Shown: positions 1 to 64,000 of the stretch, piece by piece
Numbering within the stretch: position 1 is the first letter of the stretch
How the letters are laid out: each line of letters begins with the position of its first letter
Origin: Crocosphaera watsonii WH 8501
Lineage (GTDB): Bacteria; Cyanobacteriota; Cyanobacteriia; Cyanobacteriales; Microcystaceae
Reading direction: 5' to 3'
Length of the DNA: 64,000 nucleotides
NCBI RefSeq assembly: GCF_000167195.1
Contig: NZ_AADV02000005.1
Span: 1-64,000, forward strand
Position numbers and translations under genes: made by a program
The notes under the pieces: model-generated
Databases searched by the model: none
What the model was told of the DNA's origin: nothing
Seen by the model: only the letters and a program-made list of their open reading frames with translations

Positions 1-48
1 GGGCAGCCCGCCGGGATCAGCACATACTCAAGTGACCCATGTCATGAG

Positions 49-873
49 GAGCTATTAATAAAAAATTGAGATTGTTGGAAAGAAAAGAAGTTGAACTGAT
101 TGAAACTTACTCGAAAAAAAAGGAAAAGATTTATAAAATGATTAGTCTGATCATCAAAAAAGATGAAGAGATAAGTAGAAAGACTAAAGAAGCAGGAAAA
201 TTTATTTTAGCAACTAACTTAGTAGAGGAAAATAAATTAGAAGCTAGTGAAATTCTGATAACTTATAAAAACCAGCAATCTACGGAAAGAGGATTTCGAT
301 TTTTGAAAGATCCCTTATTTTTTACTGATAGTTTCTTCGTTGAAAAACCAGAAAGAATAGAAACAATGTTATTTTTAATGTCTTTGTGTTTGTTGATTTA
401 TAACTTGGGGCAAAGAGAATTAAGAAATTGTTTAAAAAGAGTCAAAAAAGGAATAAATAATCAAGTAGGGAAAGTAACATTGCGTCCGACTTTGAGGTGG
501 ATATTTCAATGTTTTCAAGGTATTCATTATGTGATTTTAAACGGAGTTAAACAAATTGTCAATTTAACAGAAGAAAGGCGTTTTATATTGAGTTTATTAC
601 CTGCATCTTGTCAAAGATATTATCTATAAATTGAATTAGATAAAGCAAAAATAATAAAAGAATAAGAGTCTAATGATATCAAATGAGAAGAGGAAACTCT
701 CCTTCGTTTGTGCTGAGTCTTGCTAAGTTTTCAATGAGTATAAATCTTCTTAATTTGATTATTTTTCCTAAAAATTTAATGAAAAGAGAAATATTCTTGC
801 CCAGGTATGATTTTCGGACTTTTCAAAACTATGTATTTTTTTATACTACATTTTGAAGTGCGGAATCTGGGTT
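49..873 (+). mobile_element. 3' fragment of IS1634/IS4-like insertion sequence
   Basis: From about base 49 the sequence matches the right-hand part of the near-full copy at 18636-20646, including its right terminal inverted repeat (TTGAAGTGCGGAATCTGGGTT, here ending at 873). The left part of the element is absent. Bases 1-48 are GC-rich compared with the rest and match nothing else seen in the window, so the left breakpoint may be a rearrangement or an assembly join. The right end abuts a detached IS1182-like end. Confidence 0.85.
50..629 (+). pseudogene. IS1634/IS4-like transposase, C-terminal fragment
   Basis: This is the last ~190 residues of the transposase encoded in full at 18777. It keeps the STERGFRFLKDP motif that follows the catalytic glutamate region of IS4-type DDE transposases, and the hydrophobic stretch MLFLMSLCLLIYNLGQREL. 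Its reading frame runs through to QRYYL, about 18 residues beyond the stop in the copy at 18777, so this fragment keeps the original C-terminus. The N-terminal two thirds, with the first catalytic aspartates, is missing, so it cannot be active alone. Confidence 0.85.
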
Positions 874-910
874 TTAAAGAATAGGGTTTTGCTTTTATTC
901 AGCAAACCCT
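874..910 (-). repeat. Detached left end of an IS1182-like element
   Basis: These 37 bases are the reverse complement of the left tip of the IS1182-like elements at 27248 and 49023 (AGGGTTTGCTGAATAAAAGC then AAAACCCTATTCTTTAA). The tip itself folds as an imperfect hairpin, AGGGTTTTGC against GCAAACCCT. The rest of that element is absent here and the IS1634-like right end starts right beside it. This suggests one IS landed in the tip of another, followed by loss of the remainder. Confidence 0.8.
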
Positions 911-982
911 AAGTAATCGTTGGCAATAAACCTTTGGGGATTGGGGCAAAACTTCCAAACACGAATCCATAGGCCTCTTTAG

Positions 983-2240
983 GAGTTACGCATTGACAGA
1001 TGGTTTACAATGTGCATAGTCCAAACAGAGAAAGCGATCGCTGTTAACAAAAAGCAAAAAACTGATAAAATAGAGAGGATTATAAGAACTGGAGGTAGAT
1101 ATCCGAACTATAACGAAGAAATCAACGGCTAAATGTCATTTAGAACTCTATACTTACTATTTAATTGCTGAATCCAAATATTCGGGTTGTAATCGTTTAT
1201 CCGAGATATTTGAGGATTTATCTCATGATAGTGTTAACCGTTTTTTATTAAGAGAAAGCTATAAACCTGTTGATTTATTCAATGAATTTAAACAGCACAT
1301 TGAACTGAGTGGGGGAACCTTAAGTATTGATGATACAGTCATTGAAAAACTTTATAGTAATCCTAAATTAAGTAAATTTATTGGTTATTTCTGGTCAGGA
1401 AATAAACATAAAACTATCAAAGGAATTAATTTAGTTACTTTATTATATACTGACCCTAATGGAATTTCAGTCCCTCTAAATTATCGACTTTATGATAAAG
1501 AAGATAATCTGTCTAAAAATGATTATTTTCGGATGATGCTATCGGAAGTTTTAGCTTGGGGACTGAGGCCAATTTATGTAACTGGTGATAGTTGGTATTC
1601 ATCTAAAGAGAACCTTAAATTTTTGAAAAAACAAGAATTAGGTTTCATGATAGGAATAGCTAAAAATCGACAAGTATCAATCGTTAAAGGACAATATCAA
1701 TCCGTTGAAAGCTTAGAAATAGAGGAAAATGGGACAATTGTTTACTTAAAAGAGTTTGGCGAAGTTAAAGTATTTAAGAAACATTTCAAAAACGGGATGC
1801 TTCGTTTTTATATTTTATTTGACAAAGAGAATAAAGACTTAAGAGAAACAGATAAAACTCTATTTACTTTGTTGAAAACAACTCATTGGATTATTGAATG
1901 TTACCATCGTGCGCTCAAACAATTATGTGGTATCAATAAATTTATAGTCAGAAAATCAGAAGCTATATTGACCCATTTCTTTAGTTCTTTACGGGCTTTT
2001 ATTAAACTTGAATTAATGAGAGCTAATGAGTTAATTGATAATTGGTATCAACTCCAAAGAGAATTGTCTATTGAAGTTAATCGGAATTTTATTTTAGAGC
2101 AAATAAATTTGAAATTATCAGCCTAATTTATAGATTAGTTATTGTTATTATTACGTCAATTTTAATGACTCTAATAATTAGCGATCGTTGTCTCTCTTTA
2201 AAGCTACTCATATTTAAGTTAATTTGTCAATGCGTAACTC
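983..2240 (+). mobile_element. IS701-like insertion sequence, copy 1
   Basis: A 1258-bp element bounded by perfect inverted ends GAGTTACGCATTGACA and TGTCAATGCGTAACTC. A second copy of the same length lies at 22926-24183 in the opposite orientation. IS701-family elements duplicate a 4-bp YTAR target. Here the flanks are TTAG (979-982) and CTAG (2241-2244): both fit YTAR but they are not identical, which hints at recombination between copies or a deletion after insertion. It cuts into a transglutaminase-like gene on its right. Confidence 0.85.
1101..2126 (+). CDS. IS701-like family transposase (DDE)
   Basis: The open frame is about 340 codons. It has DDE-nuclease landmarks: SIDDTVIEKLY near the start, VTGDSWYSS in the middle, and THWIIECYHRALKQLCGI carrying the likely catalytic glutamate, close to the IS701 family's usual 350-400 residues. 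No ATG, GTG or TTG occurs in frame between the preceding stop at 1083 and the first in-frame ATG at 1533. A strong GGAGG at 1091-1095 precedes ATC (1101) and ATA (1110), so either a rare start codon is used or a frameshift links to another start. A start at 1533 would remove the first catalytic aspartate. The visible coding sequence agrees with the copy at 23040. Confidence 0.75.
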   Translation: MRTITKKSTAKCHLELYTYYLIAESKYSGCNRLSEIFEDLSHDSVNRFLLRESYKPVDLFNEFKQHIELSGGTLSIDDTVIEKLYSNPKLSKFIGYFWSGNKHKTIKGINLVTLLYTDPNGISVPLNYRLYDKEDNLSKNDYFRMMLSEVLAWGLRPIYVTGDSWYSSKENLKFLKKQELGFMIGIAKNRQVSIVKGQYQSVESLEIEENGTIVYLKEFGEVKVFKKHFKNGMLRFYILFDKENKDLRETDKTLFTLLKTTHWIIECYHRALKQLCGINKFIVRKSEAILTHFFSSLRAFIKLELMRANELIDNWYQLQRELSIEVNRNFILEQINLKLSA

Positions 2241-2242
2241 CT

Positions 2243-2731
2243 AGGTACTTAATTGATCCGACTTGGGATAGTGGTTATGTTAATGAATCAGGTTTTTATC
2301 CTTCTTATAATACTAATTATTTATTTACTCCTCCTGAAGTAATGATTATGAGTCATTTTCCTAATAATAAAGATTGGCAATTATTATCTAATCCTTTACC
2401 AAAAGAAGAATCTTTAAATAATCCAATGATTCAACCAGAATTTTTTGCTAAAGGTTTGTCTCTTATCTCTCCTAAACAATTCAAAAATAATGTTAATTCC
2501 GTGGCAACAATAGAAATTAATAATCCCAATAATAATTATTTATTGGCTAAATTTAATTTAATTGGAAGTAACAATAATACTGAAGATAATAACTGTCAAA
2601 TCAATCAGGGAATAATTACAAGTATAAAATGCAAATTACCAAAACAAGGGGAATATATAGTTAATTTCTTTGCTGCTCAAGAAAAGTATGGAAATTATAA
2701 TTATTTAGGACGTTTTCAGTTTAATTATTAA
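2243..2731 (+). pseudogene. Transglutaminase-like protein, C-terminal fragment
   Basis: Translation reads YLIDPTWDSGYV, then a Tyr/Phe-rich stretch, FTPPEVMIMSHFP, NNKDWQLL and FFAKGLSLISP. This pattern (IDPTWDxGY after the catalytic His, then TPPE and WQLL) is typical of kyphoscoliosis-peptidase/transglutaminase-like proteins. The aspartate of the Cys-His-Asp triad would be in the DPTWD motif; the Cys and His parts are missing. An open frame continues left into the IS701-like element, but only the part right of 2243 is original gene. No upstream half is visible on the other side of the IS. Confidence 0.7.
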
Positions 2732-2797
2732 TCTATTTTTATCTAGATTTATTTATAATTAAAGGTATTCTTGTTCAATTAGTTATTAATTCAAGAA

Positions 2798-2854
2798 GGT
2801 GGGCAAACGATCTAAGTTTTTGGACTTATCACATTTCTTAAAACTTTGCCCACC
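2798..2854. repeat. Dispersed GGTGGGCA/TGCCCACC inverted repeat
   Basis: GGTGGGCAAA and TTTGCCCACC form 10-bp inverted arms around a ~37-base spacer. Relatives of this palindrome occur at 5056-5072, 40149-40215, 40245-40312 and 58960-58985, always between genes. On transcription it can fold and may end transcripts of either flanking gene. The remaining gap up to 2961 shows nothing recognisable. Confidence 0.6.
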
Positions 2855-2961
2855 CTACAAAATATTACTTTATTTTCTTTTGTGTAAAAATGGGAACTGT
2901 TACATTGTACTTAACTAACAATTATATCAATACTGATGTAATAATCACGGTAATATTTTCA

Positions 2962-3201
2962 CTAGGTATCGCACGTAAATGCAAGTTGAACAACCCATTG
3001 TGTTGCTTGTCTATAGTCAGAAAAAAGTTCATCAAATCGCTTCATTTCTGATGAGATGCGCTCAACATCCGACGTTAAGTGTTTAACATCTGATTTAATA
3101 TTCTCAACCTCCGATGTTAGGTTTTCAACATTAGAAGTTAATTTATCCAGTTTTTCAATAACATCGGTTAAGGTTGGTTCATGATTTTGGGTTATTGCCA
3201 T
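2962..3201 (-). CDS. Small coiled-coil protein, probably frameshifted at its C-terminus
   Basis: A 79-residue product with heptad-like repeats (NVENLTSEVENIKSDVKHLTSDVERISSEMKR region, residues ~24-55) that should form a long coiled coil, followed by FDELFSDYRQATQWVVQLAF. No function is recognised. Just before the stop, removing one base near 2970 would let the frame continue for about 16 more residues ending ITVIITSVLI, a hydrophobic tail that suits a membrane anchor. The gene may therefore be a tail-anchored coiled-coil protein with a recent frameshift. This is inference from frame only. Confidence 0.5.
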   Translation of the reverse strand: MAITQNHEPTLTDVIEKLDKLTSNVENLTSEVENIKSDVKHLTSDVERISSEMKRFDELFSDYRQATQWVVQLAFTCDT

Positions 3202-3363
3202 TGTTTTTATGTTTATTTTTCTATCATTCTATGATTATTATAGATGACTTTTTTTTGATTCCTGAAAACATGAAAGGTAAAAGTTTTGTTATCTTTTTAT
3301 TTTCTTAAGCAACAGAACAAAGGACAATAGAAATATTGCCAGAGCCATAAGGAGAACGCTATA

Positions 3364-5049
3364 ATGTCAGAGAATATAAGAAGTCGCCTCATAACCCACG
3401 GTCCTCAACGTACCCCAAACCGTGCAATGCTGCGTGCTGTGGGCTTCGGAGATGATGACTTTACTAAACCCATCGTTGGGGTAGCTAATGGCTTCAGTAC
3501 CATCACCCCCTGTAATATGGGGATTAACGACTTAACCAAGCGCGCTGAAGCAGGAATTAAAACGGCCGGTGGTATGCCCCAAATATTCGGTACTATTACT
3601 ATCAGTGATGGTATCTCTATGGGTACAGAAGGCATGAAATACTCCCTGGTGTCACGGGATGTCATTGCCGACTCTATCGAAACCGCTTGTAACGGTCAAA
3701 GTATGGATGGAGTGATTGCGATCGGTGGATGTGATAAAAATATGCCAGGGGCTATGATCGCTATGGCCAGAATGAATATACCTGGAATCTTCGTCTATGG
3801 GGGAACCATTAAACCCGGCCGCTACAACGGGGAAGATTTAACGGTGGTCAGTGCTTTTGAAGCAGTTGGCCAACATAGTGCAGGTAAGATAGATGATAAC
3901 ACACTATTAGCCATCGAGCGCAACGCTTGTCCCGGTGCTGGTTCCTGTGGGGGAATGTTCACCGCAAATACCATGTCTTCTGCTTTTGAAGTGATGGGGA
4001 TGAGTTTACCTTATTCCTCTACTATGGCGGCCGAAGATGCAGAAAAAGCAGACAGTACCGAAAAGTCAGCTTTTGCCCTAGTTAATGCCATTCGTAACCA
4101 AATTTTACCTAGTCAAATCTTAACCCGAAAAGCCTTTGAAAACGCCATTTCTGTAATCATGGCTGTAGGTGGTTCAACTAATGCTGTATTACACCTTTTA
4201 GCTATTGCTAATACCATGGGTGTTGAGTTAACTTTAGACGATTTTGAAACCATTCGTCAACGGGTTCCGGTACTATGTGATTTGAAACCATCGGGACGCT
4301 ATGTTACCGTTAATTTACATCAAGCTGGTGGCATTCCTCAAGTGATGAAAATGTTATTAACTCATGGGTTATTACATGGGGATGCCTTAACTATTTCTGG
4401 CCAAACTATCGCCGAAATTTTAGCTGATATACCAGAGCAACCTCCTGCTAATCAAGATGTTATTCGTCCTTGGGATAACCCTGTTTACAAAGAGGGACAT
4501 CTAGCCATTTTAAAAGGTAATTTAGCCTCCGAGGGTTCCGTTGCTAAAATTAGCGGTGTCAAGAACCCAACAATGACAGGCCCCGCACGAGTATTTGAGT
4601 CAGAAGAGGAATGTTTAGAGGCTATTTTAGCAGGAAAAATTAACGCAGGTGATGTGATTATTGTGCGTTATGAAGGTCCCAAAGGAGGCCCAGGAATGCG
4701 AGAAATGTTAGCACCAACCTCTGCTATTATTGGCGCAGGTTTAGGTGATTCTGTAGGCTTAATTACCGATGGACGTTTTTCAGGAGGAACCTACGGTTTA
4801 GTTGTGGGCCACGTTGCCCCAGAAGCTTATGTTGGGGGAACTATTGGGTTAGTAAAAGAGGGGGATAGTATTACCATTGATGCCAAAGAAAAGTTGTTAC
4901 AAGTGAACGTTTCTGAGGAAGAATTAGCCCAACGTCGCGCTAACTGGAAAGCCCCCGAACCTCGTTATAAAAGAGGGGTATTAGCCAAATATGCGAAGTT
5001 AGTTTCTTCTAGTAGTTTAGGAGGAGTTACTGACTTGAATTTGTTTTAA
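3364..5049 (+). CDS. ilvD: Dihydroxy-acid dehydratase
   Basis: It converts 2,3-dihydroxy-isovalerate and 2,3-dihydroxy-3-methylvalerate to the 2-keto acids in valine, leucine and isoleucine synthesis, in the cytosol. The 561-residue length is normal. The three cysteines expected to hold the iron-sulfur cluster are at 50 (STITPC), 123 (GGCDKNMPG) and 195 ([17 protein letters not shown]); the C-terminal GRFSGGTYG motif carries the proposed active-site serine. An AAGGAGA ribosome site lies 9-14 bases before the ATG. It stands alone and is followed by a short palindrome that may terminate it. It looks intact. Confidence 0.97.
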
Positions 5050-5055
5050 AATATA

Positions 5056-5072
5056 GGTGGGCATTGCCCACC
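5056..5072 (+). terminator. Palindrome downstream of ilvD
   Basis: GGTGGGCA-T-TGCCCACC is a perfect 8-bp stem, six bases after the ilvD stop. It belongs to the dispersed GGTGGGC palindrome family of this window. The following bases are not a clean T-run, so termination is only plausible. Confidence 0.5.
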
Positions 5073-5102
5073 CTAAGCTAAAAAGCATTTAAAATGCTTT
5101 TT

Positions 5103-5334
5103 AGAAGGCAAAAGGCAAAAGGCAAAAGGCAAAAGGGGTAGGAGATTATAGTTTTTTTATCCATTTCAACAATGAGCGGTTTAAATGCACAACAGCTTAG
5201 CATCAAATATAATTGGTAATAAATGCTCTTTAAATAACATATATTTTACAAATATATTGACAAATTAGAAAACAAAACATCTCCCAGTCACCCCATCTCC
5301 CAGTCACCCAGTCACCCAGTCTCCCCGTCTCCCA
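5103..5334. repeat. Intergenic short tandem repeats (AAAGGCA and CCCAGTCA types)
   Basis: At 5103-5136 the heptamer AAAGGCA is repeated about four times. At 5281-5334 there are imperfect tandem copies of CCCAGTCAC / CCCAGTCTC / CCCGTCTC, ending three bases before the next gene's ATG. Such short tandem repeats are common in filamentous and unicellular cyanobacteria and are prone to slippage. The AT-rich stretch between them shows nothing else. Confidence 0.75.
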
Positions 5335-5336
5335 AT

Positions 5337-6938
5337 ATGCCTACTCATCGCTTAATTATATTAATTATCGGTTTAAGTATAATTCTTGGTTTGGTTATTT
5401 GGTTAATTACCTCTATTTACCGACTTTATATACAAATTTCTTTTACAGCACCTTTATTAGCTAATTTTCTCGTTTTTATGATTATGGGATTATTAGGATT
5501 GTTAATTTATGGCTTTATTTATTACTTTAATATCTTTTCTTCTGAGGGTTCTCGTCGTTATAAAAAACGTCGTCCTCAGCTAAAATTACCCGAACAAAAA
5601 ACGGAAGCAGCACAAGAAAATTTACAGGCAATTCGTCGCCAACTGGAAACAATACAAGATAAAGTTGCTCAAAAAGCTTTATTAAATCGTTCCCAAGAAA
5701 TTACCGATAATCTAAATAGAGGTGAATTAAAAGTCGTCATTTTTGGAACAGGTTCCGCCGGAAAAACATCTTTAGTTAATGCTTTATTTGGGGATATTGT
5801 TGGAGATGTAGAAGCAACTATGGGAACCACAAAAATAGGGGAGACTTATTCTTTAAAATTAAAGGGAATATCCAGAGAGATTTTAATCACAGATACCCCC
5901 GGTATTCTGGAGGCAGGAATAGAAGGCAGTGAAAGGGAAACCTTAGCGAGACAGTTGGCAACGGAAGCAGATTTATTATTATTTGTTGTCGATAATGATT
6001 TAAGACAATCTGAATATAATCCCCTAGAAATATTAGTAAATTTAGGTAAGCGATCGCTGCTTATTTTTAATAAAATTGATCTCTATACAGAAGAAGAAGA
6101 AAACCAAATTTTAGAGCAATTGAAAGAAAGAGTTAAATCAATTATTGCTGAAAAAGATGTCATTTCCTTATCAGCTAAACCCCAAAGTATTACTTCACAA
6201 AATGGTAAAAAAGTCCAACCTTTGCCTAATATTACGCCCCTAATAAAACGACTTGCAGCTATACTGAGAGCGGAAGGAGAGGACTTAATTGCGGATAATA
6301 TTTTATTACAATCTCAACGGTTAGGAGAAGAAGCAAGAAAACTGATTGATCGTCAGAGAAAACGACAAAGTGAGCAGGTAATTGATCGTTATCAGTGGAT
6401 TAGTGCCGGAGTGATTGCTGTTACACCTTTACCCGTAGTTGATATGTTAGCAACCGCCGCAGTTAATGCGCAAATGGTAATGGAAATAGGACAAGTTTAT
6501 GGTTGCGAAATTAATAGCGATCGCGGTAAAGAGTTAGCTTTATCTTTAGGGAAAACTTTAGTTAGTTTGGGGGTAGTCAAAGGTGCGGTTGATCTGTTAG
6601 GAAGAGTCCTACAATTAAACATAGCAACCTATTTAGTAGGTAAAGTAATTCAAGGGGTAACAGCAGCTTATTTAACCCGTATTGCTGGTAAAAGTTTTGT
6701 AGAATATTTCCGTCAGGATCAAGACTGGGGGGATGGAGGGATCACAGAAGTTGTACAAAGACAGTTTCAACTGAGTCGCAAAGATGAATTTCTCAAAGCT
6801 TTTGTTCAAGATGCTATTAGCAAAGTAGTGCAACCTTTATCAGACAGTTGGGAAGAAGATAGAGAAGATATTGAACCCGTTAAACAACCTCCAATACAAC
6901 AAAAAGCTGTGTTAGAAGAACAAGAGGATGATTGGTAA
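5337..6938 (+). CDS. Membrane-anchored Era-like GTPase with DUF697-type C-terminus
   Basis: Residues ~7-33 and ~38-66 are two membrane helices. After a basic linker and a charged helix comes a small GTPase domain: P-loop GTGSAGKT (137-144), DTPG (186-189), NKID (245-248), and SAKP as the likely G5. The C-terminal third (about 345-480) has the Ala/Val-rich helices and PLPVVDMLAT motif of DUF697 proteins (YcjF-like), thought to associate with membranes. Families of this kind are conserved in cyanobacteria; their role is not firmly known. No clear ribosome site precedes the ATG, which sits directly after a tandem repeat. Confidence 0.8.
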   Translation: MPTHRLIILIIGLSIILGLVIWLITSIYRLYIQISFTAPLLANFLVFMIMGLLGLLIYGFIYYFNIFSSEGSRRYKKRRPQLKLPEQKTEAAQENLQAIRRQLETIQDKVAQKALLNRSQEITDNLNRGELKVVIFGTGSAGKTSLVNALFGDIVGDVEATMGTTKIGETYSLKLKGISREILITDTPGILEAGIEGSERETLARQLATEADLLLFVVDNDLRQSEYNPLEILVNLGKRSLLIFNKIDLYTEEEENQILEQLKERVKSIIAEKDVISLSAKPQSITSQNGKKVQPLPNITPLIKRLAAILRAEGEDLIADNILLQSQRLGEEARKLIDRQRKRQSEQVIDRYQWISAGVIAVTPLPVVDMLATAAVNAQMVMEIGQVYGCEINSDRGKELALSLGKTLVSLGVVKGAVDLLGRVLQLNIATYLVGKVIQGVTAAYLTRIAGKSFVEYFRQDQDWGDGGITEVVQRQFQLSRKDEFLKAFVQDAISKVVQPLSDSWEEDREDIEPVKQPPIQQKAVLEEQEDDW

Positions 6939-6995
6939 CTTATAGTGGTTCTTGAGTTTTTGTTTGAGTTATAATTTGCCTGATCAATTTATCTT

Positions 6996-7020
6996 CCCAT
7001 CAGGCTTTAAGCCTAATGGG
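6996..7020. terminator. Bidirectional hairpin between convergent genes
   Basis: CCCATCAGGCTT and AAGCCTAATGGG pair around a single base with one mismatch. It lies between the GTPase gene and the convergent pilT remnant, where a shared terminator is expected. Confidence 0.55.
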
Positions 7021-7046
7021 TAAGTTGTGTTAGCAGCTACTTTTTT

Positions 7047-7914
7047 CTAGATTCGACCCCTTAACATCATGGCAATCTCATTAGGAGTTGGGGATAATTC
7101 TAGGGCAGTTTCTTCGGTAATACGTCCCTCTTGATAGAGATTAAAGAGGGCTTGGTTGGTGGTAATCATACCATCAAATTCACCATCCTTCATTAATTCG
7201 TGGATTTCGTCGTTTTGACCGCGAATGATATAGTCTTTCACCGTTTCTGTGTTGACCAAAATATCGTGGTAAGCAGCCCGTTTTCCATCGGTTGTTCGAC
7301 ATAACCCCTGAGAAATAACCGCTACTAACGATTCTGCCATAGCTACCCGCATAGCTTCTCGTTCTTCAGCAGTATATAAGCTCAAAATCCTTTCTATAGT
7401 CTTGACCGCACTGTTGGTGTGGAGAGTTCCCATTACTAAGTGACCGGTTTGGGCTGCTTTGAGAGCGGTATTCACGGTTTCTTTGTCCCGCATTTCCCCC
7501 ACCAGAATGATGTCAGGATCTTCCCGTAAAGCCGCTTTGAGGGCGTTGTCAAATTTGTGGGTGTGCATCCCTACTTCCCGTTTTTTAATCAGGGAACGAC
7601 GGCTTTGGTGAACAAATTCCACCGGATCTTCGATGGTAATGATATGTTTGGGGTGTTCTTTGTTGATATAGTCCACCATAGCAGCCATAGTGGTAGACTT
7701 ACCCGAACCAGTAGGACCTGTTACTAAGATTAAACCTTTATGGGAATCAGAAATATCCTTAAACACCATCGGTAGGCGTAATTGTTCCATGGTCAAGATT
7801 TTTAGGGGAATGAGACGCAAAACCATGGCGTTTCCCCGTAAAGTGTCAAAGATATTGATCCGAACCCTGGCAAAATCGTACTAGGTTGCCCCATCAAATT
7901 CTAATTCCTTTTTA
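7047..7914 (-). pseudogene. pilT: Twitching-motility ATPase PilT, 5'-truncated by IS
   Basis: The remaining ~285 codons hold the whole ATPase core: Walker A GPTGSGKST, the Asp box ITIEDPVEF, Walker B IILVGEMRD, and the His box GHLVMGTLHTNSA, ending at a normal PilT C-terminus. The frame extends upstream of the first ATG (7826) through FARVRINIFDTLRGNA, which is PilT sequence, but contains a TAG at ~7881-7883 and then stops at the left end of an IS at 7915. About 80-100 N-terminal residues (PAS-like domain) are missing. PilT drives type IV pilus retraction; this copy should be inactive unless restarted internally. Confidence 0.85.
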
Positions 7915-8055
7915 AACCCAGATTCCGCACTTCAAAAAGTAGCATTAAATACTACAAACCTGGGTTTAATAATTAAGTATAATTGCTTAAGCTCTTGAAG
8001 ACAAAAAAGTGGGATAATTGCTTAAGTTGTTTCCTCTGTAAAAAAAGAGCGAAAA

Positions 8056-8739
8056 ATGTCTTATTTAGAAGAAATACAAGTTAAAAATTTAGACCATTTA
8101 GGGATAGTAGCTGGTTTAATTGATGAAATAGGAATAGTCAAAATAATTAATAATAAATTAGGAATAGATGTTAGAGAAAAAATCTCAGCAGGTACAGTAG
8201 TTAAGTCTATTTTAATCAATGGACTAGGATTTGTTTCAAGACCTCTATATTTATTCAGTCAGTTTTTTCAAGATAAAGCCATTGAGAAATTGTTAGGAGA
8301 AAGAATTAAACCTGATTACCTTAATGATGATAAAATTGGGAGAGTAATGGATGAATTATATAAATATGGACTAAATGATATTTTTATTGAAGTAGTTTTA
8401 GAAGTAATTAAAAAATTTGAAATAGACCTTAAATACTCCCATTTAGATTCCACATCATTTCATTTAGATGGAGAATATAAAAGGGAAGAAGATAAAGAGA
8501 AACAGGAAGAAGAAAAAATTATTAAAGAAAGACCAATTTTTATTAAGAAAGGATATTCTCGGGATCATAGACCAGACTTAAAACAATGTGTCTTGGATTT
8601 AATAACAAGCCAAGATGGAGATATTCCATTATTTGTGAGAGTAGGAGATGGAAATGAATCTGATAAAGCTGTATTTGGAAAAGTTTTAGTAGAATTCAAA
8701 AAGCAAATAAAGTTTGATAGTATCATGGTTTGTTATTAA
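8056..8739 (+). pseudogene. IS1634-like transposase, N-terminal part (left arm)
   Basis: Begins MSYLEEIQVKNLDHLGIVAG like the near-full copy at 18777 and keeps the first DDE aspartate region SHLDSTSFHLDGEY. It follows that copy to EFKKQIKFDSIMVC, where the next residue would be the second catalytic aspartate region (VCDSALYG). It then runs into the inverted arm and stops. The protein is truncated and inactive by inference. Confidence 0.85.
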
Positions 8740-9282
8740 ATCCAAGACACATTGTTTTAAGTCTGGTCTATGATCCCGAGAATATCCTTTCTTAATAAAA
8801 ATTGGTCTTTCTTTAATAATTTTTTCTTCTTCCTGTTTCTCTTTATCTTCTTCCCTTTTATATTCTCCATCTAAATGAAATGATGTGGAATCTAAATGGG
8901 AGTATTTAAGGTCTATTTTAATTTTTTTAATTACTTCTAAAACTACTTCAATAAAAATATCATTTAGTCCATATTTATATAATTCATCCATTACTCTCCC
9001 AATTTTATCATCATTAAGGTAATCAGGTTTAATTCTTTCTCCTAACAATTTCTCAATGGCTTTATCTTGAAAAAACTGACTGAATAAATATAGAGGTCTT
9101 GAAACAAATCCTAGTCCATTGATTAAAATAGACTTAACTACTGTACCTGCTGAGATTTTTTCTCTAACATCTATTCCTAATTTATTATTAATTATTTTGA
9201 CTATTCCTATTTCATCAATTAAACCAGCTACTATCCCTAAATGGTCTAAATTTTTAACTTGTATTTCTTCTAAATAAGACAT
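8686..9282 (-). pseudogene. IS1634-like transposase, N-terminal part (right arm)
   Basis: Same N-terminus as the left arm, in the opposite direction. It matches the family to DLKQCVLDLIT (about residue 185), after which the frame enters the other arm. It carries the KKIKID variant. It is truncated before the second catalytic aspartate. Confidence 0.85.
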
Positions 9283-9423
9283 TTTTCGCTCTTTTTTTAC
9301 AGAGGAAACAACTTAAGCAATTATCCCACTTTTTTGTCTTCAAGAGCTTAAGCAATTATACTTAATTATTAACCCCAGGCTTGTAGTATTTAATGCTACT
9401 TTTTGAAGTGCGGAATCTGGGTT

Positions 9424-10006
9424 ATATGAGAGAGGGGTCGATGCTGCTCCCAAAAACATACTCAATCTTGTCTAAACTTACTCATATTAGTAGAGAGTAA
9501 GTTTGAGTAAGTTTTATATAGCGGTGTAGCTACTCTGATTGAAGTCTTATCTCGAATACAAGCCCATCAATTAATCAAACAACCAGCGCAACTAATGGCA
9601 TTTAGACTCGTGCAAATTTTGCACTTCTATAAGGTAGTCTTAATAGAACCTTAAAGAGCCTAGCCAAACCATGTGTGTCTATGGTATATTTTTCATGAAA
9701 AAAATTATTGAGGAGTTTGTTATTAAAGAATTGAAATCAATTAGATCATAGAGTAAAGTTGTATATTATTAGAGAATTATGAAGGCTAAGTCCCTAGCAA
9801 GGGAAGCTTAGCTATGATAAATGTTTTAGGATTTGAATGATGGTAAACCATGGGAAATTTTTAACAGATTGCTCAAGGAACAACTTTGACAATCAGTCTA
9901 TAATAACAGGAGTTTGCCTGTGTCCAATGATTCGAGCCTTGTCTAAAAAAGAAAATTTTTAGGCCATACTTACTAAACAAAATAACAATAATCCCAAAAG
10001 AAAAAA
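9424..10006. other. 583-bp intergenic stretch with a possible gene remnant
   Basis: No full gene. An open frame at 9511-9654 (+) without a usual start encodes VATLIEVLSRIQAHQLIKQP then a hydrophobic tail ending LHFYKVVLIEP. It looks like the C-terminal end of a protein, unidentified, whose upstream part was lost at the IS. Short AGTAAGTTT-type repeats occur at 9476-9512. The rest shows nothing, apart from serving as leader for the next gene, where no clear ribosome site is seen. Confidence 0.35.
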
Positions 10007-10961
10007 ATGCCCCAAGTCGCACTTTCTACTTTCACCAACCTAGATATCTATCCTGGTGCGGTAGTTGAAAATCTCGGAACCCTATTAACCTTTAATTTCG
10101 AGCTTGATGAACCCGCTCGTGTTGGTGGTTTAAAAATTTATGTTGATAGCGATACTCCAGGAATTCTTGGTCGTCTTGACCTATCGGCACTGAACGATAA
10201 CCCCGATTTCTTATCCAATTTAACAGTTAATCAAGAGTCCTTTGAGAACTTTACTGGTAGCGGTTTCGTAGTCACAGTTGAGGCCGGAGCAAAATCCGCT
10301 TCCCTGACGCTTCCAGCCCTCGATATAGCCGACTTAAATGGGTTAGACCTAACCACATTTACCCTCACAACCAGAGAAGAAACCGATAGAACAACACAAA
10401 CCGATCCCGTTACCGGTGATCAAGGTAGCGACTTAAATACTGTGGAAGCAGATGGGTTTCCCATTGGGGATTATACAGTTGACCCGGAATCTGCCAGTAG
10501 CAGAGTTTTATTTGCTGATAACGTAGCAGATTTACCACCACTGCCAGTTGTAAGTTTTAGCACCACCCCACAAGTGGTCAATGAAGCCGAAGGAACATTC
10601 CTAGTGATGGACTTCAGCTTTGAAGGAGAAATCCCTGATGAAGGGGTTACCGTCAACCTGGAAGGGGATGCAGCCCGCATCATGGAGCAGTTTGACGTAG
10701 TCCAAGCTGGTATTGACCAAGAGACAGGAAACATCTTCTATCGCTTTGATGAGGACTTTGTTAACTCTGACAATATTGTAGGAGGTATTTTAGATCCCTT
10801 TTCCTTGGAAGATGGAGATCCGGCAGAAAATAATTCCGACCCCGAAGCTGCAGGAGACGCTTTCCTCAGTAGTTTCAGCTTTACTATCACCGAAAACACC
10901 GCCAGTATTAGACTTCCGGTGTTAGATGACTTTGTACAAGAAGACGATGCCACCTTTACTT
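10007..10961 (+). pseudogene. Acidic Calx-beta/adhesin-like protein, N-terminal part interrupted by IS
   Basis: 318 residues, very acidic and rich in Thr, Ser and Asn, with few Lys or Cys. Segments such as PVVSFSTTPQVVNEAEGT, FSFTITENTASIRLPVLDD and DDATFT resemble successive Calx-beta-like calcium-binding strands found in large secreted or cell-surface cyanobacterial proteins. The frame stops as soon as the IS1182-like element begins at 10962, so the natural protein was longer. No signal peptide is seen, consistent with C-terminal (type I) secretion of such proteins. No continuation is visible beyond the IS at 12617. Confidence 0.65.
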
Positions 10962-12616
10962 AGGGTTTGCTGAAAAAGTTTCTCCAAAATTTATGCCACT
11001 TTTGACCAAGAATTTTCTGACAAATCAATAAGTTTTAGTACATAAAAATTGTTTAAAGTATAATCAAAATTAATGAAAGGCGGTTCGATGAGTTCCCCTG
11101 TTCTATTATTAGTAAATAAGGACAAAAAAAGCGACAAAAACTGTCTCAGAAGTTTAGAAAGATTGACAACTAAAAATGTAATAGCAATAGATGTAATGGA
11201 GGTTTCAGGGAGTTTTGTCATCACGAGATTTAGGCTAAATCTTCGTTTAGCTTGTCCAAACTTTCCCTCAATAGCATTACGGAAGCATTCATCGGAGTGG
11301 GCTTGTTTCTTTTCTTCTTCACTGACATTTTTCGGAGGTCTTCCTAACTTCGGACCACTGATTCTTATCCCTCTTTCCTTACACCAATTTCTGTTTTCCC
11401 TAGTTCGATAAATTTTATCTACATGGACGGATTCGGGATAATAGCCAAACGTTTTTTTATACTTTTCTACTTGTTCTTTTAAATGACAAGATTCATTGAA
11501 GTTTTCCCAACTTATTTTGTCTAGAAACACATAGTTATCTACACAGCTTACTGAGAGTTTAGCTCCAAACTCTATTGGTTTTCCTGCTTTTCCCCTCACT
11601 ATTGGACGAATATGCCGTTGAGTTAAACTTACAATTCTTTGAGGAACACTCTGGGTCTTATTCTCCCACATTGACTGTTGTTGTTCATAAACTTTTTTGA
11701 TAGTCTCTAGACAATTTTTCTGTCTTTTACTCAGATTTTCCAGGGAAGCCCCCAGCTTGAATTAAGTCTTCTATATTTCCTAAATTTTTCTTAAGGTATT
11801 TTAACTGTTTCCCGATAGCTTTTCTTCTTTCTTGATAAGATACTTTTCGTTTTTTAGCTACTTTTAAGTATTCCTTTCTAGCAATTTTTTTAGAAGTTCT
11901 CGGCTTTTTTCTCAATTTCACTCTTAATGGTTTATAAAGATTATCTATTATTCTTTCTGTCTCAATTCTGGCTTGATTTAATATGCCTAAATCCGTTGGG
12001 TATTTGATGTCTGCTGGCGCACAAGTCGCATCTAAAATTAGTTTACCTTTATTTTTTATTTTTTCTCCTTTTTCTTGGAGACAATCCTTTTTTTTTACTT
12101 CTTTATCACTCTTGTCTATTTCTCTTTTTACTATTTTTTTATTGATTTTGTTTATCAATTCTCCATCAATTCTTTTCCTAAAATGAACTAGCATTGAAGA
12201 TTCCAGTGGTGGCTCTTGTTGATAACAATTTAAACCTATAAAGTATTGTAGATAGGGATTTTCTCTAATCTGTTCTATAGTTTCTCTATCACTTGTTCCT
12301 AATTTTTCCTTAATAATTAATGTCCCTAATGCCATTCTAAATAGTTTGGCTGGCGCACCTTTTTCTGCTGAAAAAAGTTTAGCATATTCTTCCTCAAAAT
12401 CATCCCAAGGTATCAACTCTGCCATGATTACCCAACGATTATTGGGGGACAATTTGCCCTCGAAAGGTAATTCAAATTTTTCTGGGGGCGGTAAAGGTTG
12501 CTCCTCTTTTCGATACATTTGTTCTTGACCAACAACTGGGAGGTGTTTCTACCAATTATAGCGGTTTGTAGCCGACAAAGCTGATCTTTTTTGCGATCGC
12601 GAATATGGGTGTAACC
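10962..12616 (-). mobile_element. IS1182/IS5-like element, truncated at one end
   Basis: The right end AGGGTTTGCTGAAAAAGTTT is at 10962. The other side ends at ...GGGTGTAACC (12616) and lacks the 37-bp hairpin tip that the copies at 27248 and 49023 carry. That missing tip has the same extent as the detached end found at 874-910. The transposase inside is frameshifted, so the copy should be immobile on its own. Confidence 0.85.
10991..12518 (-). pseudogene. IS1182/IS5-like transposase, frameshifted
   Basis: Compared with the intact 508-residue copy at 27385, the N-terminal part (263 residues, 12518-11727) ends at LIQAGGFPGKSE where the intact protein reads LIQAGASLENL. The cause is one extra G in a G-run near 11752. 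The rest (VHVDKIYRTRENRNW, IEGKFGQAKRRFS) is intact in the other frame down to 10991. It has DUF772-type N-terminal helices and DDE core motifs, but the frameshift separates the halves. Confidence 0.9.
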
Positions 12617-12816
12617 CTAATTAACCTTTCATAAAAGATAAACGTCTTTATCCTACCCCCCCCTCATATTTTGTCAAGTATTCGTTACTTTTTGTATAAA
12701 AAGAAGAAAAAGATGTTTATACTGTAGGGGTCAACGGCCGTTGACCCCTACAATATTTATTATGAATTTTGTGATTTGCTAATATATAGAGTAGCTGTAA
12801 TTAATAGTTTTCACTC
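12617..12816. repeat. Intergenic region with a perfect 30-bp palindrome
   Basis: At 12723-12752 the arms TGTAGGGGTCAACGG and CCGTTGACCCCTACA form a perfect palindrome with no spacer. A close relative (GTAGGGGTTAACGG and complement) occurs at 34097-34124 and 35069-35096. The centre ACGGCCGT is invariant among the three while one arm position changes together with its partner (GTC/GAC against GTT/AAC), so pairing is conserved. Here it lies upstream of xisH. Nothing else is seen. Confidence 0.8.
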
Positions 12817-13233
12817 ATGCCAGCCAAAGATATTTATCATGATGCTGTCAAAAATGCTTTAATCAAAGATGGATGGAAAATTACAGATGATCCCTTAATT
12901 TTATCCATTGGAAAAAAAGACTTATTTATCGATTTAGGAGCAGAAAAATTAATTGCTGCTGAGAAAGATCAACAAAAAATTGCTGTAGAAATCAAAAGTT
13001 TTCTCGGTAATTCACAAGTTAATGATTTAGAGAATGCTTTAGGTCAATATATTCTTTATTATGAAGTTTTATTAGCAAAACAAGATGAGAGAGTTTTATA
13101 CTTAGCAATCAAAGAATCTGCTTATCAAGAAATTTTTGAGGAACCTATCGGTAAAATTTTATTAAACAGGAAAATTATTAAATTATTAGTATTTGAACCC
13201 AGAAAAGAGAGCATCTTGCAATGGATAAGTTAA
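12817..13233 (+). CDS. xisH: XisH family protein (PD-(D/E)XK-like)
   Basis: 138 residues, the usual XisH length, beginning MPAKDIYHDAVKNALIKDGW. XisH and XisI were described as factors controlling excision of the Anabaena fdxN element, but homologous pairs are scattered through cyanobacteria without any such element. The sequence has a nuclease-fold signature: acidic D39 in FIDLGAE, then E58-x-K60 in VEIKSF, as in endonuclease-like folds. It overlaps xisI by 13 bases, so the two are surely co-translated. No excision element or recombinase is visible next to it; a toxin-antitoxin or defence role has been considered for such pairs but is unproven. Confidence 0.9.
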   Translation: MPAKDIYHDAVKNALIKDGWKITDDPLILSIGKKDLFIDLGAEKLIAAEKDQQKIAVEIKSFLGNSQVNDLENALGQYILYYEVLLAKQDERVLYLAIKESAYQEIFEEPIGKILLNRKIIKLLVFEPRKESILQWIS

Positions 13234-13556
13234 ATCACTTTTATAACATTATTGCCCCTATTCTCAAAGAATACGCAGCCTTGCCGTATTCTTGTCAAAA
13301 TCTTAAGCATAAATTAGTTATTAGTGATGATAAAAAGGATTATTTATTAATGACCATGGGCTGGGAAAATGATGTCAAGATTCATGGTTGTTTAGTTCAT
13401 CTAGAAATCATTAATGATAAAATTTGGATTCATAGAGATGGATTAGAGGATGGTATTGCCAATGATTTAGTCAGAGCAGGTATTCCAAAAAATGAAATTG
13501 TTTTAGCATTTCATCCCCTAGAAGTTCGTCATTTTACTGAGTTTGCTGTTTCTTAA
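13221..13556 (+). CDS. xisI: XisI family protein
   Basis: 111 residues with the family pattern MDKLNHFYNIIAPILKEYA, then VHLEIINDKIWIHRDGLEDGI and ending AFHPLEVRHFTEFAVS. It is always found beside XisH, and the start codon lies inside xisH. Proposed as the partner or regulator of XisH; the molecular mechanism is unknown. It appears complete. It sits in a short cluster of conflict-type genes: the next gene downstream is a HicB-HicA fusion. Confidence 0.9.
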   Translation: MDKLNHFYNIIAPILKEYAALPYSCQNLKHKLVISDDKKDYLLMTMGWENDVKIHGCLVHLEIINDKIWIHRDGLEDGIANDLVRAGIPKNEIVLAFHPLEVRHFTEFAVS

Positions 13557-13648
13557 CTATCATTATTTATTCCTATCCATCATATCTGCTAGAGGACTGA
13601 TGTTGTGATATACTTAAATCGAACTATACCTACATATGGTTAAGTAAC

Positions 13649-13918
13649 ATGAATCAAACAATTGTTTTTGAAGTTTCCCAAGAAGAAGATGCTGGCTTTT
13701 TTGCAGAATGTTTGACTGAAGAAATCTTTACTCAAGGGGATAATTGGGAAGAACTAAAAACTAATGTTAAAGAAGCTGTGAAAGGTTACTATTTTGACCA
13801 GCCTACTGTTCCTAATATTAAGTTACATCTCGTTAAAGTGGGAACACTTAATAGTATGTTAAGGGCTATTTCTCTTCATAAGCAGGTAAGTAAACAAGCT
13901 ATTTTAGATATTTTGTAA
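13649..13918 (+). CDS. HicB antitoxin fused to the tail of HicA (deletion product)
   Basis: Residues 1-62 (MNQTIVFEVSQEEDAGFFAE, FTQGDNWEELKTNVKEAV, PNIKLHLV) are a HicB-type partial RNase-H-fold antitoxin. Residues ~63-89 (KVGTLNSMLRAISLHKQVSK then QAILDIL) match the C-terminal helix of a HicA toxin, whose family ends with GTLNSIL...I. In intact loci hicB is followed by a separate hicA of ~75 residues. Here the end of hicB and the first ~50 codons of hicA, including the catalytic GSH motif, are gone and the remains are joined in frame. The product cannot cut mRNA; whether it still binds a related HicA is open. Confidence 0.7.
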   Translation: MNQTIVFEVSQEEDAGFFAECLTEEIFTQGDNWEELKTNVKEAVKGYYFDQPTVPNIKLHLVKVGTLNSMLRAISLHKQVSKQAILDIL

Positions 13919-13958
13919 AGTTCATTATTATTGAGTTTTGCTGTTTAAAAAATTACCA

Positions 13959-14588
13959 TCAAGCCCTTTTTAAAGCAGATTTATCCATAGCAATTAAAGA
14001 CTTTTGTTGCAGTTGTAATTTATACATATGGTTAAACAAATTCCAACAATATTCTTCAGAAAGTCCACAGGTAATTGCACCCCGTAATACTACATTCAAA
14101 TACCAATCATTGGGGGCTAATTCTTGGGGTAATTTATCTATAACCACATAGGTTCTCACATTAGTATAAATTTTTCCTTGACTCTCAACAGTGACAGTGT
14201 GTCGACGATAACCATTACGGGGGACTTCTTCCCTTTCATCTAGGCGATCGCTAAACCGCCAAGGTAGTTGATACAGTACCCCTTCCACCTTAGCATTGGA
14301 GTTTTCAACTACGTCTAAGACTCCACAGTTACGTCGTAGGGAACGACGATAAAAACCCAACCGATATCCTTCTAATATCCCTCTTCCTACCACATACTGA
14401 TGGGTATTTTCCCCAAAAGTCCGTTTTAAGTCTACTGGACACATACAAGAACCATAGGCAAAATAGTAAAATGAGGGTTCTAAAGTCCCTTGAGGTTGCC
14501 AATGACTTCCCTGTGGATGATGATGGGTGGGATGGTTAGTTGCTATCTTGGTTTCTATAAACGCAGAGGTGTTAGGGGTTGGACTCAT
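13959..14588 (-). CDS. Gamma-glutamylcyclotransferase-like protein
   Basis: 209 residues. After a His/Pro-rich N-terminal tail of about 38 residues comes FYYFAYGSCMCPVDLKRTFG: the YGS(C/N)M loop (Y45-M49) binds substrate in this fold. The acidic LDEREEV (116-122) supplies the probable catalytic glutamate. Family members release 5-oxoproline from gamma-glutamyl peptides or amines; the exact substrate here is not known. The poorly conserved N-terminal tail leaves the start uncertain. The gene is monocistronic on the minus strand, between hicBA and an SDR gene. Confidence 0.75.
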   Translation of the reverse strand: MSPTPNTSAFIETKIATNHPTHHHPQGSHWQPQGTLEPSFYYFAYGSCMCPVDLKRTFGENTHQYVVGRGILEGYRLGFYRRSLRRNCGVLDVVENSNAKVEGVLYQLPWRFSDRLDEREEVPRNGYRRHTVTVESQGKIYTNVRTYVVIDKLPQELAPNDWYLNVVLRGAITCGLSEEYCWNLFNHMYKLQLQQKSLIAMDKSALKRA

Positions 14589-14686
14589 AGCTAATAATCA
14601 ATGGTTTGCCTTTCATCCTTAATTTTATCTCAATAATTGAAAAATTTTCAGATACAAAGGATACTTTTCTGCTTAACGCTTAACGC

Positions 14687-15436
14687 TTAACTTTTTTGTT
14701 GAGTGGGACGCAATAAAATATCATGAATTTGTACATAGTCTGGTTGGGATAAAACATAGTAAACTGCGTTAGCAATATCTTTGGGTTGTAAGACGGGAAA
14801 ACGACTATAAAGTTCTTGTGCTTTTTCTTTGTTATTGTTATATTTTTCAGCAAATTCTGTTTCCACAAAACCTGGACTAATAGAAGAGATTTTAATGTTT
14901 TTCTTGGCTTCTCTTAACTCTTGTCGTAACCCTTCTGTTAACGCACTCACTGCATATTTACTAGCAGCATAAACCCCACTAGATAAAGGAACACGATGAC
15001 CTGACATTGAACTAATATGAATAATATGGCCTTCGTTGCGATCGCTCATATCTTTAATTGCTTCACGGGTACAAATACATAAAGCCAAAACATTCACTTC
15101 TAACATTTCTCGCCAAGCTTCTGTTTTCCCTGTCATTAAGGGTTCTTTGTGACCTAACCCTGCATTATTAATTAATATATCAACACCACCCCATTGCTTC
15201 CGAATGGTGTTAAAAAGGTTTAATATTTCTGATTCTTGACGTAAATCAACTTTTATGGCTAATATCTCACTATTTTTTTCTTGTAATGTTTTTGTTAATT
15301 GATCTAATCTTTCTTGACGACGGGCGCAAATAACTAAACGATAGTTTTCTGCTGCTAAACGATGGGCGATCGCTTCTCCTATCCCACTCGATGCACCAGT
15401 AATTAAAGCAACTTTTTTCGATAATTCTTCTACCAT
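14687..15436 (-). CDS. Short-chain dehydrogenase/reductase (NADP-type)
   Basis: 249 residues with a complete SDR set: TGASSGIG (13-20) for dinucleotide binding, NNAG (90-93), active-site Ser143, Tyr157 and Lys161 (YAASK). CARRQERL after the second strand has Arg residues that favour NADP(H). The best-known relatives reduce 3-hydroxy acids or serine, such as YdfG-like enzymes, but the substrate cannot be told from sequence. The ATG is 15 bases from an AT-rich leader with no clear ribosome site. No lesions. Confidence 0.85.
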   Translation of the reverse strand: MVEELSKKVALITGASSGIGEAIAHRLAAENYRLVICARRQERLDQLTKTLQEKNSEILAIKVDLRQESEILNLFNTIRKQWGGVDILINNAGLGHKEPLMTGKTEAWREMLEVNVLALCICTREAIKDMSDRNEGHIIHISSMSGHRVPLSSGVYAASKYAVSALTEGLRQELREAKKNIKISSISPGFVETEFAEKYNNNKEKAQELYSRFPVLQPKDIANAVYYVLSQPDYVQIHDILLRPTQQKS

Positions 15437-15512
15437 AATCCCAATTATACACTATTTCAGATTAAGAATAAACTGAAGTGCTGATACTACATTCAAAATT
15501 ATCCATTATCCA

Positions 15513-18227
15513 TTATCCATTGTCGAACATTTGTTTAACTATTATTGCTGCTTCTTGCTGAGTCTTAATTTCTCCATCTAAAGTTAAAGCGAGTAACCGA
15601 TCTAAGACAAGTTTATACTGTGGTCCTGGTTTATACCCCATACGCTTTAAATCATTACCATTTAAGGGTGCTTGAATTTTTGACCATTGGGTTAAATATT
15701 GCCAAATAATGCGTCTAACTTCTTTCTTAGAATTAACTGCAACTAAAATTAAATCGGCTAATTTATTGCGATATAACTGTTTATATTTATCGCTTATTTT
15801 ATTACATTTTAATAACAATTCTTGTATTTCTGAATAAATTATGTTATCTTTGTCTATTCTTTCTAGACTATCTTTAGGTAGGTGTAAATTAAGTGCAAGT
15901 TGTTTTCTTTCTTGGGGATTAATTTTAGAAATTAAGATTTCTAGACGAATCAACCAATGACCAATATTATTATCAGGATCAAGATATCTTAACCAACGAG
16001 AAGCACAGCGAATTTGCCACCATATCTTATCATCTAATATGACTTGATTATGCAAACATTTTAAAGAATCTAAATCTGACAGTAATTGTAATGCTGGTTT
16101 CCAATAATTTGCTTCTAAAATATACTTTGATTCTGCTTTTAAGCGTGTTGTTAAAGCAGGAGTTACATGATTTTTAAGTTTTAATTTATCGTAGATACCG
16201 CTTTCAATAGCATAACGGATATAGGTTTCTGTCTGGGGTTCAATGTCAAAGTTTAATCTGACAGCAAACCGCACAGCACGATAAATTCTGGTAGGATCTT
16301 CAATAAAACTATTGGCATGAAGTACCCGAACTTCTTTCCCTTTTAAATCTAATAAACCTCCAAAGAAATCTAATAATTCTCCTTCCCTTGGTGGGGTTAA
16401 TCTCACCGCTAAAGCATTAATAGTAAAGTCCCTTCTATATAAGTCTTGACGAATAGAACTTGATTCTACTTCGGGATTGGCTGCAGGGTAAGGATAAAAT
16501 TCAGTTCTTGAGGTAGCAATATCAATCCATAGTGACCCAAATTCTGGATCTTTATGCCATAATAAAGCTGCTGTCTGAAACTCTCCATGTACTGATAATC
16601 GACAGTTAGGATATTTTTTCTGTATGGTTGAAGCTAATTCAACCCCTGCACCAACATCAGCAGAGCGATGAAATCCATCTACGACTAAATCAATATCTTG
16701 AAGCGATACTTTTTGATTATTATTAGTTAGTAATAGGTCTCTAACTGCCCCTCCTACAATATATAAATGCCAGCCTTGATCTTCGGCTTCTTTAGCAATC
16801 ATTTCTAATAGTTTCCAAGTCGATTTTTTCAAAGAGTGACGCATTGAAGGTAATAAACAGGAAACCGTTGCCACTCTTTTCCCATTTTCGTCTTTAACTT
16901 CTTTTCTCTGTTGATGAATTTGCCGTAATAAGTCAGTGCGTGTAACAATCCCTAAGAGTCTATTATCATCAATAACTGGTAATCTTCCCACATCATAAGT
17001 TACCATGATTGATTCAATATCAGGTAATAAAGTATCAGGATTAATAGTTTTGATATTTTTGGTCATATATCCTTTTACTGGTGCGTGACTAAACCCATGA
17101 TGTAATGCTAAATCTAAATCTCGACGGGAAATAATCCCCACTAAATGATCTTTTTCATCCACCACCGATAACCCTGAATGGCCATAACGAAATAACACCC
17201 TTTCTGCTTGTTCGATAGTTGTTTCTGGATGAATAGTCCTCACTGGAGAAGACATTAAATCTCTGGCGTTTAAAGGGTGAGGAATTTGAGTAATAAATTC
17301 TTCTACTAACTGCTTTAATTTACCGTCAGCATCGACATTTCTTAACATTAAAGAAGCTGCTTGACTATGACCACCCCCTCCATAAAGTGAGAATAATTGA
17401 TTGAGATCAGTTCCTTCAATACGAGTCCTGCCAATAACAACTAAACGGTTTTCAGGATAAGGCTTATTATTGTGTCGTTTATGATAAATATGAGCAAACA
17501 ATAAAGCATCACTTTCGCTTAATTCAATCAATCTTTCTGTTAAATTAGATAATCCTGAAACAAAATTTTCTGTTTCAATAAGTACCCAAGCTACTTGATA
17601 TCCTCGAATATTATTTGTCTCTAATTTATCTAAAGCTTCTGTAAATATTTCTTGTAATTTAGGAGTCAAACCTGGATCACAATATTCAGCAATAATCTTA
17701 ACATTTGCCCCCTTCTCCATTAACCAAGCCAAAGCTTTTGCGTCCCTAGCAGTGGATTGGGGAAAGGTCAAAGAACCAGTGTCAACATGAATTCCTAACC
17801 CCATAATAGTCGCTTCAATGGGATTAGGATTAATATTATTTTCCTGCATTTTTTCCACAATTAAAGTGGTACTTGCTCCCACTGCTTCTATTTGCTGAAA
17901 AGTGGCAGGAATATCGGAGCTACTGTTAAGATGATGATCGTATAATTCCACACTCTCTATCTGTGGTAAATCAAACCATTCTGCTGCTTTTCCTAAACGA
18001 CTAAGTTGTTGGTTATCTACCACAATTAGGTGACGAATTCGTTTCGGGTTAACACTTCTTAACTCAATGAGGGCAATTTCATCTCGATGTAAAGCTAAAA
18101 AATCCTTAACCTTTGGATGGGCCCCACCGGTTAAAACGATGCGACTTCCTACTCTGAGACAAGATAAACCAACGGCCGCCCCTAATGCGTCAAAATCAAC
18201 CGTCTGGTGGCATAAAATTAAGTCCAT
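15513..18227 (-). CDS. DHH phosphoesterase - CBS - tRNA nucleotidyltransferase fusion
   Basis: A 904-residue fusion. Residues 1-300 are a DHH/DHHA1 phosphoesterase (NrnA-like): D11/D13 in [10 protein letters not shown]71, DHH at 97-99, and the [10 protein letters not shown] glycine loop near 280. Two CBS domains follow (~317-430, e.g. [20 protein letters not shown]), likely sensing a nucleotide. From ~490 there is a class II nucleotidyltransferase: [29 protein letters not shown] and the RAVRFAVRL helix. Such fusions in bacteria with split CCA enzymes are usually A-adding or CCA-adding tRNA nucleotidyltransferases. The DHH half might degrade nanoRNA or act in proofreading, which is inference. 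Intact. Confidence 0.85.
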
Positions 18228-18256
18228 AGATTCCCCATTGATTGGCGATACCTAAT

Positions 18257-18635
18257 CTAATTGTATCTTTTTGACTGCTGAAACTTTATGAGACTCCAAT
18301 AATTGTTGTCCCCCTCAATTTTTGTCAGTTTATAATAAGCGGTTAAATGTTGTCCATAAAGAATAAACTCCCAATGGGACATTTCCTTAATAAGCGATTC
18401 ATAACTACCGAAATCTAGTCTTTTTATTTGTCCTCTTCCTTTACTAATAGTCCCTTCATAACTTAAATAAATCAAGCGATGATCTTGAATTTTTTGGACT
18501 ATAATTGCTTGTTCATCTTGAATTTCAGGCAAGGAAATTGTTAATTGCCATGTAGCCAAAGTTTTGTCATGTTCGAGCATTAAATCATAGTGAGGTTGGC
18601 CATAACCTGTATGATGATGAAAAACAAATTGTTTT
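18257..18635 (-). pseudogene. LigD-type 3'-phosphoesterase-like protein, 5' end cut by IS
   Basis: The first ATG in frame is at 18580, but the frame is open further upstream to the IS boundary and encodes KQFVFHHHTGYGQPHYDLM. That is the conserved start of the DNA-ligase-D phosphoesterase domain (F-V-x-H-x-H ... H-x-D-L-x-L-E). The His residues that bind metal lie in this upstream part, so the real gene started a few codons further and the IS1634-like element at 18636 removed the start codon. The rest (~107 residues) lacks obvious lesions. Stand-alone proteins of this kind are common in cyanobacteria; function unproven. Confidence 0.65.
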
Positions 18636-20646
18636 AACCCAGATTCCGCACTTCAAAAAGTAGCATTAAATACTACAAGCCTGGGGTTAATAATTAAGTA
18701 TAATTGCTTAAGCTCTTGAAGACAAAAAAGTGGGATAATTGCTTAAGTTGTTTCCTCTGTAAAAAAAGAGCGAAAAATGTCTTATTTAGAAGAAATACAA
18801 GTTAAAAATTTAGACCATTTAGGGATAGTAGCTGGTTTAATTGATGAAATAGGAATAGTCAAAATAATTAATAATAAATTAGGAATAGATGTTAGAGAAA
18901 AAATCTCAGCAGGTACAGTAGTTAAGTCTATTTTAATCAATGGACTAGGATTTGTTTCAAGACCTCTATATTTATTCAGTCAGTTTTTTCAAGATAAAGC
19001 CATTGAGAAATTGTTAGGAGAAAGAATTCAACCTGATTACCTTAATGATGATAAAATTGGGAGAGTAATGGATGAATTATATAAATATGGACTAAATGAT
19101 ATTTTTATTGAAGTAGTTTTAGAAGTAATTAAAAAATTTAAAATAGACCTTAAATACTCCCATTTAGATTCCACATCATTTCATTTAGATGGAGAATATA
19201 AAAGGGAAGAAGATAAAGAGAAACAGGAAGAAGAAAAAATTATTAAAGAAAGACCAATTTTTATTAAGAAAGGATATTCTCGGGATCATAGACCAGACTT
19301 AAAACAATGTGTCTTGGATTTAATAACAAGCCAAGATGGAGATATTCCATTATTTGTGAGAGTAGGAGATGGAAATGAATCTGATAAAGCCGTATTTGGA
19401 AAAGTTTTAGTAGAATTCAAAAAGCAAATAAAGTTTGATAGTATCATGGTTTGTGATAGTGCTTTATATGGTCAAGAAAATCTCCAACTAATCCAACATT
19501 TAAAATGGATAACGAGAGTTCCAATGACCATAAAAAAAGCAAAAGAATTAGTGCAAAATATAGAGGTGGAAGAAGTAAAAGATGAAGATAAAGAAAAAAG
19601 AAGTGACCTAAATTTAGAAAGTTATACCTGGAAAGAAGAAATTGTTGCTTATGGTGGAATCAAGCAAACTTGGTTAATAGTCTTGAGTGAAAAAAGACAG
19701 AAAAGTGATTTGGAAAAACTAGAAAAACAACTTTCCCAAGAAGAGAAGAAATCCCAAAAATTTCTTAAAGAAATACAATCTGAAGAATTTGAACATCCTC
19801 AAGCTGCTCGATATAAATTAAAAGCTATTAATAAAAAATTGAGATTGTTGGAAATAAAAGAAGTTGAACTGATTGAAACTTACTCGAAAAAAAAGGAAAA
19901 GATTTATAAAATGATTAGTCTGATCATCAAAAAAGATGAAGAGATAAGTAGAAAGACTAAAGAAGCAGGAAAATTTATTTTAGCAACTAACTTAGTAGAG
20001 GAAAATAAATTAGAAGCTAGTGAAATTCTGATAACTTATAAAAACCAGCAATCTACGGAAAGAGGATTTCGATTTTTGAAAGATCCCTTATTTTTTACTG
20101 ATAGTTTCTTCGTTGAAAAACCAGAAAGAATAGAAACAATGTTATTTTTAATGTCTTTGTGTTTGTTGATTTATAACTTGGGGCAAAGAGAATTAAGAAA
20201 TTGTTTAAAAAGAGTCAAAAAAGGAATAAATAATCAAGTAGGGAAAGTAACATTGCGTCCAACTTTGAGGTGGATATTTCAATGTTTTCAAGGTATTCAT
20301 TATGTGATTTTAAACGGAGTTAAACAAATTGTCAATTAAACAGAAGAAAGGCGTTTTATATTGAGTTTATTACCTGCATCTTGTCAAAGATATTATCTAT
20401 AAATTGAATTGGATAAAGCAAAAATAATAAAAGAATAAGAGTCTAATGATATCAAATGAGAAGAGGAAACTCTCCTTCGTTTGTGCTGAGTCTTGCTAAG
20501 TTTTCAATGAGTATAAATCTTCTTAATTTGATTATTTTTCCTAAAAATTTAATGAAAAGAGAAATATTCTTGCCCAGGTATGATTTTCGGACTTTTTAAA
20601 ACTATGTATTTTTTTATACTACATTTTGAAGTGCGGAATCTGGGTT
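18636..20646 (+). mobile_element. IS1634/IS4-like insertion sequence, near-complete (2011 bp)
   Basis: Terminal inverted repeats AACCCAGATTCCGCACTTC and its complement bound the element, with a promoter-proximal segment shared by all copies (TTAAGCTCTTGAAGAC region). No clear target duplication is visible (left flank TTGTTTT, right flank AAATTTA). The left neighbour is a decapitated LigD-like gene and the right neighbour is half a group II intron, so this IS sits at a junction of two unrelated broken units. This suggests deletion or recombination through IS copies. Confidence 0.9.
18777..20339 (+). CDS. IS1634/IS4-like transposase, late nonsense
   Basis: 520 residues with the DDE architecture of IS1634-type IS4 relatives: SHLDSTSFHLDGEY (first Asp), IMVCDSALYGQEN (second Asp), a Lys/Glu-rich coiled insertion (~240-400), and NQQSTERGFRFLKDP (Glu). 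The fragment at 50-629 reads VNLTEERRFILS where this copy has a TAA (AATTTA became AATTAA). About 18 C-terminal residues are therefore lost. All three catalytic positions are present, so activity is possible but uncertain. ATG preceded by AAAGAGCGAAAA. Confidence 0.85.
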   Translation: MSYLEEIQVKNLDHLGIVAGLIDEIGIVKIINNKLGIDVREKISAGTVVKSILINGLGFVSRPLYLFSQFFQDKAIEKLLGERIQPDYLNDDKIGRVMDELYKYGLNDIFIEVVLEVIKKFKIDLKYSHLDSTSFHLDGEYKREEDKEKQEEEKIIKERPIFIKKGYSRDHRPDLKQCVLDLITSQDGDIPLFVRVGDGNESDKAVFGKVLVEFKKQIKFDSIMVCDSALYGQENLQLIQHLKWITRVPMTIKKAKELVQNIEVEEVKDEDKEKRSDLNLESYTWKEEIVAYGGIKQTWLIVLSEKRQKSDLEKLEKQLSQEEKKSQKFLKEIQSEEFEHPQAARYKLKAINKKLRLLEIKEVELIETYSKKKEKIYKMISLIIKKDEEISRKTKEAGKFILATNLVEENKLEASEILITYKNQQSTERGFRFLKDPLFFTDSFFVEKPERIETMLFLMSLCLLIYNLGQRELRNCLKRVKKGINNQVGKVTLRPTLRWIFQCFQGIHYVILNGVKQIVN

Positions 20647-21158
20647 AAATTTAAGAATAGAATCTTTTGGGCATCATGGGTTGAGCGTCCAGGTCTAAAC
20701 CCGTAGCTTCTGGCGTGAAAAAGTGCTTCGTGTGCTGGTTCTAGGTCATATTTCACAAGGCATTGCCATGCTCTGTCTGCCATAGTTGGAACCTTTAGCA
20801 TTCTGGTCGTACCGTCCTTTTTGGGGATGGGTATTTCTCGTAGCTTAGAGTGTTTCCAGTGGTGAGCTTTGGGTAACCTTTCTGCTAGGGCAAACCGTTG
20901 TTTGAAATTGAGGGATTTTATCCCGTCTATTCCTGCGGTCTTCTTGCCAGTATTTAGCTGTGATACTTGTCGGACAGCGAGTAGTCTAGCAGCTTTGGAT
21001 TTCAAAATAAGCTTTTGTATGTTCCTAGCTCGTCTAGTGTCCTCTGCTTGAATGGCTTTGAACAATCTTCTTTGGAGACGGAAAAGATTTCTGCGAAATT
21101 TCTTCCACGGAATGTTTTTCCAGAGTTCACTAAAATCTATGATTTTGTGTCTAACCAT
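20647..21158 (-). pseudogene. Group II intron reverse transcriptase/maturase, N-terminal part
   Basis: Start chosen at MVRHKIIDFSELW (ATG at 21156-21158) because GAGGTGAAC lies just before it; an open frame extends further upstream but within ribozyme sequence. Present are RT0/RT1-type motifs (TAGIDGIKS, LREIPIPKKDGTTRML, VPTMADRAWQ) and YGFRPGRSTHDA of block 2/3. The YADD catalytic block, maturase domain X and endonuclease domain are lost where the IS begins. The last residues seen downstream of KILFLNL are IS sequence. Confidence 0.85.
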
Positions 21159-21922
21159 GTTCACCTCGGTTAATCGTTTTCTATTTGCCTCGAAGCAATT
21201 ACGCTTCGTCCTACCCGAATCTAGAGGATTCCGCATCTCGTCTTGCCTACTCAGGGTTCGACTATTTCCTGAGACTCTAGATTCGTTTTTATTCGTTCCG
21301 TCCGATGATTGATTGTCCCTTTAGATGGAACCGATTTGACTATCGGAAACCCTTGGTTAAGTCAGTCACACCTGAAAGATGCTGACGGGTTACGTTGCTC
21401 CGATGAGGTCAGGGGATACTATTCTTTCTGCTTTACCTGCCTTCAAGTAAGTCACTTTTATAGGTTCTGTTTCATCGTGGGGACTCCTGTAACGCCAGTG
21501 TCACCAGCAGTCGGTGTCTGATTGCGTCCTATTCCCTGCTTCAGCCTCCCAAATTCCGAGTTGGGTCACTGAGGGTAGGTCTTGAGTCATGTCTAACCTT
21601 GACAGGGAGGACTTTCACCTCCATCAATCGGACAGTTACTCAGATTAGGTGTTTATGCTGTTCGGTAATCCCTACTTAGCTTGTTCGGTAATTTGTCATT
21701 AAGTTTTGTAAACTTGTTGGCTTTTACCTGATGTTTGGTTTTTGTCCATTTGACTTTCCTAGATTGTCCCCTTCGAGGATGACCTTTAGTGGGTCTGATT
21801 TTCCTTTAGGGTCTAGTTGGTCATTTCCACCTTGTTTGACTCCTTATGGAGCCTCTGAGCGAGTCACACGCTGTATCTTTGTCTAGTACTAAATATCAGC
21901 TTTCTGACTCATCGAATCGCAC
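20647..21922 (-). mobile_element. Group II intron, 5' half only
   Basis: On the minus strand the intron begins GTGCGATTCGATGAGTC at 21922, matching the GUGYG 5' consensus, directly after ...AACCTGG of an interrupted glycosyltransferase gene. Around 1.1 kb follows with the sequence character of a ribozyme domain I region (many short inverted repeats), leading into a reverse transcriptase gene with its own GAGGTG ribosome site. The IS1634-like right end at 20646 cuts the intron inside that gene. Domains V and VI and the 3' exon are missing, so it cannot splice. Confidence 0.8.
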
Positions 21923-22353
21923 CCAGGTTCTTGATTAAAAGGTAAGGCACTACAAAGAGTTATAAAAGGGATATCCAGTAATTGAGCTACTGTGCCTCCC
22001 TCTGGATTAATTTGATCGACAATTAATGCTTCTACTCCTGTTTTTTCCAGGGCATTTGCTCCTTCTTCCAGAAAAATTTGGGCAGATTGATAAAACCAGT
22101 TGATGGTGAATTGTAAGGCGGGAATACCTTTAAGTTTACTAAGTTTTTTAAATAAAGCTTCTGTTGAACCTAGAGGAAAAATATCTGCACCAATAGGGTA
22201 AAAATCAAGTTTAGCTGCTCTTATTTTGGTTTCTGCGTCGGGAACGCCAAAAAAGGTGATCTGATAGCCTTTTTTTTGTAACCCTTGTCCTAGAGGAAGC
22301 ATGGTGTGGAGATGACCCGTTTCCGCAGGGCAATATAAACCGATATGTTTCAT
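21923..22353 (-). pseudogene. UGT-type glycosyltransferase, N-terminal exon fragment
   Basis: About 143 residues starting MKHIGLYCPAETGHLHTMLP LGQGL: the G-H-x-x-P loop is typical of GT-B glycosyltransferases of the zeaxanthin/macrolide glucosyltransferase type. It reads well to ITLCSALPFNQEPG and then enters the group II intron at 21922; the apparent tail CDSMSQKADI is intron sequence. The C-terminal sugar-nucleotide domain is not in the window. If the intron were complete the gene might be restored by splicing, but the intron itself is truncated. Confidence 0.75.
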
Positions 22354-22710
22354 AGTTGCTAGAGAAGTTTTTGTTTGGTTAGAGATAATCTGATTCTAAG
22401 GGACAATGATCTTTAGAGGTGCATAAGAGACCTCTATCATACCTAAAAAACGGTTAGCGAGACCTTAATCTTCTTCCTAAATCTCTTGCAAAAGTATTTC
22501 GTGATATGATAAGTGGCTGTTTTTTTAGCCAAGACTGTGCTCAGATAGCGATCGCCAGAATAAAAGAGTTTTTTGTGATACTAATTTTCTGGGAGAACAT
22601 TTAATGCCCCAAAGCTAAAAGGAAAGATTAAGAAAATCTATAATAAGGTGTTTCAATGTGTTAATTAGTAAAATTTTCGTTTATCCTGTTAATTGAAAAA
22701 TTACACATTA
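22354..22710. other. Intergenic region between divergent broken genes
   Basis: About 357 bases of AT-rich sequence with one HIP1-like site (AGCGATCGCC at ~22547). It presumably holds promoters for the glycosyltransferase (minus) and the exported protein (plus). No clear -10/-35 pair, RNA or repeat is recognised. Confidence 0.4.
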
Positions 22711-22925
22711 ATGAAAATATTAAAAATGCAAGTTTCTCTATCTAAAAATATTTTAGTTTGTAGTATTGTTTGTAGTATACTAAAAATTACAAGTGGTGTT
22801 GCAAATGCGAATATTTTCTATGATTTTGAAGATGGTTTGCCTTCTGATGCAATATTTATCCAGGAGCTACTACCGACACTACCAGACGACCCTAATTTTG
22901 ATTATGAACCCATTATTGAAACTAG
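22711..22925 (+). pseudogene. Exported protein, N-terminal fragment interrupted by IS701-like element
   Basis: The ATG at 22711 is preferred over an upstream TTG. The product starts MKILKMQVSLSKNILVCSIV and continues with a hydrophobic core and small residues before NANIFYDFEDG, a typical Sec signal peptide with cleavage near NA-N. After ~70 codons the frame runs into the IS701-like element at 22926. The N-terminus resembles those of PEP-CTERM proteins such as the one at 42032, but the sorting tail is missing, so that link is only suggestive. Confidence 0.55.
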
Positions 22926-24183
22926 GAGTTACGCATTGACAAATTAACTTAAATATGAGTAGCTTTAAAGAGAGACAACGATCGCTAATTATTAGAGTCA
23001 TTAAAATTGACGTAATAATAACAATAACTAATCTATAAATTAGGCTGATAATTTCAAATTTATTTGCTCTAAAATAAAATTCCGATTAACTTCAATAGAC
23101 AATTCTCTTTGGAGTTGATACCAATTATCAATTAACTCATTAGCTCTCATTAATTCAAGTTTAATAAAAGCCCGTAAAGAACTAAAGAAATGGGTCAATA
23201 TAGCTTCTGATTTTCTGACTATAAATTTATTGATACCACATAATTGTTTGAGCGCACGATGGTAACATTCAATAATCCAATGAGTTGTTTTCAACAAAGT
23301 AAATAGAGTTTTATCTGTTTCTCTTAAGTCTTTATTTTCTTTGTCAAATAAAATATAAAAACGAAGCATCCCGTTTTTGAAATGTTTCTTAAATACTTTA
23401 ACTTCGCCAAACTCTTTTAAGTAAACAATTGTCCCATTTTCCTCTATTTCTAAGCTTTCAACGGATTGATATTGTCCTTTAACGATTGATACTTGTCGAT
23501 TTTTAGCTATTCCTATCATGAAACCTAATTCTTGTTTTTTCAAAAATTTAAGGTTCTCTTTAGATGAATACCAACTATCACCAGTTACATAAATTGGCCT
23601 CAGTCCCCAAGCTAAAACTTCCGATAGCATCATCCGAAAATAATCATTTTTAGACAGATCATCTTCTTTATCATAAAGTCGATAATTTAGAGGGAGTGAA
23701 ATTCCATTAGGGTCAGTATATAATAAAGTAACTAAATTAATTCCTTTGATAGTTTTATGTTTATTTCCTGACCAGAAATAACCAATAAATTTACTTAATT
23801 TAGGATTACTATAAAGTTTTTCAATGACTGTATCATCAATACTTAAGGTTCCCCCACTCAGTTCAATGTGCTGTTTAAATTCATTGAATAAATCAACAGG
23901 TTTATAGCTTTCTCTTAATAAAAAACGGTTAACACTATCATGAGATAAATCCTCAAATATCTCGGATAAACGATTACAACCCGAATATTTGGATTCAGCA
24001 ATTAAATAGTAAGTATAGAGTTCTAAATGACATTTAGCCGTTGATTTCTTCGTTATAGTTCGGATATCTACCTCCAGTTCTTATAATCCTCTCTATTTTA
24101 TCAGTTTTTTGCTTTTTGTTAACAGCGATCGCTTTCTCTGTTTGGACTATGCACATTGTAAACCATCTGTCAATGCGTAACTC
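22926..24183 (-). mobile_element. IS701-like insertion sequence, copy 2
   Basis: 1258 bp, the same length as copy 1, in reverse orientation, with ends GAGTTACGCATTGACA and complement. It is flanked by CTAG on both sides (22922-22925 and 24184-24187), a proper YTAR target duplication. Yet the left flank is an exported-protein gene and the right flank is the inside of an IS630 transposase gene. Either these were already fused before insertion, or the matching CTAG is partly chance, since the last G also belongs to IS630 sequence. Confidence 0.85.
23040..24065 (-). CDS. IS701-like family transposase (DDE)
   Basis: It appears the same as the copy at 1101-2126, judging from the readable frame, with the same motifs (SIDDTVIEKLY, VTGDSWYSS, WIIECYHRALK) and the same absence of an in-frame ATG, GTG or TTG before the internal ATG at 23633. 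The GGAGG ribosome site sits just upstream of ATC/ATA codons here too. That both copies share this oddity argues that it is a real feature of the element rather than a local mutation. Confidence 0.75.
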   Translation of the reverse strand: MRTITKKSTAKCHLELYTYYLIAESKYSGCNRLSEIFEDLSHDSVNRFLLRESYKPVDLFNEFKQHIELSGGTLSIDDTVIEKLYSNPKLSKFIGYFWSGNKHKTIKGINLVTLLYTDPNGISLPLNYRLYDKEDDLSKNDYFRMMLSEVLAWGLRPIYVTGDSWYSSKENLKFLKKQELGFMIGIAKNRQVSIVKGQYQSVESLEIEENGTIVYLKEFGEVKVFKKHFKNGMLRFYILFDKENKDLRETDKTLFTLLKTTHWIIECYHRALKQLCGINKFIVRKSEAILTHFFSSLRAFIKLELMRANELIDNWYQLQRELSIEVNRNFILEQINLKLSA

Positions 24184-24187
24184 CTAG

Positions 24188-24426
24188 AATTCGCTTTGTT
24201 TATATTCCCAAACATACATCGTGGCTTAATCAAATTGAGTGTTGGTTTTCGATCTTAGTCCGGCGTTTACTCAAAAGAATTACTGTCCGTTCAACTGAAG
24301 AACTATCCCAAAAAATTCTCAATTTTATTGATTACTTTAATCAACATTTTGCTAAGCCGTTCGTTTGGAAATTTAAGGGCTTTAAAGATCATAAGTGACT
24401 GGTGGATTATTTTTGCTAAGCTGCAC
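24188..24426 (+). mobile_element. IS630-family element, 3' fragment
   Basis: Begins inside the transposase gene (matching FVYIPKHTSWLNQIECWFSI onward) and runs to the right end GGTGGATTATTTTTGCTAAG then CTGCAC, followed by TA. It corresponds to 63604-63842 of the intact IS630 copy. The left ~1.1 kb has been replaced by the IS701-like element. The same IS66 sequence follows the IS630 right end here and at 63843, so both loci share one IS630/IS66 junction. Confidence 0.9.
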
Positions 24427-24428
24427 TA

Positions 24429-25826
24429 GTCAAGGCACAACAACAGTTATCTCTTCAACAAAGACTGATTGACCAGCAACAACAACAAATCTCTACACAA
24501 CAGCAAGAAATTGAAAAATTGAAAGAAGAGAGAGATAAGCTAAAAAACCGTAACTCAAAAAACAGTTCAGTCCCCCCATCATCAGACCCACTAAAAAAGC
24601 CTTCTGACAAAAAGAAACGCAAAAAAGGATTTAAACGCGGACCAAAATATGACCACCCAGGGAAGACCCGTAATGGTTTTGGTCAGCCCGATAAGATAGT
24701 CCCTTTAGAACTAGAAAACTGTCCTGTTTGTGGGGGTTCAGTGGAACGAGATGAAGTAGTTCCCGAAAAAGTCCAGCAAGTGGCTGAAGTAGTAGACCAA
24801 CCCATAGAAATCAGGGAATATCGTCGCGGATTCTATAAATGTCCTAGTTGTGGATGGTCAGATTACAGTCCTGTTCCATTGGGAGTTAAAGAAGGATTCA
24901 GTTATGGGGCGCGATTAAGTAGCATCGTGGGCTGGCTTGGCTATGGGGGTAATCTTACATGGCGTAAACAGGAACATTTTATAGAGTATGTCTTTGGCAT
25001 TCCCATTTCTCAAGGGAGCCTTGCCAAAATGCACAAATGGTTTCAAGAAAGTTTAGAACCCTTGACCAAACAGTGGTTAAAGTACATCCAGCAGCCAGGA
25101 ATCCGATGTGTTGACGAAACCAGTTATTGCATCGATGGCATCAAGTATTGGGTTTGGGTAGCCACATCAAATGAGGTCTGTGTGTTGATGTTGGCTCCCA
25201 CTAGAAGCTCCGCAGAAGTCGAGAAATTGTTAGGAGCAGATTTTAAGGGCATCCTCACCAGTGACTGCTATAGTGCCTACTTTAGACAAAGTGCGATGGC
25301 CAAACAGAAATGTCTGGCACATTTAGAACGAGAGTTAGAGTCCCTTAAAACCAGTCGTTTTCAAGCGAATCGAGAATTTGCTGCCGATGTACAGCAAGTT
25401 TTAGCAACCGCCCGTATCCATTATCGTCATTATCATGCTCGAAATTTAACCCTTGAAGACTTAGGCTCCAAAAGAACAGAAGTCGAGAACTCACTGCAAA
25501 AGATTTTTAAAGCAACTCCCAAAAAAGGATGGCCTTATGATGCACAAAGATTGATTAACCGTCTCAAACGTCATTGGGAAGAGTGGTTCACCTTTCTAAC
25601 TTATCCTGAAGTCAAACCAGATAATAATGATGCTGAGAGAGCTTTACGTCCCATTGTCATTCACCGCAAAGTAAGTGGGGGAGCAAGAAGCGACTGGGGT
25701 GCAGAGTTAGTCACCCAAATGTTCAGTTTTTTAGAGACCATGAGATTACAGGGGCAAAATGCCATTGTCCAATTATGCGAATTATTTTCATTAGCTGGTC
25801 GGAGTCCCCCAGGATTAGAGATGTAA
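24429..25826 (+). pseudogene. IS66-family transposase (TnpC), 5'-truncated
   Basis: The first ATG of the frame is at 24519, but in-frame codons upstream to the IS630 end encode a Gln-rich coiled coil (AQQQLSLQQRLIDQQQQQIS) typical of the IS66 leucine-zipper start. After it come NSKNSSVPPSSD, a CPVCGG...CPSCG zinc finger (residues ~70-120 of the visible frame), the DDE core (CVDETSYCIDG, LTSDCYSAYF) and NNDAERALRPIVIHRKVSGG. Only the first ~25 codons and the start are missing, because IS630 inserted there. The IS66 accessory genes tnpA and tnpB are absent. Confidence 0.85.
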
Positions 25827-25895
25827 AAGGCTCCGGAGCCGATGGGGGATAGATTTTTCTTGATCGCCCTATATCTCTACACAAAAATAAACAAG

Positions 25896-25918
25896 GTTAG
25901 CGGATAATCTCCGCTAAC
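25896..25918 (+). terminator. Hairpin after IS66 transposase gene
   Basis: GTTAGCGGA and TCCGCTAAC pair perfectly (9 bp) around a 5-base loop, followed by AAAAAACT and, further on, a T-rich run. It shares the GTTAGCG...CGCTAAC theme with the palindromes at 26024-26044 and 27100-27128. The remaining sequence to 26118 shows only that second palindrome. Confidence 0.5.
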
Positions 25919-26023
25919 AAAAAACTATCTTACTATTCTTTTTTTCTCATATTGTTGTTTTTATTTGAGGTTTTTAAAAGACTTGATTCTGGGAATGTTA
26001 GTCATTAAAATAGCCGTAATAAA

Positions 26024-26044
26024 TTAGCTTAAATTTTACGCTAA
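26024..26044. repeat. Left palindrome bracketing the NACHT gene
   Basis: TTAGCTTAAA then TTTTACGCTAA: it differs at one of 21 positions from the right palindrome at 27104-27124. It lies about 75 bases before the NACHT frame. Confidence 0.7.
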
Positions 26045-26118
26045 ATCACAGGGCTTATATTTTTGTTGACTCAACTGATGTTGTTTGTAGTGCTTTTCGA
26101 TAAGACTTTTTTGTTGCG

Positions 26119-27093
26119 GTGAGCAGTTACATTGAGTTAAACGATATTTACACTCAAGTTAATATTTTAGAAAAAATTATTGGCCGCAGAGGATTTAATT
26201 TAGATGAACTTTTTCAGAACTTTAATTTAGAAAAAGATGAATTTGATCGCTTTGGTTTAAACAAGATTACACAGGAAAGAGTTTTAGGGTTAGACGCAGT
26301 TAATGAGCATGATAAGTTAATGATTTTAGGTAAACCTGGTGTAGGAAAAACGACGTTTCTTAAATATTTAGCGATACAATGTAACAGAGGAGAATTTGCT
26401 GCGACGAAAATCCCCATATTTATTCCTTTGAAAAAATATGCAGAAACCGAAAATAGTCCATATTTATCCAGTTATATGATTAAATGGTTTGAAGATTGTA
26501 AGATAACTAATGCTTCTGAAAAATTAGAGAGAATCTTAACAGAAGGGAGAGGATTAATATTACTGGATGGTTTAGACGAAGTAAGGGAAGAAGACAGCGA
26601 AAGAGTAATCAGAAATATTGAAAGTTTTTATAGCCGTTATGATAAGAATAAATTTGCTGTTACTTGTCGTATTGCGGCGAAAGAATATACTTTTACTCAG
26701 TTTACAGAAGTAGAAGTTGCAGATTTTGATGATGAGCAAATTAAGACTTTTGTGAATAGTTGGTTTAAAATTAAACAGTTAACTGACTATCCCAAACATT
26801 TTCTAGAACAGATAGAAAATAATCCTACTATCAAAGAATTAGGGAATAATCCTTTGCTGTTAACTCTATTATGTTTAGAGTTTGAAGATTCAGGTAATTT
26901 TCCCTCAGATAGAGCAGATTTATACGCAAGAGCAACTAATACTTTGTTAAGAAAATGGGACAATAAACGTAATATTTATCGTGACCAAGTATATAAAGAA
27001 CTGACTCCTAAAAGAAAAGAAGGGTTACTGAGTCAAATTGCTTTTAAAACCTTTGATAAGAAAGAATATTTCTTTAAATTGGACTTTGGATAA
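26119..27093 (+). pseudogene. NACHT-domain NTPase, truncated at both ends
   Basis: 324 residues from a GTG. YIELNDIYTQVNILEKIIGRR is the usual lead-in of cyanobacterial NACHT proteins but normally lies some 150 or more residues into them. The NTPase core is complete: P-loop GKPGVGKTT (71-79), Walker B LILLDGLDEV (146-155), sensor CRIAAKEY, and the NNPLLLTLLC helix. The C-terminal repeat or sensor region is missing: the frame ends at KKEYFFKLDFG seven bases before a 29-bp palindrome. NACHT proteins are STAND-type signalling ATPases, several of which protect bacteria against phage. Without sensor and effector parts this one is likely inert. Confidence 0.7.
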
Positions 27094-27099
27094 AAAATA

Positions 27100-27128
27100 A
27101 TTGTTAGCGTAAATTTTACGCTAACAAT
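27100..27128. repeat. Right palindrome bracketing the NACHT gene
   Basis: ATTGTTAGCGTAAA and TTTACGCTAACAAT are perfect 14-bp arms around one base, seven bases after the NACHT stop. It can act as a terminator stem, although a following T-run is lacking. The inner 21 bases match the left palindrome at 26024 except for one base. The rest up to 27247 shows nothing. Confidence 0.7.
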
Positions 27129-27247
27129 ATCTCCAGAGCTAAAATAGAGAATTAAGGTGATTTTAAAAACTCTCTTTCCATCTTTTTAGGGGATTTTAAA
27201 TATTAAATAGCTTCATTCAGTTTCGGTTCCAATATAGATATCTAAGT

Positions 27248-28940
27248 AGGTTTTGCTGAATAAAAGCAAAACCCTATTCTTTAAAAGGTTACACCCATAT
27301 TCGCGATCGCAAAAAAGATCAGCTTTGTCGGCTACAAACCGCTATAATTGGTAGAAACACCTCCCAGTTGTTGGTCAAGAACAAATGTATCGAAAAGAGG
27401 AGCAACCTTTACCGCCCCCAGAAAAATTTGAATTACCTTTCGAGGGCAAATTGTCCCCCAATAATCGTTGGGTAATCATGGCAGAGTTGATACCTTGGGA
27501 TGATTTTGAGGAAGAATATGCTAAACTTTTTTCAGCAGAAAAAGGTGCGCCAGCCAAACTATTTAGAATGGCATTAGGGACATTAATTATTAAGGAAAAA
27601 TTAGGAACAAGTGATAGAGAAACTATAGAACAGATTAGAGAAAATCTCTATCTACAATACTTTATAGGTTTAAATTGTTATCAACAAGAGCCACCACTGG
27701 AATCTTCAATGCTAGTTCATTTTAGGAAAAGAATTGATGGAGAATTGATAAACAAAATCAATAAAAAAATAGTAAAAAGAGAAATAGACAAGAGTGATAA
27801 AGAAGTAAAAAAAAAGGATTGTCTCCAAGAAAAAGGAGAAAAAATAAAAAATAAAGGTAAACTAATTTTAGATGCGACTTGTGCGCCAGCAGACATCAAA
27901 TACCCAACGGATTTAGGCATATTAAATCAAGCCAGAATTGAGACAGAAAGAATAATAGATAATCTTTATAAACCATTAAGAGTAAAATTGATAAAAAAGC
28001 CGAGAACTTCTAGAAAAATTGCTAGAAAGGAATACTTAAAAGTAGCTAAAAAACGAAAAGTATCTTATCAAGAAAGAAGAAAAGCTATCGGGGAACAGTT
28101 AAAATACCTTAAGAAAAATTTAGGAAATATAGAAGACTTAATTCAAGCTGGGGCTTCCCTGGAAAATCTGAGTAAAAGACAGAAAAATTGTCTAGAGACT
28201 ATCAAAAAAGTTTATGAACAACAACAGTCAATGTGGGAGAATAAGACCCAGAGTGTTCCTCAAAGAATTGTAAGTTTAACTCAACCGCATATTCGTCCAA
28301 TAGTGAGGGGAAAAGCAGGAAAACCAATAGAGTTTGGAGCTAAACTCTCAGTAAGCTGTGTAGATAACTATGTGTTTCTAGACAAAATAAGTTGGGAAAA
28401 CTTCAATGAATCTTGTCATTTAAAAGAACAAGTAGAAAAGTATAAAGAAACGTTTGGCTATTATCCCGAATCCGTCCATGTAGATAAAATTTATCGAACT
28501 AGGGAAAACAGAAATTGGTGTAAGGAAAGAGGGATAAGAATCAGTGGTCCGAAGTTAGGAAGACCTCCGAAAAATGTCAGTGAAGAAGAAAAGAAAGAAG
28601 CCCACTCCGATGAATGCTTCCGTAATACTATTGAGGGAAAGTTTGGACAAGCTAAACGAAGATTTAGCCTAAATCTCGTGATGACAAAACTCCCTGAAAC
28701 CTCCATTACATCTATTGCTATTACATTTTTAGTTGTCAATCTTTCTAAACTTCTGAGGCAGTTTTTGTCGCTTTTTTTGTCCTTATTTACTAATAATAGA
28801 ACAGGGGAACTCATCAAACCGCCTTTCATTAATTTTGATTATACTTTAAACAATTTTTATGTACTAAAACTTATTGATTTGTCAGAAAATTCTTGGTCAA
28901 AAGTGGCATAAATTTTGGAGAAGCTTTTTCAGCAAACCCT
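27248..28940 (+). mobile_element. IS1182/IS5-like element, intact transposase (1693 bp)
   Basis: Left tip AGGTTTTGCTGAATAAAAGC, right tip TTTTTCAGCAAACCCT. The left tip differs from the copy at 49023 by one base in the inverted repeat (AGGT for AGGG). Both have 1693 bp. No target duplication is obvious (left flank CTAAGT, right flank ATATAA). It is the only copy in the window with an uninterrupted transposase gene and could mobilise the others. Confidence 0.9.
27385..28911 (+). CDS. IS1182/IS5-like transposase, intact
   Basis: 508 residues, normal for the IS1182 group. The N-terminal DUF772-like domain (residues ~20-110) includes IKEKLGTSDRETIEQIRENL and LVHFRKRI. A Lys-rich linker follows, then the catalytic core: GKLILDATCAPADI (first Asp ~172), PESVHVDKIYRTREN (second Asp) and CFRNTIEGKFGQAKRRFS (Glu). 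Start MYRKEEQPLPPPEKF is shared by all copies; the upstream sequence AACAAATG lacks a strong ribosome site. It reads through the G-run and the Tyr codon that are mutated in the copies at 10991 and 49160. Confidence 0.9.
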   Translation: MYRKEEQPLPPPEKFELPFEGKLSPNNRWVIMAELIPWDDFEEEYAKLFSAEKGAPAKLFRMALGTLIIKEKLGTSDRETIEQIRENLYLQYFIGLNCYQQEPPLESSMLVHFRKRIDGELINKINKKIVKREIDKSDKEVKKKDCLQEKGEKIKNKGKLILDATCAPADIKYPTDLGILNQARIETERIIDNLYKPLRVKLIKKPRTSRKIARKEYLKVAKKRKVSYQERRKAIGEQLKYLKKNLGNIEDLIQAGASLENLSKRQKNCLETIKKVYEQQQSMWENKTQSVPQRIVSLTQPHIRPIVRGKAGKPIEFGAKLSVSCVDNYVFLDKISWENFNESCHLKEQVEKYKETFGYYPESVHVDKIYRTRENRNWCKERGIRISGPKLGRPPKNVSEEEKKEAHSDECFRNTIEGKFGQAKRRFSLNLVMTKLPETSITSIAITFLVVNLSKLLRQFLSLFLSLFTNNRTGELIKPPFINFDYTLNNFYVLKLIDLSENSWSKVA

Positions 28941-29158
28941 ATATAAATGGGCGTGTTTATCGAAAATAGTTGGGTCTAAAACCCCGCCTTTTAAGGCGCA
29001 TAGTTTTTGAAGCGGAGCATAAATCTCTGTTTCAAAAACAACTTCTGTGCGATAGCGCCGGAACGTAGTGAGGAACTTCTGACTTCTGACTTCGTTAAGA
29101 GCCTTGGTTTAATCAAGTACAAGTTCATCTTCATTCCTGGGTTCTGGCTGGATCTTGG
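28941..29158. other. Intergenic region with a short hairpin and direct repeats
   Basis: CCGCCTTTTAAGGCGC (28982-28997) forms a small hairpin, and ACTTCTG is repeated in tandem near 29076-29092. No gene is recognised, although an open frame from ~29086 leads into the next gene without a start codon, so that gene may once have begun further left. Confidence 0.4.
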
Positions 29159-29788
29159 TTGTACAAAGCACGACGGGTAAGGGCTTTTTCTCATCATTTT
29201 GATAGTTGGCAACAATTCTGTGAGAAAGCATTGAATCTTTCTCAGTTCCAAGTAAACAATTATATTAAGGCCGCTAGGGTATTTAAGGATCTAGCGTTTA
29301 GTGGTTTTAAGATTTTACCCAAGTGCGTTAGTCAATGTCTCCCCTTGGCAAAACTTAAAGACTACGAATTGACCGAGGCGTGGCAAAAAGTTATTGATGA
29401 GAACCCACCCCATAGGATTACTAAAAATGCGATCGAAGCCACCATCAAAGGTGAACCCCTAGCAATCAAGAAACGGTTAGAGATACCCTTGCCAGAATGG
29501 GAAAACTTTGAGCAACGCTGTAAAGACGCTGGTTTGAACCCAAAAGACGAACTGCAAAAATTCTTAGGAGGTTAGGATCCAGAAACAGGGGAAATGAGCG
29601 AAGAAGATGATCTCAAAGATGATGAAGTTGAGGAGGTTGATCCCGAAAAGATAGAAGTATGGGAAGACGATGTTAAAAACTTAGTTAACGAGTATCAAGT
29701 AGCATATAACCTGAGCGTATTTTCGGTTAAAGTCATCCTTGACTGGGTGAACCGGATCAGGAATATTTTCCCCTCCCCACCTGAATGA
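29159..29788 (+). pseudogene. Putative DNA-binding protein with acidic tail, split by an in-frame TAG
   Basis: The first part (138 residues, TTG start) includes FDSWQQFCEKALNLSQFQVN with a helix-turn-helix look (LNLSQFQVNNYIKAARVFKDL) and ends ELQKFLGG followed by TAG. The frame continues with DPETGEMSEEDDLKDDEVEE and a further ~45 residues to 29788. Both parts are in the same frame, separated only by the TAG, so they are probably one ~210-residue protein. Alternatively, the second part starts at its own ATG (29594) as a 64-residue acidic protein. The family is not recognised; the HTH-like part recalls plasmid or phage replication/partition proteins. It sits directly upstream of a structured leader and an IS110-like gene. 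Confidence 0.45.
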
Positions 29789-30071
29789 GAACTGGACGGC
29801 GACCAGTCGAAATGACCTTACTAGAGGTAAGGTTATCGTGGGAAGCTTCCAACCCTTCTCACCGGGTAGTAATGGGTTTACGTGGCTTTTAGAGAGATGT
29901 AAGCACCATTTTAGGGCTTTTATGATCATCGTAAGCACTAATTAACCCACACTAATCCGAGATCAGCTTAAGACAGAGGTAAGCACCCGAATGCGTGGGC
30001 TTGTGGGAGTATCGTAGCGAATATGATCTAAATTCTTAGGGTTGGCAAATTAAAATCAAGGACACTCCGTA
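29789..30071 (+). ncRNA. Structured leader upstream of the IS110-like gene; candidate bridge-type RNA
   Basis: 283 non-coding bases with three consecutive hairpins: ACTGG/CCAGT (29791-29807); ACCTTAC/GTAAGGT with a 5-base loop (29815-29833); GTGGGAAG/CTTCTCAC (29838-29862). The octamer GTAAGCAC then occurs three times (29899, 29931, 29979). In several IS110 elements the guide (bridge) RNA is encoded in the non-coding end before the recombinase gene, the position seen here. Calling it an RNA gene is inference; a protein-binding or regulatory leader is equally possible. Confidence 0.35.
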
Positions 30072-31112
30072 ATGACAATTGTAGGATTGGACATAGGAAA
30101 GCACGGTAATGCCGTAGCTGCTCCACTGCTTGCTATGCCCAAAAATATACTCAAGTATCATGATAACAAGGATAGTGTATTTCTACACTTAACTCCTAGT
30201 AAAAAGTCCATCAGGCAGTTGTTAGAACTAGAACCTACTGGTCTAGTTATGGAACCCACAGGAGGGTGGTATAGTGCTTTTTGGCATAGGGTGGCATTCG
30301 TCTATCACATCCCTGTTTACTGGATGGGACACGCGGATCTCAAGGGGCAACGATCGCACTTTGGATTTTCTAACAAATATGACAAGAATGACGCGCTGTG
30401 TTTAGCAGCATCTTATTTTGACCCATATTTCATCAACAAAGATGGTTCCAAGCGATTCTTAAGAGGATACCGCATAAAAGAGATACAAGCTGTACGGGAA
30501 CTGGTTTTAGAGTTAGAACAACTCGACAAATTAAGAACAACATTGGTCAATCAGTTAAGACAAAGGTTTGCCTTAGAATACCCAGAAGCGGCCGCACAAA
30601 CATGGCAAACGAACGATCACGGTATGACCCCTATAATTGAGTGGTTAATCGGCAAGAATCATCACGGTAGACGAGTAAACCACTACAACAATTCTGTCGC
30701 TAACAGCTTAGGTATTGACATCTCAGAATATTCTCTAGATCACGGTTACGCTATACATCACATAGAGCAGCGTCGTAGAGACACAGAAAGGATGTTAGAT
30801 GAAGCGATGGATCAAGAGTGCTTTATTCCCTACCGACAAGCTTTTAAGGGGTTTCGGTGGGGTATAGGAATGGAAGCTTTAACATTAATGAAGGTGTACC
30901 CCTTCGAAAAGTTCTTGGTAGATGGATTTCCTGTGGTTGAGTGGATTAAACCACCTAAGCGGTTAAATACAGAGATAGGGAAAAAGTTGGGGAAGAAATG
31001 GGACAATTTCAAGGACGCTAAGCAAGCTAAGGGGAAAGATGCTATTATGCGCTTAACGTTCTATGCCACTCGCTTGCTTTTCCAACAACTCAAGGATAAT
31101 ATCTGCTTTTAG
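30072..31112 (+). CDS. IS110-like DEDD recombinase/transposase, atypical C-terminus
   Basis: 346 residues. The N-terminus has the RuvC-like DEDD set of IS110 transposases: D7 (VGLDIGK), E61 (VMEPTGGW), D104 and D107 (KYDKNDALCLA). The middle coiled helices (IQAVRELVLELEQLDKLRTT) also fit. The C-terminal helix-hairpin-helix is recognisable (FRWGIGMEALTLMKVYPFEKF), but the usual Ser-Gly motif of the Tnp20 domain, which holds the catalytic serine, is absent; that stretch reads EWIKPPKRLNTEIGKKLG. It may be a divergent or degenerate IS110, or a related enzyme of unknown use. A hairpin terminator follows. No second copy is in the window. Confidence 0.65.
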   Translation: MTIVGLDIGKHGNAVAAPLLAMPKNILKYHDNKDSVFLHLTPSKKSIRQLLELEPTGLVMEPTGGWYSAFWHRVAFVYHIPVYWMGHADLKGQRSHFGFSNKYDKNDALCLAASYFDPYFINKDGSKRFLRGYRIKEIQAVRELVLELEQLDKLRTTLVNQLRQRFALEYPEAAAQTWQTNDHGMTPIIEWLIGKNHHGRRVNHYNNSVANSLGIDISEYSLDHGYAIHHIEQRRRDTERMLDEAMDQECFIPYRQAFKGFRWGIGMEALTLMKVYPFEKFLVDGFPVVEWIKPPKRLNTEIGKKLGKKWDNFKDAKQAKGKDAIMRLTFYATRLLFQQLKDNICF

Positions 31113-31125
31113 CTCTACAGCAATA

Positions 31126-31149
31126 ACCCACCAGCTTGTTATGGTGGGT
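31126..31149 (+). terminator. Terminator-like hairpin after the IS110-like gene
   Basis: ACCCACCA and TGGTGGGT form an 8-bp stem with an 8-base loop, followed by ATAATTTT. It lies 14 bases after the stop codon and insulates psbZ from upstream transcription. Confidence 0.6.
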
Positions 31150-31194
31150 ATAATTTTGACAGAAGTTTTATCTAGAGAGATAATGGAGCTAATT

Positions 31195-31223
31195 TTGAGT
31201 TAAAAATCCGATGGTGTGATAAC
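31195..31223 (+). promoter_or_regulatory. Possible psbZ promoter
   Basis: TTGAGT and GATAAC (with an upstream TGT) are separated by 17 bases, about 57 bases before the psbZ ATG. The match to sigma-70 consensus is partial and no start site is known. Confidence 0.3.
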
Positions 31224-31279
31224 TCTGTCCACTGTCAATTCATCTTTTTTTAGGAGAACTTCAGGAAAAATCGATCATT

Positions 31280-31468
31280 ATGTCTATTATCTTCCAACTT
31301 GTCTTATCCGCCCTTGTTTTCTTTTCCTTTGTCATGGTAGTTGCCGTTCCCGTCGCTTATGCTTCCCCCCAAAACTGGGATCAATCTAAGCCTTTATTGT
31401 TCATTGGCTCTGCCATTTGGACTGTTTTAGTGTTATTGGTGGCGGGCTTAAACTTCTTAGTTGTTTAA
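31280..31468 (+). CDS. psbZ: Photosystem II reaction centre protein Z
   Basis: 62 residues, exactly the usual PsbZ (Ycf9) size, with two membrane helices (~3-25 and ~38-60) joined by the conserved lumen loop [17 protein letters not shown]. PsbZ sits at the edge of the photosystem II core near CP43 and helps stabilise the complex and its antenna contacts. TTAGGAGAA lies ~20 bases before the ATG. It is a single gene, followed by a GC-richer hairpin-like GGGGCT...AGCTATGGTTAAAGGTGGGG stretch before purL. Confidence 0.95.
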
Positions 31469-31625
31469 CCCTACATTCACTATTACATGAGCTTTTCAGA
31501 CTTCATGGAGTAGGATAGCCCCATCTTTAGCTATGGTTAAAGGTGGGGCTGCGGTTTTAAAGCTCAAATGAACAATTGCCGATACAATAAAACTTAGCTG
31601 CCATAAATAAGATCAACATCAATCT

Positions 31626-33932
31626 ATGAATGCACCTTTTACCCCCGAAGAAATAGCAGCAGAAGGTATCAAACCCTCTGAATATGAAGAAATTGTCCAA
31701 CGGTTAGGAAGACACCCCAACAGAGCAGAATTAGGGATGTTTGGGGTCATGTGGTCCGAACATTGTTGCTATAAAAATTCTCGTCCTCTACTGAAAAACT
31801 TTCCCACGGAAGGCGATCGCATTTTAGTGGGGCCAGGAGAAAACGCTGGAGTGGTGGACTTAGGTAAAGGGTTAAGATTAGCTTTTAAAATTGAATCCCA
31901 TAACCATCCCTCGGCAGTGGAACCGTTTCAGGGTGCTGCTACTGGGGTTGGTGGTATTTTAAGGGATATTTTTACTATGGGGGCCCGTCCCATTGCCTGT
32001 TTAAATTCTCTACGGTTTGGAGAGTTAGAAAATGCGAAAACTAGGCGCATTTTTTCGGGAGTTGTTGAAGGTATATCTCATTATGGTAATAGCGTTGGTG
32101 TGCCAACGGTTGGGGGAGAAATTTATTTTAATTCTGCTTACAATGGCAACCCTTTAGTGAATGCTATGGCTTTGGGTTTAATGGAGACAAAAGATATCGT
32201 TAAATCTGGGGCTTCAGGAATAGGTAATCCTGTATTATATGTAGGCTCAACTACCGGCAGAGATGGTATGGGGGGAGCGAGTTTTGCCAGTGCAGAATTA
32301 ACGGATCAATCCATGGATGATCGTCCGGCAGTACAAGTGGGTGATCCGTTCTTAGAAAAGTCTTTAATTGAAGCTTGTTTAGAGGCATTTAAAACCGGTG
32401 CAGTGGTGGCAGCACAAGATATGGGAGCAGCAGGAATTACTTGCTCAACCTCTGAAATGGCTGCCAATGGAGGGGTTGGCATTGAATTGGACTTAGATAA
32501 AATTCCCGTTAGAGAAACAGGAATGGTTCCCTACGAATACTTATTATCTGAGTCCCAAGAAAGGATGTTATTTGTGGCACAAAAAGGAAGAGAACAAGAA
32601 TTAATTGATATTTTTCAGCGTTGGGAACTGCAAGCAGTGGTAGCTGGAAAAGTTATAGAAGAACCCATAGTTAGGATACTATTTCAAGGAGAAATTGCAG
32701 CAGAAATTCCGGCTAATGCTTTAGCAGATAATACCCCTATTTACCATCGAGAGTTATTAGAAAATCCTCCCGAATACGCCCAAAAAGCTTGGCAGTGGAC
32801 AGAAGATAGTTTACCTAGTTGTACAGCAGAAGGGATTGAAATTAAGGGAGAATTGAAAACCTGGAATGATATATTATTAACCCTCTTAGATACTCCTTCT
32901 ATTGCTTCTAAAAAATGGGTCTATCGGCAATACGATCATCAGGTACAAAATAACACGGTTATTATACCAGGAGGAGCAGACGCTGCGGTGATTCGTGTAC
33001 GTCCTATTGATGCGAAACCAGATACTTGTAAAATAGGGGTTGCTGCTACCACTGATTGTAATTCCCGTTATGTTTATTTAGACCCCTTAGAAGGGGCAAA
33101 AGCTGCTGTAGCAGAAGCGGCCAGAAACCTTAGTTGTGTCGGGGCTAAACCCATAGCTATTACTGATAATTTGAATTTTGGGAGTCCTGAAAATTCTATC
33201 GGTTATTGGCAATTAGCCTTAGCTTGTCAGGGTATTTCGGCAGGTTGTCAAGAACTAAATACCCCTGTTACTGGGGGTAATGTTTCTCTGTATAATGAGA
33301 CAGTTGATAGTGATGGAAATCCTCAGCCAATTTATCCCACACCCGTCATCGGAATGGTGGGTTTAATAGAAGATATTACCAAGGTTTGTGGACAAGGTTG
33401 GCAAAATGAAGGGGATATTATTTATTTATTAGGGGTTGACAATAAGCCCAGTTTAGGCGCATCAGAATATTTGGCCACTATTCATGATATTGTGGCAGGA
33501 AAACCGCCAAAAGTTGATTTTGAGCAGGAACGTTTAGTGCAGAAAATTTGCCAAGAAGGTATTAGTCAAAGTTGGATAAAATCGGCCCATGATTGTGCAG
33601 AAGGTGGCTTAATGGTAGCTTTAGCTGAATGTTGTATTAGTGGAAATTTAGGGGCAAAAATTCAACTAGATTATCAAGATAAAAATAGGTTAGATACTGT
33701 ACTCTTTGGGGAAGTATGTGAACAAATTATTGTTTCTGTTAGTGCCAACAATCAACAAGAATGGGAAAGTTATCTACAGCAAAATTTAGGTAATAATTGG
33801 CAAAAGTTAGGTCAAGTAAAATCTAATCAACTGGATATTATCTTGTCTGATGATGCTTCAATTATTAGTGTAGAAGTTAAGAGGATGATTAATGATTGGT
33901 CAAATGCCATTGAGAAAAGATTGAAAAGTTAA
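31626..33932 (+). CDS. purL: Phosphoribosylformylglycinamidine synthase II
   Basis: It carries out the fourth step of purine synthesis: ATP- and glutamine-dependent conversion of FGAR to FGAM, together with PurQ and PurS in cyanobacteria. The 768-residue length fits the small PurL type. Visible motifs: [60 protein letters not shown] in the first half; [22 protein letters not shown] and [15 protein letters not shown] in the second AIRS-type half. It looks complete. purF lies about 1.4 kb downstream, separated by a toxin-antitoxin module and repeats that appear inserted or expanded there. Confidence 0.97.
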
Positions 33933-33968
33933 CCTGTTTAAGCCTACTAAATTAGGAGAAAATCACTC

Positions 33969-34100
33969 ATGTTATCTATTATGTCCTATTATTACGAATA
34001 TAAAGGAGAAATTGACCAGCAAATTGCTAATGATGAAGCTTTTGCTGATGAATTCCCTAAAAATAACCCCTCTAAGTTACAAGCAAAGGTAAGGTTGTAG
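33969..34100 (+). pseudogene. DUF433 antitoxin, duplicated C-terminal fragment
   Basis: 43 codons beginning MLSIMSYYYEYKGEIDQQIA, matching the C-terminal half of the complete DUF433 gene at 34289 (SYYYEYKGEIDQQIADDEAF) with a few substitutions, then running into a GGCCGTT palindrome. It shows that the antitoxin gene was duplicated and one copy lost its DNA-binding N-terminal half. It is probably non-functional. Confidence 0.75.
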
Positions 34101-34288
34101 GGGTTAACGGCCGTTAACCCCTACTAACAGAAACTGGTATCAGTTGAATATCTTTAACAGCGATCGCAGTTAAAAACCCTAGTGCTAGATATTCCTGTAC
34201 AAAAAATCAAAGCTAAGATATTTTGTTAGGATCACAGTGGTTGAAACTTGGTTAATTCCTTAAATAATGGGAAAATTCAGACAAAAAA

Positions 34289-34609
34289 ATGACCACAACT
34301 TTAACACAATATATTGAAATAACTCCAGATACTCGATTAGGGAAACCTCGCATTGTCGGGAGTCGGATAACAGTAGCTGAAATCGCCACAATGTATCTTA
34401 AAATGGGACAATCCCTGGAATTGATTGCAGGTAAGTACAATTTATCTCTAGCCTCAGTTTATGCGGCTATGTCCTATTATTACGAATATAAAGGAGAAAT
34501 TGACCAGCAAATTGCTGATGATGAAGCTTTTGCTGACGAATTCCAGAAAAATAACCCCTCTAAGTTACAAGCAAAATTGAGGAAATTAAAGGGTGAGTCA
34601 ACAGATTAA
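34289..34609 (+). CDS. DUF433 antitoxin (VapB-like)
   Basis: 106 residues. TPDTRLGKPRIVGSRITVAE then LKMGQSLELIAGKYNLSLASVYAAMSYYYE is the DUF433 winged-helix pattern (xxGxPxIxGTRI...Y.L....V..AL.YY). Paired with DUF5615 genes it forms proposed type II toxin-antitoxin modules, the antitoxin binding its own promoter. It overlaps the next gene by 17 bases. It is complete, unlike the upstream duplicate at 33969. Confidence 0.85.
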   Translation: MTTTLTQYIEITPDTRLGKPRIVGSRITVAEIATMYLKMGQSLELIAGKYNLSLASVYAAMSYYYEYKGEIDQQIADDEAFADEFQKNNPSKLQAKLRKLKGESTD

Positions 34610-34928
34610 GTATCATTTAGATGAAAATGTTGACCCTGATATCGCCCTGGCCCTTCGTAGTCAAGGAATTGATGTCACGACGACTTTTGAGATGAATATG
34701 GCTGGAACATCAGACAATGTACAATTAGCCTTTGTTAAGCAAGAAAAAAGGGTTATTGTCACTCATGACACGGATTTTCTCAAAATAACGAGCCATGACA
34801 GCAATCATTATGGTGTTGCTTTCTCTAAAAAAGGAAGTCGTTCTATGGGTGATATGATTCGTACCTTGATATTAATCTACGAAGTGATGACTCCTGAAGA
34901 AATGAAGGGAACGGTTGAATATCTTTAA
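34593..34928 (+). CDS. DUF5615 PIN-like toxin
   Basis: 111 residues from a GTG inside the antitoxin gene. The PIN-like acidic residues are in place: D10/E11 (YHLDENVDP) and D59/D61 (VTHDTDFLK). The family is predicted to be a metal-dependent ribonuclease held in check by DUF433. The end GTVEYL is echoed in the repeat units downstream. No lesion is seen. Confidence 0.85.
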   Translation: MSQQIKYHLDENVDPDIALALRSQGIDVTTTFEMNMAGTSDNVQLAFVKQEKRVIVTHDTDFLKITSHDSNHYGVAFSKKGSRSMGDMIRTLILIYEVMTPEEMKGTVEYL

Positions 34929-35395
34929 CAGCGATCGCAGTTAGAAACCCTAGTGCTAGATATTTTTGTACTAAAAGCTAAACTCAAGATATCTGTTAGG
35001 ATCACGGTGGCTCAAACTTGGTTAATTCCTTGAATAATAGGAAAATTCAGACAAAACAAGGTAAGGTTGTAGGGGTTAACGGCCGTTAACCCCTACTAAC
35101 AGAAACTGGTATCAGTTGAATATCTTTAACAGCGATCGCAGTTAAAAACCCTAGTGCTAGATATTTTTGTACTAAAAGCTAAACTCAAGACATTTGTTAA
35201 GATCACTGTGGCTGAAACTTGGTTAATTCCTTAAAATAGAAGGCGATCGCCAATATAATTAAATATTTTATACTGTTTAAACTAGAACTATCCCTGCTAA
35301 GATTAAGTTAAACATTTGTTAAGAATTCTTTATTATTTCTCTACAAGTTGCCCGAAGCCCATCCTTGAAGCTGTTTTCAGGAGTTCATCTCTAAC

Positions 35396-36889
35396 ATGAC
35401 TGCCCAAAAAAAACTGTCCTCCAGCTATCACTTATTAGATTCTTCTTTTGATAATAACGATTATCCCTTAGATAAACCCGAAGAGGCTTGTGGTGTTTTT
35501 GGGGTATTAGCCCCAGAAAGAGAAGTGGCGAAACTCGCCTATTTTGGTTTATACGCCCTGCAACACCGTGGCCAAGAATCTGCCGGTATTGCTACTCTAA
35601 AAGACGATATTATTCATCTTCACAAAGACATGGGCTTAGTTTCTCAAGTCTTTAACCAAGAAATACTCCCAACCCTCAAAGGTAGCATCGCAGTAGGCCA
35701 TACCCGTTACTCTACTACGGGATCAAGCCACAGAGCTAATGCACAGCCCGCTGTTTTGAAAACTCGCCTCGGTCATTTAGCTTTAGCACATAACGGTAAT
35801 CTTGTCAATACCCTAGAATTGCGAAAAACCCTAGAAGAACGGGGCTGTAATTTCCATACTAGCACCGACTCAGAAATGATCGCCGTTGCGATCGCCCAGG
35901 AAGTAGATCAAGGAAAAGACTGGTTAGAAGCTGCCATTAGTGCCTTTCCCCTGTGTTCTGGGGCTTATAGTTTGGTCATTGGAACCCCGAAAGGATTAAT
36001 GGGAGTCAGAGATCCTCATGGTGTACGACCTTTGGTTATTGGTATCTTAGACGATGATCCTCGGCGTTATGTTTTAGCTTCAGAGACTTGCGCCCTAGAT
36101 ATTATTGGGGCTGACTATTTAAGGGATGTGGAACCCGGTGAACTGGTGTGGATCACAGAGGAAGGATTATCTTCTTTTCATTGGACAGAACAACCACAAA
36201 AGAAATTATGTATTTTTGAGATGATCTATTTCGCCCGTCCTGACAGTTTAATGCACGATGAAACCTTATATAGTTATCGGGTGCGTTTAGGGCAACAACT
36301 GGCCAGAGAATCTTGTGTAAAAGCAGATTTAGTTATGGGTGTTCCTGACTCTGGTATTCCTGCGGCCATTGGTTTTTCTGAGGTGTCTGGTATTCCTTAC
36401 GGCGAGGGCTTAATCAAAAATCGTTATGTGGGACGTACCTTTATCCAACCCACCCAACACATGAGAGAGTCGGGGATTAAAATGAAGTTAAACCCCCTCA
36501 AAGACGTTTTAAACGGTAAACGGGTGATTATGGTGGATGATTCTATTGTACGGGGAACCACCAGCCGAAAAATTGTCAAAGCTTTAAGAGATGCCGGGGC
36601 CAAAGAAGTTCATATGAGGATCTCTTCCCCTCCTGTTACCCATCCCTGCTTTTATGGTATTGATACCGATAACCAAAGTCAGTTGATAGCGGCCACAAAA
36701 TCTGTTGCTGATATTTGTGAACAGATCGGTGTGGACTCTTTGGCCTATTTGAGTTGGGGCGGAATGTTGGAAATGACACAGGAAGATACCAATGGTTTTT
36801 GTTCCGCTTGTTTTACGGGAGATTATCCCATTACTATTCCTGATGATCTCAAAGGCTCTAAATTAATGTTAGAACAAGTACGAGGTTAA
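35396..36889 (+). CDS. purF: Amidophosphoribosyltransferase
   Basis: First committed step of purine synthesis: PRPP plus glutamine to phosphoribosylamine. 497 residues. A 31-residue leader ends EEA and would be removed to expose the nucleophile Cys32 (CGVFGVL), as in the iron-sulfur Bacillus-type enzyme. Also present: LQHRGQESAGIA, THNGNL-like HNGNLVNT, the phosphoribosyltransferase loop VIMVDDSIVRGTT, and cysteines in the C-terminal third (ESCVKAD, THPCFYG, CSACF) likely for the 4Fe-4S cluster. Intact. Confidence 0.97.
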   Translation: MTAQKKLSSSYHLLDSSFDNNDYPLDKPEEACGVFGVLAPEREVAKLAYFGLYALQHRGQESAGIATLKDDIIHLHKDMGLVSQVFNQEILPTLKGSIAVGHTRYSTTGSSHRANAQPAVLKTRLGHLALAHNGNLVNTLELRKTLEERGCNFHTSTDSEMIAVAIAQEVDQGKDWLEAAISAFPLCSGAYSLVIGTPKGLMGVRDPHGVRPLVIGILDDDPRRYVLASETCALDIIGADYLRDVEPGELVWITEEGLSSFHWTEQPQKKLCIFEMIYFARPDSLMHDETLYSYRVRLGQQLARESCVKADLVMGVPDSGIPAAIGFSEVSGIPYGEGLIKNRYVGRTFIQPTQHMRESGIKMKLNPLKDVLNGKRVIMVDDSIVRGTTSRKIVKALRDAGAKEVHMRISSPPVTHPCFYGIDTDNQSQLIAATKSVADICEQIGVDSLAYLSWGGMLEMTQEDTNGFCSACFTGDYPITIPDDLKGSKLMLEQVRG

Positions 36890-36964
36890 GTATATCTAAG
36901 CCTTTGCAGATGTTCCCGATCGCTCTATAGTGATAGGTGATCCCCAGTTTAATAATGCAGTATT

Positions 36965-38161
36965 GTGAAAAAAATTTCTATCCTTGGCTCCACTGGTTCC
37001 ATTGGTACCCAAACCCTTGATATTGTTAACCAATATCCCGAACAATTTCAAGTGGTGGGTTTAGCCACTCGTTCTAATGTTGATTTATTGGCTACCCAAG
37101 TTCAACAGTTTCGTCCGGAAATTGTAGCTATTCGTGATGAAAACAAACTCGGAACCCTCAAAGATGCCATCGCTACTCTGGACTATTCTCCTATTATCTT
37201 AGCAGGGGAAGAAGGGGTTATCGAAGTTGCCCGTCACGGTGACGCTGAAAGTGTGGTAACTGGTATTGTGGGATGTGCTGGTTTATTGCCTACTATTGCG
37301 GCCATCGAAGCTGGAAAGGATATTGCTTTAGCTAATAAGGAAACCTTGATAGCAGGGGGTCCTGTTGTCTTACCTTTAGTTGAAAAACATGGGGTCAAAC
37401 TATTACCAGCAGACTCGGAACATTCTGCTATTTTTCAATGTTTACAAGGGGTTCCAGAAGATGGTTTAAGACGTATTATTTTAACCGCTTCTGGGGGAGC
37501 ATTTCGTGATTGGCGAGTAGAAAAATTAAAGTATGTTACGGTACAAGATGCCTTAAAACATCCTAATTGGTCAATGGGTCAAAAAATAACCGTTGATTCT
37601 GCTACTTTAATGAATAAGGGTTTAGAGGTGATTGAAGCTCATTTCTTGTTTGGAATGGACTACAAAAATATTGATATTGTTATCCATCCTCAGAGTATTA
37701 TTCATTCTTTAATTGAGTTACAAGATACTTCTGTTTTGGCACAGTTGGGATGGCCTGATATGCGTCTTCCTTTATTATATGCCCTGTCTTGGCCCGAAAG
37801 AATTTATACTGATTGGGAAACCTTAGACTTAGTTAAAGCAGGTAGTTTAACCTTTAGAGAACCGGATCACGATAAATATCCTTGTATGCAGTTAGCATAC
37901 TCAGCAGGAGAAGCAGGAGGGGCAATGTCTGCTGTTTTAAATGCAGCTAATGAGCAAGCGGTAGCTTTATTTTTAGAGGAAAAAATCGCCTTCTTAGATA
38001 TTCCTAAAGTCATAGAAAAAACCTGTGATGATTTTAGAGATCATAACCCTTATAGTCCTAGTTTAGAGGATATTTTAGAGGCAGATAATTGGGCTAGAAA
38101 AACCGTTTTAGTTGAGGCTGAAGGGTTAGGTAAAGAAAGTAAAGTTATTTCCGTAAAATAG
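36965..38161 (+). CDS. dxr: 1-deoxy-D-xylulose 5-phosphate reductoisomerase
   Basis: Second step of the MEP isoprenoid pathway, DXP to MEP with NADPH, feeding carotenoids, phytol and quinones. 398 residues from a GTG start ([20 protein letters not shown] holds the NADPH-binding GSTGSIG). The metal and substrate motifs [48 protein letters not shown] are all there. It follows purF by 75 bases and is closed by a strong inverted repeat. Confidence 0.97.
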
Positions 38162-38197
38162 CAATGTAGAGACGTTATCTATAACGTCTCTACATTG
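38162..38197 (+). terminator. Strong hairpin after dxr
   Basis: CAATGTAGAGACGTTAT and its exact complement form a perfect 17-bp stem with a 2-base loop, starting one base after the dxr stop and followed by ATTTTTAG. GTAGAGACGTT palindromes are also known as dispersed repeats in cyanobacteria. Confidence 0.8.
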
Positions 38198-38214
38198 ATT
38201 TTTAGTTAGGAATT

Positions 38215-38487
38215 ATGCCGATAAATCTAATTTTATTGATTGCTGCTTTGTTAGTTTCATTATTACTATTTCGTTGGCTATTGACTATTATTAAGTCAAC
38301 GGTTATTAACTTAGCAATTATAGCATTAATTATAGTATTACTACAGTCTGCTTTTGGGATTAGTCCTCAAGAATTATGGAATGAAATTATTAATCTTCCC
38401 CAAACTTTTCAAGACTTTTTTCAAACAGACAGTAATCAATTATTTTTAGTAATTGTTGCTAAACTAGGGATACCAATCATCATCTAA
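38215..38487 (+). CDS. Small two-helix membrane protein, C-terminus probably altered
   Basis: 90 residues: hydrophobic helices at ~3-22 and ~29-46, then FGISPQELWNEIINLPQTFQDFFQT. No family assigned. The last ~8 residues (KLGIPIII) are encoded by the antisense strand of a DUF29-type gene remnant (38464-38610), so the native C-terminus was probably lost when the two sequences were joined. The start ATG lies 18 bases after the dxr hairpin with TAGGAATT before it. Confidence 0.6.
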   Translation: MPINLILLIAALLVSLLLFRWLLTIIKSTVINLAIIALIIVLLQSAFGISPQELWNEIINLPQTFQDFFQTDSNQLFLVIVAKLGIPIII

Positions 38488-38610
38488 TATTTGTTCAATG
38501 GTGAAGGGTAATTCTAAGGGGAAATTAAGGAAAAGAGTAGCGTTATCAGCTTCTAATTTTACCTCTTTTAAAGCTTTACTATAATTCTTGTCAATATTAG
38601 CTGGAAAATG
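38464..38610 (-). pseudogene. DUF29-like protein, C-terminal remnant
   Basis: Minus-strand translation HFPANIDKNYSKALKEVKLE, then a short stretch and LPFTIEQILDDDWYP before the stop. Ending in (C)P(F/Y)(T/S)xEQ(I/L)LDxD(F/W)xP is characteristic of DUF29 proteins, abundant in cyanobacteria, of unknown function. A stop (TAG) lies just upstream, so about two thirds of the gene is missing. The rest of the gap to 38741 is AT-rich with nothing else recognised. Confidence 0.6.
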
Positions 38611-38741
38611 TTTATACTATTTTTTTATCAAGATAAATTAAGAATATTTTCCAAAGGTTTAAAGAGTTGTTTAAAGTATTAAAGTTATTATAAACTATGT
38701 GGTAAAATTACTTTTGTTATTCTGAACGAAAAAAGACTTTT

Positions 38742-39629
38742 ATGATTATAAAATACCCCTTAAAACCAAGAGAATATCAGTCAAGACTAGGATTAGAGGT
38801 GCTTAAAGGGTGTAACTTAATTGACTTGACAGAGCTACAAAGAAGTCAATTAAAACAAGCTCTATGGCAACAGGGTGTAATTGTTGTTAAAAATCAACAT
38901 ATTAGTGCATCTGAGTTAGAAGAGTTTGCCAGAAAAACCTTTGGAAATTTAATGTTTGGCTCTAATTCTTTTTCTTTAGATCCTGAAATCAGTCCAGAGA
39001 TACAAAGCCAATATTCTGCGATTTTAGGTAATCCTAAAGGCTTAGATAGAAAGCCTCCTGAAAAGATTTATGGAGCTAGGATATGGCATCAAGATAAGGA
39101 TGGAGTCCCCATCATAAAAGAGTTGGAAATGAATGCACTTTATGTGGTCATGCTCTATGGTATAAAGGTTCCCGAAGAAGGGGAAAATGGACAACCTCAC
39201 ACGACAGAATATTTAGACTTAGTAGAAGCCTATAATAATCTTGATTCTAGTCATCAAAAAGCATTAGAAGAAATATTAATGTATCAAATGCCTCCTGTCT
39301 GGTTTTGGCAAAATCTTGACTGGGATAATGTTCCTAAAAAAGTTCATCCTCTTGTTTCTACTCATAAAGTGACGGGTAAAAAAGGATTGTATTTAGGTTC
39401 TTGGAATACAGCAATACCTCTGGGTATGGAAGATAAACAAGAAGAAGCTCAACAATATTGGCAAGATTTATGGAATATGGTTTTGGAACGCACTCCCGTC
39501 TATTCTCATGTTTGGGAACCAGGAGATATTGTTTTTTGGGATAATTCACAAGTCATGCACAGAGGGACTTTCTATGATTCGACTAAATACCAGCGCATTG
39601 CATTACGATTAGGTGTTGTTGCTGATTGA
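38742..39629 (+). CDS. TauD/TfdA-family Fe(II)/2-oxoglutarate dioxygenase
   Basis: 295 residues. The iron ligands are clear: H116 and D118 in RIWHQDKDG, and a distal His in WDNSQVMHRGTF; the following RIALRLG supplies the arginine for 2-oxoglutarate. TauD relatives hydroxylate small acids such as taurine or 2,4-D, or act in natural-product synthesis. The substrate is unknown, and the neighbours (isoprenoid and small membrane protein genes) give no hint. The ATG follows an AT-rich leader; ACGAAAAAAG is the nearest purine stretch. Complete. Confidence 0.8.
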   Translation: MIIKYPLKPREYQSRLGLEVLKGCNLIDLTELQRSQLKQALWQQGVIVVKNQHISASELEEFARKTFGNLMFGSNSFSLDPEISPEIQSQYSAILGNPKGLDRKPPEKIYGARIWHQDKDGVPIIKELEMNALYVVMLYGIKVPEEGENGQPHTTEYLDLVEAYNNLDSSHQKALEEILMYQMPPVWFWQNLDWDNVPKKVHPLVSTHKVTGKKGLYLGSWNTAIPLGMEDKQEEAQQYWQDLWNMVLERTPVYSHVWEPGDIVFWDNSQVMHRGTFYDSTKYQRIALRLGVVAD

Positions 39630-39630
39630 T

Positions 39631-39747
39631 TTAATGAGCAAAAAATCCCGTTAATAACAAAGGCAACAAAATCAGTAAACTTATAATTAATACTGCTGTT
39701 TCTGGACTGATAGGAATAGTATTTTTTTCTTTTGGTGGTTCTTTCAT
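39631..39747 (-). CDS. 38-residue single-helix membrane protein
   Basis: Starts MKEPPKEKNTIPISPETAVL and continues as a hydrophobic helix (IISLLILLPLLLTGFF) ending AH. It is preceded by an excellent ribosome site, AGGAGGAAAC, seven to eight bases before the ATG, one of the best in the window, which argues that it is translated. The layout (short charged N-terminus, one helix, almost no C-tail) resembles the tiny subunits of photosynthetic or NDH-1 complexes, but I cannot assign it. It lies 14 bases downstream of the SnoaL-like pseudogene on the same strand. Confidence 0.6.
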   Translation of the reverse strand: MKEPPKEKNTIPISPETAVLIISLLILLPLLLTGFFAH

Positions 39748-39760
39748 TTGTAGTTTCCTC

Positions 39761-40135
39761 CTACATTAATTGTGATTTTAACGTATTTTCGTCCCAATAA
39801 GCCTTAACTTCGGTAATCTTACCAGCTTCATTGAGTTAAAATGTAGTAATACCTTCAGCGTTTGCTTCTTTACCATTCTTAGAAACAACAATCATTTTCC
39901 ATTTAACCGCAACTTCATTATTAACGATAAATAAGGACTCTCTTTCTATCTCAAATTTACTATAAAAATTAGTGAGAATAGTAAACAATTTTTCTGAATC
40001 TTTTTCTGGGTTTAAAGCAGGTTTTCCCACAGGATCATAAATTGCTGCATCATCCGCTAAAGAGTCTAACCAACCTTGAGGATTCATGGCAGCTAAACTG
40101 TTATAATAATTAGAAATCGTAGCTTCAATAGACAT
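39761..40135 (-). pseudogene. SnoaL/NTF2-like protein with an in-frame stop
   Basis: The first 99 residues (MSIEATISNYYNSLAAMNPQ, DDAAIYDPVGKPAL, IVNNEVAVKWKM) are a typical NTF2-like cone fold. A TAA at 39836-39838 interrupts, but the same frame continues LNEAGKITEVKAYWDENTLK to 39761, which is the expected last strand and helix of the family. One base change would restore a ~124-residue protein. NTF2-like proteins are ketosteroid isomerases or ligand-binding proteins; function unknown here. Confidence 0.75.
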
Positions 40136-40148
40136 AATTTTCTACAAC

Positions 40149-40312
40149 AGTAGGGTGGGCAAAGGTTTTAGAAATAGGATAAACTTCAACAATTCTATCA
40201 TTTGCCCACCTTTTAGTCAAAAATTCTATTTTTATCTCTGAAATTAGGTGGGCAGTTTATAGTTATTACATTTTATTTTAGGATGAAATATTGCAACTGC
40301 CCACCCTATAAG
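40149..40312. repeat. Two nested GGTGGGCA palindromes between asnS and the SnoaL-like gene
   Basis: AGGGTGGGCAAA (near 40150) pairs with TTTGCCCACC (near 40200), and AGGTGGGCAGTTT (near 40246) with AACTGCCCACCCT (near 40296-40308). Same family as at 2798, 5056 and 58960. They lie just downstream of asnS (minus strand) and could end its transcript. Confidence 0.65.
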
Positions 40313-40317
40313 AATTA

Positions 40318-41709
40318 TTAAAATTCCGCACTTAAAGGAGTACGAGGGAAAGGAATAACATCACGAATATTACCCATACCTGTCATAAATTGTACCACTC
40401 TTTCAAACCCTAAACCAAATCCTGCATGGGGAACGGTTCCATATTTTCTGAGGTCTAAATACCACCATAGATCATCAGGAATTATCTCCATTTCATTAAT
40501 CCGTCTTTCTAATACATCTAGTCTTTCTTCCCGTTGCGATCCGCCAATAATTTCCCCAATTTTCGGAGCTAATACATCCATAGCGGCAACGGTTTTCTCA
40601 TTGTCATTTAAACGCATATAAAAGGCTTTAATAGCAGCAGGATAATTCGTGACAATCAAGGGTTTTTTAAACAATTCTTCTGCCAGATATCGCTCGTGTT
40701 CCGACTGTAAATCAATGCCCCATTCCACAGCATACTCAAACTTTTTATTGCACTTCTCTAGTAATTCTATAGCCTTTGTATAAGTAATTCTTTCAAATTC
40801 ATTGTTAATGATATTATCCGCCGTTTCCAAAACAGACTTATCAATACGCTTGTTGAAAAATTCCATATCTTCGGGACAAGTTTCTAACACATACTTAAAA
40901 ATGTACTTTAAGAACTCTTCCGCTAAATCTTGATCCCCTTCAATATCACAAAAAGCCATTTCTGGTTCCACCATCCAAAACTCAGCTAAATGACGAGAAG
41001 TATTAGAATTTTCTGCCCTAAATGTAGGACCAAAAGTATAAACATTTTGAAAAGACATAGCCATAACTTCCGCTTCTAACTGTCCACTTACAGTTAGATA
41101 AGCTTGTTTACCAAAAAAGTCTTGGCTGTAGTCTATTTTCTCTTGTTTATCGACAGGAATCTTGCTTAAATCAAAATTAGTAACAGTGAATAATTCCCCT
41201 GCACCTTCGCAGTCACTAGCAGTAATAATAGGGGTATGAACCCACATAAAATCTCTTTCTTGAAAAAAGTTATGAATAGCGGTTGCACAAGCATTTCTGA
41301 CACGCATCACCGCCCCTATTGTATTGGTACGCGATCGCAGATGTCCAATAGTGCGTAAAAATTCAAAGGAGTGGCGTTTTTTCTGAAGGGGATAGGTTTC
41401 GGGGTCAGATGTGCCATATACCTGGACTGTAGCAGCCTTTAACTCGATTTTTTGACCTTTTCCGAGGGATTGTACCAGGGTTCCCGAAACTTCCACAGAA
41501 GACCCAGTATTAAGGAGTTTGAGAACATCTTGATAGTCGGGGACGCTTTCATCGAGAACCACCTGTAAACTATTCAGGGAGGAACCGTCATTAACTTCCA
41601 TAAACGAAAAATCTTTTAGTTCCCGTTTGGTGCGTACCCACCCCTGAATGGTAACGGTTTCATCGGGTTGGCCGTGTCGTAAGATGTCTCTAACTCGTTT
41701 AGTTTGCAT
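40318..41709 (-). CDS. asnS: Asparaginyl-tRNA synthetase
   Basis: Charges tRNA-Asn with asparagine. 463 residues, normal. N-terminal OB-fold anticodon-binding domain ([20 protein letters not shown]), then the class II catalytic core: motif 2 in [23 protein letters not shown] and motif 3 in [22 protein letters not shown], ending [11 protein letters not shown]. The [12 protein letters not shown] form fits AsnRS rather than AspRS. Complete; palindromic repeats follow its stop. Confidence 0.97.
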
Positions 41710-41776
41710 TATATATTTAATGGTTTATCAATCCGTTGCTTGATCATTTTAGCAAATTTTGTCTTTATCATTGTAG

Positions 41777-41802
41777 GGTGTATTAGCATAGCGTAATACA
41801 CC
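41777..41802. repeat. Inverted repeat GGTGTATTA/TAATACACC
   Basis: 9-bp arms around GCATAGCG, in the 322-base gap between divergent asnS and the PEP-CTERM gene. GTAGGGTGTATTAG... is a recurrent intergenic motif in cyanobacteria. The rest of the gap is AT-rich and should hold both promoters; none is clear. Confidence 0.6.
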
Positions 41803-42031
41803 AAGAAATCTAATTTTGGTAGCTTAGGACAGAGGAGTATATTCTTGTTATCATCTAAGTTAAAGTGAAGTATAGAGAAACTTCTATCTTAAACTTTTCA
41901 GGTTTTCAATGTTATTTTTAAAGTTATACATGAAGTTATACATTGCGTTTACATATGCAAATAATTCATTGTGATAAAGTTAAAGTATCTAAGACATATT
42001 TAGCACATTAATTTAATGAGGAGTTAATCTC

Positions 42032-42703
42032 ATGTACAAAACATTATTAACAGCAACGTTAGCTTTAGGCATAACAGGAATGACTGCATTATCAACTAAA
42101 GCTAGTACACTTATTTTTGCAGACAATTTTAATCAAGAAAATAATGGTGTTAGGGCTCTAAATTATAGTAGTTTTAATAATTGGGATGTTACTAATGGAT
42201 CTGTTGATTTATATGGTAGAGCTTCTAATGGTTTTGGTTCTTTACTCGTACGGACTAATGGAGCATTTGTTGATCTCGACGGTTCTACTGGAACTGCCGG
42301 CACTCTTACTTCAAAACAAACATTTACTTTCAATCCTGGAGATATATTAACCCTACAGTATGACTTGTCTCCAGGGGCAAGACCTAACACAAGCTTTGGC
42401 AATAATATACTTATTGTATCATTAGGAGACATTTACAGAACCGTACACGCTACTGGAGTCGGATTTCCACTCAAAACTCCTTTTAAATCATTTTCTACAA
42501 CTATTCATGTAACTGAACGGACCAGAGGAAATTTAGTTTTTTCACATCTTGGTGGTGATACACAAGGTATTTATCTAGATAACGTAAGATTAAGCGTAGA
42601 AAAAGCTGTTGTCCCTGAACCTTTAACCATTCTCGGTGCAGGAACTGCGATCGCTTTTGGAGCAGGTTTCAAACGTAAATTAGGTAAAGCTAATAAGAAA
42701 TAG
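42032..42703 (+). CDS. PEP-CTERM sorting-domain protein
   Basis: 223 residues, exported. Signal peptide LLTATLALGITGMTALSTKA with cleavage near KAS; a beta-rich middle (residues ~30-185, IFADNFNQENNGV, FNPGDILTLQYDLSPG); and a C-terminal sorting signal: VPEP (~195), a hydrophobic helix with GAGTAIAFGAGF, and a basic tail KRKLGKANKK. The tail is the substrate for exosortase-type processing linked to exopolysaccharide. AGGAG lies 8-12 bases before the ATG. Its particular role is unknown. A ~120-bp palindromic element begins three bases after the stop. Confidence 0.85.
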   Translation: MYKTLLTATLALGITGMTALSTKASTLIFADNFNQENNGVRALNYSSFNNWDVTNGSVDLYGRASNGFGSLLVRTNGAFVDLDGSTGTAGTLTSKQTFTFNPGDILTLQYDLSPGARPNTSFGNNILIVSLGDIYRTVHATGVGFPLKTPFKSFSTTIHVTERTRGNLVFSHLGGDTQGIYLDNVRLSVEKAVVPEPLTILGAGTAIAFGAGFKRKLGKANKK

Positions 42704-42705
42704 AA

Positions 42706-42828
42706 TATAGCAATCAGTAATGATTCGTGAGATTATCGAGATCCCCCCTTTAGTTCCCCCCTTAATAAGGGGGGTGAGGGGGGATCAGTTTCAACATTAA
42801 TTCTCACAACTGATAAATGATTGCTATA
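42706..42828. repeat. MITE-like palindromic element (123 bp)
   Basis: Outer 11-bp inverted ends TATAGCAATCA and TGATTGCTATA; inside them GATCCCCCC/GGGGGGATC (42740-42786), and at the core CCCCCCTT/AAGGGGGG. Nested perfect arms around a short centre would fold to a long hairpin. The outer ends start and finish with TA, which would suit mobilisation by an IS630/Tc1-type transposase, but the IS630 ends in this window differ. Non-coding. Confidence 0.65.
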
Positions 42829-42856
42829 GTAAGGCGATGCACTGCCCACCCTACAA

Positions 42857-43567
42857 TTAAACGATAGCTGATACATTACTCATATTTAATTGCTGTAATG
42901 CTTGCCAATTGATAATATCCTCATACAAAGATTCATACCCTTTAACATTTGGATGTAACCCATCATTAATTAATCGTGACTTGACATAATTTTCTCCTCT
43001 TCCTAACCATAAATCAAAAATATCTAGATAAGGAATATTCCGAGAGTGACACGCTTTTTTTGTCACTTCTTTATAACGATACTGATCAAAATGATTGAAA
43101 TAAAAACAGTCCATAAAGGGCATTTTTGCCTCATCCACAGGAACCATCCCCACAAAATATACAGAACATAATTGCTGCGCTTCATCCAATAAATTCTCTA
43201 TTTCCTGTTGATATGTCTCAAAGTCTGTAAATAAACGTCCATTTGCTCGTCTCAACCTCGCCGAATCATTCACCCCAACGGAAAGCATAATCAGATCAGG
43301 GACACGGTTACGTAACTCTCCACGATACCGATATTCCCCTTCTAACCGTTGGGCAACCTGATGAGTGCGATCGCCTCTCACCCCCAAATTATACAACACA
43401 TGACCATTTTCCTGCCCCATCCACTGACGACGCAACCTCTCAACCCATCCACCCCCAACGAGATCACCGTACCCATACACCAAACTATCCCCTAAAGCCA
43501 CAATTCTCAATGACTGCGTGTTAAAAGATGAATTCCAGATTTGGGTGGGGTTTACAACGGTTGACAT
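42857..43567 (-). CDS. SGNH/GDSL-family hydrolase
   Basis: 236 residues with all four SGNH blocks: block I ALGDSLVYGYG (nucleophile S28), Gly in LGVRGDRT, block III SVGVNDS (N100), and block V NDGLHPN (D202, H205). Such enzymes are lipases, esterases or acyl-thioesterases. There is no signal peptide, so it is probably cytosolic. The region before the gene holds a repeated ACTGATAACTGA motif (43698-43728). Substrate not inferable. Confidence 0.85.
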   Translation of the reverse strand: MSTVVNPTQIWNSSFNTQSLRIVALGDSLVYGYGDLVGGGWVERLRRQWMGQENGHVLYNLGVRGDRTHQVAQRLEGEYRYRGELRNRVPDLIMLSVGVNDSARLRRANGRLFTDFETYQQEIENLLDEAQQLCSVYFVGMVPVDEAKMPFMDCFYFNHFDQYRYKEVTKKACHSRNIPYLDIFDLWLGRGENYVKSRLINDGLHPNVKGYESLYEDIINWQALQQLNMSNVSAIV

Positions 43568-43732
43568 TAAGAATACTCCTGTAATGGTCTGTAAAATAAC
43601 TTTATATATTGATACTAAACTTCATTTTACCGTAACTCAGTAAACTTATTTTTGTAGTATGATTGTAATATAGAGATCGTTAACCCAGTAAACACTGGTT
43701 ACTGATCACCGATAACTGATAACTGAAAAAAT

Positions 43733-43900
43733 ATGCCTTACCAACCATTAAAAATTAGTACAGAAAAACCCGTATTGTCTTGGGCTGATCATGATTTAGC
43801 ATCGGCAGAAATGCAGATGGCCAAAAATGTTGCCTCTCTACCTTTTGTATATAAGCACGTTGCTTTAATGCCGGATGTACACTTAGGAAAAGGGGCTTTA
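43733..43900 (+). pseudogene. rtcB: RtcB-family RNA ligase, N-terminal stub
   Basis: Starts MPYQPLKISTEKPVLSWADH and runs through LPFVYKHVALMPDVHLGKGA, the RtcB motif containing a metal/guanylate-site His. After GKGAL the frame enters the IS1380 end at 43901 and stops within seven codons. The rest (normally ~350-450 residues, including the catalytic His and the DIGCG motif) is not found on the far side of the IS. RtcB rejoins tRNA or RNA after cleavage. Confidence 0.85.
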
Positions 43901-45895
43901 CCCGGATTTCTCACAAATTAATTTGAAAGCCCAATCCAGAGATGAAAAATGATAATTTTTAGGACTAATAGAAATTTTGAATATAGATGAATAAAAAAAT
44001 TGACTTTGATTATCCAAAAATTGAGTTTAAGAGGGAATAATTATATTAACTTTTGATTTTCTCCACTATAAATAAGACTAAATGAAAGTATCAGTCAGTC
44101 AACAACTTATGATAGATATCTTTTTTAAAAAACAACTTATTCTACTTATCCAGTATTAGGAATAGTTTTAATTCTTTTGTTAGCAATAGACAAAATATCT
44201 TGATAAGGACAAGCACTAGCTATAGCGATAATAATTCTTCTACAACTAATCTTTATTCTGGCTCCCAACTTAAGAAGATTTAGACGTATTCTTCCCACAG
44301 TTGCTTTAGCCAATGAAGTTTTTTTTAAACAGTGTTGACGAAAAGCATTTATGAGAACATAAGCCCAGGAATGTATCCATAATCTTAGTTTATTACTTTG
44401 AAATGTTTGAGTTGAAGTTCTATCAGCTAACAAGTCTAATTGTTGTTCTTTAATCCGATTTTCCATCTCGCCTCTCGGACAGTATTTTTTTGTATAAAGT
44501 TTTGAGGGTGGAATTTTTGAAGCGGGCAAAGATGTCACCACATGGCGCATTTTTAAGCCATCACTTCCATAACAAACTTTTGTCACTACTCTTCTTTGAC
44601 AACTCCATGACTTTTCTGTTTTATAACGAATAGAGCGATACCAAGTAGAAATTGGTACTAATTTTTTAACTTCTTCTAAATCTTCTTTTTTCTGAAATAA
44701 ACTATCCATTAATTCAGTTATTGGAGCTAGTTTTTTTTCATATTCATGTTTGGCTTTTTCAATTACATCATCCGCTCGTAACTTAAGAACGCCATTTGTT
44801 CCCATAGCTATAACATAATCAACTAAAGGCTGATTTTCACAAAAATAGAAGATTTCTTCACGGGCATAGGCACTATCACCCCTAACTAGGATATGAGTCT
44901 CTGACCATTTTTCTCTAATCAGTCCGATAATTCTTTGTAATTCGTCTAAGGCTCCATCGGCTGGATCTACATTAGATGAACGAAGTTTAGCAACTAATAA
45001 ATGATGCCCACAGAAAATATATAAAGGAGCATAACATACTCCGTGATAATAACTATTAAAAAATGCCCCTTCTTGATTACCATGTACTTGGTCATCCGTG
45101 ACATCCATATCTAATGTAATACTTAAGGGAGGTTTTTTATAAGACTCTAAAAAAAATTCGACAAAAGATTTTTCAATGGCTTCAAAGTTGGGTTCTATTT
45201 TATGATAACGACTCGTTTTTTGGTCGAGAATAGTCTCAGGACAATATTCCAATCTATTAATTGTACTTTTTCCAGCTAACCATCCCTTTTTATCTTCAAG
45301 TTCATTAAGCTTTTCTAAAGCGATCTTAAGGGCAGGATCGTGACGTAATTTATCATGGTCATTGACATCTTCATAGCCTAAAATAATTCCATAAAGCCTT
45401 TGTGCTAATAACTCATGAACGGAATGATCTACATAAGATTTATGACGATGATCTTGAAAATAGTTACCAAACTTCTCGGTAATTCCCAGTTTTTTTCCAA
45501 CTCAGCTATCCAGACAATCCCCGCATCTGAAGTGATTAGTCCCCCATCAAAATTAGCGATTATTTCTTTTCCTTTCTGTTTACTAAAGTTGATTACTTGA
45601 CGAGGGGTTCGGGGATGACTGGGACTCATTAAATCAGTTTAAGGTAAATTGCTTTAATAATTAAATTATAGCATATTTTATTCTAACAATCTAGTACTAT
45701 TAGAGATTTTATTAATAATTTTTTTGGAAAAATGAGTGATTGATTTATCTTTTCATCTTTGTCTAATTCGGGTTGATTTTAACTTAAAATCTGACAACAG
45801 ACTGTTGGTTGGGGAAATCTGCGATCGCTCTGTTCAAACCCACTTCCTGTAAGGCTTCTGTGTTTGGCGATCGCAGATTTTGTGAGAAATTCGGG
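43901..45895 (-). mobile_element. IS1380-family insertion sequence (1995 bp)
   Basis: Ends CCCGGATTTCTCACAAA (43901) and TTTGTGAGAAATTCGGG (ending 45895) are imperfect inverted repeats; a second inverted pair, AAATCTGCGATCGC/GCGATCGCAGATTT (~45814-45880), lies just inside the right end. No target duplication is visible: left flank is rtcB, right flank an unrelated membrane-protein gene. An adjacent deletion or recombination therefore followed insertion. Confidence 0.8.
44146..45629 (-). pseudogene. IS1380 transposase with one frameshift
   Basis: N-terminal part MSPSHPRTPRQVINFSKQKG, then FDGGLITSDAGIVWIAEL, runs to ELPRSL near 45474. A one-base shift there moves it to the frame KFGNYFQDHRHKSYVDHSVH, which continues without a break through LRHDPALKIALEKLNELEDK into the main frame. 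That frame has ITLDMDVTDDQVHG (Asp), ILVRGDSAYAREEIF (Asp), and the ENRIKEQQLDLLADRTST block with the Glu. Single frameshift; otherwise ~490 residues and complete. Confidence 0.85.
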
Positions 45896-46013
45896 TCCAC
45901 CATCCCGTTAAAGCAACTAGAGTAAGGGTGGGTAGTAGCCGAAAAATTACATGAGGTTTATAAGGTTTAGAAGGAGTTAAGGTTTGTTCTATTTTTTCCT
46001 GAGATGTTGTCAT
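45896..46013 (-). pseudogene. Membrane protein, N-terminal stub cut by IS1380
   Basis: Minus-strand ATG at 46011-46013. Product MTTSQEKIEQTLTPSKPYKP then HVIFRLLPTLTLVALTGWW, a single membrane helix, before reaching the IS1380 end. It is probably the start of a membrane protein whose remainder was lost. The stretch from 46014 to 46230 should hold divergent promoters; nothing specific is seen. Confidence 0.45.
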
Positions 46014-46230
46014 TATTAAAATTAGAGCATTATGAGTTTTAACTTATTAAGTTAACATCCTACCGCAATACTAATCAAATTGCTAAAATAATCTGTTGAG
46101 ATAGAGAAACACAATTTATTATCTACATAATAAAATTAACGCTATAATATAAGTCCTTATGTAGTCATTGTTCTGATGACTCGTTAATTTGGGTAAAGAT
46201 AGTTAACAATTAGTCTAAAAATATTTTACT

Positions 46231-48873
46231 ATGTCTTTCGTTGGTCTACATATACACAGTGATTATAGTTTACTCGATGGTGCTTCTCAATTAAACGCTT
46301 TGATTGATCGTGCTTTGGAATTAGAAATGCCGGCGATCGCTTTAACAGATCATGGGGTTATGTATGGGGCGATCGAATTAATTAAAGTTTGTCGCAATAA
46401 AAGTATTAAACCCATCATCGGTAACGAAATGTACGTTATTAATGGGGATATTAAAGAGAAGAAAAAGTATAAAAAATATCATCAAGTCGTCTTAGCAAAA
46501 AATACCCAAGGTTATAAAAATTTAGTTAAATTAACCACAATTTCCCATCTAGAAGGAATGCAAGGAAAAGGTATTTTTGCCCGTCCTTGTATCAATAAAG
46601 AACTATTAGAAGAATATCACGAAGGGTTAATTGTTACCAGTGCTTGTTTAGGGGGAGAGATACCTCAGAGACTTTTAGCAGGAGACTTCAAAGAAGCGAA
46701 GGCAGTAGCAAAAAGGTATCAAAAATTATTTAAAGATGACTTTTACTTAGAAATTCAAGATCACGGTTATGTTCAGGATAGAATTGTTAATACTGGTATT
46801 GCTAAAATTGCCCGTGACTTAGACATTAAAATTGTAGCAACCAATGACTCACATTTTATTTCTTGTTACGATGTAGAAGCACACGACGCATTATTATGTA
46901 TTCAAACTAGGAAACTTATTACCGATGAAAAACGGCTGAGATATAGTGGCACAGAATATTTAAAATCTGCTGATGAAATGCGCTTACTATTTCGGGATCA
47001 TCTTCCTGATGAGATTATAGAAGAGGCCATTAATAATACATTAGAAGTCGCCGAAAAAATTGAACCTTATAAAATTTTAGGAGAACCCCGTATACCTAAC
47101 TATCCAGTACCTGCTGGACACAACCCTGATAGCTTTGTAGAAGAAATAGCTTGGGACGGATTATTAACCCGTTTGAAATGTCGCTCTCGTAGTGAAATTC
47201 CTGATGACTATCGGGAACGGTTAGAATACGAATTAAAAATGTTGCAAAGGATGGGCTTTTCTACATACTTTTTAGTGGTTTGGGACTACATTAAATATGC
47301 CAGAGATAACGGTATTCCCGTGGGACCAGGTAGGGGTTCAGCAGCCGGATCTTTAGTGGCTTATTGTTTAAAAATTACCAATATTGATCCAGTACATCAC
47401 GGCCTATTATTTGAGAGATTTTTAAACCCTGAAAGAAAATCAATGCCCGATGTTGATACAGATTTTTGTATCGAAAGACGAGACGAGATGATTCAATATG
47501 TTACCAGAAAGTATGGAGAAGCTAATGTTGCTCAGATTATTACCTTTAACCGCATGACATCAAAAGCAGTGTTAAAAGATGTGGCTAGAGTATTAAATAT
47601 TCCCTATGCTGAGTCAGATAAAATGACAAAAATGATCCCAGTTTCAAGGGGTAAACCAGCTAAATTAAAAGTCATGGTTTCTGATAAAACACCAACTCCA
47701 GAATTTAAAGAAAGGTATGATAACGATCCCACTGTCCATCGTTGGGTTGACATGGCTATTCGTATCGAAGGAACCAATAAAACTTTCGGGGTTCATGCTG
47801 CCGGGGTGGTTATTTCTTCTGAACCTTTGGATCAAGTTGTTCCCCTACAAAAAAATAATGACGGGGCAGTTATTACCCAATATTATATGGAAGATTTAGA
47901 GTCCTTGGGATTATTAAAAATGGACTTTTTAGGGTTAAGAAATTTAACCACAATTCAACGCACTGCTGATTTAATAAAACAAAATAAAAGGGTAGAATTA
48001 GACTTAGATCAACTACCCTTAGATGAAAGAAAAGCATTAGAAATTATTGCCAAAGGAACAGAAAAAAGACTACCACCCGATGTACAAAAAACTTACAAAC
48101 TTTTAGAAAAAGGAGATTTAGAAGGTATCTTTCAGTTAGAGTCATCGGGGATGAAAGAGATTGTAAAAAACTTAAAACCGTCAGGAATTGAAGATATTTC
48201 TTCTATTTTAGCCCTCTATCGTCCGGGTCCCTTGGATGCAGGATTAATTCCTAAATTTATTAACCGTAAACACGGACGAGAAGACATTGTTTATCAACAT
48301 AAATTATTAGAACCCATCCTAAAAGAAACCTACGCAGTATTAGTTTATCAAGAACAAATTATGAAAATGGCGCAGGATCTAGCCGGTTATTCTTTAGGAG
48401 AAGCTGACTTATTACGTCGGGCCATGGGTAAGAAAAAAATATCAGAAATGACCAAACATCGAGAAATTTTTATCGATGGTTCCACAAAAAATGGTGTTTC
48501 TCAAGCTATTGCAGAAGATTTATTTGAGCAAATGATCAAATTTGCAGAATATTGTTTAAGTTATGATACAGAAATTTTAACCGTTGAATATGGAGCGATG
48601 TACATTGGAAAAATAGTCGAAGAAAACATAAATTGTACCGTTTATACAGTAGATAAAAATGGTTTTGTTTATACTCAAACCATTGCCCAATGGCATAATA
48701 GAGGAGAACAAGAAATATTTGAATATGATCTAGAAGATGGTTCAAAAATCAAAGCAACAAAAGACCATAAATTTATGACAATAGATGGTGAAATGTTGCC
48801 CATTGATGAGATTTTTGAGAAAAATTTAGACCTTAAACAGGTAGTGTCTCATCCTGATGATTATCTTGTGTAA
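46231..48873 (+). CDS. dnaE: DNA polymerase III alpha subunit, N-terminal half with split N-intein
   Basis: 880 residues. Residues 1-774 are the N-extein: PHP domain ([26 protein letters not shown]), polymerase palm with PDVDTDF and [15 protein letters not shown], and fingers, ending [11 protein letters not shown]. From Cys775 ([20 protein letters not shown]) 106 residues of N-intein follow and the gene stops. As known in cyanobacteria, the second half (C-intein plus C-extein) is a separate distant gene, and trans-splicing joins the halves through Y-C. It is complete for a split dnaE-N. No neighbouring partner gene is in the window. Confidence 0.97.
48553..48870 (+). other. Split DnaE N-intein (Int-N)
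   Basis: Block [11 protein letters not shown] with Cys1 as nucleophile; block [10 protein letters not shown] holding the TxxH histidine (intein residues 69-73), then [20 protein letters not shown]. The tail VSHPDDYLV follows the usual N-intein end. Strongly resembles the fast Npu/Cwa group. Splicing needs the C-intein encoded elsewhere. Confidence 0.95.
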
Positions 48874-48883
48874 ACCCATTAAA

Positions 48884-49022
48884 TTATTCTTCAAGCAACC
48901 CATAAATTTTGATTGTTTGATCTGCATCATAACTGACCACCCACTCCCGATTGGAACTCAGACAAATAGCTTGAATAGGTGATCTATTTCCTGATAAAGT
49001 GCAAATCTTCTGATTAATATCT
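48884..49022 (-). pseudogene. WD40-repeat protein, C-terminal fragment cut by IS1182-like element
   Basis: Minus-strand frame DINQKICTLSGNRSPIQAIC then LSSNREWVVSYDADQTIKIY and GLLEE before the stop. This is one WD40 blade: the GH-equivalent at the start (LSGNRSPIQAICLSSN) and DQTIKIY in place of D-x-T-I-K-(V/I)-W. The rest is missing beyond the IS at 49023. It lies eleven bases after the dnaE stop, convergent. Confidence 0.65.
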
Positions 49023-50715
49023 AGGGTTTGCTGAATAAAAGCAAAACCCTATTCTTTAAGAGGTTACACCCATATTCGCGATCGCAAAAAAGATCAGCTT
49101 TGTCGGCTACAAACCGCTATAATTGGTAGAAACACCTCCCAGTTGTTGGTCAAGAACAAATGTATCGAAAAGAGGAGCAACCTTTACCGCCCCCAGAAAA
49201 ATTTGAATTACCTTTCGAGGGCAAATTGTCCCCCAATAATCGTTGGGTAATCATGGCAGAGTTGATACCTTGGGATGATTTTGAGGAAGAATATGCTAAA
49301 CTTTTTTCAGCAGAAAAAGGTGCGCCAGCCAAACTATTTAGAATGGCATTAGGGACATTAATTATTAAGGAAAAATTAGGAACAAGTGATAGAGAAACTA
49401 TAGAACAGATTAGAGAAAATCCCTATCTACAATACTTTATAGGTTTAAATTGTTATCAACAAGAGCCACCACTGGAATCTTCAATGTTAGTTCATTTTAG
49501 GAAAAGAATTGATGGAGAATTGATAAACAAAATCAATAAAAAAATAGTAAAAAGAGAAATAGACAAGAGTGATAAAGAAGTAAAAAAAAAGGATTGTCTC
49601 CAAGAAAAAGGAGAAAAAATAAAAAATAAAGGTAAACTAATTTTAGATGCGACTTGTGCGCCAGCAGACATCAAATACCCAACGGATTTAGGCATATTAA
49701 ATCAAGCCAGAATTGAGATAGAAAGAATAATAGATAATCTTTATAAACCATTAAGAGTAAAATTGAGAAAAAAGCCAAGAACTTCTAGAATAATTGCTAG
49801 AAAGGAATACTTAAAAGTAGCTAAAAAACGAAAAGTATCTTATCAAGAAAGAAGAAAAGCTATCGGGAAACAGTTAAAATAACTTAAGAAAAATTTAGGA
49901 AATATAGAAGACTTAATTCAAGCTGGGGCTTCCCAGGAAAATCTGAGTAAAAGACAGAAAAATTGTCTAGAGACTATCAAAAAAGTTTATGAACAACAAC
50001 AGTCAATGTGGGAGAATAAGACCCAGAGTGTTCCTCAAAGAATTGTAAGTTTAACTCAACCGCATATTCGTCCAATAGTGAGGGGAAAAGCAGGAAAACC
50101 AATAGAGTTTGGAGCTAAACTCTTAGTAAGCTGTGTAGATAACTATGTGTTTCTAGACAAAATAAGTTGGGAAAACTTCAATGAATCTTGTCATTTAAAA
50201 GAACAAGTAGAAAAGTATAAAGAAACGTTTGGCTATTATCCCGAATCCGTCCATGTAGATAAAATTTATCGAACTAGGGAAAACAGAAATTGGTGTAAGG
50301 AAAGAGGGATAAGAATCAGTGGTCCGAAGTTAGGAAGACCTCCGAAAAATGTCAGTGAAGAAGAAAAGAAACAAGCCCACTCCGATGAATGCTTCCGTAA
50401 TGCTATTGAGGGAAAGTTTGGACAAGCTAAACGAAGATTTAGCCTAAATCTCGTGATGAAAAAACTCCCTGAAACCTCCATTACATCTATTGCTATTACA
50501 TTTTTAGTTGTCAATCTTTCTAAACTTCTGAGGCAGTTTTTGTCGTTTTTTTTGTCCTTATTTACTAATAATAGAACAGGGGAACTCATCAAACCGCCTT
50601 TCATTAATTTTGATTATACTTTAAACAATTTTTGTGTACTAAAACTTATTGATTTGTCAGAAAATTCTTGGTCAAAAGTGGCATAAATTTTGGAGAAACT
50701 TTTTCAGCAAACCCT
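49023..50715 (+). mobile_element. IS1182/IS5-like element, full length, nonsense in transposase (1693 bp)
   Basis: Left tip AGGGTTTGCTGAATAAAAGC and right tip TTTTTCAGCAAACCCT, the same length as the copy at 27248. Left flank AATATCT, right flank AAGTATG; no duplication seen. It separates a WD40 gene fragment from a dynamin-like gene fragment, both facing left, so genes on both sides are truncated. Confidence 0.9.
49160..50686 (+). pseudogene. IS1182/IS5-like transposase with nonsense codon
   Basis: Identical in layout to the intact 508-residue copy, but codon 241 is TAA (AAATAACTTAAG) where the intact copy has TAC (Tyr). This yields 240 residues; the rest from ATG 50006 encodes the catalytic core VHVDKIYRTREN and IEGKFGQAKRRFS. 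Both ends of the element are intact, so it could be moved in trans by the copy at 27385. Confidence 0.9.
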
Positions 50716-52210
50716 AAGTATGTTCGGTCAATTTTGCTGATTCTTTTATCAGTTTCTCCCAGGACTTCCATCGTATCAGATTCCTCCCAAAATTGCCGTT
50801 GATCATCGGTACGAATCTCTTTAGCAAAATTTATAACCTGTTGTTTCAATTGCTCTAAAAAGTTGCGGAATTTTTGATTAATCGCAACTGCTTGCATTTC
50901 CGCTTCAAGATTGGTGCTTTGGCTGTATTGATCATCAAGGGGTTTCAATAAAGTATCCAGAATGCGAATCCCCTGTAATAGTTCTTTTTTAGCATCGGCA
51001 ATAAATTGATCTTTTGCTTCTGTGTTTAAGTAATTAAAGAGAGATTCACTAAAATCAGAAAAAGAGACAATATCGGGATGACTAAGAAGGGATTTTGCTT
51101 TTTCTTGATCAAGATCGTTTAAGTCATTAATAATTCCCGATTTCGTCAAATTGTCAAGGTGATTTTTAAGTTTTTGACTGTCTTCAATTGTTTCTTCTGC
51201 TGTTGCTTTTAACAGTAAGTAATTGAGAGCAGAAGTTTGAAATTGTCTGTTTTTTCTGTCGTCGTTGATACCAAAGTTATATTCTTTAACTCGTTTATCA
51301 AAGCTATTTAAAGCTTCTTATTGTTGTGTCTTATTGGGTAAATCCCATTGATTAATGACCCAAAAAGCTCGCTGAATAATGGTTGGGTTATTTTTATTAA
51401 TCTGGGATAGAAACTCTATTTCTTGTCCTTGAAGCACTTTAAAAGGACTCATACAAACCACAAAAGCTTTAGCTTTTTCTTTGATGTAATCCTTGGTGAA
51501 TTCGACGTGACGCTTATTGTCAACCCCTAAACCGGGTAAATCAACTAAAACAATGTCATTATCGATATTAAGTTCCTCTAAAAAAACCTCCACTTTATCC
51601 ACATAAATTGCCCCAGCATACCCCTCTACATAATTTTTGAGTTCTGATAGAGCAATTTCTTTTTTCCCTTTATATTCATCATTTCCGAAATTACGTAAGA
51701 GGGATTGTAATTTCATTAACTCTTGTTGATCAATAGCAATTTCATGGTTTTTTCGTAGGCTTCTACTGCTGCTTTAATTCGTTGTAAATGAGCACCTGGC
51801 AGTTCATTTTTTTGTCGTTTTAAGTCTTTACTAATTTTGGTAGAAATTTCACTAACAAAACTATCCCAAAGCTCCATTCTTGCTTGATCACTCATAAAGT
51901 GAATAAACCCCTGCTCTTTATCACCTTTTTTCACAATTGTCGGAAAAGCAGTGGTAGACTCGTTGGCTTCAGGTAAAATTTCTCGGCCTAAAATCCCATT
52001 AATAATAGTAGATTTACCAGCAGAATATGAACCTAAGAAAGCAACAGGAAACTCGGTTTGTTGTAATTTTTGAATCCAACCTTGTTTTTTCTCAATAATG
52101 GCTTTTTTACTGTCCTCCATACCTACGTAAGGGAGAACATTTGTATAAATCTCAAAAAATTTGTTAAATTGTTTAATGGTCAACTGGGACTGTTCATGAA
52201 GCATAGCCAT
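50716..52210 (-). pseudogene. Bacterial dynamin-like GTPase, multiply broken
   Basis: Start MAMLHEQSQLTIKQFNKFFE (ATG at 52208-52210, GAGGAAA before it). The GTPase has P-loop GSYSAGKSTIINGILG, the Thr switch STTAFPTIV, DLPGLGVDN, and NQWD. Three lesions: a one-base frameshift near 51745 (TMKLLL against EIAIDQQELMKLQSLL), an in-frame TAA at 51318-51320 after NKTQQ, and loss of the C-terminal part where the IS1182-like element begins at 50716 (after KISKIDRTYL). Bacterial dynamins remodel membranes and some defend against phage. Inactive here. Confidence 0.8.
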
Positions 52211-52723
52211 GGATATTTTCCTCAAGGTATAAGAGTAATGCTACTGAAGTATAACCTTCACTATGTATTCGTGATCGGATGGGATAATTATGCACTTTTT
52301 CTGGATTAGAAGTGGGAAGAGAAAGGGCTGAACATTGAAATTATAGGCTAATTTCACCCAAATTACGTCTTTTTCTCTAATTAATATTAATCATTGTTTC
52401 TAGAGCAAATAGCATATATTAATGTTTCCGCTAATAGTGCGATCGCAAATAATTCCCAATCATTATGAATTATTTAAGTAATCTATTTCCAAATAACGCT
52501 TCATCGTAACGTTTTTGAAAGATTTATTACCATAGAATGTGACAATTATTAAACTGTCCCTCATCTATTGAATTTAAAAAGGGATCACTCTAGGATTATA
52601 TTATATCGATCATCAATCGGTACTATGTGGTGTGAGTGAGTTAGTAGAAAAACACTTGGGGTCGAAACACGGCAAGACTCCCGGGTGTTTTTCTCATTTT
52701 GGCCAAACCACCCTAAAAAAATA
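52211..52723. other. 513-bp intergenic region
   Basis: AT-rich with one GCGATCGC site near 52440, and, just before the next gene, a strong hairpin (listed separately). No other gene recognised on either strand; it separates divergent genes. Confidence 0.5.
52649..52691 (+). ncRNA. Hairpin with U-run before gene at 52724; attenuator or small-RNA end
   Basis: AAAACACTTGGG pairs with CCCGGGTGTTTT (12 bp, two G-T) around a 19-base loop containing CGAAACACGGC, followed by TCTCATTTT. It is shaped like an intrinsic terminator yet lies only ~32 bases upstream of a start codon. So it may be the 3' end of a short transcript or a transcription attenuator in the leader. No known riboswitch or Yfr family is recognised. 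Confidence 0.4.
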
Positions 52724-53203
52724 ATGTATCTTAATAATTTTACACTTCGTATTGTTGAAGGCAAAGAATTAGAAAACGGTTACGTTGAACTTATTCACAA
52801 TACTCAATATAGAGTTATTTTAGGTAATCAAAAACCCGTTCGTTGTGATGCTTACCTAGAAATTGACGGTAAACACCTTGGGACTTGGCGACTTCACCCT
52901 TATTATTCTATCACCTTAGAAAGACCGGCACATGATGATGGACGTTTTACATTTTATCAATTAGGAACCACAGAAGCTTATAGTGCTGGCTTAGTGGAAG
53001 GAGATCCCAAGTTAGGACTTATTAAAGCAATTTTTACCCCAGAACTGACTCAAAAAGAACCCCAATGGATGTCAGCAGAGTCGATGGAAGTGGGGAATAG
53101 AAATCAAAGAACCGCCAAAAAATCTGCTAGAGGTTATGCACCTGGGGGAACCGGACTATCAGGTAAAAGTGATCAAGAGTTCATTACTGCTTCGTCTAGG
53201 TAG
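52724..53203 (+). CDS. Hypothetical protein, beta-rich N-domain with disordered tail
   Basis: The start is placed at the ATG of MYLNNFTLRIVEGKELENGY; an upstream GTG would translate through the terminator-like hairpin. 159 residues. Residues 1-~105 alternate polar and hydrophobic (YVELIHNTQYRVILGNQ, RCDAYLEIDGKHLGTWRL, GRFTFYQLGTTEAY) like a small beta domain. The tail (~120-159) is polar with GYAPGGTGLSGKS and likely unstructured. Not recognised. It is intact and sits alone between a leader hairpin and the TnpB remnant. Confidence 0.65.
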   Translation: MYLNNFTLRIVEGKELENGYVELIHNTQYRVILGNQKPVRCDAYLEIDGKHLGTWRLHPYYSITLERPAHDDGRFTFYQLGTTEAYSAGLVEGDPKLGLIKAIFTPELTQKEPQWMSAESMEVGNRNQRTAKKSARGYAPGGTGLSGKSDQEFITASSR

Positions 53204-53321
53204 CTAAAACCTATCTATATATTCTAAAATATTATAAATATTAGTAGATTATAGGAGTAAGTCACCGACTGAAAACGAAGATAATATGCTAGAATGAGTC
53301 TAGAGTTAATTACTCATAGTA

Positions 53322-54234
53322 ATGGCTAAAAAAAAGTCTCTAAAAGCTAAATTAACACGGATAAGTCGGTCTAAACAAAAGACTGATAAACCCGTGTATC
53401 AAAGGCTGATAGGGATTGAAAGTAAAATAGAATATCATCCATTTCTAGAAGATTGGGGTAATGAATATCAAAGTCTTTTACGCAGGGCTTTAAATGATAG
53501 ACAAAAAGGAATATCCGAAACTGAAATAGAGAAAAGTTACCAAAAAAAGTACAATATTCAATGGGCATGGGCTGATAGTTTAGCCACAAATGCTAGTTCT
53601 GTATTTGAGCAATTAACTACAGCTAAACAAAATCAAATAGAACTCCTTGAAACTGATGTAAAATCAGGATTCATGAAAGTAGGAGAAAATCTAGAAGCTT
53701 TAGATAATGCTTACTGTAATCCAACTCATTCTTCGACAAGAAACTTTAAGAAGAAATTATTAGGAGTTAAATCGAAACTAGAAAGATTAGTCAGATATTG
53801 GGATGGTGAAGTATATGGCTAAATATGGGCTTAATTCAGCTTATGCGGCGGCCATGGTGATTGCCAGACGAGCATTAGGGTTTTCTGAAAGGATAACTCG
53901 TTCTAAGGAGCCAATAATAGGAATTTGCATCTCCTCACCAGAGGATAAGGAGGTGCAATCATGGGGTCAATGGGGGAAAATCTGTAAACTTCTTCGTGAG
54001 CAGAAAATCTCCCGACACCAAATGTTTGAATCAGCGAAAGTCCTAGAGGCACTGCAAGCGGTGCGACCGAACCGCCGTCTTACGGCGGATTCGCAAGCGC
54101 ACCGTGCAGTTTCCCGAAGCAGAAGGGGGAAATCTCCTGCCAGAAGTCGAAGGAAAGTTAAATCTACTTCTCTACCAGTAGTTTTTTCAAACAGTCAAAT
54201 CCACGGGGAGTCACCGATGCCCCAAAACTGTTAG
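53322..54234 (+). pseudogene. IS200/IS605 TnpB-related protein, central part deleted
   Basis: The N-terminal frame (53322-53822, 166 residues: YQRLIGIESKIEYHPFLEDW, QLTTAKQNQIELLETDVKSG, NFKKKLLGVKSKLERL) looks like the start of the long cyanobacterial TnpB-related proteins. The second, overlapping frame (from ~53803) begins KYGLNSAYAAAMVIARRALG then FSERI, the family's usual C-terminal helix after the last RuvC aspartate. Everything between (first RuvC Asp, Glu, the zinc finger) is gone, roughly 300 codons, and the two ends are out of frame. No TnpA is present. The region after the helix is GC-rich and folds strongly (see RNA entry). Confidence 0.65.
54050..54132 (+). ncRNA. Candidate guide-RNA scaffold at the 3' end of the TnpB remnant
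   Basis: Nested stems: ACTGCA/TGCAGT (54050-54055 with 54105-54110), GGTGCG/CGCACC (54059-54064 with 54098-54103), and CCGCCG/CGGCGG with a 5-base loop (54072-54088). Next comes TTTCCC/GGGAAA (54111-54132). Farther on, GGGG...CCCC (54209-54227) may be the transposon right-end hairpin. TnpB guide RNAs come from exactly this 3' part of the element. GC content is well above the surroundings. Inference from pairing only. Confidence 0.5.
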
Positions 54235-54310
54235 TCTGACAACAGATTGTTAGATATTAATAGGTTTTTAGTAGGTGCTATTAATCAAACAAAACTTGTT
54301 AAGCTTATCT

Positions 54311-55783
54311 ATGATTGACACTTCATCTCTAAAACAATTTCGCACTGTTGGTCTAATTTTAATAACTACCTTGCTAGTGTTAGTTTTTCGTTTACCTGCT
54401 GTTGCTCAAACTCCCAAACACTACACGGACTTAGAATTTCCCCTTTTAGCAGAAATTTCTCTCCCTGAATACGAACGCTACGAACTGACTAATGGGATGG
54501 TTGTCTATTTAATGGAAGACCATCAGTTACCTTTAGTCAAGGGTAGTGCTTTAATCAAAACAGGATCACGACTTGAACCTGCACCAAAAGTTGGCCTTGC
54601 TCAAACCACGGGTAGTTTGATGCGTTTAGGGGGAACCCAACAACATTCTGCCAACGAAATAAACCAACTTTTAGAACAACGGGCGGCTAGGGTGGAAGTC
54701 GGTATTGGGACCAGTTCGGGTAGTGCGGGATTTAATACCCTCAGTGAAGATTTAGAGACGGTATTTAACCTCTTTAGCGAAGTATTACAAGAACCTGCTT
54801 TTTCTCCTCAACTCCTTGGTTTCATCAAAAACCAACAACAGGGGGGTATTGCCCGTCGTAACGATGATCCGGGGAGTATTGCCAGTCGTGAGTTAGGCAA
54901 ACTCATCTATGGGGAAGACAGTCCCTATGCTCGCACTATCGAGTACGAAACCATCGATAACATTACCCGTGACGATGTGGTTGCCTTTTATGAGCAATAT
55001 GTGCGACCCGAAAACATTATTTTAGGGGTTGTGGGGGATTTTGAACCAAACACCATGAAATCTTTGATTGAGAATACCCTCGGAAAATGGCAACCTAATA
55101 CCCCAGAACCCGAGATAAATATTCCCTCAGCACAACAAAAACAAGGTCAGGGGGTCTTTTTCGTCAACCAACCTCAATTGAATCAAAGTAATGTCTTATT
55201 GGGGCATTTAGGGGGTAAATTTGATAGTCCTGATTATCCTGCATTATCGGTGGTAAACGGTTTATTGAACGGGTTTGGGGGTCGTCTATTTAATGATTTG
55301 CGATCGCGTAAAGGTTTGGCTTACACGGTTTATGGTTTTTGGAGTGCTGGTTATGACTATCCTGGGGTATTTATTGCTGGAGGGCAAACTGCTTCTCAAA
55401 CCACTGTAAAATTTATCACTTCTTTACTAGATGAAATTAAACGAGTACAAACTACTGCTATTTCTTCCGATGAATTAGACTATGCAAAAGAGTCGATTTT
55501 AAACTCTTTTGTCTTTAAGTTCGAGAACCCATCTCAAACTTTATCTCGTCTCACCACTTATGAGTATTATGGGTATCCTCAAGACTTTATCTTTGAGTAT
55601 CAAAAAGGAGTCAAAGCAACCACTATAGAAGATGTACAACGAGTTGCTCAAGAATACTTAAAACCAGAAAATATTGTCACGTTGGTGGTGGGGAATGAAG
55701 AGGAAATTAATCCTCCTTTATCTCAACTAGGACAAACGGTTAAATCCATTGATGTCACTATTCAGGGACAAGCTAAAAGTTAA
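54311..55783 (+). CDS. M16-family (insulinase-like) protein, non-catalytic type
   Basis: The ATG at 54311 is preferred to an upstream GTG because it gives a clean signal peptide: LKQFRTVGLILITTLLVLVF, then AVAQ as the cleavage site, sending the protein to the periplasm. The two halves of the M16 fold are present (YELTNGMVVYLMEDHQLPLV; GGFGGRLFNDLRSRKGLAYT). The zinc motif HxxEH expected around residues 95-105 is replaced by GLAQTTGSLMRLGGT, so it cannot be a protease by itself. Family pairs have one catalytic and one such inactive subunit; no partner gene is adjacent. About 490 residues. Confidence 0.8.
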   Translation: MIDTSSLKQFRTVGLILITTLLVLVFRLPAVAQTPKHYTDLEFPLLAEISLPEYERYELTNGMVVYLMEDHQLPLVKGSALIKTGSRLEPAPKVGLAQTTGSLMRLGGTQQHSANEINQLLEQRAARVEVGIGTSSGSAGFNTLSEDLETVFNLFSEVLQEPAFSPQLLGFIKNQQQGGIARRNDDPGSIASRELGKLIYGEDSPYARTIEYETIDNITRDDVVAFYEQYVRPENIILGVVGDFEPNTMKSLIENTLGKWQPNTPEPEINIPSAQQKQGQGVFFVNQPQLNQSNVLLGHLGGKFDSPDYPALSVVNGLLNGFGGRLFNDLRSRKGLAYTVYGFWSAGYDYPGVFIAGGQTASQTTVKFITSLLDEIKRVQTTAISSDELDYAKESILNSFVFKFENPSQTLSRLTTYEYYGYPQDFIFEYQKGVKATTIEDVQRVAQEYLKPENIVTLVVGNEEEINPPLSQLGQTVKSIDVTIQGQAKS

Positions 55784-55797
55784 CACAAAGTTTGTAG

Positions 55798-55818
55798 GGG
55801 CTTAATATTATTAAGCCC
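55798..55818 (+). terminator. Hairpin after the M16-like gene
   Basis: GGGCTTAATA and TATTAAGCCC pair perfectly around one base, followed by TTATTTTCATTT, 14 bases after the stop. A good intrinsic terminator. Confidence 0.8.
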
Positions 55819-55872
55819 TTATTTTCATTTAAAATTGAATTATGATAAGTGACATAAAAGCAAGAATGAGAT

Positions 55873-57273
55873 ATGGAGATAAAAAAACAATTTAAGTTTT
55901 CAGGAATATTTAGAAAATTCCACGAAGAAGATTCTAAACCTATAGAAATTTCTAACGCTAATATATTATGTTATACCAATGGTCATATATTTCTTTAAGT
56001 GAATGCTCAAGTTAATCAATATATAAATGAAAAATTATTTTTTGAAAAGTCTATAAAACGATATGAAGGTGATTATGGGATTGAAGGTAAAACGGTTGAA
56101 GGTTGGAAGATAACAGCAATTCTAGCTAATCATAGCTTTAAAGTTGGTAACGTGAATAATGTCAATCAACAAGATAAATATCAACTGAGGTTTAAAGCAT
56201 TATATATTGATTATAATCTAGAGATGTTAGAAGAGAAAGAAACCGAAGAAATTATCTATGGTCTTGCTAACATAGAAGTGTTTTATCAATTTTCCGCTAA
56301 TATCGGTAATTTCGATACTGAAATTGATATTAAGTCAGTTACGAATCAAGCAAATAGAAGAAAAACTGGATTTTTAAGTGCAGAAATGAAAATAAAAAAT
56401 GTTGACAAAAACGAACAAAATTCTTACGGAAATTATGGTAATTGGATTATATATCTTTTATCCCTTGTATCAGGTCATTGTGTTGATAAAATTTATAAAA
56501 TTGAAGGGATAATGGATGAGAAGTTTAACATCAAAAGGGAATATTGGCCTGGTTCTGAACTTCTTAATGAAGCAAAAGGAAGATCGGTTATACAATCACC
56601 TGATTTACCTTTATTTATTCAACAGTGTGCTAAAAAACTGAATTGGGATACATTTAATGATAAGGGTCTAGGGTTGGCTTTATATTGGTATATTGATACG
56701 TTTGTAAGTATAAAAAGTGAAGTTAATTTTTTGACTTTATGTACAGTGTTAGAAATATTAAATAAAAGACATTCTAATAATTCTAGTAAAAGATTACTCC
56801 CTAAAGGAATTTATAAACAAATCAGAAAAGAGATTATAGAAACTATCTCTAAGTTTAAAGATAACATTGATCACAAAGATGATCTTGAGCAATATAATAA
56901 ATTTGAAATAAAGGTTAAAAAATCTTTTGAAAGTGCTTCGTATAATCAAATGGGAAGTTTACGAACAAGCTTAAAAGAAATGCTCACCTATTATAGTGTT
57001 CCCTATGAAGACTTATTTCCAGAATTAGAATTTATAAAAATTAGAGATAAAATTGTTCATGAGGGATTTAGTGGAGTTGATATAATCACAGAATGGGTTA
57101 AACTATCAAATCTTGTTGTGCGAGTATTTTTGGCTATCTTAGAGTATGAAGGCAATTATATGGAGTCAACCATAATTGATCTAGATGATAACTGTGAACA
57201 CAAGAAATATGACTTAATTTGTAAGTCTTTTCCTTTTGTTGTCTCGAAAGATAACTTAAATAAAACTGACTAG
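55873..57273 (+). pseudogene. ApeA-like HEPN protein with an in-frame stop near the N-terminus
   Basis: An ATG at 55873 starts MEIKKQFKFSGIFRKFHEED and runs 41 codons to GHIFL, then TAA. The same frame resumes at once (GTG 55999) as VNAQVNQYINEKLFFEKSIK for 424 residues. The first part (G-x-F then A-N-I-L-C-Y-T-N-G-H-I-F-L) fits the N-terminal beta domain of ApeA-type proteins. The C-terminal half is helical with a HEPN motif R-x4-H (IRDKIVHEG, residues 349-354 counted from the GTG). ApeA-type HEPN nucleases are antiphage abortive-infection genes. The TAA differs from GAA by one base. The family assignment is moderate. Confidence 0.55.
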
Positions 57274-57280
57274 AATAAAA

Positions 57281-57302
57281 AAAGGGGCAATTTTACCCCT
57301 TT
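57281..57302 (+). terminator. Hairpin after the HEPN gene
   Basis: AAAGGGG and CCCCTTT form a 7-bp stem with an 8-base loop, eight bases after the stop and preceded by an A-run. It could serve both strands. Confidence 0.6.
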
Positions 57303-57420
57303 AAACTACACTAAAAAATCTTCACTTTTAAACCATCACTAGGACGAGGACTAGGAATATTTATCATCTCTAAGTTTTGGTCTGGTAATAGTTCCCAATG
57401 ACATTTACGAACTAAGAGAC
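57303..57420 (-). pseudogene. Unidentified gene, C-terminal remnant cut by IS630
   Basis: Minus-strand frame LLVRKCHWELLPDQNLEMIN then IPSPRPSDGLKVKIF and a stop near 57313. The IS630 copy at 57423 interrupts it. On the far side of the IS (58802-58930) another minus-strand open stretch reads CRVKTLAKNTIKNLYILGRD and VYKLRSIHILVAVNTKQ, but in a different frame. It may be the upstream half, with a frameshift, or a separate gene. Not recognised. Confidence 0.4.
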
Positions 57421-57422
57421 TA

Positions 57423-58799
57423 GTGCAGCTTGGCGAAAGTAATCCACCAGATTTTTACAGAAACTTTCGTGACTAGCCACGACAATGTGTTTCAATGAAA
57501 CTAACGGAAGAATCTCGAAGTTGATGTCCATGATAAAAGCATTGCCAATTAACCTCTCCAACCTACAGAAAACAGTACTCCAACAAATAGTGAGAGGGAC
57601 AACAAACCCCTATCGCCTTGTTAGACGAGCCAAGCTAATCTTAGCCGCAGCATCAGGAGAGAGCAATAGTTCGATTAGTCGAAGATTAGAATTAGACCGG
57701 GTACAAGTGCGTCAGTGGCGATCGCGATGGTTTGAGGAGAGAGAAAAACTGAGTGCCGCCGAAGAACAACAGGTAACGGAGAAAGCATTAATGGTCTTGA
57801 TCAAAGGAATTTTAAGCGATCGCCCAAGACCTGGAACAACAAAATCCTTTACGGTCGAACAAGTAGTCCAGATTGTAGCGATCGCTTGTGAAGAATGTGA
57901 AAAATCAGACAGACCAGTGAGCCATTGGACACCTTCAGAGTTGGCGGATGAAGCCATAAAAAGAGGAATTGTCGAAAAGATTGCCCCCCGTAGTGTGGGG
58001 CGTTTTTTAAAAAGAAGCGACATTACAACCACATCTCGTTCGTTACTGGTTAAATGCCAAAATTGATGATCCCTTAAATTTAAAAAGCAAGTCAAATATA
58101 TCTGTGAACTTCATCAAGAAGCTAAAACTTTGTTAGAACAAGGAATTCATTTAATTAGTACAGATGAAATGACAGGGATTCAAGCTCTTGAGAGATTATT
58201 TCCGAACAAAAGAATCAAGCCTAAACAAGTAGAAAAAATCGAATTTGAATATGAAAGACACGGAACTTTAAGCTTGATTGCGAACTGGGATGTGGCAAGA
58301 GGAAAAGTTGTTAGTCCCTCTATTGGACCGACAAGAACAGAACAAGATTTTTCTGAACATATCCAGAGAACGATTAAGATTGATGAAAAAGCAGAATGGA
58401 TTTTTATTGTAGATAAACTCAACACTCATAAATCGGAAAGCTTAGTCAAATTAGTAGCAGAAAGCTGTGGAATTACTATTGATTTGGGGAGAAAAGAAAA
58501 GGAGGGGATTTTGCAATCTATGGACAGCAGAGCAGATTTTTTATCAGATGAATCTCATCGAATTCGCTTTGTTTATATTCCCAAACATACATCGTGGCTT
58601 AATCAAATTGAGGGTTGGTTTTCGATCTTAGTCCGGCGTTTACTCAAAAGAATTACTGTCCGTTCAACTGAAGAACTATCCCAAAAAATTCTCAATTTTA
58701 TTGATTACTTTAATCAACATTTTGCTAAGCCGTTCGTTTGGAAATTTAAGGGCTTTAAAGATCATAAGTGACTGGTGGATTATTTTTGCTAAGCTGCAC
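57423..58799 (+). mobile_element. IS630-family element, copy 1 (1377 bp, TA duplication)
   Basis: Ends GTGCAGCTTGGCGAAAGTAA and TTTTGCTAAGCTGCAC, directly flanked by TA on both sides (57421-57422, 58800-58801), the classic IS630/Tc1 target. Inserted into an unidentified minus-strand gene. Same length as the intact copy at 62466. The transposase gene carries two small indels. Confidence 0.95.
57485..58771 (+). pseudogene. IS630 transposase with +1 and -1 indels
   Basis: Relative to the intact copy at 62528, an extra A near 58052 (GGTTAAATGCC against GGTTAATGCC) shifts the frame and gives a stop at ~58066. About 25 bases later one A is missing (CCTTAAATTT against CCTTAAAATTT), restoring the original frame. 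Also GWFSI for CWFSI after the catalytic Glu. First part: HTH domain (ISRRLELDRVQVRQWRSRW); second part: DDE motifs STDEMTGIQA, FIVDKLNTH, HTSWLNQIE. Broken as read. Confidence 0.9.
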
Positions 58800-58801
58800 T
58801 A

Positions 58802-59025
58802 GCACAAACTTGACTGCTTGGTGTTAACTGCTACTAAGATGTGGATGCTACGCAGTTTATACACTGGTCGGGTTTCATCCCTACCTAAAATGTAGAGATT
58901 TTTGATAGTATTTTTAGCTAGGGTCTTCACCCGACATTTTTGATAAAATTTCACCTGATCGTAGGGTGGGCATTCCCCACCCTACTACTGTTACAAATAT
59001 AAACATCCATCAGACATGATGAACC
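58802..59025. repeat. Intergenic region with a GGTGGGCA palindrome
   Basis: At 58960-58985 GTAGGGTGGG and CCCACCCTAC flank a short centre (CATTCC), the same family as at 2798, 5056 and 40149. It lies ~40 bases downstream of topA (minus strand) and may end its transcript. The left part holds the possible gene remnant described under the IS630 neighbour. Confidence 0.6.
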
Positions 59026-61668
59026 TTAAGCATCTGTCTTTTTAGTTGTACTCGTCTTACTCTTAGTCGTTCGTTTAGTGGTAGTTTTCTTCTTAGTAGT
59101 AGTTTTACGAGTAGTTTTCTTCTTAGTTGTAGCCTTAGCTGCTAACAACTCCAAAGCCTTTTCTAAGGTAATAGTTTCCACAGTTTCACCTTCAGGTAAA
59201 CCAGCATTAACCTTACCATGTTTAACATAAATCCCATAAGGACCCTCGTAAACGTTAACCGCTTCTTGATCTTCGGGATGAACCCCTAACTCTTTTAAAG
59301 CTTTCTTGGTACGACCACCACCCCGTCCCCGTTTGGGTTGGGCCAATAATTCCAAAGCCCTTTCCAACGTAATAGTTAAGACATCATCCTCTTTTTTAAG
59401 CGATCTATAATCTTTACCCTCCTTCCCTTGATCATGAACCACATAAGGGCCAAACCGTCCTAAACTGGCTTTAATTTTTGCCCCGGTTTCAGGATGGGTT
59501 CCCAATAAACGGGGTAAGGCCAATAAACCCACAGCCATGTCTAGGGTGACATCGTCTACATTGGTTCCCTTGGGTAAAGAAGCACGTTTTGGCTTTTTAT
59601 TCTCCTCACTAGCTTCTCCCAACTGTACATAGGGGCCGTAACTGCCAATCAAAATATAAATAGCTTCCCCGTTTTCCGGGTGTAAACCCAACTTTTGAGG
59701 TCCCTCGGTTTTCTGTTTCAATAACTTGTTAATTTGTTCGGGATCAAGATCCGATGGGGTTAAGTCAGTGGGGATAGAAGCGGTAATTTTTTCCTCCTCT
59801 TGCAAAACTTCCACATAAGGACCAAACTTACCAATTTTCACCGTTGCTTCCAAATTATCCAAATTAATGGCTTTAGCAACCCCTGGATCGATTTGATCGA
59901 TACCTACCTTAACCTGACTGTCTAACCCTTCTTCCCCCGAATAGAATTTCTTGAGATAGGGAACCCATTGCGCCTCTCCTGTAGCTATTTCATCGAGGGT
60001 TTGTTCCATTTTCGAGGTAAATTTAGCATCTACTAGATCAGGAAAATGGGTTTCTAGTAAACTCACCACAGCAAAAGCAGTAAACGTGGGAACTAAGGCT
60101 TTACCGCGCATTTGGGCATAACCGCGATCGCGGATAGTACCAATAATACTGGCGTAGGTACTAGGCCGGCCCACCCCTTCCCCTTCCAACATTTTCACCA
60201 GGGAAGCTTCTGTGTATCTTGCCGGGGGTTGGGTTTCGTGGCCCAAGACATCTAACTCTTTACAGTCAGGATGATCTCCTTCTTCTAGAGGAGGTAGAAT
60301 CACCTCTTGGTTTTCAATAGCAGCATCGGGATCGTCGGAACCCTCCACATAAGCCCTGAAAAATCCAGGAAAATCGATCCGTTTCCCCGAAGAACGAAAA
60401 CCTGCCTCTTCTACATCCAAAAGAACCGTAATTTGGGTTAATTGGGCGTTGGCCATCTGGGAAGCTACAGTTCGTTTCCAGATCAAGTCATAAAGGCCAA
60501 ATTCTTGACCCGATAGCCCCGTTTCTTGGGGGGTACGGAAGCGTTGACCAGCCGGACGTATGGCTTCGTGTGCTTCTTGGGCTCCTTTGCTCTTGGTGGT
60601 ATATTGACGGGGTTTGGGGCTTAAATACTGTTTACCATATTTTTCCTCAACACAACTCCTCGCTGCTTTAATGGCTTCATCAGACAGATGAACCGAGTCC
60701 GTCCGCATATAGGTGATATAACCTTCTTCGTAGAGTTTCTGGGCGATACGCATGGTATCTCGTGCGGATATACCCAGTTTACGGTTAGATTCTTGTTGCA
60801 GGGTGGAAGTGGTAAAAGGAGGATAGGGTTTACGAGTGGTAGCTTTTTCTTCCTTCTTACTAACAGTCCAAGTTTTCCCTTCTAATTTATCTTTGAGGGC
60901 GTTGGCCTCTTCTTCGTTGAGAAGCACCACTTTGCGCCCCTGAGCAATTTTTCCTGTGTCGGGGTCAAAATCAGCCCCCGTAGCGACTTTCTTGCCCTCA
61001 AGGGTGATTAACTTGGCTTCAAAGGGACTTTTTTCTTTTTCCAGTAGGGCTTTGAGATCCCAATAACCCCCGGATTGGAAGGCCAGGCGTTCCCTCTCCC
61101 GTTTTACCAGTAATCTAACGGCCACCGATTGAACCCGTCCGGCGGATAGGCCCCAAGCAATTTTTTTCCAGAGTAAGGGGGAAAGGGTATAACCGTATAA
61201 ACGGTCTAAAATACGGCGAGTTTCTTGGGCATGGACTAAATTTTCGTCAATATCCCGACAGTTTTTTAGGGATTTTTGGATAGCTTCACGGGTGATCTCA
61301 TGGAACACCATACGTTTGATGGGAACTTTGGGCTTGAGAAGTTGTAATAAATGCCAACTGATGCTTTCCCCTTCTCGATCTTCGTCAGTGGCTAAGATTA
61401 ATTCATCTGCGCTTTTCAAGGCTGATTTTAACCCCTGAACCACCTTTTTTTTGCCCTTGGGGATGACATAAATGGGTTCAAAGCTATCTTCTACATTGAC
61501 CCCTAAATTTGCCCAATCTTTGTCTTTGTAGGAGGCTGGTATTTCACTGGCCGAGGCCGGAAGATCCCGAACATGGCCCATGGATGCCTCCACTTGGTAT
61601 CCTTTGGGTAAGTAATTTCTAATGGTACGGGCTTTGGTTGGTGATTCAACAATAACAAGGGTTGACAT
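59026..61668 (-). CDS. topA: DNA topoisomerase I
   Basis: Relaxes negative supercoils through a covalent 5'-phosphotyrosine link. The start is set at [20 protein letters not shown] (ATG 61666-61668); an upstream TTG in frame is less likely. Toprim domain with [11 protein letters not shown]; catalytic Tyr in [28 protein letters not shown]. In place of zinc fingers the C-terminal third has four Topo-C repeats ([39 protein letters not shown]). The protein ends in a Lys/Thr-rich tail ([20 protein letters not shown]) that should bind DNA. ~880 residues, complete. Confidence 0.97.
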
Positions 61669-61863
61669 AATCGTTATCAATAATCAAGCAATTTTAGCGT
61701 ATCTCATCAAGCCTGGGTAATGGACTTATTCCTAGCTTATCAATTACAGAAAAAGGTGATCGAAAATATCTATTGCAAAACATACCCCTTTTTAGGTAAC
61801 TTACCACAAGGTTTAGCTAAGTTATGCTGAATTTAATGAGAATTTTCTTAACCTATCTTAAGT

Positions 61864-61905
61864 AAGAAACCCCTGTCCAATGCAAGATTGTTACAGGAGT
61901 TTCTT
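61864..61905 (-). terminator. Hairpin between topA and the small upstream gene
   Basis: AAGAAACCCCTGT and ACAGGAGTTTCTT form a 13-bp stem (one G-T) with a 16-base loop, ~27 bases downstream of the minus-strand gene at 61932. Probable terminator for that gene. Confidence 0.6.
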
Positions 61906-61931
61906 GAAAAAATGGGTTAAACGATTTTTTC

Positions 61932-62168
61932 TTAATTTTGTTTTAAGGTTTGCAAGTGTTGCAGCAGTACATCAATTTCAGCTTGTAAATGTAAATATTT
62001 AACTTGTTGTGTCACTGAATAAGTTTCTCTCACTTTCATCATCTGATTCTCTCCATCTTTGACCCCATAGGTTTGATTATGAGGATTTTTGGTGGTGTTT
62101 TTAGAAGAGTCCGAAGATACACGAGAAAGAGTTTGAGTTGTCATTGATGGTATATTAAGTATATTCAC
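61932..62168 (-). CDS. Small polar protein of unknown function
   Basis: 78 residues (or 70 if translation starts at the second ATG, MTTQTLSRVSSDSSKN). The first half is Ser/Thr/Asn-rich and probably disordered. The second half is helical: SVTQQVKYLHLQAEIDVLLQ then HLQTLKQN, with a leucine pattern that would favour a short coiled coil. No family recognised. It lies upstream of topA on the same strand with a hairpin between, so it is probably not co-transcribed. Confidence 0.55.
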   Translation of the reverse strand: MNILNIPSMTTQTLSRVSSDSSKNTTKNPHNQTYGVKDGENQMMKVRETYSVTQQVKYLHLQAEIDVLLQHLQTLKQN

Positions 62169-62262
62169 TTATGTTTTTTTGCTTTGCGATGTCCAGTATA
62201 ACCAATCGGGTGCGATCTTGTACAGTCCATCACCCCTGAATTCTGGCATCGTTGGGTTTTAT

Positions 62263-62465
62263 CTACTGTCGTCTATGATACACAGTCATCAATTTTCCTT
62301 GAGGGTTATAGACTTCGATGGACTTACCTGTTTGGTTACTGATTGTTTGTAAGCGTTTTTCAAAGGTGGAAAGATGCTTTAAAAGTTCTACCTGAGTTTG
62401 TAAATTTCCTTCTGCTTTTGCTTGTAAAGCAATCATCCATAGTTGTTCTAAATAGTTTGATTCTA
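62263..62465 (-). pseudogene. Unidentified helical protein, C-terminal part cut by IS630
   Basis: The original gene portion reads ESNYLEQLWMIALQAKAEGN, LQTQVELLKHLSTFEKRLQT, then SIEVYNPQGKLMTVYHRRQ. The apparent N-terminus (MERLIGNAFIMDINFEILPL onward) is read from within the IS630 element and is not original. Predicted helices with a short beta end; no family assigned. The upstream half is not on the far side of the IS, where an IS66 gene begins instead. Confidence 0.5.
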
Positions 62466-63842
62466 GTGCAGCTTGGCGAAAGTAATCCACCAGATTTTTA
62501 CAGAAACTTTCGTGACTAGCCACGACAATGTGTTTCAATGAAACTAACGGAAGAATCTCGAAGTTGATGTCCATGATAAAAGCATTGCCAATTAACCTCT
62601 CCAACCTACAGAAAACAGTACTCCAACAAATAGTGAGAGGGACAACAAACCCCTATCGCCTTGTTAGACGAGCCAAGCTAATCTTAGCCGCAGCATCAGG
62701 AGAGAGCAATAGTTCGATTAGTCGAAGATTAGAATTAGACCGAGTACAAGTGCGTCAGTGGCGATCGCGATGGTTTGAGGAGAGAGAAAAACTGAGTGCC
62801 GCCGAAGAACAACAGGTAACGGAGAAAGCATTAATGGTCTTGATCAAAGGAATTTTAAGCGATCGCCCAAGACCTGGAACAACAAAATCCTTTACGGTCG
62901 AACAAGTAGTCCAGATTGTAGAGATCGCTTGTGAAGAATGTGAAAAATCAGACAGACCAGTGAGCCATTGGACACCTTCAGAGTTGGCGGATGAAGCCAT
63001 AAAAAGAGGAATTGTCGAAAAGATTTCCCCCCGTAGTGTGGGGCGTTTTTTAAAAAGAAGCGACATTACAACCACATCTCGTTCGTTACTGGTTAATGCC
63101 AAAATTGATGATCCCTTAAAATTTAAAAAGCAAGTCAAATATATCTGTGAACTTCATCAAGAAGCTAAAACTTTGTTAGAACAAGGAATTCATTTAATTA
63201 GTACAGATGAAATGACAGGGATTCAAGCTCTTGAGAGATTATTTCCGAACAAAAGAATCAAGCCTAAACAAGTAGAAAAAATCGAATTTGAATATGAAAG
63301 ACACGGAACTTTAAGCTTGATTGCGAACTGGGATGTGGCAAGAGGAAAAGTTGTTAGTCCCTCTATTGGACCGACAAGAACAGAACAAGATTTTTCTGAA
63401 CATATCCAGAGAACGATTAAGATTGATGAAAAAGCAGAATGGATTTTTATTGTAGATAAACTCAACACTCATAAATCGGAAAGCTTAGTCAAATTAGTAG
63501 CAGAAAGCTGTGGAATTACTATTGATTTGGGGAGAAAAGGAAAGGAGGGGATTTTGCAATCTATGGACAGCAGAGCAGATTTTTTATCAGATGAATCTCA
63601 TCGAATTCGCTTTGTTTATATTCCCAAACATACATCGTGGCTTAATCAAATTGAGTGTTGGTTTTCGATCTTAGTCAGGCGTTTACTCAAAAGAATTACT
63701 GTCCGTTCAACTGAAGAACTATCCCAAAAAATTCTCAATTTTATTGATTACTTTAATCAACATTTTGCTAAGCCGTTCGTTTGGAAATTTAAGGGCTTTA
63801 AAGATCATAAGTGACTGGTGGATTATTTTTGCTAAGCTGCAC
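62466..63842 (+). mobile_element. IS630-family element, copy 2, intact (1377 bp, TA duplication)
   Basis: Flanked by TA at 62464-62465 and 63843-63844. Left flank is the gene fragment above; right flank is an IS66 transposase gene, the same junction as at 24426. It is the only IS630 copy in the window with an intact gene and could be the source of the others. Confidence 0.95.
62528..63814 (+). CDS. IS630-family transposase, intact
   Basis: 428 residues from the first ATG; the more likely start is one of the ATGs at ~62567-62573 (MSMIKALPINLSNLQK). N-terminal HTH (SSISRRLELDRVQVRQWRSR) binds the ends. Then a linker with SHWTPSELADEAIKRGIVEK (winged helix) and the DDE core: ISTDEMTGIQALERLFP (Asp), FIVDKLNTHKSESL (Asp), IPKHTSWLNQIECWFSIL (Glu), as in IS630/Tc1-mariner enzymes. 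It cuts and rejoins at TA. No frameshift. Confidence 0.93.
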   Translation: MCFNETNGRISKLMSMIKALPINLSNLQKTVLQQIVRGTTNPYRLVRRAKLILAAASGESNSSISRRLELDRVQVRQWRSRWFEEREKLSAAEEQQVTEKALMVLIKGILSDRPRPGTTKSFTVEQVVQIVEIACEECEKSDRPVSHWTPSELADEAIKRGIVEKISPRSVGRFLKRSDITTTSRSLLVNAKIDDPLKFKKQVKYICELHQEAKTLLEQGIHLISTDEMTGIQALERLFPNKRIKPKQVEKIEFEYERHGTLSLIANWDVARGKVVSPSIGPTRTEQDFSEHIQRTIKIDEKAEWIFIVDKLNTHKSESLVKLVAESCGITIDLGRKGKEGILQSMDSRADFLSDESHRIRFVYIPKHTSWLNQIECWFSILVRRLLKRITVRSTEELSQKILNFIDYFNQHFAKPFVWKFKGFKDHK

Positions 63843-63844
63843 TA

Positions 63845-64000
63845 GTCAAGGCACAACAACAGTTATCTCTTCAACAAAGACTGATTGACCAGCAACAACA
63901 ACAAATCTCTACACAACAGCAAGAAATTGAAAAATTGAAAGAAGAGAGAGATAAGCTAAAAAACCGTAACTCAAAAAACAGTTCAGTCCCCCCATCATCA
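63845..64000 (+). pseudogene. IS66-family transposase, N-terminal part running off the window
   Basis: Matches 24429-24584, apparently without change (AQQQLSLQQRLIDQQQQQIS, NSKNSSVPPSS), and continues past the window edge. As at the other locus, IS630 sits directly before it and the natural start codon is missing. Confidence 0.85.

What the first reader, a model, noticed from the sequence alone, without database searches (positions are those of the whole stretch)
29789..31149. IS110-like gene without the Ser-Gly motif, behind a strongly structured leader
The protein has all four DEDD residues of IS110 transposases (D7, E61, D104, D107), but the C-terminal catalytic Ser-Gly motif cannot be found. 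The 283 bases before it hold three tandem hairpins and three copies of GTAAGCAC, where some IS110 elements encode their bridge RNA. Either this is a divergent RNA-guided recombinase with a changed active site, a domesticated relative, or a decaying element. It also has an HTH-plus-acidic gene just upstream, not usual for IS110.
Basis: partly seen in the sequence, partly recalled or inferred. Interest (0 to 1): 0.75.

Follow-up and report, generated by a model that had tools for sequence, protein, structure and literature searches.

The report
Decayed end of RNA-guided cyanobacterial element
The gene is a broken leftover of a jumping DNA element whose better-preserved relatives in other cyanobacteria are large, virus-like and apparently aimed by a guide RNA, often with a self-cutting-ribozyme motif in front; the missing active-site piece is simply a deletion in this copy.

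Summary
Observation confirmed, main interpretation overturned. The ORF at 30072-31112 has D7/E61/D104/D107 and no Ser-Gly, but it is an IS110_2 recombinase (NCBIfam NF051857, E 1e-83) with a private in-frame 174-bp deletion at 30946|30947. The three close relatives that span the stretch (two relics in the same genome, one congener) all carry SG, as do 14 of 14 other family members aligned. The 'HTH' and 'acidic' ORFs are one companion gene split by a TAG.

Elsewhere the recombinase sits at the right end of phage-like elements (8.5-13.4 kb where measured); in 23 of 33 genomes it has at least two conserved neighbours. The leader before it is a bridge-RNA locus with GCTT-guide-AAGC modules; the window's three GTAAGCAC copies are 3' arms of three of its four modules. 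In relatives the right guide matches the actual insertion flank: 5-nt exact in 9 of 13 readable loci; 0 of 150 cross-genome pairs reach 4. In 19 of 54 loci a canonical hammerhead-ribozyme motif precedes the RNA; the window's version has a core insertion reported as low-activity. So this copy is a dead remnant, but it leads to an apparently undescribed family of large RNA-guided IS110 elements. No cleavage or transposition was tested.

The parts
29099..29788 (+).
   Evidence: tblastn to the 275-aa relative, residues 47-275, one TAG inside; TAC in relatives
29776..29842 (+). Degenerate hammerhead-ribozyme motif: stem I CCCAC/GTGGG, core CTGAATGA (one extra base) then GAAA, stem II with a bulge, stem III, ATC|G as cleavage site after 29837
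   Evidence: alignment with 15 other leaders; the relaxed scan accepts the congener but not the window; Rfam gives no hammerhead hit
29885..29904 (+). Guide module 1 (left target guide by order) GCTTTTAGAGAGATGTAAGC; overlaps GTAAGCAC copy 1
   Evidence: role inferred from order in relatives
29916..29936 (+). Guide module 2 (right target guide by order) GCTTTTATGATCATCGTAAGC; overlaps copy 2
   Evidence: does not match the window's own right flank beyond the 3-nt core
29966..29984 (+). Guide module 3 (left donor guide by order) GCTTAAGACAGAGGTAAGC; overlaps copy 3
   Evidence: 7-nt match to sibling C313's right end, 4-nt to its own
29999..30018 (+). Guide module 4 (right donor guide by order) GCTTGTGGGAGTATCGTAGC
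   Evidence: resembles, by eye, the GGGAGATT / GGGTGATT modules of relatives
30072..31112 (+). IS110_2 recombinase, DEDD tetrad kept, internally deleted
   Evidence: NF051857 281 bits against a cut-off of 180, profile 2-286 of 393
30946..30947 (+). Scar of the private in-frame 174-bp deletion (58 codons, including the Ser-Gly motif)
31126..31149 (+). Hairpin after the gene (ACCCACCA / TGGTGGGT), terminator-like
   Evidence: read directly from the sequence
31171..31181 (+). Right end of the element, TCTAGAGAGAT; similarity to the other copies stops just after it

Best explanation
The locus is the dead, rearranged right end of a large IS110_2-type mobile element. In better-preserved relatives, small genes (in many a companion HTH gene) lead into a non-coding RNA and then the IS110 recombinase at the element's right end. 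The RNA is a bridge RNA: two guides match the target on either side of a short core, two match the element's own ends. The recombinase, presumably acting on a circular form, joins element and target at the core. In many relatives a hammerhead ribozyme motif precedes the RNA and would cut it free from the upstream transcript. In the window the recombinase has lost the 58-residue stretch with the catalytic Ser-Gly, the HTH gene has a nonsense codon and no 5' end, and the ribozyme core carries an insertion, so the copy should be inactive. Shown by sequence: the deletion, the split gene, the guide modules, the guide-to-flank matches in relatives, the ribozyme motif and the shared gene set. Inferred: transcription, RNA cleavage, RNA binding, circle formation and present-day inactivity.
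For: NF051857 at 1.2e-83 with profile coverage stopping at 286 of 393. Sibling relics C313 and C323a and congener copy G015 hold the 174 extra bases (in G015 the corresponding stretch) encoding ...LGLSRxVEQSGD.... SG in 14 of 15 aligned proteins, the window being the exception. HTH gene one ORF in a congener and upstream of IS110 on the same strand in 18 of 52 loci. Four guide modules in the window; at least 3 in 34 of 55 leaders (window included) against 0.36% of simple shuffles. Right guide predicts the real right flank: 5-nt run in 9 of 13 readable loci, 0 of 150 cross-genome pairs reach 4, 0 of 20,000 permutations. In one genome with four copies, the RNA fits the copy's own site in 3 of 4. 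Two copies of a 13,442-bp unit are 100% identical at different sites. Hammerhead motif in 19 of 54 leaders against 2 of 2468 control windows.
Against: The window's own right guide does not match its right flank beyond the 3-nt core, and its left donor guide shares only 4 nt with its own right end, so this RNA was not shown to have placed this copy. The window leader is not unusually stable (z -1.03). No left end was found in the window: the predicted left-end string occurs only inside the RNA itself. The frame is still open after the deletion, so expression of the truncated protein cannot be excluded. In relatives only 13 of 53 eligible loci could be read automatically, 4 of those 13 right guides do not fit exactly, and several others fail by eye. 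Rfam gives no hammerhead hit.
Confidence: 0.88

Rival explanations
1. A functional, divergent RNA-guided recombinase that works without the Ser-Gly, with a changed active site.
For: All four DEDD residues are kept and the frame is open.
Against: A clean 174-bp gap relative to sibling pieces of 91-100% protein identity, the two that span it having SG; no other family member without SG among those aligned; companion gene and ribozyme motif also damaged.
Confidence: 0.03
2. A domesticated relative: the truncated protein is kept for another job, such as a bridge-RNA-binding regulator.
For: The deletion is in frame and the rest of the protein is open.
Against: Neighbouring parts are decaying and several other relic fragments of the same element are in the genome. 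No selection test was done.
Confidence: 0.05
3. An ordinary one-gene IS110 that landed next to an unrelated HTH gene.
For: Described IS110 elements are usually single-gene (recalled); the window shows only these two genes.
Against: The HTH gene family is upstream of IS110 on the same strand in 18 of 52 loci, 13 of 33 genomes; units of up to 13.4 kb ending at this gene are repeated within genomes.
Confidence: 0.06
4. The leader is an mRNA leader or attenuator rather than a bridge RNA.
For: It lies directly before the coding sequence; hairpins alone do not discriminate.
Against: Guide sequences in relatives match their insertion flanks and in one genome vary between copies at just those positions.
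Confidence: 0.04

Closest known systems
IS110 family (IS621) with bridge RNA, Durrant et al. 2024, PMC11208160 (passages read)
   Same: DEDD recombinase with, in relatives, a C-terminal Ser motif; RNA with separate target and donor guides; short core; guide match to the flank
   Different: RNA lies next to the recombinase gene but, in G018, about 12 kb from the left end; element of many genes; hammerhead motif in front of the RNA in many; no sequence hit to a solved IS110 structure
IS110-carrying filamentous prophages: Thermus phiOH16/Zuza phages and Neisseria Nf (PMC11437467, one passage read)
   Same: Prophage with an IS110-type transposase at one end, thought to integrate the phage
   Different: No relation found here: the two proteins tried have no hit in 50,697 phage records; endolysin-like gene, Y-recombinase, companion HTH gene instead
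Bacterial and phage hammerhead ribozymes, Perreault et al. 2011, PMC3088659 (passages read)
   Same: CUGANGA/GAAA/NUH core with three stems; many bacterial ones are reported near integrase genes grouped with prophages
   Different: Here the motif sits immediately 5' of a bridge RNA before an IS110 recombinase; I found no paper on that setting (searches, listings only apart from the papers named)
NCBIfam NF051857 transpos_IS110_2
   Same: Window protein scores above its cut-off
   Different: The entry covers the transposase only

Membership tests
IS110 family | RuvC-like DEDD tetrad | tested here: met
   D7, E61, D104, D107 in the window; D7, D104, D107 invariant and E61 in 14 of 15
IS110 family | C-terminal domain with catalytic Ser | tested here: not met
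   Absent in the window through a 174-bp deletion; SG present in 14 of 14 others aligned
IS110 family (subfamily IS110_2) | Score over curated cut-off of NF051857 | tested here: met
   281.4 bits against 180
IS110 family | Bridge RNA with target and donor guides matching the insertion site and ends | tested here: inconclusive
   Relatives: met in 9 of 13 readable loci and 3 of 4 G018 copies. Window: four modules present but its own flank not matched
IS110 group | Bridge RNA in a long left non-coding end at the element terminus | tested here: not met
   In G018 the RNA (from 16448 in oriented L104) is about 11.8 kb from the left end near 4665
IS110 family | Circular intermediate and core recombination | not testable with these tools
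   Needs wet-lab or read data
Hammerhead ribozyme | CUGANGA, GAAA, NUH and three stems | tested here: not met
   Window: insertion after A6 and bulged stem II. Relatives: met in 19 of 54 loci
Hammerhead ribozyme | Match to Rfam models | tested here: not met
   No hammerhead hit in the window at E up to 10, in 8 relative loci at gathering, or in two leaders that have the motif at E up to 10
Hammerhead ribozyme | Self-cleavage | not testable with these tools
   -
Temperate phage | Virion, packaging or lysis genes | tested here: inconclusive
   Endolysin-like hit phrog_181 1e-15, integrase and repressor hits, fibre-type hits to a collagen-like protein; no terminase or capsid recognised among the proteins scanned; two predicted structures without fold match

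The most novel reading that the evidence does not exclude
The better-preserved relatives are an undescribed family of small cyanobacterial viruses or virus-derived elements (about 8-14 kb) that use an RNA-guided IS110 recombinase as integrase. Their bridge RNA is released from the right-arm transcript by a hammerhead ribozyme, and its target guides change between copies in step with new insertion sites.
Probability: 0.4. Interest if true: 0.9.

Novelty: new variant of a known kind. Interest (0 to 1): 0.7.

Why it matters
The copy in the window is only a fossil. The family it belongs to offers a natural case in which a bridge-RNA recombinase appears to move units of about 13 kb, with natural guide changes that can be read directly against insertion sites. 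It also puts a self-cutting ribozyme motif in front of a bridge RNA, which suggests a way to make the RNA when it is not at the element's end. Both points can be tested in E. coli with existing IS110 assays.

Tried and rejected
A changed active site was dropped once siblings showed the 174-bp gap. A search of genome contigs with the window protein found nothing; searches of whole genomes did. The predicted left end of the window's element was not found in the window apart from the RNA itself. Rfam was tried four times for the ribozyme without a hammerhead hit. A PDB sequence search with the IS110_2 profile found no IS110 chain at E up to 1. Structure models of two conserved element proteins (mean pLDDT 71 and 73) gave no Foldseek match at E <= 0.001: both against PDB, one also against the viral library. 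IMG/VR was scanned once, with peptide patterns from one element protein (80 pattern matches, none confirmed); 50,697 phage records were searched with that protein and one IS110_2 protein, no match. One plasmid copy was found.

Results against the reading. In one search only 13 of 53 eligible loci passed the automatic parse, because the pattern demands certain module shapes and a GAA core; 4 of those 13 do not fit exactly (one of them, L096, fits 8 nt if G:U is allowed). By eye among those dropped: L148, L149 and L107 fit for 5-6 nt and L164 for 4; L163, L161, L162, L097, L098 and L106 do not fit or fit poorly; the rest were not examined. L104 carries an RNA that fits another copy's site, not its own. 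No leader of G018, G032 or G026 passes the hammerhead scan. An earlier scan with stems from 3 bp gave 17 of 47 leaders and 11 of 3124 control windows. The scan selects for pairing, so the full pairing is by construction; the control rate and the variety of pair types are the evidence. The module shuffles keep only base composition. Contexts were chosen for their IS110 hits, and one (G027) for its HTH hit, so the genome counts are not a random sample.

Full report
What is in the window. The ORF at 30072-31112 (346 aa) matches NCBIfam NF051857 'transpos_IS110_2' at 1.2e-83, 281 bits against a cut-off of 180, but only profile positions 2-286 of 393. Pfam's IS110 DEDD model is weak (E 0.024). The four acidic residues are D7, E61, D104 and D107; there is no SG.

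Why the Ser-Gly is missing. Searching the window's own genome (6,238,068 bases, 323 contigs; by recall this fits Crocosphaera watsonii WH 8501, not tested) found relic copies: C313:8661-9461, C323:467107-467562 (C323a), C323:615664-616259 (C323b) and a right-end piece at C323:69962-70080. C313 and C323a both hold 174 bases between window positions 30946 and 30947. A copy in a congener, G015:C4:4699-5844, holds the corresponding stretch. All three read ...LGLSRxVEQSGD... there. One search measures the difference to C313 at exactly 174 bp, in frame. In an alignment of 15 IS110_2 proteins the window is the only one without SG. So the loss is private to this copy. C323b is an internal-deletion derivative: window 29573-29897 joined nearly directly to the 3' part of the gene. 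None of the matches found in the genome is a full-length copy of this lineage; a 29%-identical IS110_2 gene at C301 has an open frame.

The upstream gene. The HTH and acidic ORFs are a single gene of 275 codons in G015. In the window a TAG stands at 29573-29575 where G015 and C323b have TAC, and the similarity starts only at residue 47. The gene's stop codon TGA (29786-29788) lies in the ribozyme-like core described below. No Pfam or NCBIfam family reaches its cut-off on the members tried. Of 291 genomes of the order, 88 have some relative of this protein. In the contexts fetched it occurs in 16 of 35 genomes; where the recombinase was also located it lies upstream on the same strand in 18 of 52 loci, 13 of 33 genomes (17 by the script plus L100, whose two ORF calls overlap by 4 bases), and on the other strand in one (L178).

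The larger element. NF051857 occurs in 113 of 291 order genomes, over the cut-off in 56. I clustered the ORFs of 55 contexts from 35 genomes, chosen for their hits (fetched; clustered). The recombinase was in 33 of these genomes. Upstream, at recurring places and strands, are a tyrosine recombinase (20 genomes), a 277-aa protein (17), a repressor-like HTH (16), the companion HTH gene (16), a 170-aa protein (16), a 153-aa protein (15) and a long Pro-rich protein (12). At least two of these lie within 14 kb upstream of the recombinase in 34 of 52 loci, 23 of 33 genomes; contig ends cut some contexts. In G018 four copies share about 13.4 kb, and two of them, about 0.7 Mb apart, are 100% identical over 13,442 bp. 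Their right ends are a few bases past the recombinase stop codon and their flanks differ. G081 shows shared blocks over about 13.2 kb and G032 over about 8.5 kb. G018's element has endolysin-like, integrase-like and repressor-like genes by PHROGs; a collagen-like fibre-type protein occurs in G209. The proteins tried have no relatives in phage records, nor, by a pattern-limited scan with one of them, in IMG/VR. A search of named genomes with the 277-aa protein alone found ten loci, all cyanobacterial, among them Microcystis, Aphanothece, Calothrix, Dulcicalothrix and Crocosphaera; in 3 of the 10 (L207, L209, L213) an IS110 gene is on the fetched stretch, the other seven stop short of where it would be expected.

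The RNA. In G018 the ~316-nt leader differs between copies at 12 of the first 270 columns, and 7 of the 12 fall in two short stretches of 5 and 8 nt. These stretches match the copy's own insertion site, 5 of 5 left and 8 of 8 right (G:U allowed on the right), in L102, L103 and L105. L104, whose RNA equals L105's, does not match its own site but L103's RNA does, as if it had been aimed in trans or later converted. A scan of 55 leaders, the window's included, for GCTT-guide-AAGC modules finds at least three in 34, against 0.36% of simple shuffles; seven leaders have none. By position they fall in the order left target, right target, left donor, right donor guide. In 13 of 53 eligible loci, from 10 genomes, the right target guide and the donor guide could be read automatically, and the guide predicts the bases next to the element: exact 5-nt run in 9 of 13, at least 4 nt in 0 of 150 cross-genome pairings, and no permutation of 20,000 reaches the sum. 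The donor-guide strings shared with the element's right end in the same table were a condition of entry; L154 and L155 differ at the same position in both.

The window's RNA. The window has four modules at 29885, 29916, 29966 and 29999. Its own right guide does not fit its own right flank beyond the core but fits sibling C323a for 6 nt including the core; its first module shares 9 nt with the right ends of three copies; its donor module shares 7 nt with the right end of C313. The RNA thus looks like a member of the family whose tie to this insertion is lost.

The ribozyme motif. In many leaders the RNA is preceded by CCGC-CUGANGA-stem II-GAAA-stem III-UC-GCGG. A scan requiring the core and three stems of at least 4 bp finds it in 19 of 54 leaders (14 of 35 genomes) and in 2 of 2468 control windows. 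Among 17 distinct motifs the stems show many two-sided changes. Rfam did not report it, which counts against it. The window and G015 carry CUGA-A-UGA, an insertion after A6; Perreault et al. report low activity for an insertion after A6 (PMC3088659, passages). The window also has a bulge in stem II, so the scan with a relaxed core accepts G015 but not the window.

Comparison with what is known. IS110 elements with bridge RNAs are established (PMC11208160, passages), and IS110-type genes at one end of filamentous prophages are described in Thermus and Neisseria (PMC11437467, one passage; PMC9778887, passages, adds only that such phages and IS110 elements occur in Neisseria). Searches for a hammerhead with IS110 or bridge RNA gave listings with nothing relevant by title or abstract in the open-access library, and the listings on IS110 with cargo, cyanobacteria or filamentous phage did not show these elements; most subscription papers and preprints are not covered.

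Verdict. The specific finding is a decayed copy, and its missing motif is ordinary deletion. The family behind it is unusual: large phage-like elements, a companion gene, a naturally varied bridge RNA, and a hammerhead motif in front of it. These are sequence results; cleavage, RNA guiding and mobility remain to be shown at the bench.

Noticed in passing
L104 and L105 (G018, C1 near 2.9 and 3.6 Mb): Two copies of a 13.4-kb unit are 100% identical, so the element moved recently; L104 sits at a site that fits another copy's RNA, which suggests guiding in trans or later conversion.
   Followed up: partly
window 29885-29904 and 31171-31181: The window's left target guide shares 9 nt with the element's own right end, as if aimed at the end of another copy (tandem insertion).
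   Followed up: partly
L096, L097, L098 (second IS110_2 lineage in the window's genus): Their leaders read CTGATGATGA instead of CTGANGA before CGAAAC (alignment, by eye), another altered hammerhead-like core in this genus.
   Followed up: no
L186 (plasmid CP150887.1, 8000-25000): A copy of the element lies in a 178-kb cyanobacterial plasmid; the recombinase is annotated 'transposase', most neighbours 'hypothetical protein'.
   Followed up: partly
window 8056-28911: Several transposase-like ORFs and fragments (types named by eye except the DDE one at 27385-28911, Pfam) and a reverse-transcriptase-like ORF at 20619-21236 fill the region upstream; the DDE gene ends 188 bp before the truncated HTH gene begins.
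   Followed up: no
window 26119-27093: NACHT-type NTPase-like ORF (name by eye from its motifs, not searched).
   Followed up: no
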